Below, in pieces: positions 1-59,597 of a stretch of 59,597 nt of DNA. The DNA is from Pseudomonadota bacterium (GTDB lineage Bacteria > Pseudomonadota > Gammaproteobacteria > Burkholderiales > Rhodocyclaceae), in contig JAJXVG010000002.1 in NCBI GenBank assembly GCA_021782315.1, forward strand, positions 1-59,597, read 5' to 3'. Within the stretch, counting starts at the first letter, position 1. Each line of letters opens with the position of its first letter. Position numbers and translations under genes: made by a program. The notes below the pieces were generated by a model. The model saw only the letters and a program-made list of their open reading frames with translations. It made no database searches and was not told the DNA's origin.

Positions 1-2
1 AG

Positions 3-1556
3 CTCTTCGACATCAGCCCGGCGCTGGCCGCCCGCGCCCGAACGCCGGTGATCGCCACACCGAATGCCCGCCCCGACCCCCGAGAGATGGAACTGCGCGG
101 TCTCGTCATCCATTCCGCCGCCCCGGTGCACGACAGCGGCGGCAAGCTGATCGGCATTCTGAGCGGCGGCATCCTGCTCAACAATAACCTCGACTTCATC
201 GACGGCCTGAACGCCATCGTCTATCCCGACGGCGCCCAGCCCTTCGGCAGCGCCGGCACGGCAACGCTCTTTCTCGACGACGTACGCGTCGCCACCAACG
301 TCCGCCTGTTCGGCGACACGCGAGCCATCGGCACCCGGGTTTCGGCAGCAGTTTACAACTCCGTGCTCGGTCGAGGAGAAACCTGGCTGGATCGCGCCTT
401 TGTCGTCAACGACTGGTACGTGTCGGCCTACACGCCCCTGCTCGACGGCCACCGGCAACGCATCGGCATGCTCTACGTCGGTTTTCTCGAAGGACCGTTC
501 ACCGCGGCACGGCGCCAGGCCCTGGCGGCCATCGTCGGCCTCTTCGGTGCCGCCATGCTGATTGCCGGTATTTTTGCCGTCTTCTGGGCACGCCGCGTCT
601 TCAAACCGATCGAACGCATGCACGCGACCATGCATGCCATCGAGCAGGGCCATGCCGGGGCCCGGGTCGGGGCGGTGCCCAGCCGCGACGAACTCGGCAT
701 TGTCGCCAACCATTTCGACCGCATGCTCGACAAGTTGCAGGCCCAGGCCAGTTCGCTCAAACGCTGGGGCGAGGCGCTCGACACCAAGGTGGCCGAGCGC
801 ACGGCCGAACTGGAGCAGGCGGTCGCCGACCTCAAGGCAGCCCAGTCGCAACTGGTGATGAACGAGAAGCTGGCCGCCATCGGCCAACTGACCGCCGGTA
901 TCGCCCACGAAATCAATAATCCGATTGCCGTCATCCAGGGCAATCTCGACGTCCTGCGCGACCTGCTCGGCGATGCGGCGCTACCGGTTGAACCCGAGAC
1001 CCGGCTGATCCAGGAACAGGTCCATCGCATCCGCCTGATCGTTGCCAAGCTGCTCCAATTCGCGCGGCCGCAGGACTATGTCGGTTATCTCGAACCGGTC
1101 GAGCCGCAACAACTGATCCAGGACTGCCTGGTCCTCGTCCGTCACCTGCTGAAGACCGGCAATATCGCCGTCGAGCAGCAGCTCGAGTCGACACGGCGCA
1201 TCACCTGCAACAAGAACGAACTGCAGCAGGTGGTCATCAACCTGCTGGTCAATGCCATCCAGGCCATGCCGGACGGCGGTGTTCTGAAGATCGGCGTCGA
1301 AGACTGGGACGAGGCCGACATGCCGGTCGGCATCCGTTTCGTCGTTTCCGACTCCGGTCCGGGCATCGGCAAGGCCGACCTCGAACACCTGTTCAAACCC
1401 TTCTTCACCGCCAAGAAACCCGGCGGCAACGGCCTCGGTCTGTGGGTCAGCAAGAACCTGATCGAGCGCTACGGCGGCAGCCTGACGGCGAACAGCACGC
1501 TCGGGCAGGGCGCCAGTTTCGTCGTCTGGCTGCGCTGCGAACCGCTGGTCCAGTAA
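3..1556 (+). CDS. Sensor histidine kinase with cache domain (5' end outside window)
   Basis: The frame is open to the window edge, so the true start and first membrane segment are missing. The visible protein begins in a single-cache periplasmic sensor region (bases about 100-500, ending in LYVGFLEGPF). A membrane helix follows at about 530-600, then HAMP (600-740), a coiled coil, the phospho-acceptor box AHEINNP near base 903, the N-box NLLVNAIQAMP and glycine boxes SDSGPGIG and GNGLGLW. It should autophosphorylate on that His in response to an extracytoplasmic ligand, probably a small organic acid or similar given the cache class. No response regulator follows it; the partner may lie upstream of the window. 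Ligand unknown. Confidence 0.9.
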   Translation, partial: LFDISPALAARARTPVIATPNARPDPREMELRGLVIHSAAPVHDSGGKLIGILSGGILLNNNLDFIDGLNAIVYPDGAQPFGSAGTATLFLDDVRVATNVRLFGDTRAIGTRVSAAVYNSVLGRGETWLDRAFVVNDWYVSAYTPLLDGHRQRIGMLYVGFLEGPFTAARRQALAAIVGLFGAAMLIAGIFAVFWARRVFKPIERMHATMHAIEQGHAGARVGAVPSRDELGIVANHFDRMLDKLQAQASSLKRWGEALDTKVAERTAELEQAVADLKAAQSQLVMNEKLAAIGQLTAGIAHEINNPIAVIQGNLDVLRDLLGDAALPVEPETRLIQEQVHRIRLIVAKLLQFARPQDYVGYLEPVEPQQLIQDCLVLVRHLLKTGNIAVEQQLESTRRITCNKNELQQVVINLLVNAIQAMPDGGVLKIGVEDWDEADMPVGIRFVVSDSGPGIGKADLEHLFKPFFTAKKPGGNGLGLWVSKNLIERYGGSLTANSTLGQGASFVVWLRCEPLVQ

Positions 1557-1632
1557 GGGCAAGCGGCTCGGTTCGTCCCAGCCCGTCCGGACGTCGGGTA
1601 TCCCTTCGGCGTATTTACAGAAAGGAAAATCA

Positions 1633-1701
1633 ATGAGACATTTTTCCAAATATGTAAATTCTTGCAAATGCCCCGCCTCCGCTATCGCCCGACCCTCGTA
1701 G
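1633..1701 (+). CDS. Possible 22-codon leader ORF before the diguanylate cyclase
   Basis: An ATG at 1633 has a good ribosome site (AAAGGAAAA) and opens a 22-codon frame ending TAG at 1701. It overlaps, in another frame, the first codons of the GGDEF gene, whose own start at 1668 has no recognisable ribosome site. This arrangement could couple translation of the cyclase to the leader, or be chance. No similarity recognised. Confidence 0.25.
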   Translation: MRHFSKYVNSCKCPASAIARPS

Positions 1702-3227
1702 TTCTGCTCGCCGCCTGGCTTGGCGCCATCGCCTTTGCCACGCACATGCTGATGACAGCGGAAATCAACCGCTGGCAGTGGAATTTTGAAGAAGTCACCG
1801 CCGAACTGGCCGGCCAAGTCAAACACAGGCTGGATACCAACGACGCCGTCCTGGCGGGACTTTCCGCTTTCCTGCAGGCGGTGGACAGAAGCGATACCGA
1901 TTCGGCGATGAAATACGCCGCCGCGGCTACCGCCTCCTACCCCCACATCTACATGATTGAAATTGCCCGCGAGGTGAAGACTGCGGAGCAAGCGGCTTTC
2001 CAGACCTCGCTCCGAAAAAAGTGGCGCACCGATTTCACGATCAAGAATTTCGCCGAGATCACCGGGCGAACCTTTCAGGGCGGAGGCCAAAAAAGCACAA
2101 CCTGGCCCATCCTCTTCATGTACCCGTCGCTTCCCGAAGCCGGGGCGATTTACGGGGTGCGTCTGGAAACGGTCGATTATCTGTCACACACGGTAGCGCT
2201 GGCGCAACTGAACAGTAAACCGGTCGTTTCTCCCGTTTTCGGGATGTACGAAGGCGGTCGGGCGTACATTCTGCTCCAGGAAGTGATCCGGTCGGCCGGC
2301 ACCGCCCGGTCCGATCCGGATTTCTTCGGTAGCACGATGATGGCCCTGCTATTGCTCAAGACAGAGGCTCTGGTGCCAGGAAAGAATCAGGCTGACGATT
2401 ACGCAAGAATCGGTTTTTCCGCCACCCTCTTGGCACCGGACAATCCCCAGAGTCTGCTTTTCGAAAAGCGCGCCCCTGTCGCCGGCTACCTCGAGCGCCT
2501 TTTGTTGCCACGCTTCGTGCGCCAGCTGAAAATCGACAACGCCAGCCAGCCGACATTGATGAGCTTCGAGCGCCAATTGACCTGGGACGATCTCCTGCAA
2601 CCCGAGAAACTGATGATCGCCCTGCTGCTCGTCGGTGCGCTGCTTGTCGTTCCCTGGATCACCGTTCGCCACTACGCGAGCCTGAATCAGGCCGAAGTCG
2701 AACAGGAGCGCTCGGCCTATCTGGCGACGCACGACCTGCTGACCGGCCTGGCCAATCGCTTCCTGTTCGCCGACCGCTTCGAACATGCTTTTCGCGGCTG
2801 GCAAAGAAACGGCAACTCGTTTGCCTTGATGCTTGCCGATCTCGACCATTTCAAGGAAATCAACGACCTGCACGGACACGACCTGGGCGATCAGGTACTG
2901 GTCACCTGCGCCAAACGCATGGTCGGCGAACTTCGGGCCTGCGATACGGTCGCCCGCCACGGCGGGGACGAATTCGTCATCCTGCTGCTCAACATCCTCA
3001 ACCAGGAGGATGCAGAGAATGTCGGCAGCAAGCTCCTGGCCGCCATTTCAGCCCCCATCGAAACCACGGCCGGACCGATCAGCATGTCCTGCAGCATCGG
3101 CATAGCCATTTGTCCCATGCATGGCATCAGCCTGGATGCCCTGCGCAAACGGGCCGATCAGGCCATGTACCGGGCCAAGAAGGAAGGTCGGAACAGCTTG
3201 TCGGTATTCTCCGGCGACGTGAGCTGA
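1668..3227 (+). CDS. CHASE-domain diguanylate cyclase (GGDEF)
   Basis: Membrane protein of about 519 residues that makes cyclic-di-GMP from two GTP. An N-terminal membrane helix (about 13-33) is followed by a CHASE-type periplasmic sensor (about 60-215), a second helix (about 305-325) and a C-terminal GGDEF domain (about 350-515). The active site reads RHGGDEF, and RACD five residues before it is an intact RxxD inhibitory I-site, so product feedback is expected. No EAL domain. ATG 1668 is preferred over TTG 1662, although neither has a clear ribosome site; see the leader ORF at 1633. Ligand unknown. Confidence 0.88.
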   Translation: MPRLRYRPTLVVLLAAWLGAIAFATHMLMTAEINRWQWNFEEVTAELAGQVKHRLDTNDAVLAGLSAFLQAVDRSDTDSAMKYAAAATASYPHIYMIEIAREVKTAEQAAFQTSLRKKWRTDFTIKNFAEITGRTFQGGGQKSTTWPILFMYPSLPEAGAIYGVRLETVDYLSHTVALAQLNSKPVVSPVFGMYEGGRAYILLQEVIRSAGTARSDPDFFGSTMMALLLLKTEALVPGKNQADDYARIGFSATLLAPDNPQSLLFEKRAPVAGYLERLLLPRFVRQLKIDNASQPTLMSFERQLTWDDLLQPEKLMIALLLVGALLVVPWITVRHYASLNQAEVEQERSAYLATHDLLTGLANRFLFADRFEHAFRGWQRNGNSFALMLADLDHFKEINDLHGHDLGDQVLVTCAKRMVGELRACDTVARHGGDEFVILLLNILNQEDAENVGSKLLAAISAPIETTAGPISMSCSIGIAICPMHGISLDALRKRADQAMYRAKKEGRNSLSVFSGDVS

Positions 3228-3307
3228 AGCGGCAAGACATGCGCCTTTTCCGCGAGATCGGCCGCTTAACTTGGCAGCCGGCGGCGTGACCGGTAAACTA
3301 CCCCTTC

Positions 3308-3386
3308 TGTCGAGGAGCGCTGCGACCCTTTTCATGCCTTTGCTTGGAATCCGGGGCCAGGCTCGGCAATGATCAACGGCGCTCGC
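3308..3386 (+). ncRNA. SAH riboswitch upstream of metH
   Basis: Matches the S-adenosylhomocysteine aptamer: the conserved CGAGGAGCGCTGCGAC (3311-3326), CCAGGCTCGGCA (3357-3368) and CAACGGCGCTC (3374-3384). P1 pairs 3308-3314 with 3362-3368 (one G-U). The pseudoknot pairs GAGCGC 3315-3320 with GCGCTC 3379-3384. Known members control S-adenosylmethionine recycling genes and turn expression on when SAH accumulates, which fits metH downstream. Confidence 0.9.
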
Positions 3387-3432
3387 CAATTCCCAAGCAG
3401 ACCACGGCCGGTTTGCGGCGCCATTCTTTTTT
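3378..3432 (+). terminator. Candidate SAH-controlled terminator
   Basis: GGCGCT (3378-3383) can pair with GGCGCC (3417-3422), followed by ATTC and a six-T run (3427-3432). The 5' arm is the same sequence used by the riboswitch pseudoknot (3379-3384), so the two structures exclude each other. Ligand binding would then prevent termination. The stem is short with a long loop, so this is a model only. Confidence 0.4.
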
Positions 3433-3471
3433 GCGGCGTGCCCGGCGCAACTCTGCTTTGCCGAGGTGATC

Positions 3472-6400
3472 ATGCAGCAACCCGACCGTAGTACCGAACT
3501 TTCCGCCCTGCTTGCCGAGAAGATGCTCGTCCTCGACGGCGCCATGGGCACCATGATCCAGCGCCACGGCTTGCAGGAAGCCGATTATCGCGGCGAACGC
3601 TTCGCCGACCATGGGCACGACCTCAAGGGCAATAACGATCTGCTGCTGCTGACCCGCCCCGACATCATCGGCGGCATTCACCGCGAATACCTGGAAGCCG
3701 GCGCCGACATCCTCGAGACCTGCACCTTCAATTCGACCGCCGTGTCGCAGGCCGACTACAAGCTCGAAGCCATCGTCTACGAGTTGAACGTCGCCGGCGC
3801 CGCCCTGGCCCGCCGACTGTGCGACGAATTCACCGCCGCCAACCCGGCCAAGCCGCGCTTCGTCGCCGGCGTCCTCGGCCCGACCAGCCGCACCGCCTCG
3901 ATCTCGCCGGACGTCAACGACCCCGGCTACCGCAACGTCACCTTCGACGCGCTGGTCGGCGATTATCGCGAAGCCATCCGCGGCCTGGTCGACGGTGGCG
4001 CCGACATCCTGCTTGTCGAAACCGTATTCGACACGCTCAACGCCAAGGCCGCGCTCTTCGCCATCGAGCAGTTCTTCGAAACGGCCGGCCGACGCTGGCC
4101 GGTGATGATTTCCGGCACCATCACCGACGCCTCCGGCCGCACCCTGTCCGGCCAAACCGCCGAGGCTTTCTGGAATTCGCTGAACCACATCCGCCCGCTC
4201 TCCTTCGGTCTCAACTGCGCGCTCGGCGCCAGGGAACTGCGCCAATACGTCGAGGAACTCTCCCGCGTCTGCGACTGCTACATCTCGGCCCACCCCAACG
4301 CCGGCCTGCCCAACGCCTTCGGCGGCTACGACGAGACGGCCGACATGCTGGCCGATGAGATCGAAGGCTGGGCCAGGGCCGGCATCGTCAATATCGTCGG
4401 CGGCTGCTGCGGCACCTCGCCGGAACACATCAAGGCCATCGCCGAACGGGTAGCCGTGGTCAGGCCGAGGAAAATGCCCGACATCGAGAGAAAACTGCGC
4501 CTGTCCGGACTCGAACCCTTCAACGTCGGCGCCGACTCGCTCTACGTAAACGTCGGCGAGCGGACCAACGTCACCGGCTCCAAGGCCTTCGCCCGCATGG
4601 TCCTCGAGGGCCGCTTCGACGACGCCCTGGCCGTTGCCCGCCAGCAGGTCGAGAACGGCGCCCAGGTCATCGACATCAACATGGACGAGGCAATGCTCGA
4701 CTCCATCGCCGCGATGGATCGCTTCCTCAAGCTGATCGCCTCCGAGCCGGATATCTCTCGCGTGCCGATCATGATCGACTCGTCGAAATGGGAGGTCATC
4801 GAAGCCGGTCTCAAGTGTATCCAGGGCAAGGGCATCGTCAATTCCATCTCGATGAAGGAAGGCGAGGCCAAGTTTCTCGAACAGGCCAGGCTGGCCCGCC
4901 GCTACGGCGCCGCGGTCATCGTCATGGCCTTCGACGAGCAGGGCCAGGCCGATACCTTCACCCGCAAGACCGAGATTTCCAGGCGCGCCTACGACCTGCT
5001 GACCGGCATCGGCTTCCCGGCCGAGGACATCATCTTCGACCCGAACATCTTCGCCATCGCCACCGGCATTCCGGAACACGACAACTACGCCGTCGATTTC
5101 ATCGAGGCGACGCGCTGGATCAAGCAGAACCTGCCCCATGCCCACATCTCGGGCGGCGTTTCCAATGTCTCCTTCAGCTTCCGCGGCAACGACCCGGTGC
5201 GCGAGGCGATCCACACCGTTTTCCTTTACTACGCCATCAAGGCCGGCATGACCATGGGCATCGTCAATGCTGGCATGCTCGGCATCTACGACGATCTGGC
5301 GCCGGAACTGCGCGACAAGGTCGAGGACGTGGTGCTCAACCGAAACCCGAACGCCGGCGAGGCGCTGGTCGATTTCGCCCAGACCGTCAAGGAAGGCAAG
5401 GCCAGGGACAGCGGCCCCGACCTGAGCTGGCGCCAGCAGTCCGTAGAAAAACGCTTGGAGCATGCGCTGATCAAGGGCATCACCGATTTCGTCGTGGCCG
5501 ACACCGAAGAAGTCCGCGCCCAGCTGGAAGCCGCGGGCAAGCCGCCGCTCGCCGTCATCGAGGGCCCGTTGATGGCCGGCATGAACCACGTCGGCGACCT
5601 CTTCGGCGCCGGCAAGATGTTCCTGCCGCAGGTGGTCAAATCGGCCCGCGTCATGAAACAGGCCGTCGCCCACCTGCTCCCCTACATCGAAGCGGAAAAG
5701 ACCCGCACCGGCCTGGGCAGCAAGGGCAAGATCCTGATGGCCACCGTCAAGGGCGATGTGCACGACATCGGCAAGAACATCGTCGGCGTCGTCCTCGGCT
5801 GCAACGGCTACGACGTGGTCGACCTCGGCGTCATGGTTTCCTGCGACAACATCCTGAAGGCGGCGCTCGAACATCGCGTGGACATCATCGGCCTGTCCGG
5901 CCTGATCACCCCCTCGCTGGAGGAGATGGCCCATGTCGCCAGCGAAATGCAGCGCCAGGGCATGAAGCAGCCGCTGCTCATCGGCGGGGCGACGACCAGC
6001 CGCGCCCACACCGCGATCAAGATCGCCCCCAACACCGACGGCGCCGTGGTTTACGTACCGGATGCCTCGCGCGCCGTCGGCGTCGCCACCAAGCTGCTGT
6101 CCACCGACCAGCGGGCCGGCTACATGGCCGAGATCGTCAGCGAATACGCCAGCCTGCGCGCCGAGCATGCCGGCCGCAAAGGCGCGACGCTGGTCACGCT
6201 GGACGAGGCACGGGCCAACCGTTTCAAGTGGACCCAGCCGTTCACACCGGTCGTCCCCAGGCAGCCCGGCCTGCACAAGCTCGACCTCGACCTCAAGGAC
6301 ATCGCCGCCTTCATCGACTGGTCGCCCTTTTTCCAGAGCTGGGATCTGGCCGGCCGCTACCCGGCCATCCTGGAAAACGATCTGGTCGGCGAAACGGCCC

Positions 6401-7137
6401 GTCAACTGTTCGCGGACGCCAAGGTCATGCTGGCCAGAATCGTCGGCGAAAAATGGCTGACCGCCCGCGCCGTTTTCGGTCTCTATGCGGCAGGGGCCGA
6501 CAACGAAGACATCATCATCTACAGCGACGAAAGCCGCAGCCGGGAACTGAGCCGCTGGGTCGGCCTGCGCCAGCAGCACAAGCAGCCGAAGGGGCGCTTC
6601 AACGTCGCATTGGCCGACTACATCGGCGACAGCGATTATGTCGGCGCCTTCGCGGTCACCGCCGGCATCGGCATAGACGAACGGGTCGCCGCTTTCGAAA
6701 AAGCCAATGACGACTATTCGGCCATCATGCTCAAATCCCTCGCCGATCGCCTGGCCGAAGCCGCTGCCGAATGGCTGCACATGAAGGTGCGCACTCACTA
6801 CTGGGGCTATGGCGCCGATGAATCGCTGGATAACGACGCCTTGATCAACGAGCGCTACCAGGGCATCCGTCCCGCCCCCGGTTATGCGGCCTGCCCGGAC
6901 CACACCGCCAAGCGGGAACTGTTCGCCCTGCTCGACGCACCGGCCAACGCCGGCATGCAACTGACCGAATCCTGCGCCATGACCCCGGCCGCCGCCGTGT
7001 CCGGTTTCTATATCGGCCATCCGGGCGCCGCCTATTTCGCCATCCCGAAAATCGGCCAGGATCAACTGGAAGACTGGGCGAAACGCAAGGGAATGTCGGT
7101 CAAGGATGCCGCCTACTGGCTGGCCCCCCTGCTCTAA
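3472..7137 (+). CDS. metH: Cobalamin-dependent methionine synthase
   Basis: Transfers a methyl group from methyltetrahydrofolate to homocysteine through cobalamin, in the cytoplasm. At about 1221 residues it is full-length. Domains in order: homocysteine-binding (1-325) with zinc ligands in NCALG (about 248) and GGCCGTS (about 312); pterin-binding (about 355-620, ERTNVTG); cobalamin-binding (about 650-895) with DVHDIG, whose His is near residue 763; SAM-binding reactivation domain (about 905-1221) with [11 protein letters not shown] 3472 is chosen over GTG 3466 because GAGG sits at 3463-3466. Preceded by an SAH riboswitch. murB follows after a short gap. Confidence 0.98.
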
Positions 7138-7161
7138 CCCGATGCCACCCGGTAATCCGCC

Positions 7162-8175
7162 ATGACCCCGCAGCAGGACGTCGACCTGGCGCCCTTCAAC
7201 ACCCTCGCCCTGCCCGGCCGGGCCGCCCGCTACCTGGCGATAACCGCTCCCGGGCAGTTGGCCGCGACGGAGTTGGCCGGTTCCCGGCGCTTCGTCCTCG
7301 GCGGCGGCAGCAACCTGGTGCTGACCGGCGACTTCGATGGTCTCGTCCTCCACATGGCCCTGCAGGGCAAGCGCCTGGTGAAGGAGGACAGCGAGGCCTA
7401 CTACATTGAAGCCGGGGCCGGCGAAAGCTGGCCCGATTTCGTGCAATGGACCTTGCGCCAGGGCTGGCCGGGTCTGGAAAACCTCAGCCTGATTCCCGGC
7501 ACGGTCGGCGCCGCGCCGATCCAGAACATCGGCGCCTACGGCCTCGAAGTCAGTGAGCGCTTCCATTCACTGTCAGCCTGGGATTTCAAGAACCGAGTCC
7601 TGATCGACCTCGACCGCGAAGCCTGCCGCTTCGCCTATCGCGACAGCCTGTTCAAACAGCAGGGTTGGCATTTGAACGGTCAACTGGCGATTGTCTCGGT
7701 CGTCTTCCGGCTGCCCAAGGCATGGACACCGATACTGCGCTACGCCGACCTGGCGCAGGAATTCGCCGCCCGCCAAAGCGCCGCGCCGACGCCGCTGGCC
7801 ATCGCCGCGGCAGTCGTCGCCGTCCGCAGGCGCAAGCTGCCCGACCCGGCGCAGACCCCCAATGCCGGCAGTTTTTTCCACAATCCGGTGGTCGATGCGG
7901 CCGGGGCCGACGCTTTAGCCAGCCGCCACCCGACCCTGCCGCGCTACCTTCAGCCTGACGGACGCTACAAGCTGGCCGCCGGCTGGCTGATCGAGCAGGC
8001 CGGCTGGAAGGGGAAGAAGCTCGGTCCGGTCGGCATGTACGAAAAACAGGCGCTGGTCCTGGTCAATCACGGCGGCGCGACGGGTACCGACGTCAAGCGC
8101 ACGATGGCTGCAGTCCAGTCCGATGTCAAAGCCGCATTCGCGGTCGAACTCACTCCCGAACCGATTTTCCTGTAA
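7162..8175 (+). CDS. murB: UDP-N-acetylenolpyruvoylglucosamine reductase
   Basis: FAD enzyme that reduces UDP-GlcNAc-enolpyruvate to UDP-MurNAc, the second committed step of peptidoglycan precursor synthesis. At 337 residues it matches the type I (E. coli-like) form. FAD-binding motifs GGGSNLV and [17 protein letters not shown] are present. The catalytic Ser lies in NAGSFFHNP and the C-terminal Glu region in [11 protein letters not shown]. It starts 24 bases after metH and may share its transcript. Its 3' end overlaps the convergent amidase gene by 26 bases. Confidence 0.97.
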
Positions 8176-8863
8176 CAAACAGGCAGGCGGCCAGGCCGGT
8201 CGTCACCGCATCGGCCATCCGGGCCTGGCGCACCGGATCGGCCAGTTCCATCTCTTCGTCGCGATGCTTGATGACGCCTGCCTCGAAGAGCAGGGCGGGC
8301 AAGGTCGTGCGGTACAGTACGATCAGGTTGTCGTAGTACCAGACGCCGTTTTCGGCATCAGCCGGAAGGTGGGTACGGGCGTGCCAGGTCGACGGTTCGA
8401 ACCCCGCCCGGCGCAGCATGGCGCCGATGCTGGAAGCGCAGCGCAAGCTGGCTTCGGGGTCGGGATTCTGCGCCGAGACGAAAATGCCGTAGCCGCGCTT
8501 GACCTCGGTATAGTTCCGCTCGACCCCTTGCCAGACCCACGGCTTCAGCCAGGCTTCGCCGATCGAGTCGTGATGGATGGCGATGAAAAAATCGCTGCCT
8601 GCCGCCTGCTCCGGCCGGGCAGCCAGACTGCCAATATCACCGGCGAAATTGATTTCTCGGACGCCGAGACCGCGCTCGCGCATGACCCCGGCCAGGACGC
8701 CGGCAAATTCGCGGTTGAAGGCGAATTCCGGGCGGCCGCGCGCGCTGGTCGCCCCACCATCCGCAAGACCGTGTCCAACGTCGATGGCGATCAGCGGCGG
8801 CGATGAAAATGACTTGACCGAGACGAACAACAGGACAAGGACATAATATTTTTTAAAAACCAT
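8150..8863 (-). CDS. Exported N-acetylmuramoyl-L-alanine amidase (Amidase_3)
   Basis: Zinc amidase of 237 residues that cleaves the MurNAc-L-Ala bond of peptidoglycan, probably in the periplasm. A signal peptide (about residues 1-21) precedes the catalytic domain. The zinc ligands are visible as VGHG, the Glu of NREF and the His of IHHDS; LFEAG carries the catalytic Glu. There is no AMIN or LysM targeting domain, so it is shorter than AmiC. Divergent from the gene at 8972 and tail-to-tail with murB. Role in division or recycling not determinable. Confidence 0.9.
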
Positions 8864-8971
8864 GGGCGAATTATCGCGGCAAACCGAAAATCCGCCAGCA
8901 GCGCCGGTTTGGCGCTAGAACCCGCGGCGCGAATTGCGCTATAGTTTGCCGCCAGTTTGATGGAGACGAGA

Positions 8972-9541
8972 ATGAGTGACGAGACAAACGAACCGCGCGG
9001 CACCAGCGCCCACATGCCGGACCTGAACTGGAGTCAGGTACGCGAAACGGTGCTCATGCTGGAACTTTCCGCCGTGCAGATCGAGGCCGCGATGAAGGAC
9101 AGCAATTCCTCCGTCGAAGTCCTGACCGACTCATTCACGACCATGGCCGGCTATATGCGGATGATTTCCGACACCGTGCAGACCCTGCCCGAGCAGGGAG
9201 AGGTCGGCGTCGCCAAGCAGAACCTGATCGGCGTCTCGGAACACGTGTCCGGCATGGTCCACCAGGCCATCATCGCCTTCCAGTTCTACGACAAGCTGGT
9301 CCAGCGCCTGGCCCACGTCGGCATAAGCCTGGGCGATCTCAGCGATCTGGTGGCCGACAGCCGGCGCCTGTTCAACCCGAACGAATGGGTCGCCCTGCAG
9401 GAAAAGATCAAGACCAAGTACTCCACGCGCGAGGAAATCGCCATGTTCGAAGCCGTCATGCGGGGCATGCCCGTCCAGGAGGCGGTCGACAATTTCATGG
9501 CGGAAATGAAAGAAAAGAGCGACGACATCGAGTTGTTCTAA
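8972..9541 (+). CDS. Small soluble protein, companion of a hybrid kinase
   Basis: About 189 residues, mostly helical, no signal peptide or membrane segment. The centre (AIIAFQFYDKLVQRL) and the C-terminal DIELF are distinctive. The FQFYDK helix is reminiscent of dimerising helices in CheZ-like and signalling proteins, but I cannot place it in a named family. ATG 8972 is chosen over upstream TTG/ATG because GGAGA lies seven bases before it. The stop is 17 bases before the start of a large hybrid kinase, so the two are probably co-transcribed and may act together. Confidence 0.75.
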   Translation: MSDETNEPRGTSAHMPDLNWSQVRETVLMLELSAVQIEAAMKDSNSSVEVLTDSFTTMAGYMRMISDTVQTLPEQGEVGVAKQNLIGVSEHVSGMVHQAIIAFQFYDKLVQRLAHVGISLGDLSDLVADSRRLFNPNEWVALQEKIKTKYSTREEIAMFEAVMRGMPVQEAVDNFMAEMKEKSDDIELF

Positions 9542-9558
9542 CCTCGACCCGACTGGCG

Positions 9559-12500
9559 ATGATTCCCTCTTCCGGCGGAATTCCGGCCGAAGCCCTGGCC
9601 GAAGCCCTGGCCACCGCCGGTGTCGGTTGCTGGCTCTGGCATCGGGAAAGCGCCCAACTGCAGGTTTCGGACAATTTCAGGAAAATGCTGGGTTTCGCCC
9701 CCGATACCCGGCTCGACACCCCGCCCGCCTGGCTTGCCCTGGCCCATGCCGACGACCGGTCGCAACTGGCCGGTCTATTCGACTGCATGGCGAACGGCAC
9801 TGCGCACGGCGTCCACAGTTTCAGCCTGCGCCTGAAACACGCCAGCGGACTCTGGCACTGGTTCGACGTCCGCCTGCCCGCCGCGAAATGCGACCTGGCG
9901 CCGGGTAGTCCGCTGGTCGTCACTTTCAACGACATCACCCAGCAAAAACAGGCCGAAGCGGCCTTGCGCGACAGTCAACTGCGCTTCAGGGCACTGTACA
10001 ACACGTCGCCGCTCGCCTTCATCCTGTGGAACCGCGAGGGCAGCGTCACCGAGTGGAATCGCCGGGCCGAAAAAATGTTCGGCTGGCATTCGGAAGAGGT
10101 CATCGGCAAGCCGGTGCACCGGCTTCTGCTCCCGACCGAACAACACGCCGCCTTCACCGAGGTCGTTCGCGCCGTCATGCGCGGCGGCGGTGACGGCATC
10201 TTCACCGGACCGGCCCTGCGCAAGGATGGCTTCCTCCTCGAATGCAACTGGTACAACGTCGCCCTGCGCGGCAGCAACGGCAAGCTCCTCGGCATCCTTT
10301 CGCTGGTCCTCGATATCACCGACGAACGTCTCGCCCACGCCCGGCTCGAGAAAAGCGAGAAGATCTACCGCACCCTGGTCGAAACCTCGCCCGACGGTAT
10401 CCTGCTGCTCAAACTGGACGGGCGCCTGCAAATGGCCAACCAGCAGGCCCACCGGTTATTCGGGCTGGATGAGATGGACGACCTTGGCGCCTACCGGATC
10501 GATGACCTCTTGCCGTCGGCTGTCACCGGCCAGACAAGCGATTTCCTCAACGACCACGAAGAATTCAACGGCTTCATCGCCACCCGGCAGCTGAGCATGC
10601 AACGCCTCGGCGGCGGCAGTTTCGACGCCGCCACCGCGTTTACCACCGTCATGGACTCCAGCGGCCGGTCGACCGGCATCGTGCTCTTCGTTCGTGACGT
10701 TACCGAAAAATTGCGCGCCGAGCGCGAGCTTGAAACCCATCGCGACAACCTGGAACGACTGGTCCGCGAGCGCACGGCCGAACTGGAAACCGCCCGCGGC
10801 TCGCTGGCCAAGATCATCGAAGGCAGCCCGGTGCCGACGCTGGTGCTCGACGAGAACCATGTCGTCACCCACTGGAACAGGGCCTGCGAGCAGATCATCG
10901 GCGTCCCGGCCAGTGAAATGATCGGCACCAGCAATCAGTGGAAGGCTTTCTACCCCGGTCAGCGCCCGATCATGGCCGACCTCGTGATTTCGGGGAAAAT
11001 GAGCGAGGTGCAATCCCTTTACGCCATGAAGTACAGGCCCTCGGAACTTATTCAGGGTGCCTTCGAAGCAGAAGATTACTTTCCGAAATTCGATCGCTGG
11101 CTTTTCTTCACCGCTGCGCCGCTGCGGGACAAGGAAGGACAGATCGTCGGCTCGATCGAGACGCTGCAGGACATTACCGAACGCAAACTGGCCGAGATCC
11201 AGTTGATCGAAGCCAAGCAATTCGCAGAATCGGCGGCCAATACGAAAGCGCAATTCCTGGCAAACATGAGCCACGAAATTCGCACCCCGATGAACGCGAT
11301 CATCGGCCTCGCCCACCTCTTGCTGAAGAGCGAGCTGTCCAGCAAGCAGCGCGATTTCGTCGCGCGCATTCACAACGCCGGCCAGATGCTGCTGGGCCTG
11401 ATCAACGACATTCTCGACTTTTCCAAGATCGAGGCGGGACACATGCAGATCGAGGCAACCGAATTCGTACTCGACGAGGTGCTCGACAATGTCGCCAGCG
11501 TCCTCCTGCATCGTGCCCAAGAGAAAGGCCTGGAACTGCAATACGTGGTCGAGCCCGAAGTGCCGCCGAGACTGGTCGGCGACCCACTGCGGCTGGCCCA
11601 GATCCTCATCAACCTGATCAGCAACGCGCTGAAATTCACCGCCCAGGGGTCGGTCACCGTTTTCGTGCGCCGGCTGCCCGGCGACGGCAACTCGATCAGG
11701 CTGGAGATAGACGTTCAGGACACCGGAATCGGCTTGTCACCCGAACAGCAGGCAACCCTGTTCCAGGCATTCAGCCAGGCTGACACATCGATCACCCGAA
11801 AATACGGCGGTACAGGTCTCGGCCTGACCATCTGCAAGCGGCTGGCCGAATTGATGGGCGGCGACATCTGGGTGACCAGCCAGCTCGGCGTCGGCAGCAC
11901 ATTCACTTTCACCGTCAAACTGGGACTGGGCAGCGACAGTCCCGCAGCGCCGCGACCGGCCATGTCACGCGCCTTGGTTGTCGACGACAGCCCGCTTTCC
12001 CGCGCCATTCTCATCCGCCTGCTTGAAAAAAATGGCTATTCGGCCGTTCCGGCGGAATCCGGCGAGCAGGCGCTGCGACTGATGGCCGAAGCGCATGCCA
12101 CGCCTTTCGAATTCGTGACCATAGACCTCAACATGCCGGACATGGACGGCCTGGAACTGGCGGAGGCCATCCACAACGAGAGCGCCCGGCCGCCCAGACT
12201 GGTCATGGTCACCGCCACGGACACGAGCAGCCTGGAAGGAGACAGCCGCCTGGAATGCTTCGACGCCACCCTCAACAAGCCGGTCACCGCGATGCAAATC
12301 GGCAAGCTCCTGACCGACGGCCCCCCAAAGCAAGCGGCAAAATTCGGCCATGCCGCCCCACTGGCCGGTTTGCGCATCCTTCTCGTCGAAGACATGCCGA
12401 CCAATCAACTGGTTGCCCGCGAAATACTGGAATCTTTCGGCATTACGGTAGACATGGCGGAGAATGGGGTGCGCGCATTGAAGAAACTACTCGAAGAAGC

Positions 12501-13152
12501 TAACATCTATGATGTCGTCTTGATGGATATTCAGATGCCCGAGATGGACGGACTGGAGGCTACCCGTCGCTTGCGTGCCGACAAGCGCCTGTCCGACCTG
12601 CCGGTCATCGCAATGACGGCACATGCGCTGGATGCGGAACGCCAGCGTTGTCTGGCGGCCGGCATGAACGATTTTCTGACCAAACCGATTGATCCCGATT
12701 TACTGCAGCAGATCCTGATCCGCTGGCAGCCCGACCAAGCATCGCCCAAGCGTAGCCAAAAACTGGAGACCGCACCGATGAATACTGCCGATGGTTTTCC
12801 CGACCTGCCTGGCATCGACAAGGCCGACGGATTGAAGCGGATGATGAACAAGCCGTCGCTTTACGAAAAAGTATTGCGCGACTTCCACGCCAGGTTCAGC
12901 AACGAACCGACACACATACGCACGGCGCTGGCCAGCGGAGATTTCTCCACGGCGGAGAGGCGTGCCCATAGCACGAAGGGCTTGGCCGGCACTATCGGCG
13001 CCCCGGCTTTGCAACACGCCGCCAAAGAACTCGAAAACACCCTGCACGCGGGAGAAATCCCCTCGGAGACGACCTTTACCCAGTTCGAACGTGAATTGAA
13101 AACTGTCATCGAAGGCATCGCCTGCAGCTTCGGTATCGATCAGACCACCTGA
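9559..13152 (+). CDS. Tripartite hybrid sensor kinase: 4 PAS, HisKA, HATPase, 2 REC, Hpt
   Basis: A cytoplasmic hybrid kinase of about 1197 residues with no membrane helix. Four PAS domains (about 15-125, 140-255, 266-385, 415-540) with a coiled coil before the last; HisKA with SHEIRTP (His about 573); HATPase with DTGIGLS and GGTGLGL. First receiver about 803-920 (Asp in TIDLNMPDMDG), second about 937-1053 (LMDIQMPEMDG). C-terminal Hpt carries AHSTKGLAG (His about 1136). A full His-Asp-His relay is thus in one chain; the final output regulator is not nearby. The start is the first ATG after the preceding gene; the ribosome site is weak. Confidence 0.92.
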   Translation: MIPSSGGIPAEALAEALATAGVGCWLWHRESAQLQVSDNFRKMLGFAPDTRLDTPPAWLALAHADDRSQLAGLFDCMANGTAHGVHSFSLRLKHASGLWHWFDVRLPAAKCDLAPGSPLVVTFNDITQQKQAEAALRDSQLRFRALYNTSPLAFILWNREGSVTEWNRRAEKMFGWHSEEVIGKPVHRLLLPTEQHAAFTEVVRAVMRGGGDGIFTGPALRKDGFLLECNWYNVALRGSNGKLLGILSLVLDITDERLAHARLEKSEKIYRTLVETSPDGILLLKLDGRLQMANQQAHRLFGLDEMDDLGAYRIDDLLPSAVTGQTSDFLNDHEEFNGFIATRQLSMQRLGGGSFDAATAFTTVMDSSGRSTGIVLFVRDVTEKLRAERELETHRDNLERLVRERTAELETARGSLAKIIEGSPVPTLVLDENHVVTHWNRACEQIIGVPASEMIGTSNQWKAFYPGQRPIMADLVISGKMSEVQSLYAMKYRPSELIQGAFEAEDYFPKFDRWLFFTAAPLRDKEGQIVGSIETLQDITERKLAEIQLIEAKQFAESAANTKAQFLANMSHEIRTPMNAIIGLAHLLLKSELSSKQRDFVARIHNAGQMLLGLINDILDFSKIEAGHMQIEATEFVLDEVLDNVASVLLHRAQEKGLELQYVVEPEVPPRLVGDPLRLAQILINLISNALKFTAQGSVTVFVRRLPGDGNSIRLEIDVQDTGIGLSPEQQATLFQAFSQADTSITRKYGGTGLGLTICKRLAELMGGDIWVTSQLGVGSTFTFTVKLGLGSDSPAAPRPAMSRALVVDDSPLSRAILIRLLEKNGYSAVPAESGEQALRLMAEAHATPFEFVTIDLNMPDMDGLELAEAIHNESARPPRLVMVTATDTSSLEGDSRLECFDATLNKPVTAMQIGKLLTDGPPKQAAKFGHAAPLAGLRILLVEDMPTNQLVAREILESFGITVDMAENGVRALKKLLEEANIYDVVLMDIQMPEMDGLEATRRLRADKRLSDLPVIAMTAHALDAERQRCLAAGMNDFLTKPIDPDLLQQILIRWQPDQASPKRSQKLETAPMNTADGFPDLPGIDKADGLKRMMNKPSLYEKVLRDFHARFSNEPTHIRTALASGDFSTAERRAHSTKGLAGTIGAPALQHAAKELENTLHAGEIPSETTFTQFERELKTVIEGIACSFGIDQTT

Positions 13153-13164
13153 CAAGCCGAAGGC

Positions 13165-13494
13165 TCAGAAATCGGCCGGGGCTTCCCAGACGATATTGGC
13201 CTTGGGACCTGCCTTAGCAGTGCGCTCCAGCATGTCGACCAGCGGCCAGGCGCGCTGATTGATGGCAACGGAGGGTTCCTTCCCGGTTTTTTCATCGATC
13301 CCATCGTCAACGGGTGGCGGTTCGTCCGCCTGCTTCACCGCCTCGCTCAATCGCCGGGCGGCTTCGGCCATTTCAGCCTGGGTAAAGGAACCCCGCGCCG
13401 TCGTCTCCTTGCCGATGGCCTGCAACAGGGAGCGGGCGGCTTCGGCGAACATCAGTATTTCGCCTGTTTCACTGGACAAAAAGCGGACTAGCAT
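13165..13494 (-). CDS. DUF1840 family protein
   Basis: A 109-residue soluble protein that begins MLVRFLSSETGEILMFAEAA, the typical N-terminus of the DUF1840 family of Beta/Gammaproteobacteria. The family has no established function. The middle is acidic and proline-rich (DEPPPVDDG). It ends 12 bases from the convergent hybrid kinase and is divergent from the next gene. Confidence 0.8.
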   Translation of the reverse strand: MLVRFLSSETGEILMFAEAARSLLQAIGKETTARGSFTQAEMAEAARRLSEAVKQADEPPPVDDGIDEKTGKEPSVAINQRAWPLVDMLERTAKAGPKANIVWEAPADF

Positions 13495-13573
13495 TCTTTT
13501 TCCTTTCGCTAAGCGGGTTCCAGGTTGTCACGCCCCCCGGCCTTGGGCACAATGAAGCGCAGGAGACGACAAA

Positions 13574-14224
13574 ATGACAATTGATGGTACAACCAATCCA
13601 CTGGAAACGGGAATCGACGAAATCGAGCGCTATGCGCTGGAAGAATGTATCAAGCGACAGCGGGTCGATCGCTGCATTTCAGCGTTGATTCTGCCTGATA
13701 ACCGTTGCGAGATGGCCATCAAGTTCGCCCGCCTCGGCGCCCAGGTCGTCGTCGCCGACCGGCCCGAACTGCGTCAGGATGTCGAGGGACGCATCCTCTC
13801 CGCCGGCCTGCGCGACGAGATCTCCTTCGCCCCATGCTCCCTGGTCGATCTGCCGGCCGCCACCGAGGGCGAACCCTTCGACATCATCGTCATTCGCCGC
13901 GGCCTGAGCACCATGCCCTACGACGAAGCCCGCCGGGTCGTGCGACAACTGCTGCTCAAACTGAAAATCGGCGGCAAGCTCTACCTCTCCGTTCTCGGCC
14001 TACATTCGGAGCTGGGCGATGCCTACGCCCACCGCGAAATGTCGATAGACCAGCGCTATGCCGAGCTCTCGCCGGAACTCGCCGGAAAATACGAGATTCG
14101 CCAGTCGGTCTGCCTTTATTCCGAACGTAATCTGTTCATGCTCCTTCTCGAAGCCGGGGCCAGCGTGCTGCGCACCCTGACCACAACCCACGGCAACGTC
14201 AAGGGCATTGCCGTCCGGGTCTGA
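13574..14224 (+). CDS. SAM-methyltransferase-like protein of unknown function
   Basis: A 216-residue soluble protein with a Rossmann-like pattern: strand/loop RLGAQVVVADRP, acidic loop, then PFDIIVIRRGL and a helix followed by LKIGGKLYLSVLG. These are the post-I and motif VI positions of class I methyltransferases. The glycine-rich SAM loop (ALILPDNRCEMA) is degenerate, so catalysis is uncertain. AGGAGA precedes the ATG. The fructokinase gene starts 43 bases later. Confidence 0.7.
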   Translation: MTIDGTTNPLETGIDEIERYALEECIKRQRVDRCISALILPDNRCEMAIKFARLGAQVVVADRPELRQDVEGRILSAGLRDEISFAPCSLVDLPAATEGEPFDIIVIRRGLSTMPYDEARRVVRQLLLKLKIGGKLYLSVLGLHSELGDAYAHREMSIDQRYAELSPELAGKYEIRQSVCLYSERNLFMLLLEAGASVLRTLTTTHGNVKGIAVRV

Positions 14225-14267
14225 CCCCGTGCCCGGCTCCTCCTTCGCGGCAGCCGAGTAGCCCGCC

Positions 14268-15164
14268 ATGCTAAGGATCGGCATCGACCTCGGCGGCACC
14301 AAGATCGAGATCGTCGCGCTGGCGGAAGACGGCCGGGAATGCCTGCGCCGCCGGGTCGGCACGCCGCATGGCGACTACATGGCGACGCTGACGGCGCTCG
14401 CCGCCCTGGTCGAGGACGCAGAAAACGAGCTGGGCCGACGCGGTACGGTCGGGGTCGGTATCCCGGGCGCCGAATCACCGGCCAGCGGGCTGATCAAGAA
14501 CGCCAATTCAACCTGCCTGATCGGCAAACCGTTCAGGCGCGACCTGCAGGCACTTCTCCAGCGCGAGGTGCGACTGGCCAACGACGCCAACTGCTTTGCC
14601 CTGTCGGAAGCGGTGGACGGCAGCGCCAAGGGGGCAGACAGTGTTTTTGGCGTCATTCTCGGCACCGGTGTCGGCGGCGGCATCGTCATCGGCGGGCGGG
14701 TACTCATCGGCGCCAACGCCATCGCCGGCGAATGGGGCCACAACCCGCTGCCGCTGCCGACCGCCGAAGACCTGCCCTTGCCGCCTTGCTATTGCGGCCG
14801 CAAGGGCTGCATAGAAGCCTATCTTTCCGGCCCGGCGCTGGCCACCGACCATTTCCTGCAGACGGGAGAAAGACGGGAGGCCGCCGAAATCGACCGCTTG
14901 GCCAGCGCCGGCGACGCCCGCTGCGAAGCGACGCTGCGGCGCTACGAGGCGCGCCTCGGCAGGGCGCTGGCCGGCGTCATCAACCTCATCGACCCCGAGG
15001 TGATCGTCATCGGCGGCGGCCTGTCCAATCTGCAACGGCTCTACGAAAGTCTGCCGGAACGCTGTGCCGGGTACGTTTTTTCCGACGTTTTCAACACACG
15101 GTTCCTGCCGCCGGCGCATGGCGACTCGTCCGGGGTGCGCGGCGCTGCATGCTTGTGGGATTGA
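14268..15164 (+). CDS. mak: ROK-family fructokinase
   Basis: A 298-residue sugar kinase of the ROK family, close in length and pattern to Mak of E. coli, which phosphorylates fructose. The N-terminal phosphate motif GIDLGGTKIE, catalytic Asp in NDANCFALSE, the ROK signature around GEWGHNPLP, and the zinc cluster CYCGRKGCIE are all intact. Mannose or glucose may also be used. Followed 18 bases later by the MOSC gene. Confidence 0.88.
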   Translation: MLRIGIDLGGTKIEIVALAEDGRECLRRRVGTPHGDYMATLTALAALVEDAENELGRRGTVGVGIPGAESPASGLIKNANSTCLIGKPFRRDLQALLQREVRLANDANCFALSEAVDGSAKGADSVFGVILGTGVGGGIVIGGRVLIGANAIAGEWGHNPLPLPTAEDLPLPPCYCGRKGCIEAYLSGPALATDHFLQTGERREAAEIDRLASAGDARCEATLRRYEARLGRALAGVINLIDPEVIVIGGGLSNLQRLYESLPERCAGYVFSDVFNTRFLPPAHGDSSGVRGAACLWD

Positions 15165-15182
15165 TGGCACAATTCAGCCTCC

Positions 15183-15884
15183 ATGATCCAAGTATCCCTC
15201 TTCATCGGCGGCATTCGCCCGCTTCCGGAATCCGGTCGCCCCACCGGCATGTACAAGCAGCCGGTGAAGACCGTGCTCGAACTGGGCCGGGAAGGCTTCG
15301 TCGGCGACCAGCAGGCCGACCGACGGGTGCACGGTGGGCCTGAAAAGGCGGTCCACCTCTACCCGACTCGCCATTATGCCAAGCTCGCCTCGCGCTTTCC
15401 GGATGCGGCAGCGCAACTCGTCGTCGGCAGCCTGGGTGAAAACATCGCGGCGGCCGAGTTCGATGAAAACGATGTGCGGATCGGCGATATCTGGCGCCTC
15501 GGTGGCGCCCTGCTGCAGGTTTGCCAGCCGCGCAATCCCTGCTGGAAGATCGACGAACGCTTTGCCAGTGACGGCATTGCCGCCTTTATTGCCGAGCATG
15601 GGCTGACCGGCTGGTACTTTTCGGTCGTCACCCCCGGGCGGGTGACGCCTGGCGATCATCTCGAACTGGAGACGCAGGCGGCGGCGGATGTCTTTACCCT
15701 GGCCGAGGCAATGCGCTGCTGGCAGGCCCACCGTCCAGCCGTTGCCGACCTGGAAAAACTGGCGGCAAGCCCCGGCATCGCCATCAACTGGCAGCAAAAG
15801 ATCGCAACGCGTATCGCCTGGCTGCGCAAGAACCAGGGGAAAACGCCCCCCGCGCCGCCAGCCTTCCACGCCAACCCGGACTAG
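15183..15884 (+). CDS. MOSC-domain protein, YiiM type
   Basis: A 233-residue protein with a MOSC domain spanning about 10-165: VGDQQADRRVHGG, SLGENIA and the conserved Cys in QPRNPCWKI. MOSC proteins handle molybdenum cofactor or sulfur; YiiM-type members reduce N-hydroxylated compounds. The Cys would bind the molybdenum. The MFS gene begins at GTG 15887, two bases after the stop, so the two are probably one transcript. Confidence 0.85.
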   Translation: MIQVSLFIGGIRPLPESGRPTGMYKQPVKTVLELGREGFVGDQQADRRVHGGPEKAVHLYPTRHYAKLASRFPDAAAQLVVGSLGENIAAAEFDENDVRIGDIWRLGGALLQVCQPRNPCWKIDERFASDGIAAFIAEHGLTGWYFSVVTPGRVTPGDHLELETQAAADVFTLAEAMRCWQAHRPAVADLEKLAASPGIAINWQQKIATRIAWLRKNQGKTPPAPPAFHANPD

Positions 15885-15886
15885 CC

Positions 15887-17098
15887 GTGCCCGACGTACA
15901 CCGCCTTTGGCGCGGGCTCTTCCTGCCTTTTGCCGCCGGCTATTTCCTCTCCTATCTGTTCCGCACGGTGAATGCCGTGATCGGCCCGGTACTCGCCCAG
16001 GAACTCAAACTCGGCGACAACGCGCTCGGTTTGCTGACCAGTACTTATTTTCTCGCCTTCGGCCTGGCGCAACTACCGCTCGGCATGCTGCTCGACCGTT
16101 TCGGGCCACGTCGGGTCGAAGCCTGCCTGTTGCTGCTGGCGGCCAGCGGCGCCGCAACTTTCGCCCTCTCCGACACCCTGGGCGGGCTGGCCCTTGGCCG
16201 AGGTTTGATCGGCCTCGGTGTCTCGGCCTGCCTGATGGCCTCGCTGAAGGCGTTTTCCCAATGGTTCCCGCCCGAGCGCCAGGCCTCGTTGACCGGCTGG
16301 GTCATGGCATCCGGCGGTCTCGGCGCCCTGATGGCAGCCAAGCCGCTGGAAATGCTCCTCGCTTTCACCGGCTGGCGCGAAATAGCCTTCGGACTGTCGG
16401 CGACAACCTTGCTGGTCGCCATCGCCATCGGCCTGACAGTTCCCGACAAGCCGGGCGGAACCAAGGTCGCCGACCTCAGGGAGCAACTGGCCGGACTCAG
16501 GATGCTATTCGCCAGCCGTCAATTCTGGCGCTACGCGCCCATGGCTTTCTGGATGACCGGTGGCTTCATGGCAGTGCAAGGCCTCTGGGCATCCCGCTGG
16601 ATGACGGTACTCGAAGGGCTGGATCCGGCCAGCATCGCAACCCGCCTGACCTGGATCAGCGCCGCCATGCTGACCGGCTTCCTGTTCCTGGGATTTTTCG
16701 CCACCCGCCTGGTTCGGCGTGGCGTCAAGCTGGAAAAAATCTATCGGGGCGCCATGCTCACTGCCTTTGCCAGTTTCGGCCTGATCGCCATCCGCCCGGA
16801 TTTTGCCGGGGCATGGCTCTGGCCCTTGTTCGGCGCCGGCTATTCGCTGTCCAACATCGCCTACTCCCTGGTCGCCCAGTCCTTCCCGCTGGCCCTGTCC
16901 GGACGGGCCAGCACCTCGCTGAACCTGCTCGTTTTCGCCGGAGCTTTCAGCCTGCAGTGGGGCATCGGCGGCCTCGTCGATGCGCTGCAGGCGCACGGCT
17001 GGCGCAACGATGCCGCCTTCCAGGCCACCTTCATCGCCTTGCTCTGCTGCCAACTGGGCGCACTTGTCTGGCTGCTGCGGCCAGCCGGTCGCCCCTGA
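15887..17098 (+). CDS. MFS transporter
   Basis: A 403-residue inner-membrane carrier with about 12 helices. The loop after helix 2 reads GMLLDRFGPRRVE, the MFS signature. The sequence resembles the sugar-phosphate/anion branch (FRTVNAVIGPVL near the start). Substrate unknown. The start is GTG, two bases after the MOSC stop. The stop is separated by one base from the convergent priA stop. Confidence 0.85.
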   Translation: MPDVHRLWRGLFLPFAAGYFLSYLFRTVNAVIGPVLAQELKLGDNALGLLTSTYFLAFGLAQLPLGMLLDRFGPRRVEACLLLLAASGAATFALSDTLGGLALGRGLIGLGVSACLMASLKAFSQWFPPERQASLTGWVMASGGLGALMAAKPLEMLLAFTGWREIAFGLSATTLLVAIAIGLTVPDKPGGTKVADLREQLAGLRMLFASRQFWRYAPMAFWMTGGFMAVQGLWASRWMTVLEGLDPASIATRLTWISAAMLTGFLFLGFFATRLVRRGVKLEKIYRGAMLTAFASFGLIAIRPDFAGAWLWPLFGAGYSLSNIAYSLVAQSFPLALSGRASTSLNLLVFAGAFSLQWGIGGLVDALQAHGWRNDAAFQATFIALLCCQLGALVWLLRPAGRP

Positions 17099-17099
17099 C

Positions 17100-19082
17100 T
17101 CAGAACTCCAGCGGATCGACCTCGATGTGCCAGCGCAGTTTCGACGGCGCCTTGATACTCTCGATCGCTTCCCGCCAACAGGGCAGGAAATGCTGCAGAG
17201 CCGGACGCGAATACGATTCGGCCAGCAACTGGCCTCGCTCCAGGTTGGCGAGCCGGGCAAGCTTCATGGGAACCGGATCGTAAATCATGACGTTTTCGTT
17301 TTCGCTGACCACGGCCAGGCTTGCCGCCGCCTTCAGAAAGGCGATGGCGTTGGCCATCTCCGGAGCCTCGGCGCGCAGCACTGCCTGGAAGGCGTAAGGT
17401 GGAAAACCGGCCTCTTCCCGCTCCTTCAGTTGCCGGGCGGCGAACCCCGGGTAATCGTGAGCGGCCAGCGCGGCAAACAGCGGGTGGTCCGGGTACTCGG
17501 TCTGGATCAGCACCTCGCCCTTGAGTTCGGCTCGTCCGGCTCGCCCGGCAACCTGCATCAACTGGGCGAAGAGCCGTTCCGGCGCCCGCCAGTCGGCGGC
17601 GTACAAAGCGGCGTCGGCCCCGAGCGCCCCGACCAGCGTCAACCTGGGAAAATCGTGGCCCTTGGCCAGCATCTGGGTGCCGACCAGGATGTCGGCCTGC
17701 CCGGTGTGAATGAGTTCGAGCATCGCTTCCCATTGCTTGCGGCTTTTCACCGAATCGCGGTCGACGCGGAGGACGCGCGCTGCGGGAAATTGGGCCTGCA
17801 GCCAGGTCTCCAGCCGCTGGGTACCGCGGCCGAAAGGATGGATGTCCTGATTGCCGCAGGTCGGGCAGGACTTGGGAATGCGGTGTTCGCAACCGCAGTG
17901 ATGGCAGCGCAAGCGGCGGTCGGCCAAATGCAGCACCATGTTGGCGGCGCAGCGCGTACAGCGCGACACCCAGCCGCAAGCGGGGCAGGCGAGTACCGGC
18001 GCATAGCCGCGCCGGTTCAGGAAGACCAGGCTCTGTTCGCGGCGCGCCAGGCGTTCCTGGATGGCGGCGACCAGCGCGGGACTGACGCCTTCCTGCAAGG
18101 CTTTTTTGCGCGTATCCAGGATGTGTACCAGCGGCAGCCTGGCTTCCGGATTTGCCCGCTGCCGAAGGGCAAGCAGACCGTAGCGACCGGTCTGTGCGTT
18201 GGCCCACGACTCCAGGGAGGGTGTAGCGGAGCCGAGCAGAATCGGGATGCCCAGTTGATGGGCGCGAAAAACGCCGATGTCGCGCGCCGAATAACGCATG
18301 CCATCCTGCTGTTTGAATGAGGAATCGTGTTCTTCATCGATGACGATGAGTCCCAGCCTGGGCAAGGGCGTGAACACCGACAGGCGGGTGCCGAGAATGA
18401 TATTGGCCTCGCCGGCAAAGGCCGCCCGCCAGTTGCGCTCACGCGCGGCTTCGGCCAGTTCGCTGTGCAGGGATACCACCCCGGCCTCTGGAAAGCGGGC
18501 GCGGACCCGGGTTTCAAGCTGCGGCGTCAGGTTGATTTCGGGAACCAGAAGCAGGGCCTGCTGGCCCGCAGCCAGGGCCTGTTCGACCAGACGCAGGTAG
18601 ACCTCGGTCTTGCCGCTGCCGGTGACGCCATGCAATAGATGAACCGAAAATCCGGCCGTGAGGTCGATGGCTGCCAGCGCCCCGGCCTGCTCCTCGGTCA
18701 AGGCCGGCGGCGGCACCGGGTCGGGTTTCCGCACAGCCCGGGCCTTGCGTCGATCCGGCGGATCAAGACGTTTCAGGCCGACCGGCAGGGCTTGCAACAA
18801 GACCTCACCCAAAGCCGCCTGGTAGTAGGTGCTGGCGAATTCGCACAGGCAGAAAAAGTCGGCCGGCAGCGGCGGCAAATCGCGCAGGATATCCCCGGCC
18901 GCCTTCAGTTGCTCCTGGGGCCATTCGCTCTCGCTGGCGACATCGACGATGATACCGATCCTTTCGCCCCGTCCGAAAGGCACGCGAACCCGCAAGCCGA
19001 TGTCGGCGGTCGACGCCGATTCGGCCAGGTAGTCGAACAGGCGATGCAGGGGCAAATCGAGGGCAACACTCAAAACAGGCAT
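17100..19082 (-). CDS. priA: Primosomal protein N' (PriA helicase)
   Basis: A 660-residue DEAH-type helicase that restarts stalled replication forks by loading DnaB. Visible parts: N-terminal DNA-binding domain, Walker A GVTGSGKTEVY, Walker B DEEH, paired zinc sites (CPACGWVSRCTRC and CHHCGCEHRIPKSCPTC) and helicase motifs around GTQMLAKGHDFP. Shorter than the E. coli protein (about 730) but all catalytic parts are present. The upstream 300 bases carry a DnaA-box cluster. Confidence 0.97.
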   Translation of the reverse strand: MPVLSVALDLPLHRLFDYLAESASTADIGLRVRVPFGRGERIGIIVDVASESEWPQEQLKAAGDILRDLPPLPADFFCLCEFASTYYQAALGEVLLQALPVGLKRLDPPDRRKARAVRKPDPVPPPALTEEQAGALAAIDLTAGFSVHLLHGVTGSGKTEVYLRLVEQALAAGQQALLLVPEINLTPQLETRVRARFPEAGVVSLHSELAEAARERNWRAAFAGEANIILGTRLSVFTPLPRLGLIVIDEEHDSSFKQQDGMRYSARDIGVFRAHQLGIPILLGSATPSLESWANAQTGRYGLLALRQRANPEARLPLVHILDTRKKALQEGVSPALVAAIQERLARREQSLVFLNRRGYAPVLACPACGWVSRCTRCAANMVLHLADRRLRCHHCGCEHRIPKSCPTCGNQDIHPFGRGTQRLETWLQAQFPAARVLRVDRDSVKSRKQWEAMLELIHTGQADILVGTQMLAKGHDFPRLTLVGALGADAALYAADWRAPERLFAQLMQVAGRAGRAELKGEVLIQTEYPDHPLFAALAAHDYPGFAARQLKEREEAGFPPYAFQAVLRAEAPEMANAIAFLKAAASLAVVSENENVMIYDPVPMKLARLANLERGQLLAESYSRPALQHFLPCWREAIESIKAPSKLRWHIEVDPLEF

Positions 19083-19383
19083 GAATTCACCGGTCGAAGG
19101 CCGTCATTTCTGCAAAATATCGGGATTGCCGCCACCCGAAACCGGGATTTTCGAGTTGTCCACAAAAACTGTGGATAACTTTGTGGATTTCTTTTCGGCA
19201 TCGGTGCCAGGCAACGGTCCGGTAAGATTTCCGTCACCCTGCCGAAATATTGGGCAACAGAATAATTTATTTAAATTCAGACGCTTAAACAAATACTCTG
19301 GAGTCAAGTGGTTTTCTGAATTTATTTTCAGCAGAAGGCAAAACTCTGTGCATAAGTCAAGCATTGCCCCCTACTTATACCTA
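19083..19383. promoter_or_regulatory. DnaA-box cluster and AT-rich stretch between hemE and priA
   Basis: This 301-base gap has no gene. It contains TTGTCCACA (19156-19164, one mismatch), a perfect DnaA box TTATCCACA on the minus strand (19170-19178), a weaker AAATCCACA on the minus strand (19182-19190), and TTATGCACA on the minus strand (19347-19355). A strongly AT-rich run (about 19258-19330) lies between them. It must also hold the priA promoter. It may be a DnaA-regulated promoter, a titration site or an origin. Confidence 0.6.
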
Positions 19384-20451
19384 TCACTTACGTAATAGGC
19401 GACTATGTGAATGCACCGCATCAACGAGTGCGGTCACGCTTTCCGGTGGCGTAAATTGCGAAATGCCATGGCCGAGATTGAAAACATGCCCGGTATTGCC
19501 CGGACCGAAGCTGTCGAGCACCTTTTTCGCTTCGGCTGCGACGATTTCCGGCTGCGCGAAGAGGACGTTCGGGTCGAGATTGCCTTGCAGGGCGACCTTG
19601 TCGCCGACGCGGCGACGCGCCTCGCCGATGTCTATCGTCCAGTCGAGGCCGACGGCGTCGCAACCGATGTCGGCGATCTTGTCCAGCCACAGGCCGCCGT
19701 TCTTGGTGAAAACAATGCTCGGGATGCGCTGGCCGTCTTTTTCCTTCTTCAAGCCGGCCACGATGCGCCGCATGTAGTGCAGCGAAAACTCCTCGTAGGC
19801 TGCGTTCGACAACGAACCGCCCCAGGTGTCGAAAATCATCACGGCCTGGGCGCCGCTGTCGATCTGGGCGTTCAGGTAGGCGACGACGGAATCGGCGGTC
19901 ACCGTCAGGATGCGGTGCAGCAGGTCCGGACGGTTATAGAGCATGGCCTTGATGTTGCGGAAGTCGCTGGACCCCTCGCCTTCGACCATGTAGCAGGCCA
20001 GGGTATAGGGGCTGCCAGAGAAGCCGATGAGCGGCACCGAATTGTCGAGGGCGCGGCGAATTTCCGAGACGGCATCCATGACGTAGCCGAGATGCTCGTA
20101 GGGGTCGGTCACCGTCAGATTGTTGATCGCCCACTCTTCACGCAGCGGACGTTCGAATTTCGGGCCTTCGCCTTCGGCAAAATACAGGCCCAGGCCCATT
20201 GCATCCGGCACGGTCAGGATGTCCGAGAACAGGATGGCCGCATCGAGGTCGTAGCGGGCCAGCGGCTGCAGGGTCACCTCGCAGGCCATGGCCGGCGATT
20301 TGCACAGGTTCAGGAAATTGCCCGCTCGCTTGCGGGTCTCGCAATATTCGGGAAGATATCGGCCGGCCTGGCGCATCAGCCAGAGTGGGGTGTATTCGGT
20401 CGGCTCCTTGAGAAGGGCGCGCAGGAAAGTGTCGTTCTTGGGTCGGCTCAC
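19384..20451 (-). CDS. hemE: Uroporphyrinogen decarboxylase
   Basis: A 355-residue cytosolic enzyme that removes four acetate carboxyls from uroporphyrinogen III to give coproporphyrinogen III in heme synthesis. The substrate-binding N-terminus [15 protein letters not shown] and the catalytic Asp in [12 protein letters not shown] are intact, and the length is normal. The start is GTG with GGAG at 20458-20461. Same strand as priA, 301 bases upstream of it. Confidence 0.97.
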
Positions 20452-20555
20452 GTCGGACTCCGCCAGAAAATCGGAAAGGCCGAATTATCCGCCATTCCCG
20501 GCGCCGGGTCACTTCCGAAAAAAAGCGGCGGGGCGGCGCCGGCCGCGACAATCAG

Positions 20556-21824
20556 TCAGGGTTCTTCGCTGCGCTTGCCGAGCTTGACGTCCAACTGCTT
20601 CAATTTGCGGTAGAGATGGGTGCGCTCCAGGCCCGAGCGCTCGGCCAGCTTGGTCATGTTGCCCCCTTCGAGGCGCAGGTGGTGTTCGAAATACATCTTT
20701 TCGAAGGCATCGCGCGCCTCTCGCAAGGGTTGGTCGAAGAGGGGCAGCAGGGAGAGCATTTCCGGGCTGCCGCCCACCTCTTGGGGCATGACCCGGGCAA
20801 CGTCTTCGGCGCTGATTTCGTCTTCCAGGGCGGTCAGTGCCAGATTGCGCACCAGTGCATAGAGATCGCTCCAGCCCGATTCGGGGGAATGCTTCCAGGG
20901 CAGCGTGCGCAAGGCATTCAAGGCTGCGGTCGACAAGCGCTGCGGCGGCACTTCGCCGCGCTCGACAAAATTGGTCAACAGCAGGCCAGCAATTTCCGGC
21001 AACTCGTCGCCATGCCCAACCAACGACGGCATGGCAACCCATATTTCACTCAGGCGGGCCAGCAGCTTGCTGTCCCAGCCGGCTTCCCCGAGAGTGGCCA
21101 AGGGTGTCGCGGTAGCCACGATCAATTGCAAATTCAACTTTTCGAGACGATCGACCGCAAAAGCCAGGTTCATTTGCTGCATTTTCCCCAGTCCGGCCAT
21201 ATCGGGAACGAACAGGATGCCGCCGGTCGCCTTCTCCAGCATTTCCTGCGTCAAGGCACTGCTCACGCCGGACAGGTCCAGCCACGGCGCACGCGGCGGC
21301 TGCAAGGTGCGGGCGCAGATTTCGGCCATGCCGCCGCTGGCACCCTTGAGCAGCAGGATCGGCGATTTGGCCAGGGCCTGCTCGAGCCGGCGCTTGAATT
21401 CCTTGACGAACATCAGCCGGCTGAAGGCTTCCAGCGTCAGGGCCGGGCGCACCAGCGGCTTGTCGTGCTTCAGGGCCTTCTGCACGGTAGACAGCAGCTT
21501 TTGCAGGGCAATGGGCTTTTCGAGAAAATCGAAGGCGCCGAAGCGGGTCGCCTCGACCGCGGTATCGATGGTGCCGTGCCCGGACATCATGACGACCGGC
21601 ATGTTGAGTTGGCCAGCGGCGTGCCACTCCTTGAGCAGGGTGATGCCATCGGTGTCGGGCATCCAGATATCAAGCAGGACGAGGTCGGGACGCAGTTCGT
21701 TGCGAGCCAGGCGGGCGGTGCCGGCATTTTCCGCAAGACGCACGTCATAGCCTTCGTCGATCAGGATTTCCGACAACAGTTCGCGTATGCCGACTTCGTC
21801 GTCAACGACCAGAATGATTGCCAT
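20556..21824 (-). CDS. ntrX: NtrX-like response regulator with degenerate AAA+ domain
   Basis: A 422-residue protein: receiver (about 1-120, Asp in LLDIWMPDTDG, Lys in EKPI), a central domain where the sigma-54 AAA+ module should be (about 140-335) and a Fis-type helix-turn-helix at the end (GGNMTKLAERSGLERTHLYRKL). The central domain lacks a Walker A loop (GASGGMAE in its place), its Walker B is altered (GILFVPDMAG) and there is no GAFTGA motif. It therefore probably cannot drive sigma-54 polymerase and may act as a plain DNA-binding regulator. Starts inside the ntrY 3' end (23-base overlap). Confidence 0.85.
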   Translation of the reverse strand: MAIILVVDDEVGIRELLSEILIDEGYDVRLAENAGTARLARNELRPDLVLLDIWMPDTDGITLLKEWHAAGQLNMPVVMMSGHGTIDTAVEATRFGAFDFLEKPIALQKLLSTVQKALKHDKPLVRPALTLEAFSRLMFVKEFKRRLEQALAKSPILLLKGASGGMAEICARTLQPPRAPWLDLSGVSSALTQEMLEKATGGILFVPDMAGLGKMQQMNLAFAVDRLEKLNLQLIVATATPLATLGEAGWDSKLLARLSEIWVAMPSLVGHGDELPEIAGLLLTNFVERGEVPPQRLSTAALNALRTLPWKHSPESGWSDLYALVRNLALTALEDEISAEDVARVMPQEVGGSPEMLSLLPLFDQPLREARDAFEKMYFEHHLRLEGGNMTKLAERSGLERTHLYRKLKQLDVKLGKRSEEP

Positions 21825-23958
21825 TTTTGGCTTCCTCCACTTTCACCAAGGGCAGGCGGATGTCGATCCGGGCGCCGCCTTCCGGTGCATTGCTGATTTC
21901 GATACTGCCCAGGTGTTCTTCGACAATTTTTTTGACGATGGGCAGGCCCAGGCCGGTACCGCGAGCCTTGGTGGTGACATAGGGTTCAAAAATTCGCGGC
22001 AGCAGTTCGACCGGAAAACCCGGGCCGTCGTCGGCGATGACCAGCCTGGCCTGCCGGCCGATCACCTCGGTCTGGATCAAGATGCGCGCACCTTCGCGTC
22101 CCTCCAGGGCGTCTTCGGCGTTGCGCAGTAAATTGTGGATGATCTGCCGCAACTGGGTCGCGTCGCCGAGTATCGGCGGCAAATCGGCGGCCAGGCGGGT
22201 TTCGATGCGGGCCGAGGAGCTTTCGTACAGACCGAGCATTTCACCGATCAGTTCATTCAGGTCGAGTTCACCGGTATCCGGTGCCGGCATCCGGGCGTAA
22301 TCGCGAAAATCGTCGACCATGCGCTTCATGGCCTGGACCTGGTTGATGATGGTTTGCGTGCCGCGCGCCAGCATATCGGCATCGCCGTTGGACAGCTTGT
22401 CGGCGAGCTTGAACTGCAGACGCTCGGCGGAAAGCTGGATCGGTGTCAGCGGATTCTTGATTTCATGCGCCAGGCGGCGCGCCACCTCGCCCCAGGCCGC
22501 ACTGCGCTGGGCGGCGATCAAGCGCGTCACATCGTCGAACACCACCACGTCGCCACCACCGCTCGCCTCCGGAAGACGCGAACCGCGCAGCAACAGGACC
22601 TGCGGCATGCCGTTCGGCCGCTCCATTTCGAGTTGGGCTTGCCACTCGGCTTCTTCGGTAGCCTCGAAATGTTCGCGGATGAAGGTGCCGAACGATTGCT
22701 GGCGCGGCCATTCCTCGGCGGCGGCACCGACCAGGCCCATGAAATCGTCGTTCAGGATGGTCAGAGCGCCTTCGTTAACCGTACGCAGGACGAAATGGCG
22801 GTCGAAAACCAGTACGCCGGTAGACAGGTTGGCGAGAATCGATTCGAGATAACCGCGCGCCGACTCCAGCTCGCTCCGGTGACGCTCGGTTTCCCGCCGG
22901 GCATCGTCCAACTGGCGGGTCATCCGATTGAAGGACTGGGTCAGGACCCCGAGTTCGTCGCCGCTATAGATCGCCTGGCGCGGCGAAAAATCGCCCTGCG
23001 CGACGGCCTGCGTGCCTTCGGCCAGAATGTAGAGCGGCGCAGCCAGGCGGCGGGCCATGACGTAGGCCAGGGCAAAGGCGGCAAAAAGTGCGACCAGTAC
23101 GGTCAGGGTCAGGGTCAGCGCGTAAATTCGGGTCAGGCCCTCGCGAGCCAGTTGCAACTCCTGGTAATCGCGATAGACGCCCTGCACTGCATCGGCATCG
23201 TAGGCCAGGCCAGCCGGCACCGGCTGCGTGAGTTGCAGGATGCGCGGCTCTTCGAACATGCCCCGCGCGCTGACCGGCACCAGCACGTGCAGGTAGAGCT
23301 TGCCGCCATCGCCGTCGACGGTACTGACAATCTGCGTGCTCCGCGCCTGTTTCAACTGGGACTGGCTGGGCAGATCGGGAAGCAGGCTGGACAGATCGCT
23401 GGTCGCGCTCGACAGCAATTGGCCGCCGACCGAAAAAAGCGCCGCCGACTGGACGCCCTTTTCCTCGCGCAGGCGAAGCAGGGCCGAACGACGCGACGAT
23501 TCCTGGATATCGGACAGCTCCACCGCCATGCTGCGGGCTTTTTCACCGAGATCGGCGAGCAGCGAATCGAGGGCCGAACGACCGAGATGCAAGCCGGACT
23601 CAAGCGCCTTTTCGACCCGGACATCGAACCAGCTTTCGATCGAGCGGGTGACGAACTGCACCGAAACGCCGTAAACCAGGGCACCCGGCAGCACGGCGAT
23701 GACGCCGAACATCAGCATCAGGCGCAGCTTCAGGCGGGAGCCGAAGACCTGTGCCTGGTAGTCGCGCCACAGGGTGCGCAATTGCCAGCCGACCAAACCG
23801 AGCATACCGACGGCCAAGACGATATTGAGCCCGATCAGCAGCGGATAATCGCGTGAAAACACGACGGTGTTCGCCGCCGTGGACATGAGCAGCAGGAACC
23901 AGAGAATGCCGCCGACTGCTGCCGCGAACGCTCCGCCCGCTGCGAGGATGCGCTTCAC
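21802..23958 (-). CDS. ntrY: NtrY-like membrane sensor histidine kinase
   Basis: About 718 residues. Three N-terminal membrane helices and an extracytoplasmic segment, then a fourth helix, HAMP (about 310-360), PAS (about 380-480), phospho-acceptor box AHEIKNPLTPIQLSAERL and HATPase with ADDGPGF and GTGLGLPI. The ligand is unknown; NtrY/NtrX in other proteobacteria respond to nitrogen or redox state. The start is GTG 23958, overlapping the upstream stop as GTGA, so translation is coupled. An open frame extends about 350 bases further upstream but only antisense to, or out of frame with, the preceding gene. Confidence 0.9.
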   Translation of the reverse strand: MKRILAAGGAFAAAVGGILWFLLLMSTAANTVVFSRDYPLLIGLNIVLAVGMLGLVGWQLRTLWRDYQAQVFGSRLKLRLMLMFGVIAVLPGALVYGVSVQFVTRSIESWFDVRVEKALESGLHLGRSALDSLLADLGEKARSMAVELSDIQESSRRSALLRLREEKGVQSAALFSVGGQLLSSATSDLSSLLPDLPSQSQLKQARSTQIVSTVDGDGGKLYLHVLVPVSARGMFEEPRILQLTQPVPAGLAYDADAVQGVYRDYQELQLAREGLTRIYALTLTLTVLVALFAAFALAYVMARRLAAPLYILAEGTQAVAQGDFSPRQAIYSGDELGVLTQSFNRMTRQLDDARRETERHRSELESARGYLESILANLSTGVLVFDRHFVLRTVNEGALTILNDDFMGLVGAAAEEWPRQQSFGTFIREHFEATEEAEWQAQLEMERPNGMPQVLLLRGSRLPEASGGGDVVVFDDVTRLIAAQRSAAWGEVARRLAHEIKNPLTPIQLSAERLQFKLADKLSNGDADMLARGTQTIINQVQAMKRMVDDFRDYARMPAPDTGELDLNELIGEMLGLYESSSARIETRLAADLPPILGDATQLRQIIHNLLRNAEDALEGREGARILIQTEVIGRQARLVIADDGPGFPVELLPRIFEPYVTTKARGTGLGLPIVKKIVEEHLGSIEISNAPEGGARIDIRLPLVKVEEAKNGNHSGR

Positions 23959-24536
23959 TTGGCCTCCGCCGGCGCGAGGGGTTGGGGTATGACGGTCCGC
24001 CAGTTCTTCCAATCGGAGGCCAGGCTCCATTCCTTGTTGCCGAGGGCGCTGATCTGGAAGGGTCGCGGCAACTGCGTGGTATCGAGGCGCAGTCGCAGGG
24101 AGGCTTCGACCGCTTCGCCGGGATGTATCGATTTTTCCCCCTTGTCGACCACCGTCCAGTTGCGCAGGCGGGAAAGAACCTGCACGGCCTCGGTCAGCGT
24201 CGGGAAGGATTGGTGCAGGCCGCCGGTCGACAATCGGTACTGCCGGGTCAAGGCGTGATACGACAGCCGGTAGGTCAGGCTCCGGCTGGCGAGTGTTTCG
24301 TCCAGCCAATACCAGCGCCCGCGGGTCAGTTCGAAATCGGCGACGAAATAGAGGACGACCCCCCTGGTCACCGCCTCTTCGAGTCGGGGATTCAATTCGA
24401 ACCTGAAGTCGGCGGACAGGACATAGCCATCGTCACCGACCGATATCTGCTGATTGGCAATATCGATTTCCGCCGCACAGGCGAAAAAAGGCACGAAAGC
24501 CGCCAACAGCAGCCAGAGGCGCAGTCGTTCAAGCAC
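23955..24536 (-). CDS. DUF4390 domain protein, probably exported
   Basis: About 193 residues. The preferred start, GTG 24536, gives an N-terminal hydrophobic segment (LRLWLLLAAFVPFFACA) that looks like a signal peptide; the remainder is beta-rich. It matches the DUF4390 family usually found between rsmB and ntrY. Function unknown. The gene overlaps rsmB by 8 bases and ntrY by 4, so all three belong to one operon. A longer start at 24614 is possible but would lie deep in rsmB. Confidence 0.82.
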   Translation of the reverse strand: MLERLRLWLLLAAFVPFFACAAEIDIANQQISVGDDGYVLSADFRFELNPRLEEAVTRGVVLYFVADFELTRGRWYWLDETLASRSLTYRLSYHALTRQYRLSTGGLHQSFPTLTEAVQVLSRLRNWTVVDKGEKSIHPGEAVEASLRLRLDTTQLPRPFQISALGNKEWSLASDWKNWRTVIPQPLAPAEAK

Positions 24537-25788
24537 GCTTTTCGAGCAGGCAGTAGAAAAAACCATCGTGTTCGGCGGTCGGTAGAAGCTGTTCCTCATG
24601 GCCACGGCAGGCATCGGATTGTCGCGCCAGGAAGCGCTCGATCTGCCGACCGTTCTCGGCCGGAAAAACCGAGCAGGTTACGTAGAGCAGTTTACCGCCG
24701 GGCCGGACAACCTGCCACAAGGCATCTATGATGCGTGCCTGCGCGGCGGCAAAGCCGGCAATATCCTCTTCGCGGCGCAGCCACTTGGCATCCGGATTCC
24801 GACGCACGACGCCGCTGGCCGTACAAGGTACATCGGCCAGTACCGCGTCGAAGGGACGCCCGTCCCACCAGGTCGTCAGTTTGGCGCAGTCCGCCGCTTC
24901 GATCCTGGCGGTCAGGCCGAGACGCGACAATCCTTCGGCGATGCGCCGGCAGCGCGCCGGCTTGAGATCCAGCGCCAGCAGATCGAGATCACTGCGCTCC
25001 AGCAGGTGCGCCGTCTTGCCGCCCGGCGCGGCGCAGGCGTCGAGCACGCGGCTGCCCGGCGTCGGATCGAGCAGCCCGGCTGCCATTTGCGCCCCCGGAT
25101 CTTGAACCGAAACCCATCCCCCGGCGAAGCCCGGCAAGGCATCCACCGGCACCGGCTTGTCGAGTGCCAGACCGCACTCGCCCACCTCGGTGGCGGCGAT
25201 ACCGACATCGATCAGGCGCAGGCGGTAGTCGTCGCGGGAAATTCGGCGGCGATTCACCCGCAGCCCCATTGGCGGCGGCAGGTTGCCGGCCGCGACTATC
25301 GCGGTCCAGTCGGACGGATAGGCGGCCTGCAACTGCTCAAGCCACCAGGCCGGGTGCTGCGATGCGGCGACGGCGTCGGCGGCCAGCGCGACGGCCAGGG
25401 GCGATTGTTGACGCAGGAAGTTGCGCAACACGCCGTTGACCAGGCCGCGGAAATTGCCGCCAGCGATCTCGCCGGCCGCCGAAACGGCCTGGTCGACCAC
25501 GGTGTGCGTCGCATCCGGCCGGGTTTCCAGGCGGTAGATGGCGACCAGCAACAGGGCGCGAACCTCATCGGAAGCGAGCGGCCTTTCGAGCAGGCGGGAG
25601 AGGAAAAAATCACCGCGGCCGTAGGCGCGCAGGGAACCATAGACAAGATCCTGGACGGCCGGCCGGGCCACCGGGTCGACGCGGCCGAGCAGGCCGTCGG
25701 CCAGGCTCTGTCCGCCGAGCACGGCGGTATCGATGCGGGCGGCCTGCAGCAGGGCAAAGGCGAGTGAGTTGAGCGGCAAACGGGACAT
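24529..25788 (-). CDS. rsmB: 16S rRNA (cytosine-967-C5)-methyltransferase
   Basis: A 419-residue enzyme with an N-terminal NusB-like RNA-binding domain (about 1-135) and a C-terminal SAM methyltransferase. The SAM loop DACAAPGGKTAHLLE, the release Cys in DVPCTASG and the catalytic Cys in YVTCSVFP are all present. ATG 25788 is preferred over TTG 25800. First gene of the rsmB-DUF4390-ntrY-ntrX operon, with only 37 bases to the divergent nuclease gene. Confidence 0.96.
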   Translation of the reverse strand: MSRLPLNSLAFALLQAARIDTAVLGGQSLADGLLGRVDPVARPAVQDLVYGSLRAYGRGDFFLSRLLERPLASDEVRALLLVAIYRLETRPDATHTVVDQAVSAAGEIAGGNFRGLVNGVLRNFLRQQSPLAVALAADAVAASQHPAWWLEQLQAAYPSDWTAIVAAGNLPPPMGLRVNRRRISRDDYRLRLIDVGIAATEVGECGLALDKPVPVDALPGFAGGWVSVQDPGAQMAAGLLDPTPGSRVLDACAAPGGKTAHLLERSDLDLLALDLKPARCRRIAEGLSRLGLTARIEAADCAKLTTWWDGRPFDAVLADVPCTASGVVRRNPDAKWLRREEDIAGFAAAQARIIDALWQVVRPGGKLLYVTCSVFPAENGRQIERFLARQSDACRGHEEQLLPTAEHDGFFYCLLEKRA

Positions 25789-25825
25789 AATAGTCGGCAA
25801 TTATCGCACGGGGCATAATGAGCGA

Positions 25826-26734
25826 ATGCGGCAATTCCTTTACCTCCTGTTTTTCTTTGCCCTGAGCACCCCTGCCCTGGCCTGGAACGCGGCCGGCCAT
25901 CGCCAGGCGGCGATCATCGCCTGGCAGCAGTTGTCCCCCCCGGCCCGGGCTGCCGTCGAACGAATACTTGCCAGCCACCCCGATTACGAACGCTGGCAGG
26001 AAAAAGCCGGCACCCGCGACGGGATGGCTGTATTCGCCGAAGCATCGACCTGGCCGGACGACATCCGCAAGGATCCACGTTTTTACGACGAAGCCAGGGA
26101 AACCGCCACGCCACCCCTGCCCGGCCTGCCCGACACCGCCCGGCACAAACGCTGGCACTACGTGGACATGGACCCGGAGGGCAGGGTCGAGACCGGCGAA
26201 CTGGACCGCCAGATCGAACGGCTGAGCCGTCTTCTGCGCCCGCGGAAAGGGGAAACGGCATCGCCGGCCAGGCAGGCCGAAATTTCATACGCCCTGCCCT
26301 GGCTGGCGCACCTCGTCGCCGACATCCACCAGCCGCTGCACGTCGGACGCCACGACGACGAAGGCGGGAACAGGGTCGCCATTGAAAATCCCTTCAACAG
26401 GCGCCGGCCCTTCGGCAATCTGCACGCCTATTGGGACGATCTGCCCGGCCCGCCCTGGCTGCGCGGCAAGCGCCTGGAAAAGATCGCCGCCTACCTGATA
26501 GACAACTACCCGCCGCCCGAACAGGGAAACGTCGCGCTCTGGCGCGATGAAAGCCACCGCCTGCTCGCCCGGGTCTATCCGGATACCGGCGACACCCCGC
26601 GGCCGAGAATCGACGAACGCTTTCAGCGGCAAGCCCGCGACCTCGCCAACCGACGCGTCGTCGATGCCGGCTACCGGCTCGGGCGCCTGCTCGACAGTCT
26701 GTTCGGCCAGCCGAATACACGGGAATCGCAATGA
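25826..26734 (+). CDS. Secreted S1/P1-type nuclease
   Basis: A 302-residue protein with a signal peptide (about residues 1-19, cut predicted after PALA) so that the mature protein starts WNAAGH. In the S1/P1 family the mature N-terminal Trp itself binds the trinuclear zinc site, and the other ligands are seen in [19 protein letters not shown] and NLHAYWDD. Such enzymes cleave single-stranded DNA and RNA and remove 3' phosphates, probably for scavenging of nucleic acid phosphate and nitrogen. Divergent from rsmB. Confidence 0.92.
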
Positions 26735-26915
26735 ACCGGGCGCCGCGTCCGGCCTCCGAATCGAACAAAACACCGGCTTCCGCGGTCAACCTCCGTCGGC
26801 CGGGAAAATGACCACCAGGCATCCGGCCGCTACCAGTCGGAACGCAGTTTTCCCGGCAATATCGATGCCCGGCCGATCGATCGGCCCCGCCTTCCCACCT
26901 ATCAAGGAGATCAAG

Positions 26916-27497
26916 ATGGCTGCAAAGAAAATTCTGATGCTGACCGGCGACTACACCGAAGACTACGAAACCATGGTGCCTTTCCAGGCGCTGCTCATGG
27001 TCGGCCATACCGTGCATGCCGTATGCCCGGGCAAGAAAGCCGGCGAATCCGTGCGGACTGCGGTCCACGACTTTGAAGGCGACCAGACCTACAGCGAAAA
27101 GCCCGGGCACAACTTCACCCTCAACGCCACCTTCGCCGACATCGCCGTCGCCAGTTATGACGCCCTGGTCATTCCCGGCGGCCGGGCGCCCGAATACCTG
27201 CGCCTCAATCCGGAAGTGCTGGCCGCGGTTCAGCACTTCGCCGAGGCCGGCAAGCCGATCGCCGCCATTTGCCACGGCGCGCAACTGCTCAGTGCGGCAG
27301 GCGTCCTGAAGGGCCGCTCATGCAGCGCCTACCCGGCCTGCGCGCCCGAAGTCCGAGCGGCCGGCGGCGAGTACGCCGAAATACCGCTCGACAAGGCCAC
27401 CGTCGATGGCAACCTGATCAGCGCCCCCGCCTGGCCGGCCCATCCGGACTGGCTGGCAAAATTCCTGCACGCACTCGGCACACAGATCACGCTTTGA
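26916..27497 (+). CDS. DJ-1/PfpI family protein
   Basis: A 193-residue protein with the glutamine-amidotransferase-like fold: nucleophile elbow AICHGAQLL with the reactive Cys, and [12 protein letters not shown] for the Glu/backbone region. Related proteins act as glyoxalase III/deglycases, peptidases or chaperones, and the activity cannot be chosen from sequence. ATG 26916 follows AAGGAG (26904-26909). It is separated from the nuclease gene by 181 bases with nothing recognisable. Confidence 0.88.
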
Positions 27498-27517
27498 TCG
27501 GCGCCGGCCAGGCATGT

Positions 27518-27552
27518 ATCGTATGGCGAAGCCCGTGGCTTCGCCATACGAT
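27518..27552. terminator. Bidirectional hairpin between DJ-1/PfpI and fmt
   Basis: A perfect 16-bp inverted repeat (27518-27533 with 27537-27552, loop CGT) between two convergent genes. Its right arm reaches the first base of the fmt stop codon. No T-run follows on either strand, so it may act as a bidirectional RNA-stabilising or Rho-assisted end rather than a classical terminator. Confidence 0.6.
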
Positions 27553-28475
27553 CAAACCGGCCGAGCGAAGCGGTCGCCCACTTTCAGCGGATGGCCGGCC
27601 AGGAATTGCTGTACCGGCAAACGCTTGCCGCCTGCCTTCTGCAATTCGCAGACCGCCAGCGCCCCCTCGCCGCAGGCCACGACGATCCGTTTGCGGTCAA
27701 TCGCCAGGACCGTGCCGGGTTCGCCATCGCCGTCCGCCGGCGCGGCCTGCCACAGCTTGACGGTCTGTCCGTCGAACTGGGCCTGCGCCCCCGGGAAGGG
27801 GTTGAAGGCGCGGACACGGCGATCCACTTCCGCGGCGCTCTTCGTCCAGTCGATCAGCGCTTCCGCCTTTTCGATCTTCTGCGCGTAGGTCACCCCTTCG
27901 GCCGCTTGCGGCGCGGCCGGCAAAGGCAGACGGCCCAGCGCTTCGACGATCAGGCCGGCGCCCAGTTCGGCCAGCCGGTCGTGCAGGGTCGCCGTGGTGT
28001 CCGAGGCGGTGATTGGGAATGCGCCGCGCAGCAATACCGGGCCGGTATCCAGCCCGGCTTCCATCTGCATGATGCAGACACCGGTTTCGGCGTCGCCGGC
28101 CAGCAAGGCGCGCTGGATCGGCGCCGCACCGCGCCAGCGCGGCAGCAGCGAGCCGTGGATATTGATGCAGCCGAAACGCGGCATGTCGAGCACGGCCTGC
28201 GGCAGGATCAGGCCATAGGCGGCGACGACCATGACCTCCGCCCCGACGGCGGCCAGCTTTGCCCGCACCTCGGCATCCTTCAGCGTCGGCGGCTGAAAAA
28301 CCTCTATTCCGTGCGCCAGCGCCACCTTTTTGACGGCCGACGGTTGCAGCGCCATGCCACGTCCGGCCGGTCGGTCGGGTTGGGTCAGCACCAAGGCCAC
28401 CTGATGACCAGCGGCGACGACGGCCTGCAAGGCCCGTCCGGCAAACTCCGGCGTTCCCGCAAAAATCAGCCTCAT
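27552..28475 (-). CDS. fmt: Methionyl-tRNA formyltransferase
   Basis: A 307-residue enzyme that formylates initiator Met-tRNA using 10-formyl-tetrahydrofolate. [12 protein letters not shown] opens the formyltransferase domain, the folate site is [20 protein letters not shown], and the C-terminal OB-like domain begins around [11 protein letters not shown]. The start at 28475 overlaps the def stop as ATGA. Forms a def-fmt operon. Confidence 0.97.
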
Positions 28476-28975
28476 GCGGTGACGCGCGCCTGCTTGAGCA
28501 TCTTGTTCTTGATCCTTGCCTGCTTGAGCAGGGAGAGGTGATCGACGAAAACGGTGCCGTTCAGATGGTCGATTTCGTGCTGGATGCACACGGCCAGCAA
28601 ACCCTCTGCTTCCATTGTCCGCTCCTTGCCGTCGAGATCCTGGTAGCTCACCGTCACCCGCTCGGCCCGCTCGACCTTGTCGAAAATACCCGGCACCGAC
28701 AGGCAGCCCTCTTCACCGATCTGCACGCCCTCGCTCCGCCCGAGGGTCGGATTGATGAAAACGCGCAACTCGTTCTTCTCTTCGGAGACATCGATGACCA
28801 CGATGCGTTTGTGCACATCGACCTGTGTCGCGGCGAGGCCGATGCCCGGCGCTTCATACATCGTTTCGGCCATGTCGGCGACCAGTTTCCGGGTGTCTTC
28901 GTCGATCCGGGTGACGAAGGCCGCAACCTTCTTCAGACGCGGGTCGGGAAAACGCAAAATGGGTAGAAGGGACAT
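28472..28975 (-). CDS. def: Peptide deformylase
   Basis: A 167-residue metalloenzyme that removes the N-formyl group from nascent proteins. All three motifs are intact: [18 protein letters not shown] with the metal Cys, and HEIDH with two metal His and the catalytic Glu. ATG 28975 gives the family's normal length. Divergent from the LysM gene; the 145-base gap is AT-rich and must contain both promoters. Translationally coupled to fmt. Confidence 0.97.
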
Positions 28976-29120
28976 ATTTGAAATAGGAATAAAAGCTTGC
29001 TCGATTAGGTTATTACGTGCAGAATCTAAAGCAATTTCCGAGATTTTGGGCGTAAATTGTTTGTCGCCGGTAAGACTGCGGCAATCGTTTTGCGTTCCAC
29101 CGGCACGTGAGGTTACGACT

Positions 29121-30152
29121 ATGGTTCGCATTATATCCGCGCTCATCCTGGCCGTAACGGCCGCCTGTGCATTGGCCGCCGAGCCGCTGACGCTCGTCGA
29201 CAACCCGCCCGACCGCCATGTCGTCGTCAAGGGCGATACGCTCTGGGGAATTTCCGGACAATTCCTGAAGCAGCCTTGGCGCTGGCCGGAAATCTGGCGG
29301 ATGAACAAGGAAGAAATCAAGAATCCGCACTGGATCTACCCGGGCGACATCATTCTGCTCGACATGTCGAGCGGCTCGCCGCGCTTGAGAAAGGCCAGAC
29401 AGGTCTCGGACAACGACAAGATTCGTCCGACGGTGCACAGTACGCCGGTCCAACAGGTCATTCCGAGCATTCCGCCCGATGTCATCGAACCCTTCATATC
29501 CCAGCCGCTGATCGTCGAGGCCAACGACGACGAGACGAAGGGGGTTCGCATCGTCGCCGCCCAGGAGGATCGCATGCTGCTCGGCAGCGGCGACTCCTTC
29601 TACGCCAGCGGCATTCCGGACGCCAGTATTGAAAAATGGCACGTTTTCCGCAAGGGCAAACCCCTGAAGGACCCGGAAACAGGCGAAGTTCTTGCCTATG
29701 AAGCCTTTTTCCTGGGCAATGCCCGCCTGCTCAAGCCGGGTGAACCGGCTACCCTGCGCGTCACGCTGTCCAAGGAAGAAATGGCCCGCGGCGACCGTCT
29801 GCTGCCGGCGCCGACGCCGGAAATCATCTCCTATGCCCCGCATCGACCGGAACAGGAAATCGCCGCCAGGATCATGTCCATCTATGGCGGCGTCCAGGAG
29901 GGCGGCACCGGTTCCGTCGTCTCCCTGAACCGCGGCAAGAACGACGGACTGGAAATCGGTCATGTCGTCGCCCTCTTCCGCAAACGCACTTCGGTCGATG
30001 TCGACGACAACGGCCGCCGCACCGAAACGCCGGTTCCCGAGGAGCGCTACGCACTGGCTTTCGTTTTCCGTGTCTTCGACCGCGTCTCCTACGCCCTGGT
30101 CGTCGAATCCTCGAAATCGGTCATCATTGGGGATGCCGCCCGCAATCCGTGA
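29121..30152 (+). CDS. Exported LysM peptidoglycan-binding protein
   Basis: A 343-residue protein with a signal peptide (about 1-19, cut near LAAEP). A LysM domain (about 33-80, [15 protein letters not shown]...WIYPGDII) binds peptidoglycan glycan. The rest (about 90-343) is a conserved beta-rich region without a recognised catalytic site. This protein next to def/fmt and dprA is a common betaproteobacterial arrangement. GTGAGG precedes the ATG. Its stop overlaps the dprA start as GTGA. Confidence 0.9.
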
Positions 30153-31225
30153 TCGGCGCGGAAAGCCTGGCCGCCTGGTTGCGGCTGACGCTTGTTCCCG
30201 GTATCGGCGGCGGGTCGCAACGGAAGCTGCTCACCGCATTTGGATTACCCGAAGCCGTATTCGAGGCCGGCAGGCTGGCATGCCGCAGCCTGATCGGCGA
30301 GCGGGCGGACCTGCTGTTCGATTTCGATCCCTCCGCTGCGATTGAGCAGGGCATCGAATGGGCTGGTCAGCCGGGCCAACACATCCTGACCCTGGCCGAC
30401 GAAGCCTATCCGCAAGCCCTGCTCGAAATCGCCGACCCGCCCAGCCTGCTCTACGTGCGCGGCAACCCGGCCCTGCTCCGCAAACCCGGCCTGGCCGTGG
30501 TCGGCAGCCGGAATGCGACCCCGCAGGGACTGCAAACCGCTGAAAACTTTGCCAAGGCGCTGGCCGGCGGTGGGCTGTGCATCGTCAGCGGCCTCGCCCT
30601 CGGCATCGATGCCGCGGCCCATCGCGGCGCGCTGGCTGCCGACGGCGACACCATCGCCGTCATCGGCACCGGCGCCGACCGCATCTATCCGCCCCGCAAC
30701 AAGGCATTGGCGCAGGCCATCGCCGACCGCGGCGCCATCGTTTCGGAATTTCCGCTCGGCACCCCGGCCATCGCGACCAATTTTCCACGGCGCAACCGCA
30801 TCATTTCCGGTCTGTCGCGCGGCGTGCTGGTCGTCGAAGCCGCCCCGGAAAGCGGCTCGCTGATCACCGCCCGCCTGGCCGGCGAACAAGGCCGGGAGGT
30901 TTTCGCCATTCCCGGCTCCATTCATTCGCCGGTCGCCCGCGGCTGTCATAAATTGATCAAGCAGGGCGCCAAACTGGTCGAAACGGCAGGTGACGTGCTG
31001 GAAGAACTCGGCCATTTCTCATCGGATGCAAAAACCGGCGGCAGTTTGCCGCAAAACGACGAAGACCCGCTACTGGCAGCCCTTGGTCACGCCCCCTGCA
31101 GCCTGGACGATCTGGTCGAGTACACCGGACAAAGCGCCGACCGCCTGCTGCCGCAACTGCTCCTGCTCGAACTTTCGGGCCGCATCGCACTTCTCCCCGG
31201 CAATCGCTACCAGCGCCTGGCCTGA
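30149..31225 (+). CDS. dprA: DNA-processing protein DprA
   Basis: A 358-residue protein that binds incoming single-stranded DNA during transformation and loads RecA. The Rossmann core is clear: LAVVGSRNAT, SGLALGIDAAAH, VIGTGADRIYPPRN and PRRNRIISGLS. An N-terminal helix-hairpin-helix-like region and a C-terminal winged-helix remnant (about 300-358) flank it. GTG start overlapping the LysM gene's stop. Its presence is compatible with natural competence but does not prove it. Confidence 0.95.
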   Translation: MIGAESLAAWLRLTLVPGIGGGSQRKLLTAFGLPEAVFEAGRLACRSLIGERADLLFDFDPSAAIEQGIEWAGQPGQHILTLADEAYPQALLEIADPPSLLYVRGNPALLRKPGLAVVGSRNATPQGLQTAENFAKALAGGGLCIVSGLALGIDAAAHRGALAADGDTIAVIGTGADRIYPPRNKALAQAIADRGAIVSEFPLGTPAIATNFPRRNRIISGLSRGVLVVEAAPESGSLITARLAGEQGREVFAIPGSIHSPVARGCHKLIKQGAKLVETAGDVLEELGHFSSDAKTGGSLPQNDEDPLLAALGHAPCSLDDLVEYTGQSADRLLPQLLLLELSGRIALLPGNRYQRLA

Positions 31226-31300
31226 ACACCCTTCCTTATTGATGGCTTGCCAAGCCGCGCACGTGGCACTTATCATGCCCCGGACTCAACAGGCCCGAAC

Positions 31301-33829
31301 ATGACCAAAAAGCTGATTATTGCCGAAAAACCTTCCGTCGCTGCCGACATCGCCAAGGCGCTGGGAGGCTTTACCAAGCACGACGACTACTTCGAAAGCG
31401 ACACCCACGTCATTTCGTCGGCCGTCGGTCACCTGCTCGAACTGGCCTGCCCCGAAGAATTCGAAGTCAAGCGCGGCAAATGGTCTTTCGCGCATCTGCC
31501 GGTCATTCCGCCGCACTTCGCACTGAAGCCCATCGAGAAAACCGAATCCCGGCTCAAGGTGCTGGCCAAGCTGATCAAGCGCAAGGATGTCAGCGCCCTG
31601 ATCAACGCCTGCGACGCGGGGCGCGAGGGCGAGTTGATATTCAATTACATCGCCCAGCACACCAAGTCCGGCAAACCGGTGCAACGCCTGTGGCTGCAGT
31701 CGATGACCCAGGGCGCCATTCGCGACGGCTTCTCGCGCCTGCGCCACGGCAACGAAATGCTGGGCCTGGGCGATGCCGCCGTCTGCCGCTCGGAATCCGA
31801 CTGGCTGGTCGGCATCAACGGCACGCGGGCGATGACCGCCTTCAATTCGAAGACCGGCGGTTTCCACCTGACCACCGTCGGCCGCGTCCAGACGCCGACC
31901 CTGGCCATCGTCGTCGAACGCGAAAAGAAAATCCGCGAATTCAAGCCGCGCGACTATTGGGAAGTCGAAGCCGAATTTGCCGCCAAGGCCGGCAATTACA
32001 AGGGTAAGTGGTTCGACGAGCAGCTCAAGGGCAAGAACGAGGACGAACATGCCCGCGCCGACCGCCTGTGGGAAGAAAGGCGGGCCGACGCCATTCGTGC
32101 CGCCACCCTCGGCAAGCCGGGCGAAGTGACGGAAGAGGCCAAGCCCGAAACCCGCCTGTCGCCCGCCCTCTTCGACCTGACCACCCTGCAGCGCGAAGCC
32201 AACAGCCGTTTCGGCTTCTCGGCCAAGACCACCCTGTCGCTCGCCCAGTCCCTGTACGAAAAGCACAAGGTCCTGACCTATCCGCGTACCGATTCGCGCT
32301 GCCTGCCGGAAGACTACCTGGCCACCGTCAAGGAAACGATGACCGTGCTGACCGGCGAAGGCGCCGGCAAGGGCCATGACGAAGTCCTGCTCGCCCGCTA
32401 TGCCCCCTTTGCCCACCAGATCCTGGCCCGCAACTGGGTGCTGCCGAACAAGCGCATCTTCAACAACGCCAAGATCAGCGACCACTTCGCCATCATTCCG
32501 ACGCCGCAGGCCCCCAAGAGTCTGAACGAACTGGAACAGAAGCTGTACGACTTCGTCGTCCGCCGCTTCCTGTCCGTCTTCTTCCCGGCCGCCGAGTACC
32601 TGGTCACCACCCGTATCACCCGCGTCGAAGGCCATCCCTTCAAGACCGAAGGCAAGGTGCTGGTCAATCCGGGCTGGCTGGCCGTGCATGGCAAGGAAGC
32701 GCAGGATGGCGACGAGGGCAACCTGGTCGCGGTGGACGCCAAGGAAAAGGTCAGGACCACGGAGGTCACGGTCAAGGCCAACGCCACCAAGCCGCCGCCG
32801 CGCTACTCGGAAGCCACCCTGCTCTCCGCCATGGAAGGCGCCGGCAAGATGGTCGACGACGAGGAACTGAAGGCGGCCATGGCCGGCCGCGGCCTCGGCA
32901 CGCCGGCCACGCGCGCCCAGATCATCGAAAACCTGATCGGCGAGCAATACATGCACCGCGAAGGCCGGGAACTGATTCCGACGGCCAAGGCCTTCTCCCT
33001 GATGACCCTGCTCAACGGCCTGGGCATCAAGGAACTGACCCAGCCGGAACTGACCGGCGACTGGGAATGGAAGCTCGGCCGTATCGAAAAGGGCGAATTC
33101 ACGCGTCAGGAATTCATGCGTGAAATTGCCGAAATGACCCGCCACATGGTCGAACGCGCCAAGCATTACGAAGCCGACACCATCCCCGGCGACTTCGGTG
33201 TCCTGACCACCCCCTGCCCCAAGTGCGGCGGCCAGATTCGCGAGACCTACAAGAAATTCCAGTGCGGCGGCTGCGACTACGCATTATGGAAGATCGTCGC
33301 CGGCCGCCAGTACGAACCGGCCGAAATCGAGACCCTGCTCACCGAGCGCCACGTCGGCCCGCTGACCGGTTTCCGCAACAAGATGGGGCGCAGCTTCTCC
33401 GCCGCCATCAAACTCAACGACAACTTCGAACCGGAATTCGATTTCGGCCAGGACAAGGCCGATGCGGCCGACGCCGAGCCGGTCGACTTTTCCGGCCAGG
33501 AAAGCCTCGGCAAGTGCCCCAAGTGCGCGGCCGACGTATACGAACACGGCAGCTCCTACGTCTGCGAAAAATCGGTCGGGCCGACCAAGACCTGCGATTT
33601 CCGCTCCGGCAAGATCATTCTCCAGCAGCCAATCGACACCGCCCAGATGCGGAAATTGCTGACGGAAGGCAAAACCGATCTGCTCAAGGAATTCGTTTCC
33701 AATCGCACCCGCCGCAAGTTCTCGGCCTACCTAGTCGCCCAGGCCGGCAAGGTCGGTTTCGAATTCGAGAAGAAGGTGGCCAAGCCCAAGGCAGCCCCGA
33801 AGAAAAAGGCCGAAACGGCCGCCGAATGA
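31301..33829 (+). CDS. topB: DNA topoisomerase III
   Basis: An 842-residue type IA topoisomerase. TOPRIM domain at the start (IIAEKPSVAADIA, Asp/Glu in NACDAGREGEL); catalytic Tyr about 327 in YPRTDSR. Two C-terminal cysteine clusters are present: CPKCGG...CGGCDYA (about 642-665) and CPKCAADVY...C (about 745-775), the second with irregular spacing. A Lys/Ala-rich tail ends the protein, a common feature of betaproteobacterial TopB. ATG 31301, 75 bases after dprA. Confidence 0.95.
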   Translation: MTKKLIIAEKPSVAADIAKALGGFTKHDDYFESDTHVISSAVGHLLELACPEEFEVKRGKWSFAHLPVIPPHFALKPIEKTESRLKVLAKLIKRKDVSALINACDAGREGELIFNYIAQHTKSGKPVQRLWLQSMTQGAIRDGFSRLRHGNEMLGLGDAAVCRSESDWLVGINGTRAMTAFNSKTGGFHLTTVGRVQTPTLAIVVEREKKIREFKPRDYWEVEAEFAAKAGNYKGKWFDEQLKGKNEDEHARADRLWEERRADAIRAATLGKPGEVTEEAKPETRLSPALFDLTTLQREANSRFGFSAKTTLSLAQSLYEKHKVLTYPRTDSRCLPEDYLATVKETMTVLTGEGAGKGHDEVLLARYAPFAHQILARNWVLPNKRIFNNAKISDHFAIIPTPQAPKSLNELEQKLYDFVVRRFLSVFFPAAEYLVTTRITRVEGHPFKTEGKVLVNPGWLAVHGKEAQDGDEGNLVAVDAKEKVRTTEVTVKANATKPPPRYSEATLLSAMEGAGKMVDDEELKAAMAGRGLGTPATRAQIIENLIGEQYMHREGRELIPTAKAFSLMTLLNGLGIKELTQPELTGDWEWKLGRIEKGEFTRQEFMREIAEMTRHMVERAKHYEADTIPGDFGVLTTPCPKCGGQIRETYKKFQCGGCDYALWKIVAGRQYEPAEIETLLTERHVGPLTGFRNKMGRSFSAAIKLNDNFEPEFDFGQDKADAADAEPVDFSGQESLGKCPKCAADVYEHGSSYVCEKSVGPTKTCDFRSGKIILQQPIDTAQMRKLLTEGKTDLLKEFVSNRTRRKFSAYLVAQAGKVGFEFEKKVAKPKAAPKKKAETAAE

Positions 33830-33915
33830 CCTGCTCGGCCATGTAGGTTGCTGTACTCCAATATCTGCCGGACGTTCCAGGCGAACAATCCAGCCCTCCG
33901 TTAATGCGCCACTGT

Positions 33916-34257
33916 TCAGCGGTTCAGAAGGCTGTGTTCGACTTTTGCGGCACATATCAAATCATTTTCCGATAGTCCGCCGATGGCGTGCGTCGTATAG
34001 CGTACCCGACACTGCCGATATCCGACTTCGAGATCGGGGTGGTGGTTTTCCCGGTGCGCTATCCATGCAACGGCATTAACGAAGGCTATGGTTTCGTAAT
34101 AATTTTTGAACAGGAAGCTCTTGCTGATTTCCCCGTCCGCCTGAACCCAGCCTTCAAGATTCTGCAACAGTCGGTCTATTTCTTCCCGGGACAATGGAGA
34201 AGTGCCGCCTTCGCAGGGACTGCAGGATTTTTCGTTGAGGTTGCAGATAGCTTCCAT
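33916..34257 (-). CDS. Pterin-4a-carbinolamine dehydratase
   Basis: A 113-residue protein with the family motif AHRENHHPDLEVGY and the later THAIGGLSENDLICA. The enzyme dehydrates 4a-hydroxytetrahydrobiopterin to regenerate the cofactor of phenylalanine hydroxylase. No hydroxylase gene is in the window, so its partner is elsewhere or it serves molybdopterin-related pterins. The N-terminal 20 residues contain two Cys (SCSPCEGG), unusual for the family. Confidence 0.92.
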   Translation of the reverse strand: MEAICNLNEKSCSPCEGGTSPLSREEIDRLLQNLEGWVQADGEISKSFLFKNYYETIAFVNAVAWIAHRENHHPDLEVGYRQCRVRYTTHAIGGLSENDLICAAKVEHSLLNR

Positions 34258-34373
34258 GACATGGCTCCTGGTTGGCGCTTTCGTACCGGCCGGTTAAAAG
34301 GCGTACGCAGCCCGTCTTCAGTAATTTGCCTGTGACCGATAGCCGGCGGCTTCATGAAGCCTGCCCTGCGCGC

Positions 34374-34643
34374 TCAATGCTTCGCAGCGTGCCAGGCCGA
34401 GCTGTGAAAACCGTAACCATCGTCGCTGACGCGGTCTTGCTCGGCCTTTTCCAGGGCCACCAGATCCACCCTCTTGTCCCAGTAAAGCAATCGACCATCG
34501 TGCTGTTCAAGCAACACCTCGGGATGCTCCTCCAGGAATCGATCGATGAAATGGGTGTATTCCGACACATAGCCACGATCAATTTTGCAGGCTGGCTGCT
34601 TGTTGCTCTCGATATGAAAGAGCTTGCGGAAGAAATTGCTCAT
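34374..34643 (-). CDS. DUF3460 family small protein
   Basis: An 89-residue soluble protein; YVSEYTHFIDRFLEEHPE and LLYWDKRVDL match the DUF3460 pattern found in betaproteobacteria. No function is known. The ATG has a strong AGGAGGGA ribosome site at about 34650-34656. The C-terminal SDDGYGFHSSAWHAAKH extends beyond the usual family length. Confidence 0.75.
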   Translation of the reverse strand: MSNFFRKLFHIESNKQPACKIDRGYVSEYTHFIDRFLEEHPEVLLEQHDGRLLYWDKRVDLVALEKAEQDRVSDDGYGFHSSAWHAAKH

Positions 34644-34867
34644 TGTCTTCCCTCCTGGACTGGAAGGCACGCCATTCAATGCTTACTGCCAGCTTTCACA
34701 GAACGGAAATTCCCTGCCTCGGATAGCCATATCAAAAGTTGGGGGTTTGCTCAGGATATCTTGATTATTTCCAAGCATCGCCACGATCCCGCCGCTCCTT
34801 TGGTCAATTCCAAAACACCACTCTGCTTGAATATCCGGTCGATTTGCGCTAACAGCCTGTATATCCA

Positions 34868-35122
34868 TTATCCATGGCGATGGTGGTGGTGATGATTATG
34901 ATGATGGGAATAGGCATGCAGGCTGTGCCGATCAGTTGCCCGGTCACGACCGTGATCCCGATCAAAGCTCTCGGGGCCGTTACTGTTTCTCATCCCTTCC
35001 CCACTGATGTGATGAGACGACATGCCGCCGACGGGAGACGACATCCCTCCGTGGGCCGCAAATACACTCGCTCCGCTCGCCGTAAAAAGGACGATGACAA
35101 GCACTCGAATCAGTTTTTTCAT
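34868..35122 (-). CDS. Small exported histidine-rich protein
   Basis: An 84-residue protein. The signal peptide (MKKLIRVLVIVLFTASGASVFA) is followed by a Gly/Ser/Met-rich stretch and a tail in which most of the last 16 residues are His. A strong AAGGAGG lies 8 bases before the ATG, which supports real translation. A His tail of this kind typically binds Ni, Zn or Cu; a periplasmic metal buffer is plausible but unproven. Local GC is lower than in the flanking core genes. Confidence 0.65.
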   Translation of the reverse strand: MKKLIRVLVIVLFTASGASVFAAHGGMSSPVGGMSSHHISGEGMRNSNGPESFDRDHGRDRATDRHSLHAYSHHHNHHHHHRHG

Positions 35123-35262
35123 GATAGTTGCCTCCTTGGGCACAAGCTTGAGAATCAAGGTCTCTCGCCAAGTTTTGACAACAGGCCATGAGCCGGCGCG
35201 TTGTCGAGAAGAAAACGGCGTAACAATGCGTGTCTCCACATCAAAATTTGCGCCGATACTGA

Positions 35263-35820
35263 TCATTTGGCTTGGAATTCTCCATGCATCTGGTTCAAAA
35301 CCAGCTTGCCGTGCTCAACCGGAATACGGTTTCTGCTCGGCGGCTCGGTCATTCGGATAGTATTTTCCTGCCCATTTAGACTGTAATGCACGTCATAGCC
35401 GACGATGGTGTCGTGAGTTTTTTCGACAACGTGGCACTTTTGCTCGGTGCTCGTGTAGGTGTCTCTATCCTGCAAACCTTGTTGAACTTTGTTGCCTGCA
35501 AAAGCCCCCCCTGCGACACCCGCGATCGTTGTCACGGTGTTACCCCTGCCCCGGCCAAACTGGTTTCCCAAAAGACCACCGACAAGACCACCGATCACGG
35601 TACCGGCAATGCGGTTCTGATCTCTTATCGGAGCCTGATGAACGACGGGAATCGTATTGCAAATCTGCTCAGGGGTTTTTACCAACTGATGTATGGGCGT
35701 AACCATTTGCACTTCTGCATAACTTGGCCCCTTGGTTATTTCGTAACTACCAATCGCCCCGATTGACAGAACCGCCGCACCACCAAGAGCAGCACCAATT
35801 GCAGTTGATCGATCCATCAT
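35263..35820 (-). CDS. Glycine-zipper 2TM-domain envelope protein
   Basis: A 185-residue protein. A hydrophobic N-terminus (AIGAALGGAAVLSIGAIGS) probably anchors or exports it. The glycine zipper is at about 78-120 (GTVIGGLVGGLLGNQFGRGRG then GGAFAGNKVQ), as in the SlyB/17-kDa antigen families, and a beta-rich C-terminal domain follows (QKCHVVEKTHDTIVGYDVHY). Probably envelope-associated and stress-related. The ATG is the first of two, with GGAGG five bases upstream. Confidence 0.82.
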   Translation of the reverse strand: MMDRSTAIGAALGGAAVLSIGAIGSYEITKGPSYAEVQMVTPIHQLVKTPEQICNTIPVVHQAPIRDQNRIAGTVIGGLVGGLLGNQFGRGRGNTVTTIAGVAGGAFAGNKVQQGLQDRDTYTSTEQKCHVVEKTHDTIVGYDVHYSLNGQENTIRMTEPPSRNRIPVEHGKLVLNQMHGEFQAK

Positions 35821-36262
35821 GTATTCCTCCACAAAACCGTTAGCTGTGGAAGTTCTTGCTAATTTACCAAACCTGCAGATTTGATCTTTAACCAATCGAC
35901 AAGTTCCGATGTAACTTCATTTACCGGGGTTACGAGGGGTACTTTCTCGCCAATAGGCCACGACGCAGCGGCACTCTGTGCTGAGATACTTCGTGTCAAA
36001 AATGGTCAGCAATCGCTCAACACCTTCTTCACCGATGCGCCGGCACGTCATGGGCGACGGGTCAATCGGCGGTTCGTGCCGGAAGCAGGGTTCACCACAG
36101 AAATGCTGCCGATCGGGATTCTCGACCCACGTCCCAATGAGATCTTCGTTCGAGCAGGCGAAGGTGTGTTGCAGATAGCGCTGTCGGCCCGAGCATCCAC
36201 GCCATCCTGGGGCGGCTTGTTCCGGACTGCGCCACACGGCGAATCCGTGTTTTAATTTAGAG
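35821..36262. other. Lower-GC intergenic region before the permease-kinase gene
   Basis: 442 bases without an intact gene. It holds the promoter of the glycine-zipper gene on the left, an IS5-type transposase relic in the middle, and the short leader of the permease-kinase (TTTTAATTTAGAG before ATG 36263). Open frames on both strands here look non-functional. Confidence 0.5.
36004..36190 (-). pseudogene. Degenerate fragment of an IS5-family transposase
   Basis: The minus strand encodes RYLQHTF, then WVENPDRQHFCGE, RHEPPIDPSPMT and RIGEEGVERLL. These correspond to the N-terminal region of IS5-family transposases (typical form WVENPYWQYFCGE..HELPIDPSSMTRWRKRIGEEG). The copy has lost residues at RWRKR, and the DDE catalytic region is absent. 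No terminal repeats seen. Evidence of past insertion upstream of the urea sensor gene. Confidence 0.6.
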
Positions 36263-39200
36263 ATGAGCGACTTGCCAAATGCCCCGCCAAAGCAACATGT
36301 CATAAAAATTCGTCGTGACTACAACACTTGGGTAGCCAACGAAACGCTCGAAGACTATGCCCTACGCTTTACGCCGCGTAGCTTTCGCAAATGGTCGGAA
36401 ATGCGTGTCGCCAACACGGCGTTTGGCGCCGCTTCATTTTTGGTTCTGGAAGCGGTTGGCGCGACCATGCTCATTCAGGCCGGGTTTTTTAATGCCTTCT
36501 GGGCCATCCTTGCCACCGGCCTGATCATTTTCCTGATTGGCCTGCCGGTAAGCGTCACGGCTGCACGACACGGTCTTGACATGGATCTGCTGACGCGGGG
36601 GGCCGGCTTTGGCTATATCGGCTCGACAATTACCTCGCTGATCTACGCCAGCTTCACCTTCATTTTCTTTGCGCTCGAAGCAGCCATCATGGCCTATGCG
36701 CTTGAGCTCGCCTTTCATATTCCGCCAGCCTGGGGCTATCTGATCTGTGCCCTCAGTGTCATTCCGCTGGTCATACATGGCGTCACCGTCATCAGCAAAC
36801 TACAGGCCTGGACCCAGCCACTATGGATTTTTCTTCTCGTCCTACCCTACGCCTTTCTGTTTCTGGAAGACCCGCAAGCCTTATCGGGCCTCTGGCAGTA
36901 CGGCGGCGAACGAGGTATTGGTGCAGGATTTAATCCTCATCTGTTCGCCGGAGCGCTGACGCTCGGCATCGCCTTGGTCACACAGATGGCCGAACAGGTC
37001 GATTACCTGCGTTTCATGCCGGAAAAGAACCAGACCAACACCCGTCGTTGGTGGCTGGCCGTCATCATCGGCGGGCCGGGCTGGGTGGTGCCCGGCGTTC
37101 TCAAGATGCTCGGGGGAGCCCTGCTCGCCTGGCTCGTGCTGCGCAACGGCATATCGGCCGAGAAGGCGGTCGATCCCAACCAGATGTACCTGATCGGCTT
37201 TTCGCACGTCTTCGACAACACAACGCTGGCCATTGCCGCAACGGCACTGTTCGTCGTTGTCTCGCAGCTCAAGATCAACGTCACCAACGCCTACGCCGGC
37301 TCGCTGGCCTGGTCGAATTTCTTTTCCCGGCTGACGCACAGCCATCCCGGTCGCGTCGTCTGGGTGATTTTCAATACGCTGATCGCGCTATTGCTCATGG
37401 AGCTCGATGTCTTCCAGGCGCTCGGCCAGGTGCTCGGGCTCTACTCGAACATCGCTATTTCGTGGATGGCGGCGGTCGTCGCCGACCTCGTCATCAACAA
37501 GCCGCTCGGCCTGTCGCCGCCGGGGCTGGAGTTCAAGCGCAGCCATCTGTATGACATCAATCCGGTTGGGGTCGGTGCAATGGCCATCGCCTCGCTGCTC
37601 TCGATAGCGACTTTCGTCGGCTTGTTCGGCGAAGGTCCGCAACCCTATGCGCCCTTCGTTGCGCTGGCGGCTGCCTTCGTTATCTCGCCGCTGATTGCGT
37701 GGCGTACGGGCGGCCGCTACTACCTCTTCCGCCCCAAGGAGGATTCCACAGTCAAGCGGGAAAAATGCTCAATTTGCGAAAGAGAATACGAAGGCGAGGA
37801 CATGGCTTATTGCCCGGCCTATCAGGGTGCGATCTGCTCGCTGTGCTGCACGCTCGATGCACGCTGCCACGATCTGTGCAAACCACAGGCCAGCCTCGCC
37901 GCACAGTGGAATGCCGTGCTCCGGCGCATCCTGCCCAAGGCGGCGCTACCCTACCTCGACACCGGCCTCGGCCATTACCTGCTGCTGATGACCGGCATCG
38001 TACCGATCCTGGCACTGATTCTCGGTGTGCTCTATACCCATGAACTGCTCACCCTGGGTACGCCGGAACCGGCCGTGGTCGCCCGCCTGCAGGACAGTTT
38101 CATCAAGACCTTTGCCGCATTGCTCATGCTGTCCGGCGTCATCGCCTGGTGGATGGTGCTGACGCAGGAAAGCCGACGCGTCGCGCAGGAGGAATCGAAC
38201 CGCCAGACGCAACTGCTCATTCAGGAAATCGAATCGCACCAGCGCACCGACGAAGCGCTGCAAAAAGCCCGCGTCGTCGCCGAGCAGGCCAACCAGGCGA
38301 AAAGCCGCTACATCACGGCGATCAGCCACGAACTGCGGACACCCTTGAACAGCATCCTCGGCTACGCCCAGATCCTCGCCGCCGACGAAGACCTGCCGCC
38401 CAACCGTGCACAGGCCGTCAGCGTCATTCGCAAATCCGGCGACCACCTGCTGTCGGTCATCGAAGGCACGCTCGACATCGCCCGCATCGAGGGCGGCAAG
38501 CTGACGCTCGACGTCAAGGCCATGGACTTCCCCGAACTCATGCAGCAGATCGTCGGCATGTTCGAACTGCAGGCGCGCAACAAGGGGCTGGGCTTCGACT
38601 ACCGGCCGCTCGGCGAACTGCCGGCGGTCGTTCGCGCCGACCAAAAACGCCTGCGCCAGATACTGATCAACGTCTTGGGCAACGCCGTCAAATTCACCTT
38701 GCGCGGCGGCATCACCTTCGGCATCGAATGTCGGCGCGATATGGCCATCTTCGAAATCCGCGATACCGGCCCCGGCATCCCGGCCGAGGACATGCAGCGC
38801 ATCTTCGAACCCTTCACGCGCGGCAACAGCGTGCAGGCCGGCGGCAGCGGCGTCGGCCTGGCGATCGCCCGCATGCTGACCGACCTCATGGGCGGCGAAA
38901 TGCAGGTATCGAGCACGCCGGGCGAGGGCACACTGTTCCGCATCCGCCTCTTCCTGCCCTCCGTGCATTCGGCGCAGGCGGCGCGGGAACTGCCCAGACT
39001 CAACCGCATCGGCTACGTCGGCGTGCGGCGGCGCATTCTCGTCGTCGATAATGAAAAGGTCGACCGCGACCTGCTACAGAACGTCCTCGAACCGCTCGGC
39101 TTCGTCGTCGAGCAGGCTGCCAGCGGCTACGAATGCCTCGCCGCCGCGCCGCGTTTCGCGCCGCACCTCATTTTCATGGACCTCGGCATGCCCGGCATCG

Positions 39201-39658
39201 ACGGCTGGGACACCATCCGCCGCCTGCGTCAGCAGGGCCACAACGAGGCCGCTATCGCCATCCTCTCGGCCAATGCCTACGACAAGATGCTGGATAACGA
39301 TGTCGGCATTCAGCCCGAGGACTTCATCGTCAAGCCGCTCAAGGTCGACGAACTGCTCGCCTGGCTGGGCCGCAAGCTGGACCTCGAATGGGTAACGGCC
39401 GATGCACCGGCCACCATTGCTCCCGCCGCACCGGCCGACCCACTGCCTCTGCTGCCGCCCGACGAAACCGAACTGGCCGCGCTCGACGAATTGATCAACC
39501 TGGGCTACCTGCGCGGCATCCTCAACAAGCTTGCCGAAATCGAACGCCTCGACGCCAGCCACGGCGAATTCGTCCGCGTCCTGCGCGATCTTGCGCGACA
39601 ATTCCAGTTCGATGCAATGAAGGAAATTCTCAGGAAGATGCGCGATGCCGTCCGTTGA
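36263..39658 (+). CDS. NCS1-type permease fused to hybrid histidine kinase
   Basis: A 1131-residue transporter-kinase fusion. Residues about 20-490 form a cytosine/allantoin-type NCS1 permease with about 12 helices. Next is a Cys-rich module (about 500-545, CSICEREYEG...CSLCC...CHDLC), two more helices (about 575-625), HisKA with SHELRTP (His about 688), HATPase with DTGPGIP and GSGVGLA, a receiver (Asp about 973 in FMDLGMPGIDG) and a C-terminal helical segment (about 1060-1131). The permease part probably acts as the sensor, as in the SLC5-fused kinases CbrA and CrbS. The next gene, overlapping by 14 bases, is its likely regulator, and urea uptake and urease genes follow, so urea or a nucleobase/ureide is the likely ligand. 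Confidence 0.9.
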   Translation: MSDLPNAPPKQHVIKIRRDYNTWVANETLEDYALRFTPRSFRKWSEMRVANTAFGAASFLVLEAVGATMLIQAGFFNAFWAILATGLIIFLIGLPVSVTAARHGLDMDLLTRGAGFGYIGSTITSLIYASFTFIFFALEAAIMAYALELAFHIPPAWGYLICALSVIPLVIHGVTVISKLQAWTQPLWIFLLVLPYAFLFLEDPQALSGLWQYGGERGIGAGFNPHLFAGALTLGIALVTQMAEQVDYLRFMPEKNQTNTRRWWLAVIIGGPGWVVPGVLKMLGGALLAWLVLRNGISAEKAVDPNQMYLIGFSHVFDNTTLAIAATALFVVVSQLKINVTNAYAGSLAWSNFFSRLTHSHPGRVVWVIFNTLIALLLMELDVFQALGQVLGLYSNIAISWMAAVVADLVINKPLGLSPPGLEFKRSHLYDINPVGVGAMAIASLLSIATFVGLFGEGPQPYAPFVALAAAFVISPLIAWRTGGRYYLFRPKEDSTVKREKCSICEREYEGEDMAYCPAYQGAICSLCCTLDARCHDLCKPQASLAAQWNAVLRRILPKAALPYLDTGLGHYLLLMTGIVPILALILGVLYTHELLTLGTPEPAVVARLQDSFIKTFAALLMLSGVIAWWMVLTQESRRVAQEESNRQTQLLIQEIESHQRTDEALQKARVVAEQANQAKSRYITAISHELRTPLNSILGYAQILAADEDLPPNRAQAVSVIRKSGDHLLSVIEGTLDIARIEGGKLTLDVKAMDFPELMQQIVGMFELQARNKGLGFDYRPLGELPAVVRADQKRLRQILINVLGNAVKFTLRGGITFGIECRRDMAIFEIRDTGPGIPAEDMQRIFEPFTRGNSVQAGGSGVGLAIARMLTDLMGGEMQVSSTPGEGTLFRIRLFLPSVHSAQAARELPRLNRIGYVGVRRRILVVDNEKVDRDLLQNVLEPLGFVVEQAASGYECLAAAPRFAPHLIFMDLGMPGIDGWDTIRRLRQQGHNEAAIAILSANAYDKMLDNDVGIQPEDFIVKPLKVDELLAWLGRKLDLEWVTADAPATIAPAAPADPLPLLPPDETELAALDELINLGYLRGILNKLAEIERLDASHGEFVRVLRDLARQFQFDAMKEILRKMRDAVR

Positions 39659-40571
39659 CCGGAACATTTCCGACATCGTCCTGATCGTGGACGATGTGCC
39701 GGAAAACCTCTCCCTACTGCACGATGCCCTCGACGAAGCCGGCTACACCGTGCTCGTCGCAACGCACGGCGAGGCTGCGCTGCAACGTGCCCGGCAGAGC
39801 TTGCCCGACGTCATCCTGCTCGACGCACTGATGCCCGGCATGGACGGTTTCGAGGTGGCCCGCCGCCTGAAGGCCGAATTCTCGACGCAGCATATTCCCA
39901 TCGTCTTCATGACCGGTCTGACCGAAACCGAGCATGTCATCGCCGCCTTCGCCGCCGGCGGCGCCGATTACGTCACCAAGCCGATCCGCCCGCCCGAAGT
40001 GCTGGCCCGCATCTCCGCCCACATGACCAACGCCCGGCAGATGAAGCAGGCGCGCAGCGCCCTCGACGCCTTCGGCCAGGCCACCGTCGCCGTGCGCATC
40101 GCCGACAGCAAGATCGTCTGGCAGACGCCGCTTGCCCGCGGCCTGCTCAACGCCTATTTCGCCAATCCGGAAAGCGTCGCACCGGAGGAACTGCTGACCT
40201 GGATCGCCGCCGCCCTGCGCGCTCGCGCTGATGGCCGCGATGTGCCGTCACTGCTCATCGCCGAAGGCAACAGGCGCTTGCTCGCCTCCTTCCACGACCA
40301 GACCGGCGACGACGAATGGCTCGTCGTGCTGCACGAGGAAAACGACGCCTCTGCCGTCGAATCGCTGGTCGCCGCCTTCCGCCTGACCCAGCGCGAGGCC
40401 GAAGTCCTCTATTGGGTGGTGCAAGGGAAGACCAGCAACGACATCGGCGAAATCCTCGGCAACAGCCCGCGCACGGTCAACAAGCATCTCGAACACATCT
40501 TTGAAAAACTTGGCGTTGAAACCCGCACGGCCGCGGCCAATCTGGCCATGAGCAAGATGCGCGGCAACTGA
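39645..40571 (+). CDS. LuxR-family response regulator
   Basis: A 308-residue protein: receiver domain (about 10-130; Asp in LLDALMPGMDG, Lys in TKPI), a linker of about 100 residues with a PAS-like look (AFGQATVAVRIADSKIVWQTP), and a C-terminal LuxR helix-turn-helix (about 242-305; LTQREAEVLYWVVQGKTSNDIGEILGNSPRTVNKHL). Starts within the end of the permease-kinase, with AGGAAG seven bases upstream. Likely receives phosphate from that kinase and activates the urt and ure promoters, where a shared 21-bp motif is found. Confidence 0.92.
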   Translation: MPSVDRNISDIVLIVDDVPENLSLLHDALDEAGYTVLVATHGEAALQRARQSLPDVILLDALMPGMDGFEVARRLKAEFSTQHIPIVFMTGLTETEHVIAAFAAGGADYVTKPIRPPEVLARISAHMTNARQMKQARSALDAFGQATVAVRIADSKIVWQTPLARGLLNAYFANPESVAPEELLTWIAAALRARADGRDVPSLLIAEGNRRLLASFHDQTGDDEWLVVLHEENDASAVESLVAAFRLTQREAEVLYWVVQGKTSNDIGEILGNSPRTVNKHLEHIFEKLGVETRTAAANLAMSKMRGN

Positions 40572-40635
40572 AGCCATTTCAGTTTCGGCCGTTTTTCCCG
40601 GTTGGCCGTGAGGTCGACTCAGCGCTGCATACCCC

Positions 40636-40656
40636 TACGCAATCTAACGTATTTCT
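40636..40656 (+). promoter_or_regulatory. Repeated 21-bp motif, urtA promoter copy
   Basis: Reads TACGCAATCT followed by AACGTATTTCT. Near-identical copies lie before urtB and ureD. The outer TACG and CGTA form an inverted repeat, as expected for a LuxR-type dimer. A -10-like CGTAATCT begins 16 bases after it (40673-40680), which puts the motif centre near -41, the class II activator position. Confidence 0.7.
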
Positions 40657-40734
40657 AGCCAAGTACCCCGGTCGTAATCTGGCACTGCCCTGCAACAACG
40701 CAGTTTGACCAGACACCCAAACCGAGGAGCTTCC

Positions 40735-41997
40735 ATGAGCAATCGTCGTAATTTCATCAAGGCCGCCGTTCTCGCCGCCGCCCTGTCATCCATCGGCATG
40801 GCCGCCCATGCCGCCGACACCATCAAGGTTGGCGTGCTGCATTCCCTGTCAGGCACCATGGCCATTTCCGAGACCGCGCTCAAGGAAACCGTGCTGATGA
40901 CCATCGAGGAAATCAATAAGGCTGGCGGCGTGATGGGCAAGAAGCTCGAGCCGGTCGTCGTCGACCCGGCTTCCAACTGGCCGCTGTTCGCCGAAAAGGC
41001 CCGCCAGTTGCTGACCAAGGACAAGGTTGCCGTCACCTTCGGCTGCTGGACCTCGGTGTCGCGCAAGTCGGTGCTGCCGGTCTACAAGGAACTGAACGGC
41101 CTGCTCTTCTATCCCGTTCAGTACGAAGGCGAAGAGCTCGAAAAGAACGTCTTCTACACCGGCGCCGCGCCCAATCAGCAAGCCATTCCGGCTGTCGAAT
41201 ACCTGATGTCCAAGGACGGCGGCGAAGCCAAGCGCTTCGTTCTCCTCGGTACCGACTACGTTTATCCGCGCACCACCAACAAGATCCTGCGCGCCTTCCT
41301 GAAGTCCAAGGGCGTTGCCGATGCCGATATCATGGAAGACTACACACCGTTCGGCCACAGCGATTACCAGACCATCATCGCCAAGATCAAGAAGTTCGCC
41401 TCGGAAGGCAAAAAAACGGCCGTCGTGTCGACCATCAACGGCGACTCCAACGTGCCCTTCTACAAGGAACTAGGCAATGCCGGCCTCAAGGCGACCGATG
41501 TGCCGGTCGTCGCCTTCTCGGTCGGCGAAGAGGAACTGCGCGGCGTCGATACCAAGCCGCTGGTCGGCCACCTGGCGTCGTGGAACTACTTCATGTCGCT
41601 CAAGAACCCGGAAAACGACAAGTTCGTCAAGATGTACCGCGACTGGGCCAAGAAGGTCAAGCTGCCAAACGCCGACAAGGTCGTCACCAACGATCCGATG
41701 GAAGCCACCTACATCGGCATCCACATGTGGAAGCAGGCCGTCGAGAAGGCCAAGTCCACCGATACCGACAAGGTAATTGCCGCCATGGCCGGTCAGACCT
41801 TCAAGGCACCGAGCGGCATCGTTTCCAAGATGGACGAAAAGAACCATCATCTGCACAAGTCGGTATTCATCGGCGAAATCAAGGCCGACGGCCAGTTCAA
41901 CGTCGTCTGGAAAACGCCAGGCCCGATCAGGGCGCAGCCATGGAGCCCGTTCATCGCCGGCAACGACAAGAAGAAGGACGAGCCGGAAGTGAAGTAA
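40735..41997 (+). CDS. urtA: Urea ABC transporter, substrate-binding protein
   Basis: A 420-residue periplasmic binding protein for urea. The signal NRRNFIKAA is a twin-arginine motif, cut near AHA-ADTIK. The mature protein is of the branched-chain-amino-acid-binding type (GVLHSLSGTMAISE, FGCWTSVSRKSVLPV, YPVQYEGEE), which distinguishes UrtA. ATG 40735 follows GAGGAG. A hairpin terminator follows it, so urtA can be made in excess over the membrane parts. Confidence 0.97.
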   Translation: MSNRRNFIKAAVLAAALSSIGMAAHAADTIKVGVLHSLSGTMAISETALKETVLMTIEEINKAGGVMGKKLEPVVVDPASNWPLFAEKARQLLTKDKVAVTFGCWTSVSRKSVLPVYKELNGLLFYPVQYEGEELEKNVFYTGAAPNQQAIPAVEYLMSKDGGEAKRFVLLGTDYVYPRTTNKILRAFLKSKGVADADIMEDYTPFGHSDYQTIIAKIKKFASEGKKTAVVSTINGDSNVPFYKELGNAGLKATDVPVVAFSVGEEELRGVDTKPLVGHLASWNYFMSLKNPENDKFVKMYRDWAKKVKLPNADKVVTNDPMEATYIGIHMWKQAVEKAKSTDTDKVIAAMAGQTFKAPSGIVSKMDEKNHHLHKSVFIGEIKADGQFNVVWKTPGPIRAQPWSPFIAGNDKKKDEPEVK

Positions 41998-42023
41998 TCC
42001 GGATCGATTGTCAGTCGCAAACG

Positions 42024-42043
42024 ACGGGGGCTTCGGCCCCCGT
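42024..42043 (+). terminator. Rho-independent terminator after urtA
   Basis: An 8-bp GC-rich stem with TTCG loop (ACGGGGGC / GCCCCCGT) followed by TT. It lies 27 bases after the urtA stop and before a second promoter region, so urtA and urtBCDE are at least partly separate transcripts. Confidence 0.8.
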
Positions 42044-42160
42044 TTAGCCATAAACGAGACAACACCATGAACCGCAAAGGTAAATCCTTCGGATTTCGCC
42101 CGGCTTCCCGGTTGACCGCGGAAATATGGCCTGTTCATTGCCGGCGGCCCGCTACCAAGC

Positions 42161-42181
42161 TACGCAATTCATCGTATTTCT
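42161..42181 (+). promoter_or_regulatory. Repeated 21-bp motif, urtB promoter copy
   Basis: Reads TACGCAATTC followed by ATCGTATTTCT, 17 of 21 identical to the urtA copy. A -10-like CGTAAGCT (42198-42205) starts exactly 16 bases after it, the same distance as at urtA. Predicted transcription start about 42212, 29 bases before the urtB ATG. Confidence 0.7.
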
Positions 42182-42240
42182 GATCTCCGCTCGCCCCCGT
42201 AAGCTGTCCTTGCACTGCACAAATTGCGGACGGAACCCTG

Positions 42241-43818
42241 ATGAAAAAAACCCTTATAACTTTATTGCTCTGCCTTGGCTCCCTGTCGGCGCACGCGGCG
42301 CTCGACCCGGCGCAGGTACGCCAGCTGGCGGCCGAGGACTCAAGCGACAAGGTGGCGGCGATTCGGCAACTGACCCAGACCGCCGACCCGGACGCAGTCC
42401 GCGTTCTCAAGGCGATGGCCGAGGACAGCCTGTTCCTGGCTGGCGACCAAGTCGTCATCATTGAAGGCGACAAGGCTTTCGATGGCGCCACCGGCGCAGC
42501 GCTCAAGATGCCGGCCAACCCCGAGTCGCCAACGGTCAATAACCGCATCCGCGGCGAACTGGCCAGCGCACTGGCCGCGCTGAGATTGTTCGATGCCGAT
42601 GCCAGCGTCCGCCTCGCCTCGGCCCAGAAGCTGCAAAGCCGGGTCACGCCGGAAATGGCGCCGTTGCTGGCGCGCGCGCTGGAAAAAGAGACCGACGCCC
42701 AGATCAGGGCACTGCTCGCTCTCGCCCACGCCCAGGCCAACCTCGCCGACTCTGACCCGGCCGCCCGCTTGGCCGCGGTCAAGGCGCTGGCCGAAACCTC
42801 CTCGCCGGCCATCAAGAGCGTCTTGCTGCCGCTCACGGAAAAAACCGCTGAGCCGGACGACAAGGTTCGTCACGAAGCGATTGCCGCGGTGAAGGCCATC
42901 AACAGCCGGCTGACCATCGCCGAGAACGTCGGCCGCGCCTTCTCCGGCCTGTCGCTTGGCAGCATCCTGCTGCTCGGCGCTCTGGGGCTGGCCATCACCT
43001 ACGGCGTCATGGGCATCATCAACATGGCGCACGGCGAACTGCTGATGGTCGGCGCCTACGCCACCTACGGCGTGCAGATGCTGTTCCGCGCCTATTTCCC
43101 GAACGCCATCGACTGGTATCTGCCGGCCGCCATCCCCGTCGCCTTCTTTGTCGCGGCGCTGGTCGGCGTGCTCATGGAACGCACGGTGATCCGCTGGCTC
43201 TACGGCCGCACTCTGGAAACCCTACTCGCCACCTGGGGCCTTTCGCTGGTCCTGATCCAGTCGGCCCGCGTGCTGTTCGGCGCGCAGAACGTCGAAGTCT
43301 CGAACCCGAGCTGGATGTCGGGCGGGATCGAAGTGATGCCCAACCTTATCCTGCCGTGGAACCGCATCATCATCGTCGGCTTCGCGATGTTCGTCCTCTT
43401 CCTCGTCTGGGTGCTGATGAACAAAACGCGCCTCGGCATGTTCATCCGCGCCGTGACGCAGAACCGCCCGATGGCCGGTTGCGTCGGTGTGCCGACGTCG
43501 CGCATCGACACCATGGCCTTCGCGCTGGGTGCCGGCATCGCAGGCCTGGGCGGCGTCGCCCTGTCGCAGATTGCCAACGTCGGCCCGGACATGGGCCAGG
43601 GCTACATCGTCGATTCCTTTATGGTGGTGGTCGTCGGCGGCGTCGGGCAACTCGCCGGTGCTGTCTGGGCGGCGCTCGGTCTGGGCATCTTCAGCAAGTT
43701 GCTCGAAGGCTGGGCCGGGGCGGTTATCGCCAAGATCAGCATCCTCGTCTGCATCATCATCTTCATCCAGAAGCGTCCGCAGGGCATCTTCGCCCTCAAG
43801 GGTCGCTTCGTCGAGTAA
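42241..43818 (+). CDS. urtB: Urea ABC transporter permease UrtB
   Basis: A 525-residue inner-membrane permease. A signal-like N-terminus and about 200 residues of helical repeats (HEAT-like: SSDKVAAIRQLTQ, DSDPAARLAAVKALAE) come before the LivH-type membrane domain (about 225-525; GVMGIINMAHGELLMVGAY). This N-terminal extension is typical of UrtB and probably lies outside the membrane domain. It has its own promoter region. First gene of urtBCDE. Confidence 0.96.
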   Translation: MKKTLITLLLCLGSLSAHAALDPAQVRQLAAEDSSDKVAAIRQLTQTADPDAVRVLKAMAEDSLFLAGDQVVIIEGDKAFDGATGAALKMPANPESPTVNNRIRGELASALAALRLFDADASVRLASAQKLQSRVTPEMAPLLARALEKETDAQIRALLALAHAQANLADSDPAARLAAVKALAETSSPAIKSVLLPLTEKTAEPDDKVRHEAIAAVKAINSRLTIAENVGRAFSGLSLGSILLLGALGLAITYGVMGIINMAHGELLMVGAYATYGVQMLFRAYFPNAIDWYLPAAIPVAFFVAALVGVLMERTVIRWLYGRTLETLLATWGLSLVLIQSARVLFGAQNVEVSNPSWMSGGIEVMPNLILPWNRIIIVGFAMFVLFLVWVLMNKTRLGMFIRAVTQNRPMAGCVGVPTSRIDTMAFALGAGIAGLGGVALSQIANVGPDMGQGYIVDSFMVVVVGGVGQLAGAVWAALGLGIFSKLLEGWAGAVIAKISILVCIIIFIQKRPQGIFALKGRFVE

Positions 43819-43827
43819 GGCTGAACC

Positions 43828-44943
43828 ATGCACAAATCTCTCACCCTTCGTGTCCTGTCCTCGCTGGACAAGAAAAGCTGGCTGGCACTGGGCGTCTTCC
43901 TCGCCCTCGCGCTGGTCGTCGTCCCCGTCCTCCACCTCGACTTCCCGGAAGACAGCGCCCTGCATGTTTCGACCTACACCATCACGCTGATCGGCAAGAT
44001 CATGTGCTACGCGCTGGTCGCCGTAGCCATGGACCTGATCTGGGGCTACGGCGGTATCTTGTCGCTCGGCCACGGCCTCTTTTTCGCACTCGGCGGCTAC
44101 GCCTTCGGCATGTACCTGATGCGCCAGATCGGCCGCGACGGCAGCTATGGCGCCGACCTGCCGGACTTCATGGTCTTCCTAGACTGGAAGGAATTGCCGT
44201 GGTTCTGGGTCGGCAGCGACGGCTTCGGCTGGGTGGCTTTCATGGTCATCGCCGCACCGGCTGTAGTCGCTTTCGTCTTCGGCTACTTCGCCTTCCGCTC
44301 GCGGATCAAGGGCGTCTATTTCTCGATCATCACCCAGGCCCTGACCTACGCCGCCATGCTGCTCTTCTTCCGGAACGAAACCGGCTTCGGCGGCAACAAC
44401 GGTTTCACCGACTTCAAGCGCGTGCTGGGCTACAGCATCACCTCGCCGGAAACCCGCCTCGTGCTGTTCGGCCTGACCGCCGTGATGCTCGCCGCAACGC
44501 TGGTCTTCTCCGCCTGGCTGGTCAAATCCAAGTTCGGCCGCGTCCTGACTGCCATCCGCGATGCAGAATCCCGCGTCATGTTCATCGGCTACAACCCGCT
44601 CTGGTACAAGCTGACCATCTGGATCATCTCGGCGGTGCTGTGCGCCATTGCCGGCGCGCTCTACGTGCCGCAGGTCGGCATCATCAACCCCTCCGAAATG
44701 AGCCCCGGAAACGCCATCGAAATCGCCATATGGGTCGCCGTCGGCGGGCGCGGCACGCTGATTGGCCCGATCATCGGCGCCTTCGTGGTCAATCTGGCCA
44801 AGAGCTGGTTCACGGTCAGCTTCCCCGAATACTGGCTGTTCTTCCTCGGCCTCCTGTTCATCGTCGTGACGCTGATGCTGCCGCAAGGCCTGGTCGGCCT
44901 GTGGAAGAAATTGCTGGCCGGAAAAGGAGACGCAGCATGCTGA
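43828..44943 (+). CDS. urtC: Urea ABC transporter permease UrtC
   Basis: A 371-residue LivM-type inner-membrane permease with about 9-10 helices, pairing with UrtB to form the channel. Characteristic stretches: MDLIWGYGGILSLGHGLFFALGGY near the second helix, and EIAIWVAVGGRGTLIGPIIGAF near the end. It starts 9 bases after urtB and overlaps urtD by 7 bases. Confidence 0.96.
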   Translation: MHKSLTLRVLSSLDKKSWLALGVFLALALVVVPVLHLDFPEDSALHVSTYTITLIGKIMCYALVAVAMDLIWGYGGILSLGHGLFFALGGYAFGMYLMRQIGRDGSYGADLPDFMVFLDWKELPWFWVGSDGFGWVAFMVIAAPAVVAFVFGYFAFRSRIKGVYFSIITQALTYAAMLLFFRNETGFGGNNGFTDFKRVLGYSITSPETRLVLFGLTAVMLAATLVFSAWLVKSKFGRVLTAIRDAESRVMFIGYNPLWYKLTIWIISAVLCAIAGALYVPQVGIINPSEMSPGNAIEIAIWVAVGGRGTLIGPIIGAFVVNLAKSWFTVSFPEYWLFFLGLLFIVVTLMLPQGLVGLWKKLLAGKGDAAC

Positions 44944-45773
44944 ATACCGTCAATATTTTTGAGGACGACCGCCCGGAAGGCAGCGACGGCGCCGACCAGA
45001 TGGGCCACTTGGTCACCGGCGAGCTCGACCTGTCGCACGGCGTCGTGCTCTACCTGGAAGATATCACCGTCAGTTTTGACGGGTTCAAGGCACTGAACAA
45101 TCTGAATCTAGAAATCAACGCCGGCGAACTCCGCTGCATCATCGGCCCCAACGGTGCCGGCAAGACAACGATGATGGACGTCATCACCGGCAAGACCCGC
45201 CCCGATTCCGGCAAAGCCTTCTTCGGCCAGTCAATCGACCTGACCCGCCTGACCGAACCGGAAATTGCCCACGTCGGCATCGGCCGCAAGTTCCAGAAAC
45301 CGACCATCTTCGAGCAGCACACGGTGTTCGAAAACCTCGAACTGGCCATGAAGACCGACAAGCGCGTCTGGAAAAGCCTGATGGCCAGGCTGGCCGGCGA
45401 CGAGCGCGACAAGATCGCCGAAACCTTGCGCCTGATCCGCCTCGACGGCGAAGCCGACCACCAGGCCGGCCTGCTCTCGCATGGCCAGAAACAATGGCTG
45501 GAAATCGGCATGCTGCTGATGCAGGAACCGAAGTTACTGCTGCTCGACGAGCCGGTCGCCGGCATGACCGACGACGAAACCATGCGCACCGCAGAGCTAT
45601 TCGTCTCGCTGGCCGGCAAGCATTCACTGGTCGTCGTTGAGCACGACATGGCTTTCGTCGAAAAGCTCGGCGGGCTGGTAACCGTGCTCCACGAAGGCTC
45701 GGTGCTGGCCGAAGGCGATCTCGCCACCGTACAGAATGACCAGCGCGTCATTGAAGTTTATCTGGGGCGTTAA
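44937..45773 (+). CDS. urtD: Urea ABC transporter ATP-binding protein UrtD
   Basis: A 278-residue LivG-type ATPase. Walker A GPNGAGKTT, signature LLSHGQKQW (a variant of LSGGQ typical for UrtD), Walker B LLLLDEPVAGM and the H-loop VVEHDM are all present. The first 35 residues, before YLEDITVSF, are a non-conserved acidic extension. ATG 44937, with AAGGAG seven bases upstream, lies inside the end of urtC. Confidence 0.96.
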   Translation: MLNTVNIFEDDRPEGSDGADQMGHLVTGELDLSHGVVLYLEDITVSFDGFKALNNLNLEINAGELRCIIGPNGAGKTTMMDVITGKTRPDSGKAFFGQSIDLTRLTEPEIAHVGIGRKFQKPTIFEQHTVFENLELAMKTDKRVWKSLMARLAGDERDKIAETLRLIRLDGEADHQAGLLSHGQKQWLEIGMLLMQEPKLLLLDEPVAGMTDDETMRTAELFVSLAGKHSLVVVEHDMAFVEKLGGLVTVLHEGSVLAEGDLATVQNDQRVIEVYLGR

Positions 45774-45779
45774 GAATCC

Positions 45780-46472
45780 ATGCTTACCATCGAAAACCTC
45801 AATCAGGCCTACGGCGGCAGCCATATCCTGCGTGGCCTCAGCTTCGAAGTGAAGACCGGCGAAGTCACCACCCTTCTCGGCCGTAACGGCGTCGGCAAGA
45901 CGACCCTGCTCAAGTCGCTGATGGGTCTGGTCAAGACCCAATCCGGCTCGATCACCTTCGACGGCAAGGACATCACCCACCTGCCACCACACGAACGCGT
46001 CAAGGCCGGCATCGGCTTCGTGCCGCAAGGCCGCGAGATCTTCCCGCGCCTGAGCGTCGAGGAAAACCTGCTGATGGGCCTCGCCACCAAGCCCGGCAGC
46101 ACGCCAATCCCGCAACGCATTTTCGACATGTTCCCGGTCTTGAAGCAGATGATGCACCGCCGCGGCGGCGACCTCTCCGGCGGTCAGCAACAGCAACTCG
46201 CCATCGGCCGCGCCCTGGCCATGGGGCCGAAGCTGCTCATCCTCGACGAACCGACCGAAGGCATCCAGCCCTCGATCATCAAGGACATCGAACGCGCCAT
46301 CCGCATGCTGGCCGAAACCGGCGAAATGGCGATTCTTCTCGTCGAACAATACTACGACTTCGCTGAGTCCCTGGCCGACCAGTACCTGCTCATGGAGCGT
46401 GGTGAATTGATCATGCGCGGCAGAGGGGAAACCATGGCGCAGGATGGGGTGCGGGAGGCGCTGGCGGTTTGA
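45780..46472 (+). CDS. urtE: Urea ABC transporter ATP-binding protein UrtE
   Basis: A 230-residue LivF-type ATPase that pairs with UrtD. Walker A GRNGVGKTT, signature DLSGGQQQQLAIGRAL, Walker B LLILDEPTEGIQP and H-loop LLVEQYY are present. Starts six bases after urtD. The last gene of the transporter operon; the urease genes follow after 124 bases that hold a further copy of the shared promoter motif. Confidence 0.96.
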   Translation: MLTIENLNQAYGGSHILRGLSFEVKTGEVTTLLGRNGVGKTTLLKSLMGLVKTQSGSITFDGKDITHLPPHERVKAGIGFVPQGREIFPRLSVEENLLMGLATKPGSTPIPQRIFDMFPVLKQMMHRRGGDLSGGQQQQLAIGRALAMGPKLLILDEPTEGIQPSIIKDIERAIRMLAETGEMAILLVEQYYDFAESLADQYLLMERGELIMRGRGETMAQDGVREALAV

Positions 46473-46544
46473 CTGATCCGGAACGAATTGAGCGGCCAGA
46501 TCGATACGACTTCGAAATCTGCTTCTTTTGCGTTGGCTGAGCCA

Positions 46545-46565
46545 TGCGCATTCCTGCGTATTTCC
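46545..46565 (+). promoter_or_regulatory. Repeated 21-bp motif, ureD promoter copy
   Basis: Reads TGCGCATTCC followed by TGCGTATTTCC, a weaker match than the two urt copies; 14 of 21 positions are identical in all three. GATAAT (46585-46590) starts 19 bases after it, so the spacing is similar but not equal to that at urtA and urtB (16 bases to CGTAA). A start of transcription near 46597, at or next to the ureD ATG, is predicted. Confidence 0.6.
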
Positions 46566-46580
46566 CGCCGCCTTGACTTT

Positions 46581-46595
46581 CCCGGATAATCCGGG
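46581..46595. promoter_or_regulatory. Perfect 15-bp palindrome touching the ureD start
   Basis: CCCGGAT-A-ATCCGGG, seven-base arms around one base, one base before the ureD ATG at 46597 and overlapping the -10-like GATAAT. It could be an operator for a second regulator, or an RNA hairpin affecting ureD translation if transcription begins further upstream. Confidence 0.45.
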
Positions 46596-46596
46596 C

Positions 46597-47463
46597 ATGA
46601 CCTCGCGCCTTCCTGTATCGCAGACTGAGCATTTGCCGAGTTGGCATGCCGAGTTGCATCTTGGCTTTGCCCTTGCCGGCGAACGAACGGTGCTGCGCGA
46701 AAACCGGCATCGGGGGCCGTTGCGCGTGCAGAAGGCGCTTTATCCGGAAGGCGATGCGGTCTGTCAGGCCATTTTTCTGCACCCACCTTCGGGTATTGCC
46801 GGTGGTGATCAATTGGCGATTTCGGTCGAGGTCGGCGCAGGCGCCCATGCTCAACTGACGACGCCGGGCGCTGGAAAGTGGTATCGCAGTGCTGGTGCCG
46901 AAGCTGCGCAGGGCTTGGCTTTCACGGTGGGCGAGAGCGCCACGCTGGAATGGCTGCCGCAGGAAACGATTATTTTCGACGGTGCGCGTGCGCGCATGGA
47001 AACCCGAGTAGAGCTGGCTGCCGACAGCCGTTATATCGGCTGGGACATTCTCTGCCTTGGGCGGGCTGCTGCCGGTGAGCGTTTTGAAAACGGCCGTTTT
47101 GATCTCTTTTTTCGGGTTGACCGTGGGAATGCCCCGATCTGGATTGAGCGCGGCGGTTTCGACGGCAACGACACGATGTTGAGCAGCCCGGTCGGCTGGG
47201 CTGGTGCCACGGTGTGCGGCACCTTGCTGTGCGTCTTTCCCGAATTGCCTCAGCAAGCTGTTGCTCTCCTTGAAGCCTGCCGCAAAGTCATCGCCGTCGA
47301 TGGCGCCAATCATGGCCTGAGCGCCTTGCCCGGCATCCTCGTCGCCCGTTACCTCGGCAACAGCAGCGAGGCCGCCCGCTTGTGGTTTGCCGCGCTGTGG
47401 GAAGTCCTGCGACCGGCCTGCTGCGGCCGTCCGGCCGTTATCCCCCGCATCTGGAATACCTGA
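46597..47463 (+). CDS. ureD: Urease accessory protein UreD
   Basis: A 288-residue protein that joins UreF and UreG on apo-urease for nickel insertion. Recognised by AQLTTPGAGKWYRS, WLPQETIIFDGA and a C-terminal WEVLRP. ATG 46597 gives the usual length. No ribosome site is visible and the promoter -10 may directly precede it, so the message may be leaderless. First gene of ureDABCEFG. Confidence 0.95.
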   Translation: MTSRLPVSQTEHLPSWHAELHLGFALAGERTVLRENRHRGPLRVQKALYPEGDAVCQAIFLHPPSGIAGGDQLAISVEVGAGAHAQLTTPGAGKWYRSAGAEAAQGLAFTVGESATLEWLPQETIIFDGARARMETRVELAADSRYIGWDILCLGRAAAGERFENGRFDLFFRVDRGNAPIWIERGGFDGNDTMLSSPVGWAGATVCGTLLCVFPELPQQAVALLEACRKVIAVDGANHGLSALPGILVARYLGNSSEAARLWFAALWEVLRPACCGRPAVIPRIWNT

Positions 47464-47472
47464 GGAGTCGCC

Positions 47473-47775
47473 ATGGAACTGACACCCCGCGAGAAAGACA
47501 AGTTGCTGATCTTCACCGCCGGCCTCCTCGCCGAGCGGCGCAAGGCCAAGGGCCTGAAACTGAACTACCCGGAAGCCGTGGCGCTGATCACCTGCGCCAT
47601 CATGGAAGGCGCCCGCGAAGGCAGGACCGTCGCCGAGTTGATGCACGCCGGCACGCAGGTATTGACTCGCGCCGACGTGATGGACGGCATCGCCGAGCTG
47701 ATTCCGGAAATCCAGATCGAGGCCACCTTCCCGGACGGTACCAAGCTGGTCACCGTACATAACCCCATCGTTTGA
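47473..47775 (+). CDS. ureA: Urease gamma subunit
   Basis: A 100-residue subunit of the (alpha-beta-gamma)3 urease. [21 protein letters not shown] at the N-terminus and [17 protein letters not shown] at the end match the family closely. GAGG lies before the ATG. Nine bases separate it from each of ureD and ureB. Confidence 0.98.
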
Positions 47776-47784
47776 GGCGCTGAC

Positions 47785-48090
47785 ATGATCCCCGGAGAAC
47801 TCCTCGCCGAACCCGGCGAACTCGAACTCAACGCCGGCCGCCCAACCATCGCGCTGGTCGTTGCCAATACCGGCGACCGGCCAATCCAGGTCGGCTCGCA
47901 CTACCATTTTTACGAAACCAATGCCGGCCTCTCCTTCGACCGCGAAGCAACGCGCGGCTTCCGCCTCGACATCGCTGCCGGCACCGCCGTGCGCTTCGAA
48001 CCGGGCCAGACACGCACCGTGCAACTGGTGGCTTTGGCCGGCGACCGCAAGGTCTATGGCTTCCGTGGCCTGATTCAGGGGGCGCTATGA
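47785..48090 (+). CDS. ureB: Urease beta subunit
   Basis: A 101-residue subunit. [29 protein letters not shown] and [16 protein letters not shown] are the family's conserved blocks. It stabilises the flap over the active site. Its stop overlaps the ureC start as ATGA. In some bacteria it is fused to the gamma subunit; here it is separate. Confidence 0.98.
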
Positions 48091-49793
48091 GCACGAAGAT
48101 TTCCCGCCAGGCCTATGCCGAAATGTTCGGCCCGACGACCGGCGATCGTCTGCGCCTGGCCGATACCGAACTGATCATCGAGGTCGAGCGGGACTACACG
48201 ATCCATGGCGAGGAAGTGAAGTTCGGTGGTGGCAAGGTCATCCGTGACGGCATGGGCCAGGGCCAGCGCATCTCGGCTGAATCCGTCGATACCGTGATCA
48301 CCAACGCGCTGATCGTCGATGCCGTGACCGGCATCGTCAAGGCTGACATCGGCTTGAAGGATGGCCGCATCGCAACCATCGGCAAGGCCGGCAACCCGGA
48401 CATCCAGCCGGGCGTGACCATCGTTATCGGCCCCGGCACCGAAGTCATTGCCGGCGAAGGCATGATCGTCACCGCCGGCGGCATCGACAGCCACATCCAT
48501 TTCATCTGCCCGCAGCAGATCGACGAAGCCCTGTATTCGGGCGTGACGACAATGATCGGCGGCGGCACCGGGCCAGCCACCGGCACCTTTGCCACCACTT
48601 GCACGCCGGGGCCGTGGCACATCCACCGCATGCTGGAAGCTGCCGACGCCTTGCCGATGAACCTCGGTTTCCTCGGCAAGGGTAACGCCAGCCTGCCGGA
48701 AGCCTTGCGCGAGCAGGTCGCGGCCGGTGCCATGGGGCTCAAGCTGCACGAAGACTGGGGCACGACACCGTCCGCCATCGACTGCTGCCTGACGGTGGCC
48801 GACGAGATGGACGTCCAGGTCGCCATCCACTCCGACACCCTCAACGAATCCGGCTTCGTCGAAGCCACCTTGGGTGCCTTCAAGGGCCGCACCATCCACA
48901 CCTTCCATACCGAAGGCGCCGGCGGCGGCCACGCCCCGGACATCATCAAGGCGGTCGGGCTGTCCAACGTCTTGCCCAGTTCGACCAATCCGACCATGCC
49001 GTACACGGTGAATACCATCGACGAGCATCTCGACATGCTGATGGTTTGCCACCACCTCGACCCGAGCATCGCCGAGGACATCGCCTTCGCCGAATCGCGC
49101 ATCCGCCGCGAAACCATCGCTGCCGAAGACATCCTGCACGACCTCGGCGCCTTTTCCATGATGTCGTCGGATTCGCAGGCAATGGGCCGCGTCGGCGAAG
49201 TCATCATCCGCACCTGGCAGGCGGCGCACAAGATGAAGCTGCAACGCGGCGCCCTGCCCGAAGACTGTGCCCGTCACGACAATTTCCGCATCAAACGCTA
49301 CATCGCCAAATACACCATCAACCCGGCGCTGACCCATGGCATCGCCCACACAGTCGGCTCCATCGAAGTCGGCAAGCTGGCCGATCTGGTGCTATGGAAA
49401 CCGGCCTTCTTCGGCGTCAAACCATCGCTGATCCTGAAAGGCGGCATGATCGCCGCCGCCGCCATGGGCGACCCCAACGCCTCGATCCCGACGCCACAGC
49501 CGGTACATTACCGGCCCATGTTCGGCGGCTTCGGCAAAGCGCTGAAAACCTCGGTAACCTTTGTTTCACAGGCGGCGTTGCAGAATCCTGCGGTCAACGC
49601 CCTGAAACTGCAAAAACCGCTGATCGCCGTCTCCGGCACGCGCGCACTCAGGAAATCCGACATGGTGCACAACGGTGCGACGCCGGAAATCACCGTCGAT
49701 CCAGAAACTTACGTGGTCAAGGCCGATGGCGTGCATCTGGTCTGCCAACCGGCCACCGAATTGCCGCTGGCGCAGCGTTACTTCCTTTTCTGA
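48087..49793 (+). CDS. ureC: Urease alpha subunit (catalytic)
   Basis: A 568-residue nickel enzyme that hydrolyses urea to ammonia and carbamate. Active-site residues are intact: His 136 and 138 (DSHIHF), carbamylated Lys 219 and His 221 (GLKLHEDWG), His 248 (AIHSDT), His 274 region (EGAGGGH), mobile-flap Cys/His 321-322 (VCHH) and Asp 362 (SDSQAMG). Full-length, translationally coupled to ureB. Confidence 0.99.
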
Positions 49794-49798
49794 ACCCG

Positions 49799-50338
49799 AT
49801 GCTGATCCTCAAGCAACGCACCCAATCGCCGGCTACCGACAGCGTGGCCCTTGCCTACGACGAACGCAAACGCAGCCGCCTCAAGGTCAAACTGGCTTCC
49901 GGCAGCGAGGCCGGCATATTTCTCGAGCGCGGCGATCATCTGCGCCATGGAGACAGACTGGCCGCCGAAGATGGCGGCGCCGTGGTCGAAATTCTCGCTG
50001 CACCGGAAAAGCTGATCGAAGCTTCGGCTGACAGCCCGCTGCTGTTCGCCCGCGCCGCCTACCATTTGGGCAACCGCCACGTTCCGGTGCAGATTGTTCC
50101 GACCGCAGAGGGAGGCAAACTGTGCTTCCAGTCGGATCATGTAGTGGCCGAAATGCTCCAAGGCCTGGGATGTGCAGTCGCCGCAAGCGTAGCCCCGTTC
50201 CAGCCGGAATCGGGTGCCTATGGCGCGCACGGCGGCCATCACCATCACGGCAATGAAGAAACTGCACCCGACCTGCACGACCCCGGTCACGGCCCTCATC
50301 GTTCTGTCCCCAAAATCCACCAGTTCAAGCCGCGTTGA
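49799..50338 (+). CDS. ureE: Urease accessory nickel metallochaperone UreE
   Basis: A 179-residue protein that delivers nickel to the urease assembly complex. The peptide-binding N-terminal domain and metal-binding domain (YHLGNRHVPVQI) are present. A His-rich C-terminal tail (GGHHHHG, then HDPGHGPH) binds extra nickel. It starts 5 bases after the ureC stop and overlaps the ureF start. Confidence 0.95.
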   Translation: MLILKQRTQSPATDSVALAYDERKRSRLKVKLASGSEAGIFLERGDHLRHGDRLAAEDGGAVVEILAAPEKLIEASADSPLLFARAAYHLGNRHVPVQIVPTAEGGKLCFQSDHVVAEMLQGLGCAVAASVAPFQPESGAYGAHGGHHHHGNEETAPDLHDPGHGPHRSVPKIHQFKPR

Positions 50339-51021
50339 ACGCCAACCTGCAATTTGTCCGCCTGCTGCAACTGGCCAGCCCCGCCCTGCCGGTCGGTGCT
50401 TATACCTATTCGCAAGGGCTGGAATGGGCTGTTGAATCCGGCGTCATCCGCGATGAAGTCACGGCCGGTCGCTGGATTGCCGACCTGATGCAGCACGGCA
50501 TCGGCTGCTATGAGGCGCCCCTGGTAGCGGCCTTGATGGTCGCCTGGTCAGCTGGCAACCTTGCCGAAACTGCAACCCTCAACGGCGAATTTCTGGCCAG
50601 CCGCGAATCGGCCGAATTGCGTGCCGAGACGGCACAAATGGGATTTTCCATGCGCCGCCTGCTGCATGACCTGCGTGACGAAGAACTCGCCCCCCTAGCC
50701 AAGCGTCTCGAAAACATGCCAGAAGTCGCCTTTCCTACCGTCTGGGCCGGCATCGCCGAACGCTGGCAGATTGAACCGGAAGCCGCCCTCGCCGCTTACC
50801 TGTGGTCGTGGGCCGAAAACCAGGTGATGGCTGCCTTGAAGGCCGTGCCACTGGGTCAGGCCGCCGGTCAGCGCCTGCTGGCCGAACTTGGGCGGCGGAT
50901 TCCGGAGATTGCGGTCAACGCCAAAAATCTGCCCCGATCGAACTGGTCCAACTTCACACCGGCCTTCGCCATTGCCTGTGCCCGCCACGAAACCCAATAT
51001 TCACGTCTTTTCAGATCGTAA
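50335..51021 (+). CDS. ureF: Urease accessory protein UreF
   Basis: A 228-residue all-helical protein that with UreD and UreG forms the nickel-insertion complex. [25 protein letters not shown] is the characteristic N-terminus, and [18 protein letters not shown] the central helix. The only suitable start is TTG 50335, overlapping the ureE stop (TTGA), so translation probably depends on coupling. Confidence 0.95.
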
Positions 51022-51025
51022 AAAC

Positions 51026-51655
51026 ATGAGCAAACAAGCCCTTAGAGTTGGTATCGGAGGCCCCGTCGGATCCGGAAAAACGGCACTTACCCTCGCACTT
51101 TGCCAAGCCTTGCGCGATAAAATCGATATGGCCGTCGTTACCAATGACATCTACACAGCCGAGGATGCCAAATTCCTGGTCAATCATTCCGCCCTGGCCC
51201 CGGAACGCATCATCGGCGTCGAAACCGGTGGCTGCCCGCACACGGCAATTCGCGAAGATGCCTCGATTAATCTGGAAGCCATTGACCGCCTGCAACGGGC
51301 TTTTCCCGAAGTCGAATTGATCCTCGTCGAATCCGGCGGCGACAACTTGGCTGCCACCTTTTCACCGGAACTATCCGACCTGACGCTATATGTCATCGAC
51401 GTCGCCGCCGGTGAAAAAATTCCGCGCAAAGGAGGCCCCGGTATTACCAAATCGGATCTGCTGATCATCAACAAGATTGATCTCGCCCCCATGGTCGGCG
51501 CCTCCCTGGAGGTCATGGCGACCGATGCAAAAACTCAGCGCGGGGAGCGGCCCTTTGTGTTCACCAACATGAAAACCGGCACAGGGCTGGATGCCGTCAT
51601 TCGATTCATCCGCGAAAAAGGAATGCTTCAATTCAATCCATCGCACAAGGCTTAA
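51026..51655 (+). CDS. ureG: Urease accessory GTPase UreG
   Basis: A 209-residue SIMIBI GTPase whose GTP hydrolysis drives nickel insertion into urease. P-loop [11 protein letters not shown], metal-binding GGCPHTA (Cys-Pro-His), [12 protein letters not shown] and base-recognition NKIDLAP are present. Starts 4 bases after ureF. Last urease gene; no clear terminator follows. Confidence 0.97.
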
Positions 51656-52005
51656 GAGACAGCCAGCTGCATCCTGAAGACGGTTTCATACCCGGGAAGG
51701 CCGGGAGTGCTTGGCAAATCGACGCTCAACAACCCCGATCCTGAGACGCAGAGGATAACCCCAATGGCTGCAAATCCGCCGTTGGAGCCAGGAAAGTCGA
51801 GCTTCCGCGAAACAGCTGCTGCCGCTTTGGGCAGGCTGCTGCCGAACAACTTCACCCACATTGCTCATCAGGCAGACTCCGGTCGCGAGCAGCCATGGCA
51901 TTGATAGCACGGCCGCATCGAGAGAAAATGCCGACGGAATAGTCGTCTGATTTCGCATTGCCCGGATAAATTTCCATTTATCGCCTTTGACCCTATTGTA
52001 TTGCC
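51656..52005. other. Intergenic region after ureG
   Basis: 350 bases between ureG and the AraC-type gene. Open frames exist on both strands (for example 51652-51861 minus), but none has a convincing ribosome site or recognisable sequence. The right end, AT-rich from about 51940, probably holds the promoter of the AraC-type gene. Nothing else seen. Confidence 0.4.
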
Positions 52006-53037
52006 GTGACCTCTCTTGCCATTCTGCTCGCCGGTTTCTCGATATTCAGCGCCATCAGCCTTGCGCTGACGCATTTTCGCGGCGACCAGTACCAGGACCA
52101 GTCGATGTCGCGCCTGATGGGACTATTCCTGCTGCTGGCATTGAGCGGCCTGCAGATCGCACACTTCCTGTGGTTGTATCTCGATCAGGAATGGGTGGCA
52201 ACGCTGCCCTACCGCATGACCCTGTTTGCCGTGGCGCCTTCCTTTTTCCTGTTCAGCCAGCCCTTGCTGGGCCCCAAGGCGTCACCCGCGATCAGGCCCA
52301 CGCTTCTCGGTCACGCGCTGCCAATCGGGATGTCCCCCTTCCTGCCTGACGATCTGGCCCTGCCGCTGGCCTTCATGCTTGGCGCCGGCTACCTGCTTTG
52401 GCTGGCGCGCAGTCTCTACGCCCTGCGCGCCGAGCGGGCGAGCTTCCAGCGGGAAATGATCCTGCTCGGCAGCGCATTCGGTATAGCCATCGGCGTCTCG
52501 GCGCTCGGACTGGCCCAAACGTCCTTGCCTGGCAAACTGTTTTTCAGCCTGTACGCGATCTCGATAGGCAGCGCCTTCTTTCTGGTTCAAACCACGCTCG
52601 GCCTGCGGCCGAGGCTGTCCGTCGAGCTCAGGGAAACCGTGCAGACAGCCTATGCCAGCTCGACCTTGACCCATGTCGATTGCGATGCCGCGCTGGCGAG
52701 GCTGAATACCCTGATGACAGCCGACCGAATCTATATCGATCCGGAACTGAGCCTGCCCGGCCTGGCTGAACGTCTCGGAGTCAACACCCACCAGTTGTCG
52801 GAACTGATCAACGCCCGCCTGGGCAAGGGTTTCTCCCGCTATCTGCGTGAGCAGCGCATAGCAGCCGCCAAAGCCATGTTGTGTGATGAACCGTCGGCCT
52901 CTGTCCTGTCCGTTGGACTCAGCGTGGGATTTACCTCGCAGTCGAATTTCTATGAGGCCTTCCGCGAGATCGAGGGCATGACCCCCGGCCGGTTCCGCAA
53001 GCTCCGCGCAGCGGGGCATCCGGATAGCACCTATTGA
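52006..53037 (+). CDS. Membrane-anchored AraC-family regulator
   Basis: A 343-residue protein with about six to seven N-terminal membrane helices (1-205) and a C-terminal AraC-type double helix-turn-helix (about 235-338; LSLPGLAERLGVNTHQLSELIN and SVGLSVGFTSQSNFYEAFREIEGMTPGRFRK). The membrane part probably senses an envelope or external signal and controls DNA binding directly. GTG start. The neighbouring operon at 53160 is the likeliest target. Confidence 0.88.
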   Translation: MTSLAILLAGFSIFSAISLALTHFRGDQYQDQSMSRLMGLFLLLALSGLQIAHFLWLYLDQEWVATLPYRMTLFAVAPSFFLFSQPLLGPKASPAIRPTLLGHALPIGMSPFLPDDLALPLAFMLGAGYLLWLARSLYALRAERASFQREMILLGSAFGIAIGVSALGLAQTSLPGKLFFSLYAISIGSAFFLVQTTLGLRPRLSVELRETVQTAYASSTLTHVDCDAALARLNTLMTADRIYIDPELSLPGLAERLGVNTHQLSELINARLGKGFSRYLREQRIAAAKAMLCDEPSASVLSVGLSVGFTSQSNFYEAFREIEGMTPGRFRKLRAAGHPDSTY

Positions 53038-53047
53038 CTGGCCGAAA

Positions 53048-53101
53048 CTGCGGAATGATCTTTCCGCAGCCGAAAAATGTTCCGTTTCGATAAAAACGGA
53101 A
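53048..53101. promoter_or_regulatory. Two adjacent inverted repeats upstream of the 53160 operon
   Basis: CTGCGGAA...TTCCGCAG (53048-53069, loop 6) and TTCCGTTT...AAACGGAA (53080-53101, loop 6) lie 10 bases apart just after the AraC-type stop. Neither has a T-run on the plus strand. They may terminate the regulator gene, or be operators for the next operon. Confidence 0.45.
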
Positions 53102-53159
53102 GAATTCGTGGCGACCGATCACCAAACTGAAGGCTCCAGTCACCGATCGGGAGCCTTTC

Positions 53160-53495
53160 ATGAATCCTTACCTTCTGCTGTTTGCTGAACTTCTCATCAG
53201 CATCGTCGCCAGCCTGGCGGTACTTCATATCCTGTACCGTCCGCTGGTCAATGTGCTTGACCGGGTCTGCCCCGATGAGCAGGCCGCTTCCTTCTGGTTG
53301 CTCTACACCAGGATGATGCTGATGCTTGCCCCGCTGGTCCTGGTGCTGACGGTCGATCTGATCTCGAACTTCAGCAATCCGCTCGATACCTTGCGCCTTG
53401 CCCTGGTGGCGGCATTGGTCGGCTTGCTGATCGGCCTGCTCATGATCGGCAAGCGTCTGACCCAGTTCATCGCAGCGTCGCGGCAGGGCGCCTGA
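53160..53495 (+). CDS. Small membrane protein of unknown function
   Basis: A 111-residue protein with three hydrophobic helices (about 5-27, 45-68, 78-97). No family recognised. GGGAGC lies a short distance before the ATG. Its stop shares a base with the start of the SDR gene (TGATG), the first of several overlaps in this four-gene operon. Confidence 0.72.
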   Translation: MNPYLLLFAELLISIVASLAVLHILYRPLVNVLDRVCPDEQAASFWLLYTRMMLMLAPLVLVLTVDLISNFSNPLDTLRLALVAALVGLLIGLLMIGKRLTQFIAASRQGA

Positions 53496-54352
53496 TGAAC
53501 ATCCTGCTGACCGGGGCGAGCGGCTTCATCGGCCGCAATCTGGCCGCTGCACTGGCTGCTGCCGGACACCGCATCAAGCCGGCATGCCGGAGCGCGGGCA
53601 TCGACTTCAGCCGCATGCTGTCGGTGGCCGACTGGCTACCGCAGCTCGCCGGCGTCGATGCCGTCATCAACAGCGTCGGCATCATCGGGGAACGCGGCGC
53701 CCAGCGTTTTGAACGCCTGCACACCCTCGCGCCGTCGGCATTGTTTCGCGCCTGCGCCCAATCCGGCGTCCGGCGGGTGGTGCAGATCTCGGCGCTGGGC
53801 GCTGACGCGACGGCGTTTTCCGCCTACCACCTGAGCAAGCGAGCCGCCGACGACTGCCTGCGCAACCTCGATGTCGACTGGTTCGTGCTGCGCCCTTCGT
53901 TGATTTACGGCTGCGGCGGCAAGAGCGCGGAACTGTTCATGCGCCTGGCGAGGCTGCCCCTCATCCCGGTCATCGGCAATGGGCAGCAGGAACTGCAGCC
54001 TGTGCATATCAGCGACATCGTGGCCGTCGTCATGCACAGCCTGACGTCCCCCAGGACGATGCAGACGCTGGACATCGTCGGCCCTGAAACATTCACCTTC
54101 GCCGGGTGGCTGCAAACGATGCGCCAGGCGCAGGGCTTGCCCCCGACCCGGCTTGTTCACATTCCATTCCGGGCGGCAATGGCGCTGACCCGGGTCGGAC
54201 GGCACTTCAACCCGATGCTGCAAGCAGAGAACCTGCGCATGCTGCAGACCGGATACCGGGCCGATGGCCGAGCGCTGACGCAGTTTCTCGGGCGCCCGCC
54301 GGTAACGGCCAAGCCCGGCCTGTTTTTCTCCGCAGTCGATCCGGGGGCATGA
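53495..54352 (+). CDS. NAD(P)-dependent SDR/epimerase-like protein
   Basis: A 285-residue atypical short-chain dehydrogenase. The nucleotide motif TGASGFIGRNLA is at the start. The usual YxxxK catalytic pair is seen as YHLSKRAA (about 109-114). Related to the NDUFA9/complex-I-associated and NmrA-like group (VLRPSLIYG, PVHISDIVAVV). Substrate unknown. Overlaps the next gene as ATGA. Confidence 0.85.
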   Translation: MNILLTGASGFIGRNLAAALAAAGHRIKPACRSAGIDFSRMLSVADWLPQLAGVDAVINSVGIIGERGAQRFERLHTLAPSALFRACAQSGVRRVVQISALGADATAFSAYHLSKRAADDCLRNLDVDWFVLRPSLIYGCGGKSAELFMRLARLPLIPVIGNGQQELQPVHISDIVAVVMHSLTSPRTMQTLDIVGPETFTFAGWLQTMRQAQGLPPTRLVHIPFRAAMALTRVGRHFNPMLQAENLRMLQTGYRADGRALTQFLGRPPVTAKPGLFFSAVDPGA

Positions 54353-54831
54353 TGACCTACACCGTGCTCAAAACACTGCATATTCTCAGCATGGTGCTTC
54401 TCTTCGGCACCGGTCTCGGCAGCGCGTTCTACAAGTGGATGGCCGACCGCAGCGGCAACCTTGCCCATATCGCGGTCACCAACCGCCATGTCGTATTGGC
54501 CGACTGGATCTTCACCACGCCGACCATCGTCTTTCAGCCGATCAGCGGCCTGTGGATGGTCTGTCTGCTCGATCTGCCGCTGACCACGCCGTGGATAGCG
54601 GCCAGCTTTTTCCTCTTCTTCGTCGCCGGCGCCTGTTGGTTTCCCGTGGTCTGGCTGCAGATTCGCATGCAGCAGATCGCCGCCGATGCCGTCGCCGAAG
54701 GATCGGCCTTGCCGGCGATTTACTGGCGGATGGCACGCTGGTGGTTCTGGCTGGGCGTGCCCGCCTTTACGGCAATGATTGCCGTGGTGGCGCTGATGGT
54801 CTTCAAAGACATTCCGGGAGTCGGATCATGA
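54349..54831 (+). CDS. DUF2269 family membrane protein
   Basis: About 160 residues with four membrane helices. The start TVLKTLHILSMVLLFGTGLG matches DUF2269 proteins, which have no established function. Two adjacent ATGs (54349, 54352) are possible. The stop overlaps the next ATG. Commonly seen beside oxidoreductase and DUF4166 genes, suggesting a shared envelope or lipid role (inference). Confidence 0.82.
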   Translation: MMTYTVLKTLHILSMVLLFGTGLGSAFYKWMADRSGNLAHIAVTNRHVVLADWIFTTPTIVFQPISGLWMVCLLDLPLTTPWIAASFFLFFVAGACWFPVVWLQIRMQQIAADAVAEGSALPAIYWRMARWWFWLGVPAFTAMIAVVALMVFKDIPGVGS

Positions 54832-55406
54832 AAAGTTTGATGCAACAGGCACTCGGCGCCGACTGGGACAGGCTACCGCCGGTCTTGCAGGCACATTACC
54901 GCTTCGGCACGACGACCGAGACCGGTCGGATGGATATCGAGTATCCGCGATTCATGCAACCGTTTCTGAGCCTGTTCAGGGTATTCGGGGCGCTGGTCAA
55001 TCGTCCTGGTCGGCAGGTGGCAACGGTGGTTGAAAAGCGCGTTGTCGGCGAACGGCAGGATTGGCGGCGCACCATCACCTACGCCGACGGGCGGGTGATC
55101 CATTTCGACAGCTTCTGGATCCCGGCCGGCCACGGCCGGTTGATCGAATTCGTCAATCCTGCGCTCGGACTGCAGATGGCTCCGTACGTGACCGGGGAGC
55201 GGCTCCACTATCGCGGCGTCCGCTTCATCGTGAAGCTGGGAGCGATCCAGTTGCCGATTCCTGAATGGATGGTGCTGGGCCACACCACCATCGTCGAGAC
55301 AGCGATCGATGAAAGCCACTTTGTCATGGACTTCCGCCTGACTCATCCGCTGTTCGGGCAGCTTTTCCGCTATTCCGGCCAATTCGGGATTGCCTCAAAC
55401 ACCTAA
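54828..55406 (+). CDS. DUF4166 domain protein
   Basis: A 192-residue soluble protein; MKSLMQQALGADWDRLPPVLQAHY and the later FWIPAGHGRLIEFVNPALGLQM fit DUF4166. In other genomes this domain occurs fused or adjacent to saccharopine-dehydrogenase or SDR-like enzymes. No catalytic residues can be named. Last gene of the operon. Confidence 0.8.
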   Translation: MKSLMQQALGADWDRLPPVLQAHYRFGTTTETGRMDIEYPRFMQPFLSLFRVFGALVNRPGRQVATVVEKRVVGERQDWRRTITYADGRVIHFDSFWIPAGHGRLIEFVNPALGLQMAPYVTGERLHYRGVRFIVKLGAIQLPIPEWMVLGHTTIVETAIDESHFVMDFRLTHPLFGQLFRYSGQFGIASNT

Positions 55407-55418
55407 ACGCCTATGCGG

Positions 55419-55694
55419 TCAGGGCCATTTCTGCGCTGCGTGTTTGACGCGCAGCACTTCAACGACCTGACCAACAACTCGGTAAATCAAAAGGTAATTC
55501 GGATGCACCACAAGTTCGCGCGTCCCTTTCACTCGGCCAACGCGTCCCATGTTCGGGTGTTGGTCGAGCTGCTCGGCCTTCTCCATGAGCAAATCACCCA
55601 GCTCAACAGCCGCTAACGGTTTGTCCCCGGCAATGTGCGCGGTGATGCTCTTGCGGTCGGCAATCGCAGTTTGTTTCCATACCGGCAAGATCAG
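55419..55694 (-). CDS. RelE/ParE-type toxin
   Basis: About 91 residues. The ParE/RelE fold is shown by MEKAEQLDQHPNMGRVGRV..TRELVVHPNYLLIYRVVGQVVEVLRVKH. In this family, toxins either block gyrase or cleave mRNA; the ParE type seems likelier from NPNYLLIYRV-like strands. The start is ambiguous: CTG 55694, overlapping the antitoxin stop (CTGA), or TTG 55688. Both imply coupling to the antitoxin gene upstream. Confidence 0.85.
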   Translation of the reverse strand: MILPVWKQTAIADRKSITAHIAGDKPLAAVELGDLLMEKAEQLDQHPNMGRVGRVKGTRELVVHPNYLLIYRVVGQVVEVLRVKHAAQKWP

Positions 55695-56152
55695 CCGCCC
55701 ACCTGCTTGGCTTGCTTGAGCAGGGCGGCGCGCTCGGTAGCCCATTCGGCGATTACCTGATCATGCGGCACGCTCGGGCGCGGGTCGTCGATGGCTTCCT
55801 GTACTTCCTTGGCCAGCCATCCTTTATAGGCGGCGGCTTCGTGCGCGTTACGGAGCCGTTCTGAGGCGGCGGCGCGGGAACGTTCAGCCTTGAGCATGAT
55901 CGGGTCGTAGCGCGAGGCATCGACATTGTACTTGGTGACGCCAATATCCTTGAGGTAGCCAACGAGGGTTTCAAACTTCCGGAAGATGCGAACGGCGCCG
56001 CGCTTGGCCGCCAGGGTGCGCTCGGTCATGCCGTACTGGATGACCACGCCCCAGCCGCCGGGCTGGCCAACGATGTTAGCGCCGCGCACGGCGCCAGCTT
56101 CAACGAGGCGGGAAAGCGTTACGTGGTCGATAATGTCAGGGGCAGTAGCCAT
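55691..56152 (-). CDS. Antitoxin: ParC-like N-domain fused to PaaA-like C-domain
   Basis: A 153-residue protein. The C-terminal 45 residues (WLAKEVQEAIDDPRPSVPHDQVIAE) match the toxin-binding segment of PaaA/ParD-type antitoxins. The N-terminal 75 (VRGANIVGQPGGWGVVIQYGMTER...FETLVGYLKDIG) resembles plasmid ParC-type partition-associated proteins. It is much longer than usual antitoxins (60-90). AAGGTG precedes the ATG. Forms an antitoxin-first operon with the toxin. Confidence 0.78.
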   Translation of the reverse strand: MATAPDIIDHVTLSRLVEAGAVRGANIVGQPGGWGVVIQYGMTERTLAAKRGAVRIFRKFETLVGYLKDIGVTKYNVDASRYDPIMLKAERSRAAASERLRNAHEAAAYKGWLAKEVQEAIDDPRPSVPHDQVIAEWATERAALLKQAKQVGG

Positions 56153-56176
56153 ATTGTCACCTTTTGGGCGATTGAG

Positions 56177-56208
56177 TCATAATGCACAATACACCCGTAT
56201 CATTATGA
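56177..56208. promoter_or_regulatory. Inverted repeat upstream of the toxin-antitoxin operon
   Basis: TCATAATG (56177-56184) and CATTATGA (56201-56208) form an 8-bp inverted repeat with a 16-base spacer in an AT-rich region 25 bases upstream of the antitoxin start. A suitable operator for autorepression by the antitoxin complex. Confidence 0.5.
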
Positions 56209-56363
56209 AATGGTCAACAACAAACAAAAATTTTCATGTATTTGGGATATAAGGTGTGTGACGCGATATATGCCGAGCAAGGAAGATAAAACTGGTAGCA
56301 TGAAACCAGCCCTTTGGCAGACGAAAAACCGAGAAAACCTCACCTTCTGAAACCGCAGACACC

Positions 56364-56729
56364 ATGGCGGACAATTTCGACAACCCTTGCCTCGCCTGCG
56401 GCGCCTGTTGCGCCTATTTCCGCGTTTCCTTCTATTGCGGGGAACTGGAGGGCGGGTCGGGCGGGTTTGTCCCGGTCGCACTGACTACCAGGCTGAACGA
56501 CCTGATGGCCTGCATGAAGGGAACGGAATCCGGCCATGGCCGCTGCCAGGCGCTGATCGGCGAACTCGGGCGGCCAGGCATCGGCTGTGCGATCTACCCG
56601 AATCGTCCGACGACCTGTCGGGAATTCTCCACCTGGCTCGACGACGGCAGCCCCAATCCCGAATGTCAGAGAATGCGGGCCAGGATCGGCCTGATGCCGC
56701 TGGCGCCGAGGCGGTCCGCTTCCGGCTGA
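56364..56729 (+). CDS. YkgJ-family cysteine-cluster protein
   Basis: A 121-residue protein with the metal-binding pattern CLACGACC near the N-terminus and later Cys residues in GCAIYPNRPTTCREF and NPECQRMR. The CxxCxxCC arrangement probably holds zinc or an iron-sulfur cluster. Function unknown. Convergent with oxyR, with four bases between the stops. Confidence 0.88.
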   Translation: MADNFDNPCLACGACCAYFRVSFYCGELEGGSGGFVPVALTTRLNDLMACMKGTESGHGRCQALIGELGRPGIGCAIYPNRPTTCREFSTWLDDGSPNPECQRMRARIGLMPLAPRRSASG

Positions 56730-56733
56730 AGGC

Positions 56734-57648
56734 TCAACCTGTGGCCGAGGCGCCCGGCAGCCGACAGGAGAGCAGCGCCGCCCGAACGGCGTCGATGGCC
56801 TGCGGACGAGGGAAGGTAACACGCCAGACCAGGCCGACGGTGCGCTTCGGCTGAACACCGGCAAAGGGCAAGACCTTGACCAGCGGTTCCCTGTCCAGCA
56901 GCGGATCGGCTGCGGCACTGGGCATGACCGCCACCCCGGCCCCGCTGGCCACCATGTAGCGGATGGTTTCCAACGAACTGCCTTCGAGGGAGTTTTCCAG
57001 GGCATCCGGCGTATTGAGACGCGGGCAGGATTCCAGCACCTGATCGCGGAAACAGTTGCCCTGGCCGAGCAGGAGCAGGTTCTGGCCATCGAGTTCGTCG
57101 CCGTTGACCGCGCTGCGCGCCGCCCACGGATGGCTGGCCGGAACGACGATGCGGAAAGGTTCGGTGTAGACCGGCTGGGCGACCAGGCCGGGTTCGGCAA
57201 AGGGCAGCGCGATGACGATGACGTCGAGTTCGCCGGCCTTGAGCGCCGGGATCAGGTTGGCGGTGAAATCTTCCTTGAGGAACAGCGGCATCTTCGGCGC
57301 CTCGCGGTTGAGGGCCGGAATCAGTTGCGGCAACAGGTAGGGCGCTATGGTGTAGATGATGCCGAGGCGAAGCTGGCCGCTCATCGGATCGTCGGTGGCC
57401 TCGGCGATCTCTTCGAGTTTGACCGCCTCTTCCAGGACGCGCCTGGCCTGGGCGACGATGCGCTCGCCGAGCGAGGTGATGCGGACATCGCTGGTGCCGC
57501 GCTCGAAGAGCGGCACGCCGATCTGGCCCTCGACCTTCTTGAGGGCCACCGACAGCGTCGGTTGGCTCACGTGGCAGGCTTCCGCCGCCTTACCGAAATG
57601 GCGCTCGCGGGCCAGGGCCACGATATAGCGCATTTCGGTCAGGGTCAT
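56734..57648 (-). CDS. oxyR: Peroxide-sensing LysR-type regulator OxyR
   Basis: A 304-residue transcription factor. The N-terminal LysR helix-turn-helix (MRYIVALARERHFGKAAEACHVSQPTLS) is followed by a regulatory domain with the redox pair Cys 199 and Cys 208 in GNCFRDQVLESC, at exactly the E. coli OxyR positions. Peroxide forms the disulfide and activates defence genes. Starts within the rsuA stop (ATGA), so the two are co-translated. Confidence 0.95.
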   Translation of the reverse strand: MTLTEMRYIVALARERHFGKAAEACHVSQPTLSVALKKVEGQIGVPLFERGTSDVRITSLGERIVAQARRVLEEAVKLEEIAEATDDPMSGQLRLGIIYTIAPYLLPQLIPALNREAPKMPLFLKEDFTANLIPALKAGELDVIVIALPFAEPGLVAQPVYTEPFRIVVPASHPWAARSAVNGDELDGQNLLLLGQGNCFRDQVLESCPRLNTPDALENSLEGSSLETIRYMVASGAGVAVMPSAAADPLLDREPLVKVLPFAGVQPKRTVGLVWRVTFPRPQAIDAVRAALLSCRLPGASATG

Positions 57649-58352
57649 GTCGCGTATCCGAGTTTTTTCAGGTCGTCGGCGGTAAGCCAGCGCCACTCGC
57701 CCGGCTTGAGGTCGGCGGGCAGGGTCAGTTCGCCGACCGCCTCGCGATGGAGCGCCTCGACGCGGTTGCCGACGGCCGCCACCATGCGTTTGACCTGGTG
57801 GTATTTGCCCTCGGTCAGCGTCAGGCGAAGCTGGTTTTCGCCGACCATCTCGGCCGCCGCCGCGACAATCGGCTCGACCTCGTCGGCCAGCAGGACGCCG
57901 GCCAGCAAGCGGCCGATCTGCTCCTGGTCGAGGCGGTGCTTGGTCGTCGCCAGGTAGATTTTCGGCACCTTGCGCCTGGCCGAGGACAGCTGGTGGTTCA
58001 ACTGGCCGTCGTCGGTGATCAGCAGCAGGCCGGTGGTGTCTTCGTCGAGGCGGCCGATCGGCTGAACGTCGCGTTCGCGCAAGGGAACCGGCAGCAGTTC
58101 GAGCACCCCGGCATGGTGTTTCGGCTTGCGTGAACACTCGTAACCGGCCGGCTTGTGGAGCATCAGGGAGGCGCATTCGGCGTAGGGCCAATCGACGCCG
58201 TCGACGGTGAAAACCAGGCCGTCGGTATCGAGTTCGACGAAAGGATCGTCGCAGACCCGGCCGTCGATGGCGACGCGCTCGCGGCGGACCAGGCCCCGGC
58301 ATTCCCGGCGGGAACCGAAACCGTGCTTTTGGAGGATACGTTCTAGTTGCAT
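57645..58352 (-). CDS. rsuA: 16S rRNA pseudouridine-516 synthase
   Basis: A 235-residue enzyme: S4 RNA-binding domain (MQLERILQKHGFGSRRECRGLV), then the synthase domain with the catalytic Asp in GRLDEDTTGLLLITDDG and the KxY-type motif KIYLATTKH. ATG 58352 gives the normal length. Divergent from the DUF1857 gene with 24 bases between the starts. Upstream of oxyR in one operon. Confidence 0.93.
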   Translation of the reverse strand: MQLERILQKHGFGSRRECRGLVRRERVAIDGRVCDDPFVELDTDGLVFTVDGVDWPYAECASLMLHKPAGYECSRKPKHHAGVLELLPVPLRERDVQPIGRLDEDTTGLLLITDDGQLNHQLSSARRKVPKIYLATTKHRLDQEQIGRLLAGVLLADEVEPIVAAAAEMVGENQLRLTLTEGKYHQVKRMVAAVGNRVEALHREAVGELTLPADLKPGEWRWLTADDLKKLGYAT

Positions 58353-58376
58353 GGCGGAGATGTTAACATCCGCCCC

Positions 58377-58847
58377 ATGAAATTCGAACATCTTATCCAG
58401 ATCAACGACCCGGAAAACCCGCTGATCGAGCCGCTGAACCGCATGCAACTGTGGCAGGGCCTGCTCCACCGGGTCGAGAATCCCGTCCCCTTCCTGCCCG
58501 GTCTGGAATCCTGCTCCATCCTAGAACGGGCGGCCGACTCCCTGCTCCGCGAACTGGACTTCGGCCCGGCCGTCATCCACGACCGGGTGACCCTGGCCGA
58601 CCTGCACTGGGTACGCTTCGACATCCAGCCCTCGGAGACGCACCCCGGCGGCAGCCTCTGCATCACCATCGAGGAACCGGAACCCGGTTTCCTCTTCCTG
58701 CGCTTCGCCTATCAAACCACACTGGCGACCGACCCCAATTCGGAAGAAAGAGCCTACATCGAGTACGTCAAGTCGGCCTACCACCAGTCCGACGTCGATT
58801 GCGTCCGCATCATCCGCACCCTGGCCGCCGGCGGCCCGGCCCAGTAA
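58377..58847 (+). CDS. DUF1857 (SRPBCC/AtaL-like) protein
   Basis: A 156-residue soluble protein; MKFEHLIQINDPENPLIEPLNRMQLWQGL and the hydrophobic pocket strands fit the DUF1857/AtaL-like branch of the START/Bet v 1 fold. Probably binds a small hydrophobic ligand. No catalytic role is known. Very short promoter space shared with rsuA. Confidence 0.85.
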   Translation: MKFEHLIQINDPENPLIEPLNRMQLWQGLLHRVENPVPFLPGLESCSILERAADSLLRELDFGPAVIHDRVTLADLHWVRFDIQPSETHPGGSLCITIEEPEPGFLFLRFAYQTTLATDPNSEERAYIEYVKSAYHQSDVDCVRIIRTLAAGGPAQ

Positions 58848-59222
58848 GGGCCGGCCGAGGGGTCGAGGCGCATCGCACACCGGCCGGCCGGGCGTTTATT
58901 CAAAACCCAGACTGGTCGCGTAAGCGCGAGTTGCGCATCTATGGACATGATGCGAGTGAGAGGCAAACACAAGGTTCTTGGGCATTGCAGAAGATGTCCA
59001 CACTGAATTGGCTATTGCTTAAAGTCTGAAATTTCCGAATAAAAAAGGCTGATCACCTAGCCTTGTTTCGCCTCGCTTCACTGAAACCGCCAGCTGCGGT
59101 GGACCTTCGAGCCGTTCGTGACGACTTACCGAGGAAGGTGGAAGCATTTCCCGAATTTCCGGGGGATTGCTATGACATATGCGTTATAGTGGCGAAAGGT
59201 GAACTCAGGGAGAAATCGCTCG
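58848..59222. other. Intergenic region with a minus-strand hairpin
   Basis: 375 bases with no supported gene. It contains a GC-rich tail after the DUF1857 gene (inverted repeat around CCGGCCGG), the minus-strand terminator listed separately, and the promoter and leader of the broken gene at 59223 (ribosome site AGGGAG at about 59207-59212). Confidence 0.45.
59038..59064 (-). terminator. Rho-independent terminator on the minus strand
   Basis: Read on the minus strand: AAGGCT, an 8-base loop, AGCCTT, then a run of Ts. Six-bp stem and good T-run. No minus-strand gene to its right is recognised, so it would end an unannotated transcript. Confidence 0.5.
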
Positions 59223-59403
59223 ATGAAGCTTGCTGCCAGGCTGTTCGTAGTTGCCGCGCTGGCGGCGTCCGTCGCCGGTCGCCGCCTTCAACGCGGATTC
59301 CGCGAAGGTTGATCGACGAGCCAACCGTGCTATTCCGGATTTTTATGAATACGAAAACCATCCGCAAAAAACAGTTACGCCGACATGGCGGCGGCCGTCT
59401 TAG
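59223..59403 (+). pseudogene. Small exported-protein gene with 7-bp frameshifting duplication
   Basis: ATG 59223 opens a signal peptide (MKLAARLFVVAALAASVA) but the frame ends after 29 codons. GTCGCCG is present twice in tandem (59271-59277, 59278-59284). Removing one copy restores a frame of about 57 codons, ending TAG 59401-59403, whose mature part contains AIPDFYEYENHPQKTVTPTW. Either a real mutation, slippage-based switching, or a sequencing artefact. Function unknown. Confidence 0.55.
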
Positions 59404-59455
59404 AGCAGATTGGACGGTTTCTTCTTTTTGCCCTCATTCACCTGGTATTCGCTCC

Positions 59456-59597
59456 ATGGCTACCGCACCGAACAAAGACTCGCCAGACCCATTCGCCGGA
59501 CTCAAAAAGTTCTATGTTGACCACGGGAATTTCATGAACTGCTTAATGGTGGGCGGCGTGGCTGACCAATATTTCTCCGGAAAACGTAGCAAACGCG
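59456..59597 (+). CDS. Hypothetical protein, 3' end outside window
   Basis: An open frame from ATG 59456 to the window edge (47 codons seen), beginning MATAPNKDSPDPFAGL. GC is lower than in the core genes. No family recognised and no strong ribosome site, so the call is tentative. Confidence 0.35.
   Translation, partial: MATAPNKDSPDPFAGLKKFYVDHGNFMNCLMVGGVADQYFSGKRSKR

Follow-up and report, generated by a model that had tools for sequence, protein, structure and literature searches.

The motif repeated at the urtA, urtB and ureD promoters in the window (the whole 59,597-nt stretch of DNA that was analyzed) is, judging by sequence comparisons, very probably an operator bound by the product of the response regulator gene at 39645-40571, a protein that would activate transcription from a position near -43.5. 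From the sites, their geometry, their conservation and their tie to the regulator family, as computed here, we infer the following scheme: the hybrid kinase encoded just upstream would phosphorylate the NarL/LuxR-type regulator, a dimer of the phosphorylated regulator would bind the 16-bp inverted repeat TACG-N8-CGTA, and the bound dimer would probably recruit sigma-70 RNA polymerase in the class II manner at urtA, urtBCDE and the urease genes led by ureD. The signal sensed by the kinase via its N-terminal domain, which has a predicted NCS1 fold, is most likely urea, a major nitrogen source, or a related small amide. The features of the locus are listed in the table.

Genes, operators and promoter elements of the urt-ure locus (window coordinates)
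Feature	Position	Strand	Remarks
Hybrid sensor kinase gene	36263..39658	+	Predicted NCS1-transporter-like domain, Cys-rich stretch, HisKA, HATPase_c, receiver
Response regulator gene	39645..40571	+	14-base overlap with the kinase gene
Operator 1 (urtA)	40636..40651	+	TACGCAATCTAACGTA; originally reported 21-mer ends at 40656
-10 hexamer TAATCT (urtA)	40675..40680	+	23 bases past operator 1
Second conserved element TGCCCTGCA (urtA)	40686..40694	+	34 bases past operator 1; mostly TGCACTGCA or TGCACCGCA in relatives
urtA, urea ABC transporter binding protein	40735..41997	+	
Operator 2 (urtB)	42161..42176	+	TACGCAATTCATCGTA; originally reported 21-mer ends at 42181
-10 hexamer TAAGCT (urtB)	42200..42205	+	23 bases past operator 2
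Second conserved element TGCACTGCA (urtB)	42211..42219	+	34 bases past operator 2
urtB, first gene of urtBCDE	42241..43818	+	
urtC, urtD, urtE	43828..46472	+	
Operator 3 (ureD)	46545..46560	+	TGCGCATTCCTGCGTA, poorer palindrome; originally reported 21-mer ends at 46565
-10 hexamer GATAAT (ureD)	46585..46590	+	24 bases past operator 3, 6 bases ahead of the annotated ATG
ureD, at the head of the urease cluster	46597..47463	+	

An earlier note on this DNA described the motif as a 21-mer, and a pattern search located all three copies on the + strand exactly where the note had placed them, with no mismatches to its consensus and with 14 of the 21 positions identical in all three. The note saw no further full copy in the window, and indeed, with up to three mismatches allowed, there is a single additional match, at 2400, with three mismatches. 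In the genome assembly searched by pattern (291 contigs, 3.39 Mb, 89% complete), the only exact matches are these three, all at this locus, with two mismatches in the runner-up, rather than the many unrelated matches that the note had named as evidence against the motif. The numbers of matches expected by chance from composition alone on both strands (1.7e-5 per window and 9.5e-4 per 3.39-Mb genome) overstate the significance because the pattern was derived from the sites themselves.

Although the sites are real, the conserved unit is smaller than 21 bases and consists of the 16-bp inverted repeat, that is, two inverted heptamers with 2 bp between them. The TACG...CGTA symmetry holds at urtA and urtB, but the ureD site reads TGCG...CGTA in the window, and its left arm is TTCG in two relatives. 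The terminal TCY of the 21-mer is present in the window but is not kept in relatives, where TTTGC, TTCCG and TTCCC occur, and is more plausibly assigned to a weak -35 region. There are 14 other copies of TACG-N8-CGTA in the genome, and in none of the 13 inspected does an A....T hexamer lie at a distance of 23 or 24 bases on either side. All 13 lie inside open frames of at least 120 codons, as does the urtB operator, so that location within a frame is a weak argument.

The promoter architecture was only partly captured by the initial description. CGTAATCT and CGTAAGCT begin exactly 16 bases past the urtA and urtB 21-mers, as claimed, and the -10 elements were correctly recognized at these two genes, but that of ureD, one base farther out, was overlooked. 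Similarly, the proposed center near -41 is true of the 21-mer, whereas the center of the symmetric 16-bp core is predicted at about -43.5. The predicted span of the operator is approximately -51 to -36, in contact with the -35 region, and together with the fixed distance to the -10 hexamer, this corresponds to the layout of a sigma-70 class II promoter. The -35 bases that follow the urtA, urtB and ureD palindromes (TTTCTA, TTTCTG and TTTCCC, respectively) are far from TTGACA, and the -10 hexamers of urtA and urtB are poor, that of ureD being near consensus. Given the contact with the -35 region and the poor -35 and urtA and urtB -10 sequences, the bound dimer probably recruits the polymerase. 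The same contact could also be compatible with the regulator acting as a repressor, or as both activator and repressor, because a dimer ending at about -36 could block the polymerase at some promoters, and the near-consensus -10 of ureD suits the notion of help-needing promoters less well. We consider this quite unlikely given that the -35 sequences and the urtA and urtB -10 hexamers display the pattern of promoters that need help.

A sigma-54 promoter at urtA was considered and rejected: the TGGCAC...TGCA sequence past the -10 corresponds to GG-N9-GC, not to the N10 between GG and GC of sigma-54 promoters, and many relatives have GAC. A search for riboswitches and other RNA elements yielded no Rfam match upstream of urtA, urtB or ureD up to E = 1.

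The sites are also conserved in relatives, a lack of which the earlier note had named as evidence against the motif. Among 60 genomes of the genus, 32 encode the regulator and 33 encode urtA, and sites are found ahead of 31 of the 33 urtA, all 18 urtB and all 17 ureD genes recovered by protein searches, with none ahead of urtA in G006 and G054. Sites with at most one mismatch are present in each of the 32 regulator-bearing genomes vs 6 of the 28 others, one of these six being an urtA-bearing genome that is 83% complete (G037). In G046, the sites are kept even though the regulator, urtA and urtB are far apart on one chromosome (2.96, 1.40 and 3.15 Mb, respectively). Nine extra matches away from the starts of the three genes were inspected, leaving out G003, G019, G032 and matches outside the genus. 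Two of these have a -10 at 23 bases, namely, that in G005, ahead of a different kinase/regulator pair lying between urtA and urtB, and that in G044, in a duplicated urtB promoter segment ahead of a TerC-like gene; those in G010 and G036 keep the core with the -10 absent, and those in L257-L261 lack a T[AG]CG-N8-CGTA core.

The core TACGCAAT-N4-CGTATT picks 28 of 30 urtA promoters in the genus, and TAATCT, which played no part in the picking, is invariant in all 28, with 13 of the 16 columns of the spacer between the operator and the -10 holding less than 1 bit, so that most of the bases drift. The duplicated segment in G044 demonstrates that promoter duplications occur, and the likeness of the three promoters could in principle stem from recent duplication only, with no common regulator. 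This explanation is hardly credible, however, because the bases between the operator and the -10 differ among the three promoters of the window, the -10 stays while the spacer drifts across 28 genomes, and the palindrome also turns up in bacteria of other classes.

Outside the genus, we examined 59 regulator-bearing loci from a sample of the best 80 among the matches listed. TACG-N8-CGTA occurs 47 times in these phylogenetically non-independent loci, vs 1 to 6 times (mean 2.6) for each other spacer length between 2 and 16. Within these 47 palindromes, only the TACG/CGTA ends never vary; symmetry is seen at the three inner pairs in 35, 22 and 23 cases and at the central pair in 6. A site is present upstream of 36 of the 41 scorable urtA homologs, and 34 of the 37 sites toward urtA are followed at 23 or 24 bases by an A....T hexamer, compared with 0 to 4 for each other offset between 15 and 35; a simple roadblock would not need such a distance, which argues further against repression. 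In the seven plasmid loci, chosen afterwards, the site is always found, each time with an A....T hexamer at 23 bases on at least one side, and one Verrucomicrobia MAG has a one-mismatch site.

Some observations count against the operator reading. In 21 of the 59 loci, no strict site lies 450 bases or less from the scored gene starts. Among the five of these with a scorable urtA, the strict site of L061 lies some 1.2 kb upstream, one-mismatch variants occur in L086 and L105, and nothing convincing was seen in L106 and L095. In addition, G083 carries the regulator and the urt-ure cluster with no site in the upstream region, the site in G095 is 1.7 kb ahead of an urtA-like gene, and that in G062 has no -10 at 23 or 24.

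Binding by the adjacent regulator is a prediction, the genome abounds in other receiver proteins (137 matches to the query at E up to 0.001), and LuxR-type proteins often have similar half-sites. Thus, the palindrome might be bound by another regulator, either of the NarL type or a general nitrogen regulator, with the neighboring two-component system being a mere companion in the cluster. This appears very unlikely: the site tracks the regulator from genus to genus and on plasmids, and all 9 other-genus genomes that have urtA and no regulator match lack it upstream of that gene; in G066 and G087, it is found only at the urt cluster adjoining the regulator, with TAATCT at 23; and 21 loci (270 kb) around other receiver proteins contain no N8 palindromes vs about 11 expected at the rate of the family. 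These observations favor the original proposal that the motif is the binding site of the adjacent regulator, which is of the LuxR type as suggested, with receiver (residues 12-123) and GerE/LuxR HTH (residues 247-301) domains (Pfam Response_reg, 1.8e-27; GerE, 4.1e-17) separated by about 120 amino acids without a Pfam match. None of the 25 best NCBIfam models listed for the kinase, nor any of those for the regulator, reached the cut-off.

The N-terminal domain of the kinase (approximately residues 30-490) is predicted to adopt an NCS1-transporter fold, closest to CodB and Mhp1, and is followed by a Cys-rich stretch (residues 502-529) ahead of the kinase domains. The assignment is one of fold, with no recognizable NCS1 sequence profile: Pfam scans at E values up to 10 detected no transporter family, and a profile search of the PDB at E up to 1 found no match. 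The domain does not qualify as an SLC5-type symporter, and Pfam scans, for which the presence of a STAC model in Pfam was unchecked, gave no STAC-like match.

Neither this operator nor an NCS1-type urea kinase nor a regulator of this urt-ure arrangement was the subject of any paper that we found in the open-access literature, most subscription journals being outside this scope. It seems reasonably probable that the locus represents a widespread, undescribed class of transceptor two-component systems in which the uptake of urea and short-chain amides, as well as urease, is controlled by an NCS1-fold kinase with a Cys-rich linker together with a LuxR-type regulator. Such systems would occur in Proteobacteria, on hundreds of Klebsiella plasmids and probably in some Verrucomicrobia, and would all act via one near-universal 16-bp operator able to serve two divergent promoters, one from each side. 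The fixed ends of the operator and its fixed distance to the -10 provide a simple rule for target prediction in regulator-bearing genomes that extends to soil symbionts, as in the case of S. meliloti pSymB, and to those Klebsiella plasmids that have an urt-formamidase operon. With a near-identical operator beside relatives of the regulator in many bacteria, the switching of urea and amide use becomes predictable, and a transporter-like sensor is pointed to, the ligand of which is open to direct search.

The kind of system is ordinary, a LuxR-type regulator of the NarL/FixJ family and its operator. NarL operators are 7-2-7 heptamers with the consensus TACYYMT, and regulators of this family share with the present one the receiver, the GerE HTH and a pair of inverted TAC-type heptamers with 2 bp between them. 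The system described here differs in the fixed TACG/CGTA ends, the extra middle region of about 120 amino acids in the regulator, the urea/amide targets and the transporter-fold kinase. The closest gene arrangement is the urtABCDE-ure cluster of Dechloromonas aromatica RCB, in which a kinase of 1131 aa, a CheY-like protein of 308 aa and UrtA of 420 aa are encoded in the same order, with the lengths of the urt and ure proteins equal or nearly equal to those in the window, but with other genes between UrtA and UrtB; the available part of that paper gives the genes and no regulatory site (PMC2907700). The CrbS/CrbR system, as presented in the accessible portion of its description (PMC5715377), similarly combines a hybrid kinase containing a transporter-like sensor with a LuxR-type regulator and an imperfect inverted repeat, the ACTU motif, that is required to activate uptake and utilization genes. 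However, its sensor is of the SLC5 type, its targets are acetate genes, and the ACTU sites, such as TACTACCATCGTCGAAT, are unlike the present operator in spacing and sequence. Finally, the transceptor kinase CbrA, so far as the text at hand goes (PMC13022988), likewise joins a membrane transporter domain to a histidine kinase, but it has an SLC5, STAC and PAS architecture and histidine as the ligand, whereas the kinase described here is predicted to combine an NCS1 fold with a Cys-rich stretch ahead of the kinase domains.

The three 21-mers that the earlier note placed before urtA, urtB and ureD were recovered by sequence search. The note had noticed no full copy elsewhere in the window, and in the 3.39-Mb genome (about 89% complete, in 291 contigs; additional sites could be missing) nothing else matches exactly; a large set of unrelated genome-wide matches, which would speak against the motif, was not seen. 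Read against its relatives, the 21-mer divides into an inverted repeat of 16 bp, TACG-N8-CGTA, and bases at the expected -35 place; a spacer and then a -10 hexamer come next. If the hexamer is set at -12 to -7, the palindrome lies at about -51 to -36. The site belongs to the NarL-like operators of the 7-2-7 kind, a known type.

Features of the urt-ure promoters and adjoining genes
Feature	Position	Strand	Sequence	Remark
21-mer, urtA	40636	+
21-mer, urtB	42161	+
21-mer, ureD	46545	+
-10 hexamer, urtA			TAATCT	starts 23 bases after palindrome
-10 hexamer, urtB			TAAGCT	starts 23 bases after palindrome
-10 hexamer, ureD			GATAAT	starts 24 bases after palindrome
-10 hexamer to annotated ATG, ureD	46585-46599			hexamer ends 6 bases before ATG
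Second element, urtA	40686-40694		TGCACTGCA or close form	about predicted transcription start
Second element, urtB	42211-42219		TGCACTGCA or close form	same distance from operator as at urtA
Transporter-like kinase N-terminus	36263-37852			NCS1 fold by model
RF02514 (5' ureB sRNA) Rfam match	48239-48528	minus		antisense to ureC; 120.7 bits vs cut-off 40

Conservation in relatives, the check proposed in the earlier note, is borne out in a sample of 60 genomes of the genus (source genome included), where sites precede 31 of 33 urtA, 18 of 18 urtB and 17 of 17 ureD genes found by protein searches, those for urtB and ureD covering 36 of the 60 genomes. The regulator was found in 32 genomes and urtA in 33, the sole discrepancy being an 83%-complete genome (G037) in which urtA was found and the regulator was not. 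A one-mismatch pattern matches all 32 regulator-bearing genomes versus 6 of the 28 others, including G037; among the other five, the core is broken in three and intact, without a -10 at the expected distance, in G010 and G036.

The 31 urtA promoters comprise 28 that were aligned, the window's own included, plus those of G005, G012 and G014; no site was found at the urtA promoters of G006 and G054. The aligned promoters were selected by TACGCAAT-N4-CGTATT (2 of 30 were left out), which in itself makes these bases invariant; outside the selection pattern, A12 and TAATCT do not vary in any of the 28, with 13 of the 16 spacer columns below 1 bit and three at 1.1-1.4 bits. The urtB site is also present in four further genomes, fetched on account of motif matches, and the hexamer follows it by 23 bases in all genomes but G024 (22). 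The ureD sites, of which that of G016 is poorer than the rest, have TGCG or TTCG as the first half and are each followed, at 23 or 24, by a hexamer resembling a -10. In G046, the sites are kept though the genes have moved apart (regulator at 2.96, urtA at 1.40 and urtB at 3.15 Mb). G044 has two copies of the urtB promoter segment (L248, 9686 and 10941), separated by a gene that reads as TerC-like in translation; G005 has one more operator (L245, 4630), followed by TAAGCT at 23, in front of another kinase/NarL-type regulator pair, so named from translations, between urtA and urtB.

Within the genus, the urtA and urtB promoters share a second element, TGC(A/C)C(T/C)GCA, 34 bases beyond the palindrome (roughly -1 to +8), which is missing at ureD; its urtB variants are TTCACCGCA in G014 and TGCGCTGCA in G024, where the entire stretch is displaced by one base. 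A like element lies between the operator and the -10 in several loci from other genera, mostly alphaproteobacterial (rhizobial, Bradyrhizobium), and of the 117 matches to TGCRSYGCA in the 59 loci described below, 20 are no more than 120 bases away from a site.

At ureD, operator and ATG are 35-36 bases apart in the 17 genomes (15 aligned, the G026 ATG read by eye and G020 assessed separately). Because the -10 and the operator sit so near the ATG, a leaderless ureD mRNA is predicted, unless translation begins at a later start codon. Further into the urease region, the strong RF02514 match may simply reflect conserved urease coding sequence.

Scanning named genomes with the regulator protein yielded, as the best 80 loci among the matches listed, 59 (L050-L108; 1.11 Mb) that align beyond the receiver at 41-81% identity and a comparison set of 21 (L109-L129; 270 kb) that match mainly via the receiver domain. 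The 59 loci, which come from alpha-, beta- and gammaproteobacteria and one Verrucomicrobiaceae MAG and in most cases contain the kinase gene along with urt or ure genes, hold TACG-N8-CGTA 47 times, compared with 1-6 for every other spacer length from 2 to 16, although the presence of several close relatives (Bradyrhizobium, Methylobacterium) means that the counts are not independent events. For 40 of the 47 sites, spread over 38 loci, a scored gene start follows within 450 bases. In 41 loci a urtA homologue could be scored, and in 36 of these a strict site is present no more than 500 bases upstream of it. The comparison set has no such site (about 11 expected at the family rate and about 0.6 at background). 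Toward urtA, a hexamer with A second and T last begins at 23 in 25 of 37 sites and at 24 in 11 (either, 34 of 37), with 0-4 at each remaining offset from 15 to 35. Because the peak at 23 recurs toward the kinase gene (14 of 25 sites), a single palindrome may serve two divergent promoters.

Further tests were made after the rule was formed. Among 40 genomes from other genera of the order, 12 have a window-type urtA; the nine without a regulator match have no site in roughly 560 bases upstream of urtA. Of the other three, G062 has both regulator and site, with the -10 missing at the expected distance, and G066 and G087 have the site not at this urtA but at a second urt cluster adjoining the regulator; there, TAATCT follows the site at a distance of exactly 23 bases. 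Two regulator-bearing genomes lack a window-type urtA: in G095, a site with TAAACT at 24 lies 1.7 kb before an urtA-like gene, and G083 has no site in the region checked. Seven plasmid loci from seven genera were picked from 482 records with the regulator; among them are S. meliloti pSymB and one K. pneumoniae plasmid on which urtE is followed by a formamidase gene. In every one, a strict site lies close to urtA or the kinase gene, and the hexamer is found at 23 on the urtA side in four loci and on the kinase side in three. A regulator relative (41.7% identity among the matches listed) occurs on 332 Klebsiella plasmid records; in the one examined, the K. pneumoniae plasmid just mentioned (CP052485.1, L280), it lies beside urtABCDE and formamidase, with the operator present.

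Most likely, the kinase would sense urea or an amide and pass the signal by phosphorelay to the regulator, a dimer of which would bind the 16-bp operator and activate urtA, urtBCDE and the urease genes by a class II mechanism. No fitting Pfam family matched the transporter-like N-terminus or the Cys-rich stretch of the kinase.

In the portions available of the open-access literature searched, which excludes most subscription journals, we found no description of the TACG-N8-CGTA operator. The same kinase and regulator, together with the urt genes, are listed in the D. aromatica genome paper (PMC2907700), with no regulatory site mentioned in the part available, and the accessible part of a study of amidases carried on Klebsiella and Pseudomonas plasmids (PMC13209695) includes urtABCDE-formamidase clusters without mention of the kinase. 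As far as the available portions of the respective papers go, the nearest described systems are CrbS/CrbR, with its ACTU inverted repeat (PMC5715377), RpuS/RpuR (PMC9100948) and CbrA (PMC13022988), which, unlike the system in the window, combine SLC5-type sensors with other sites.
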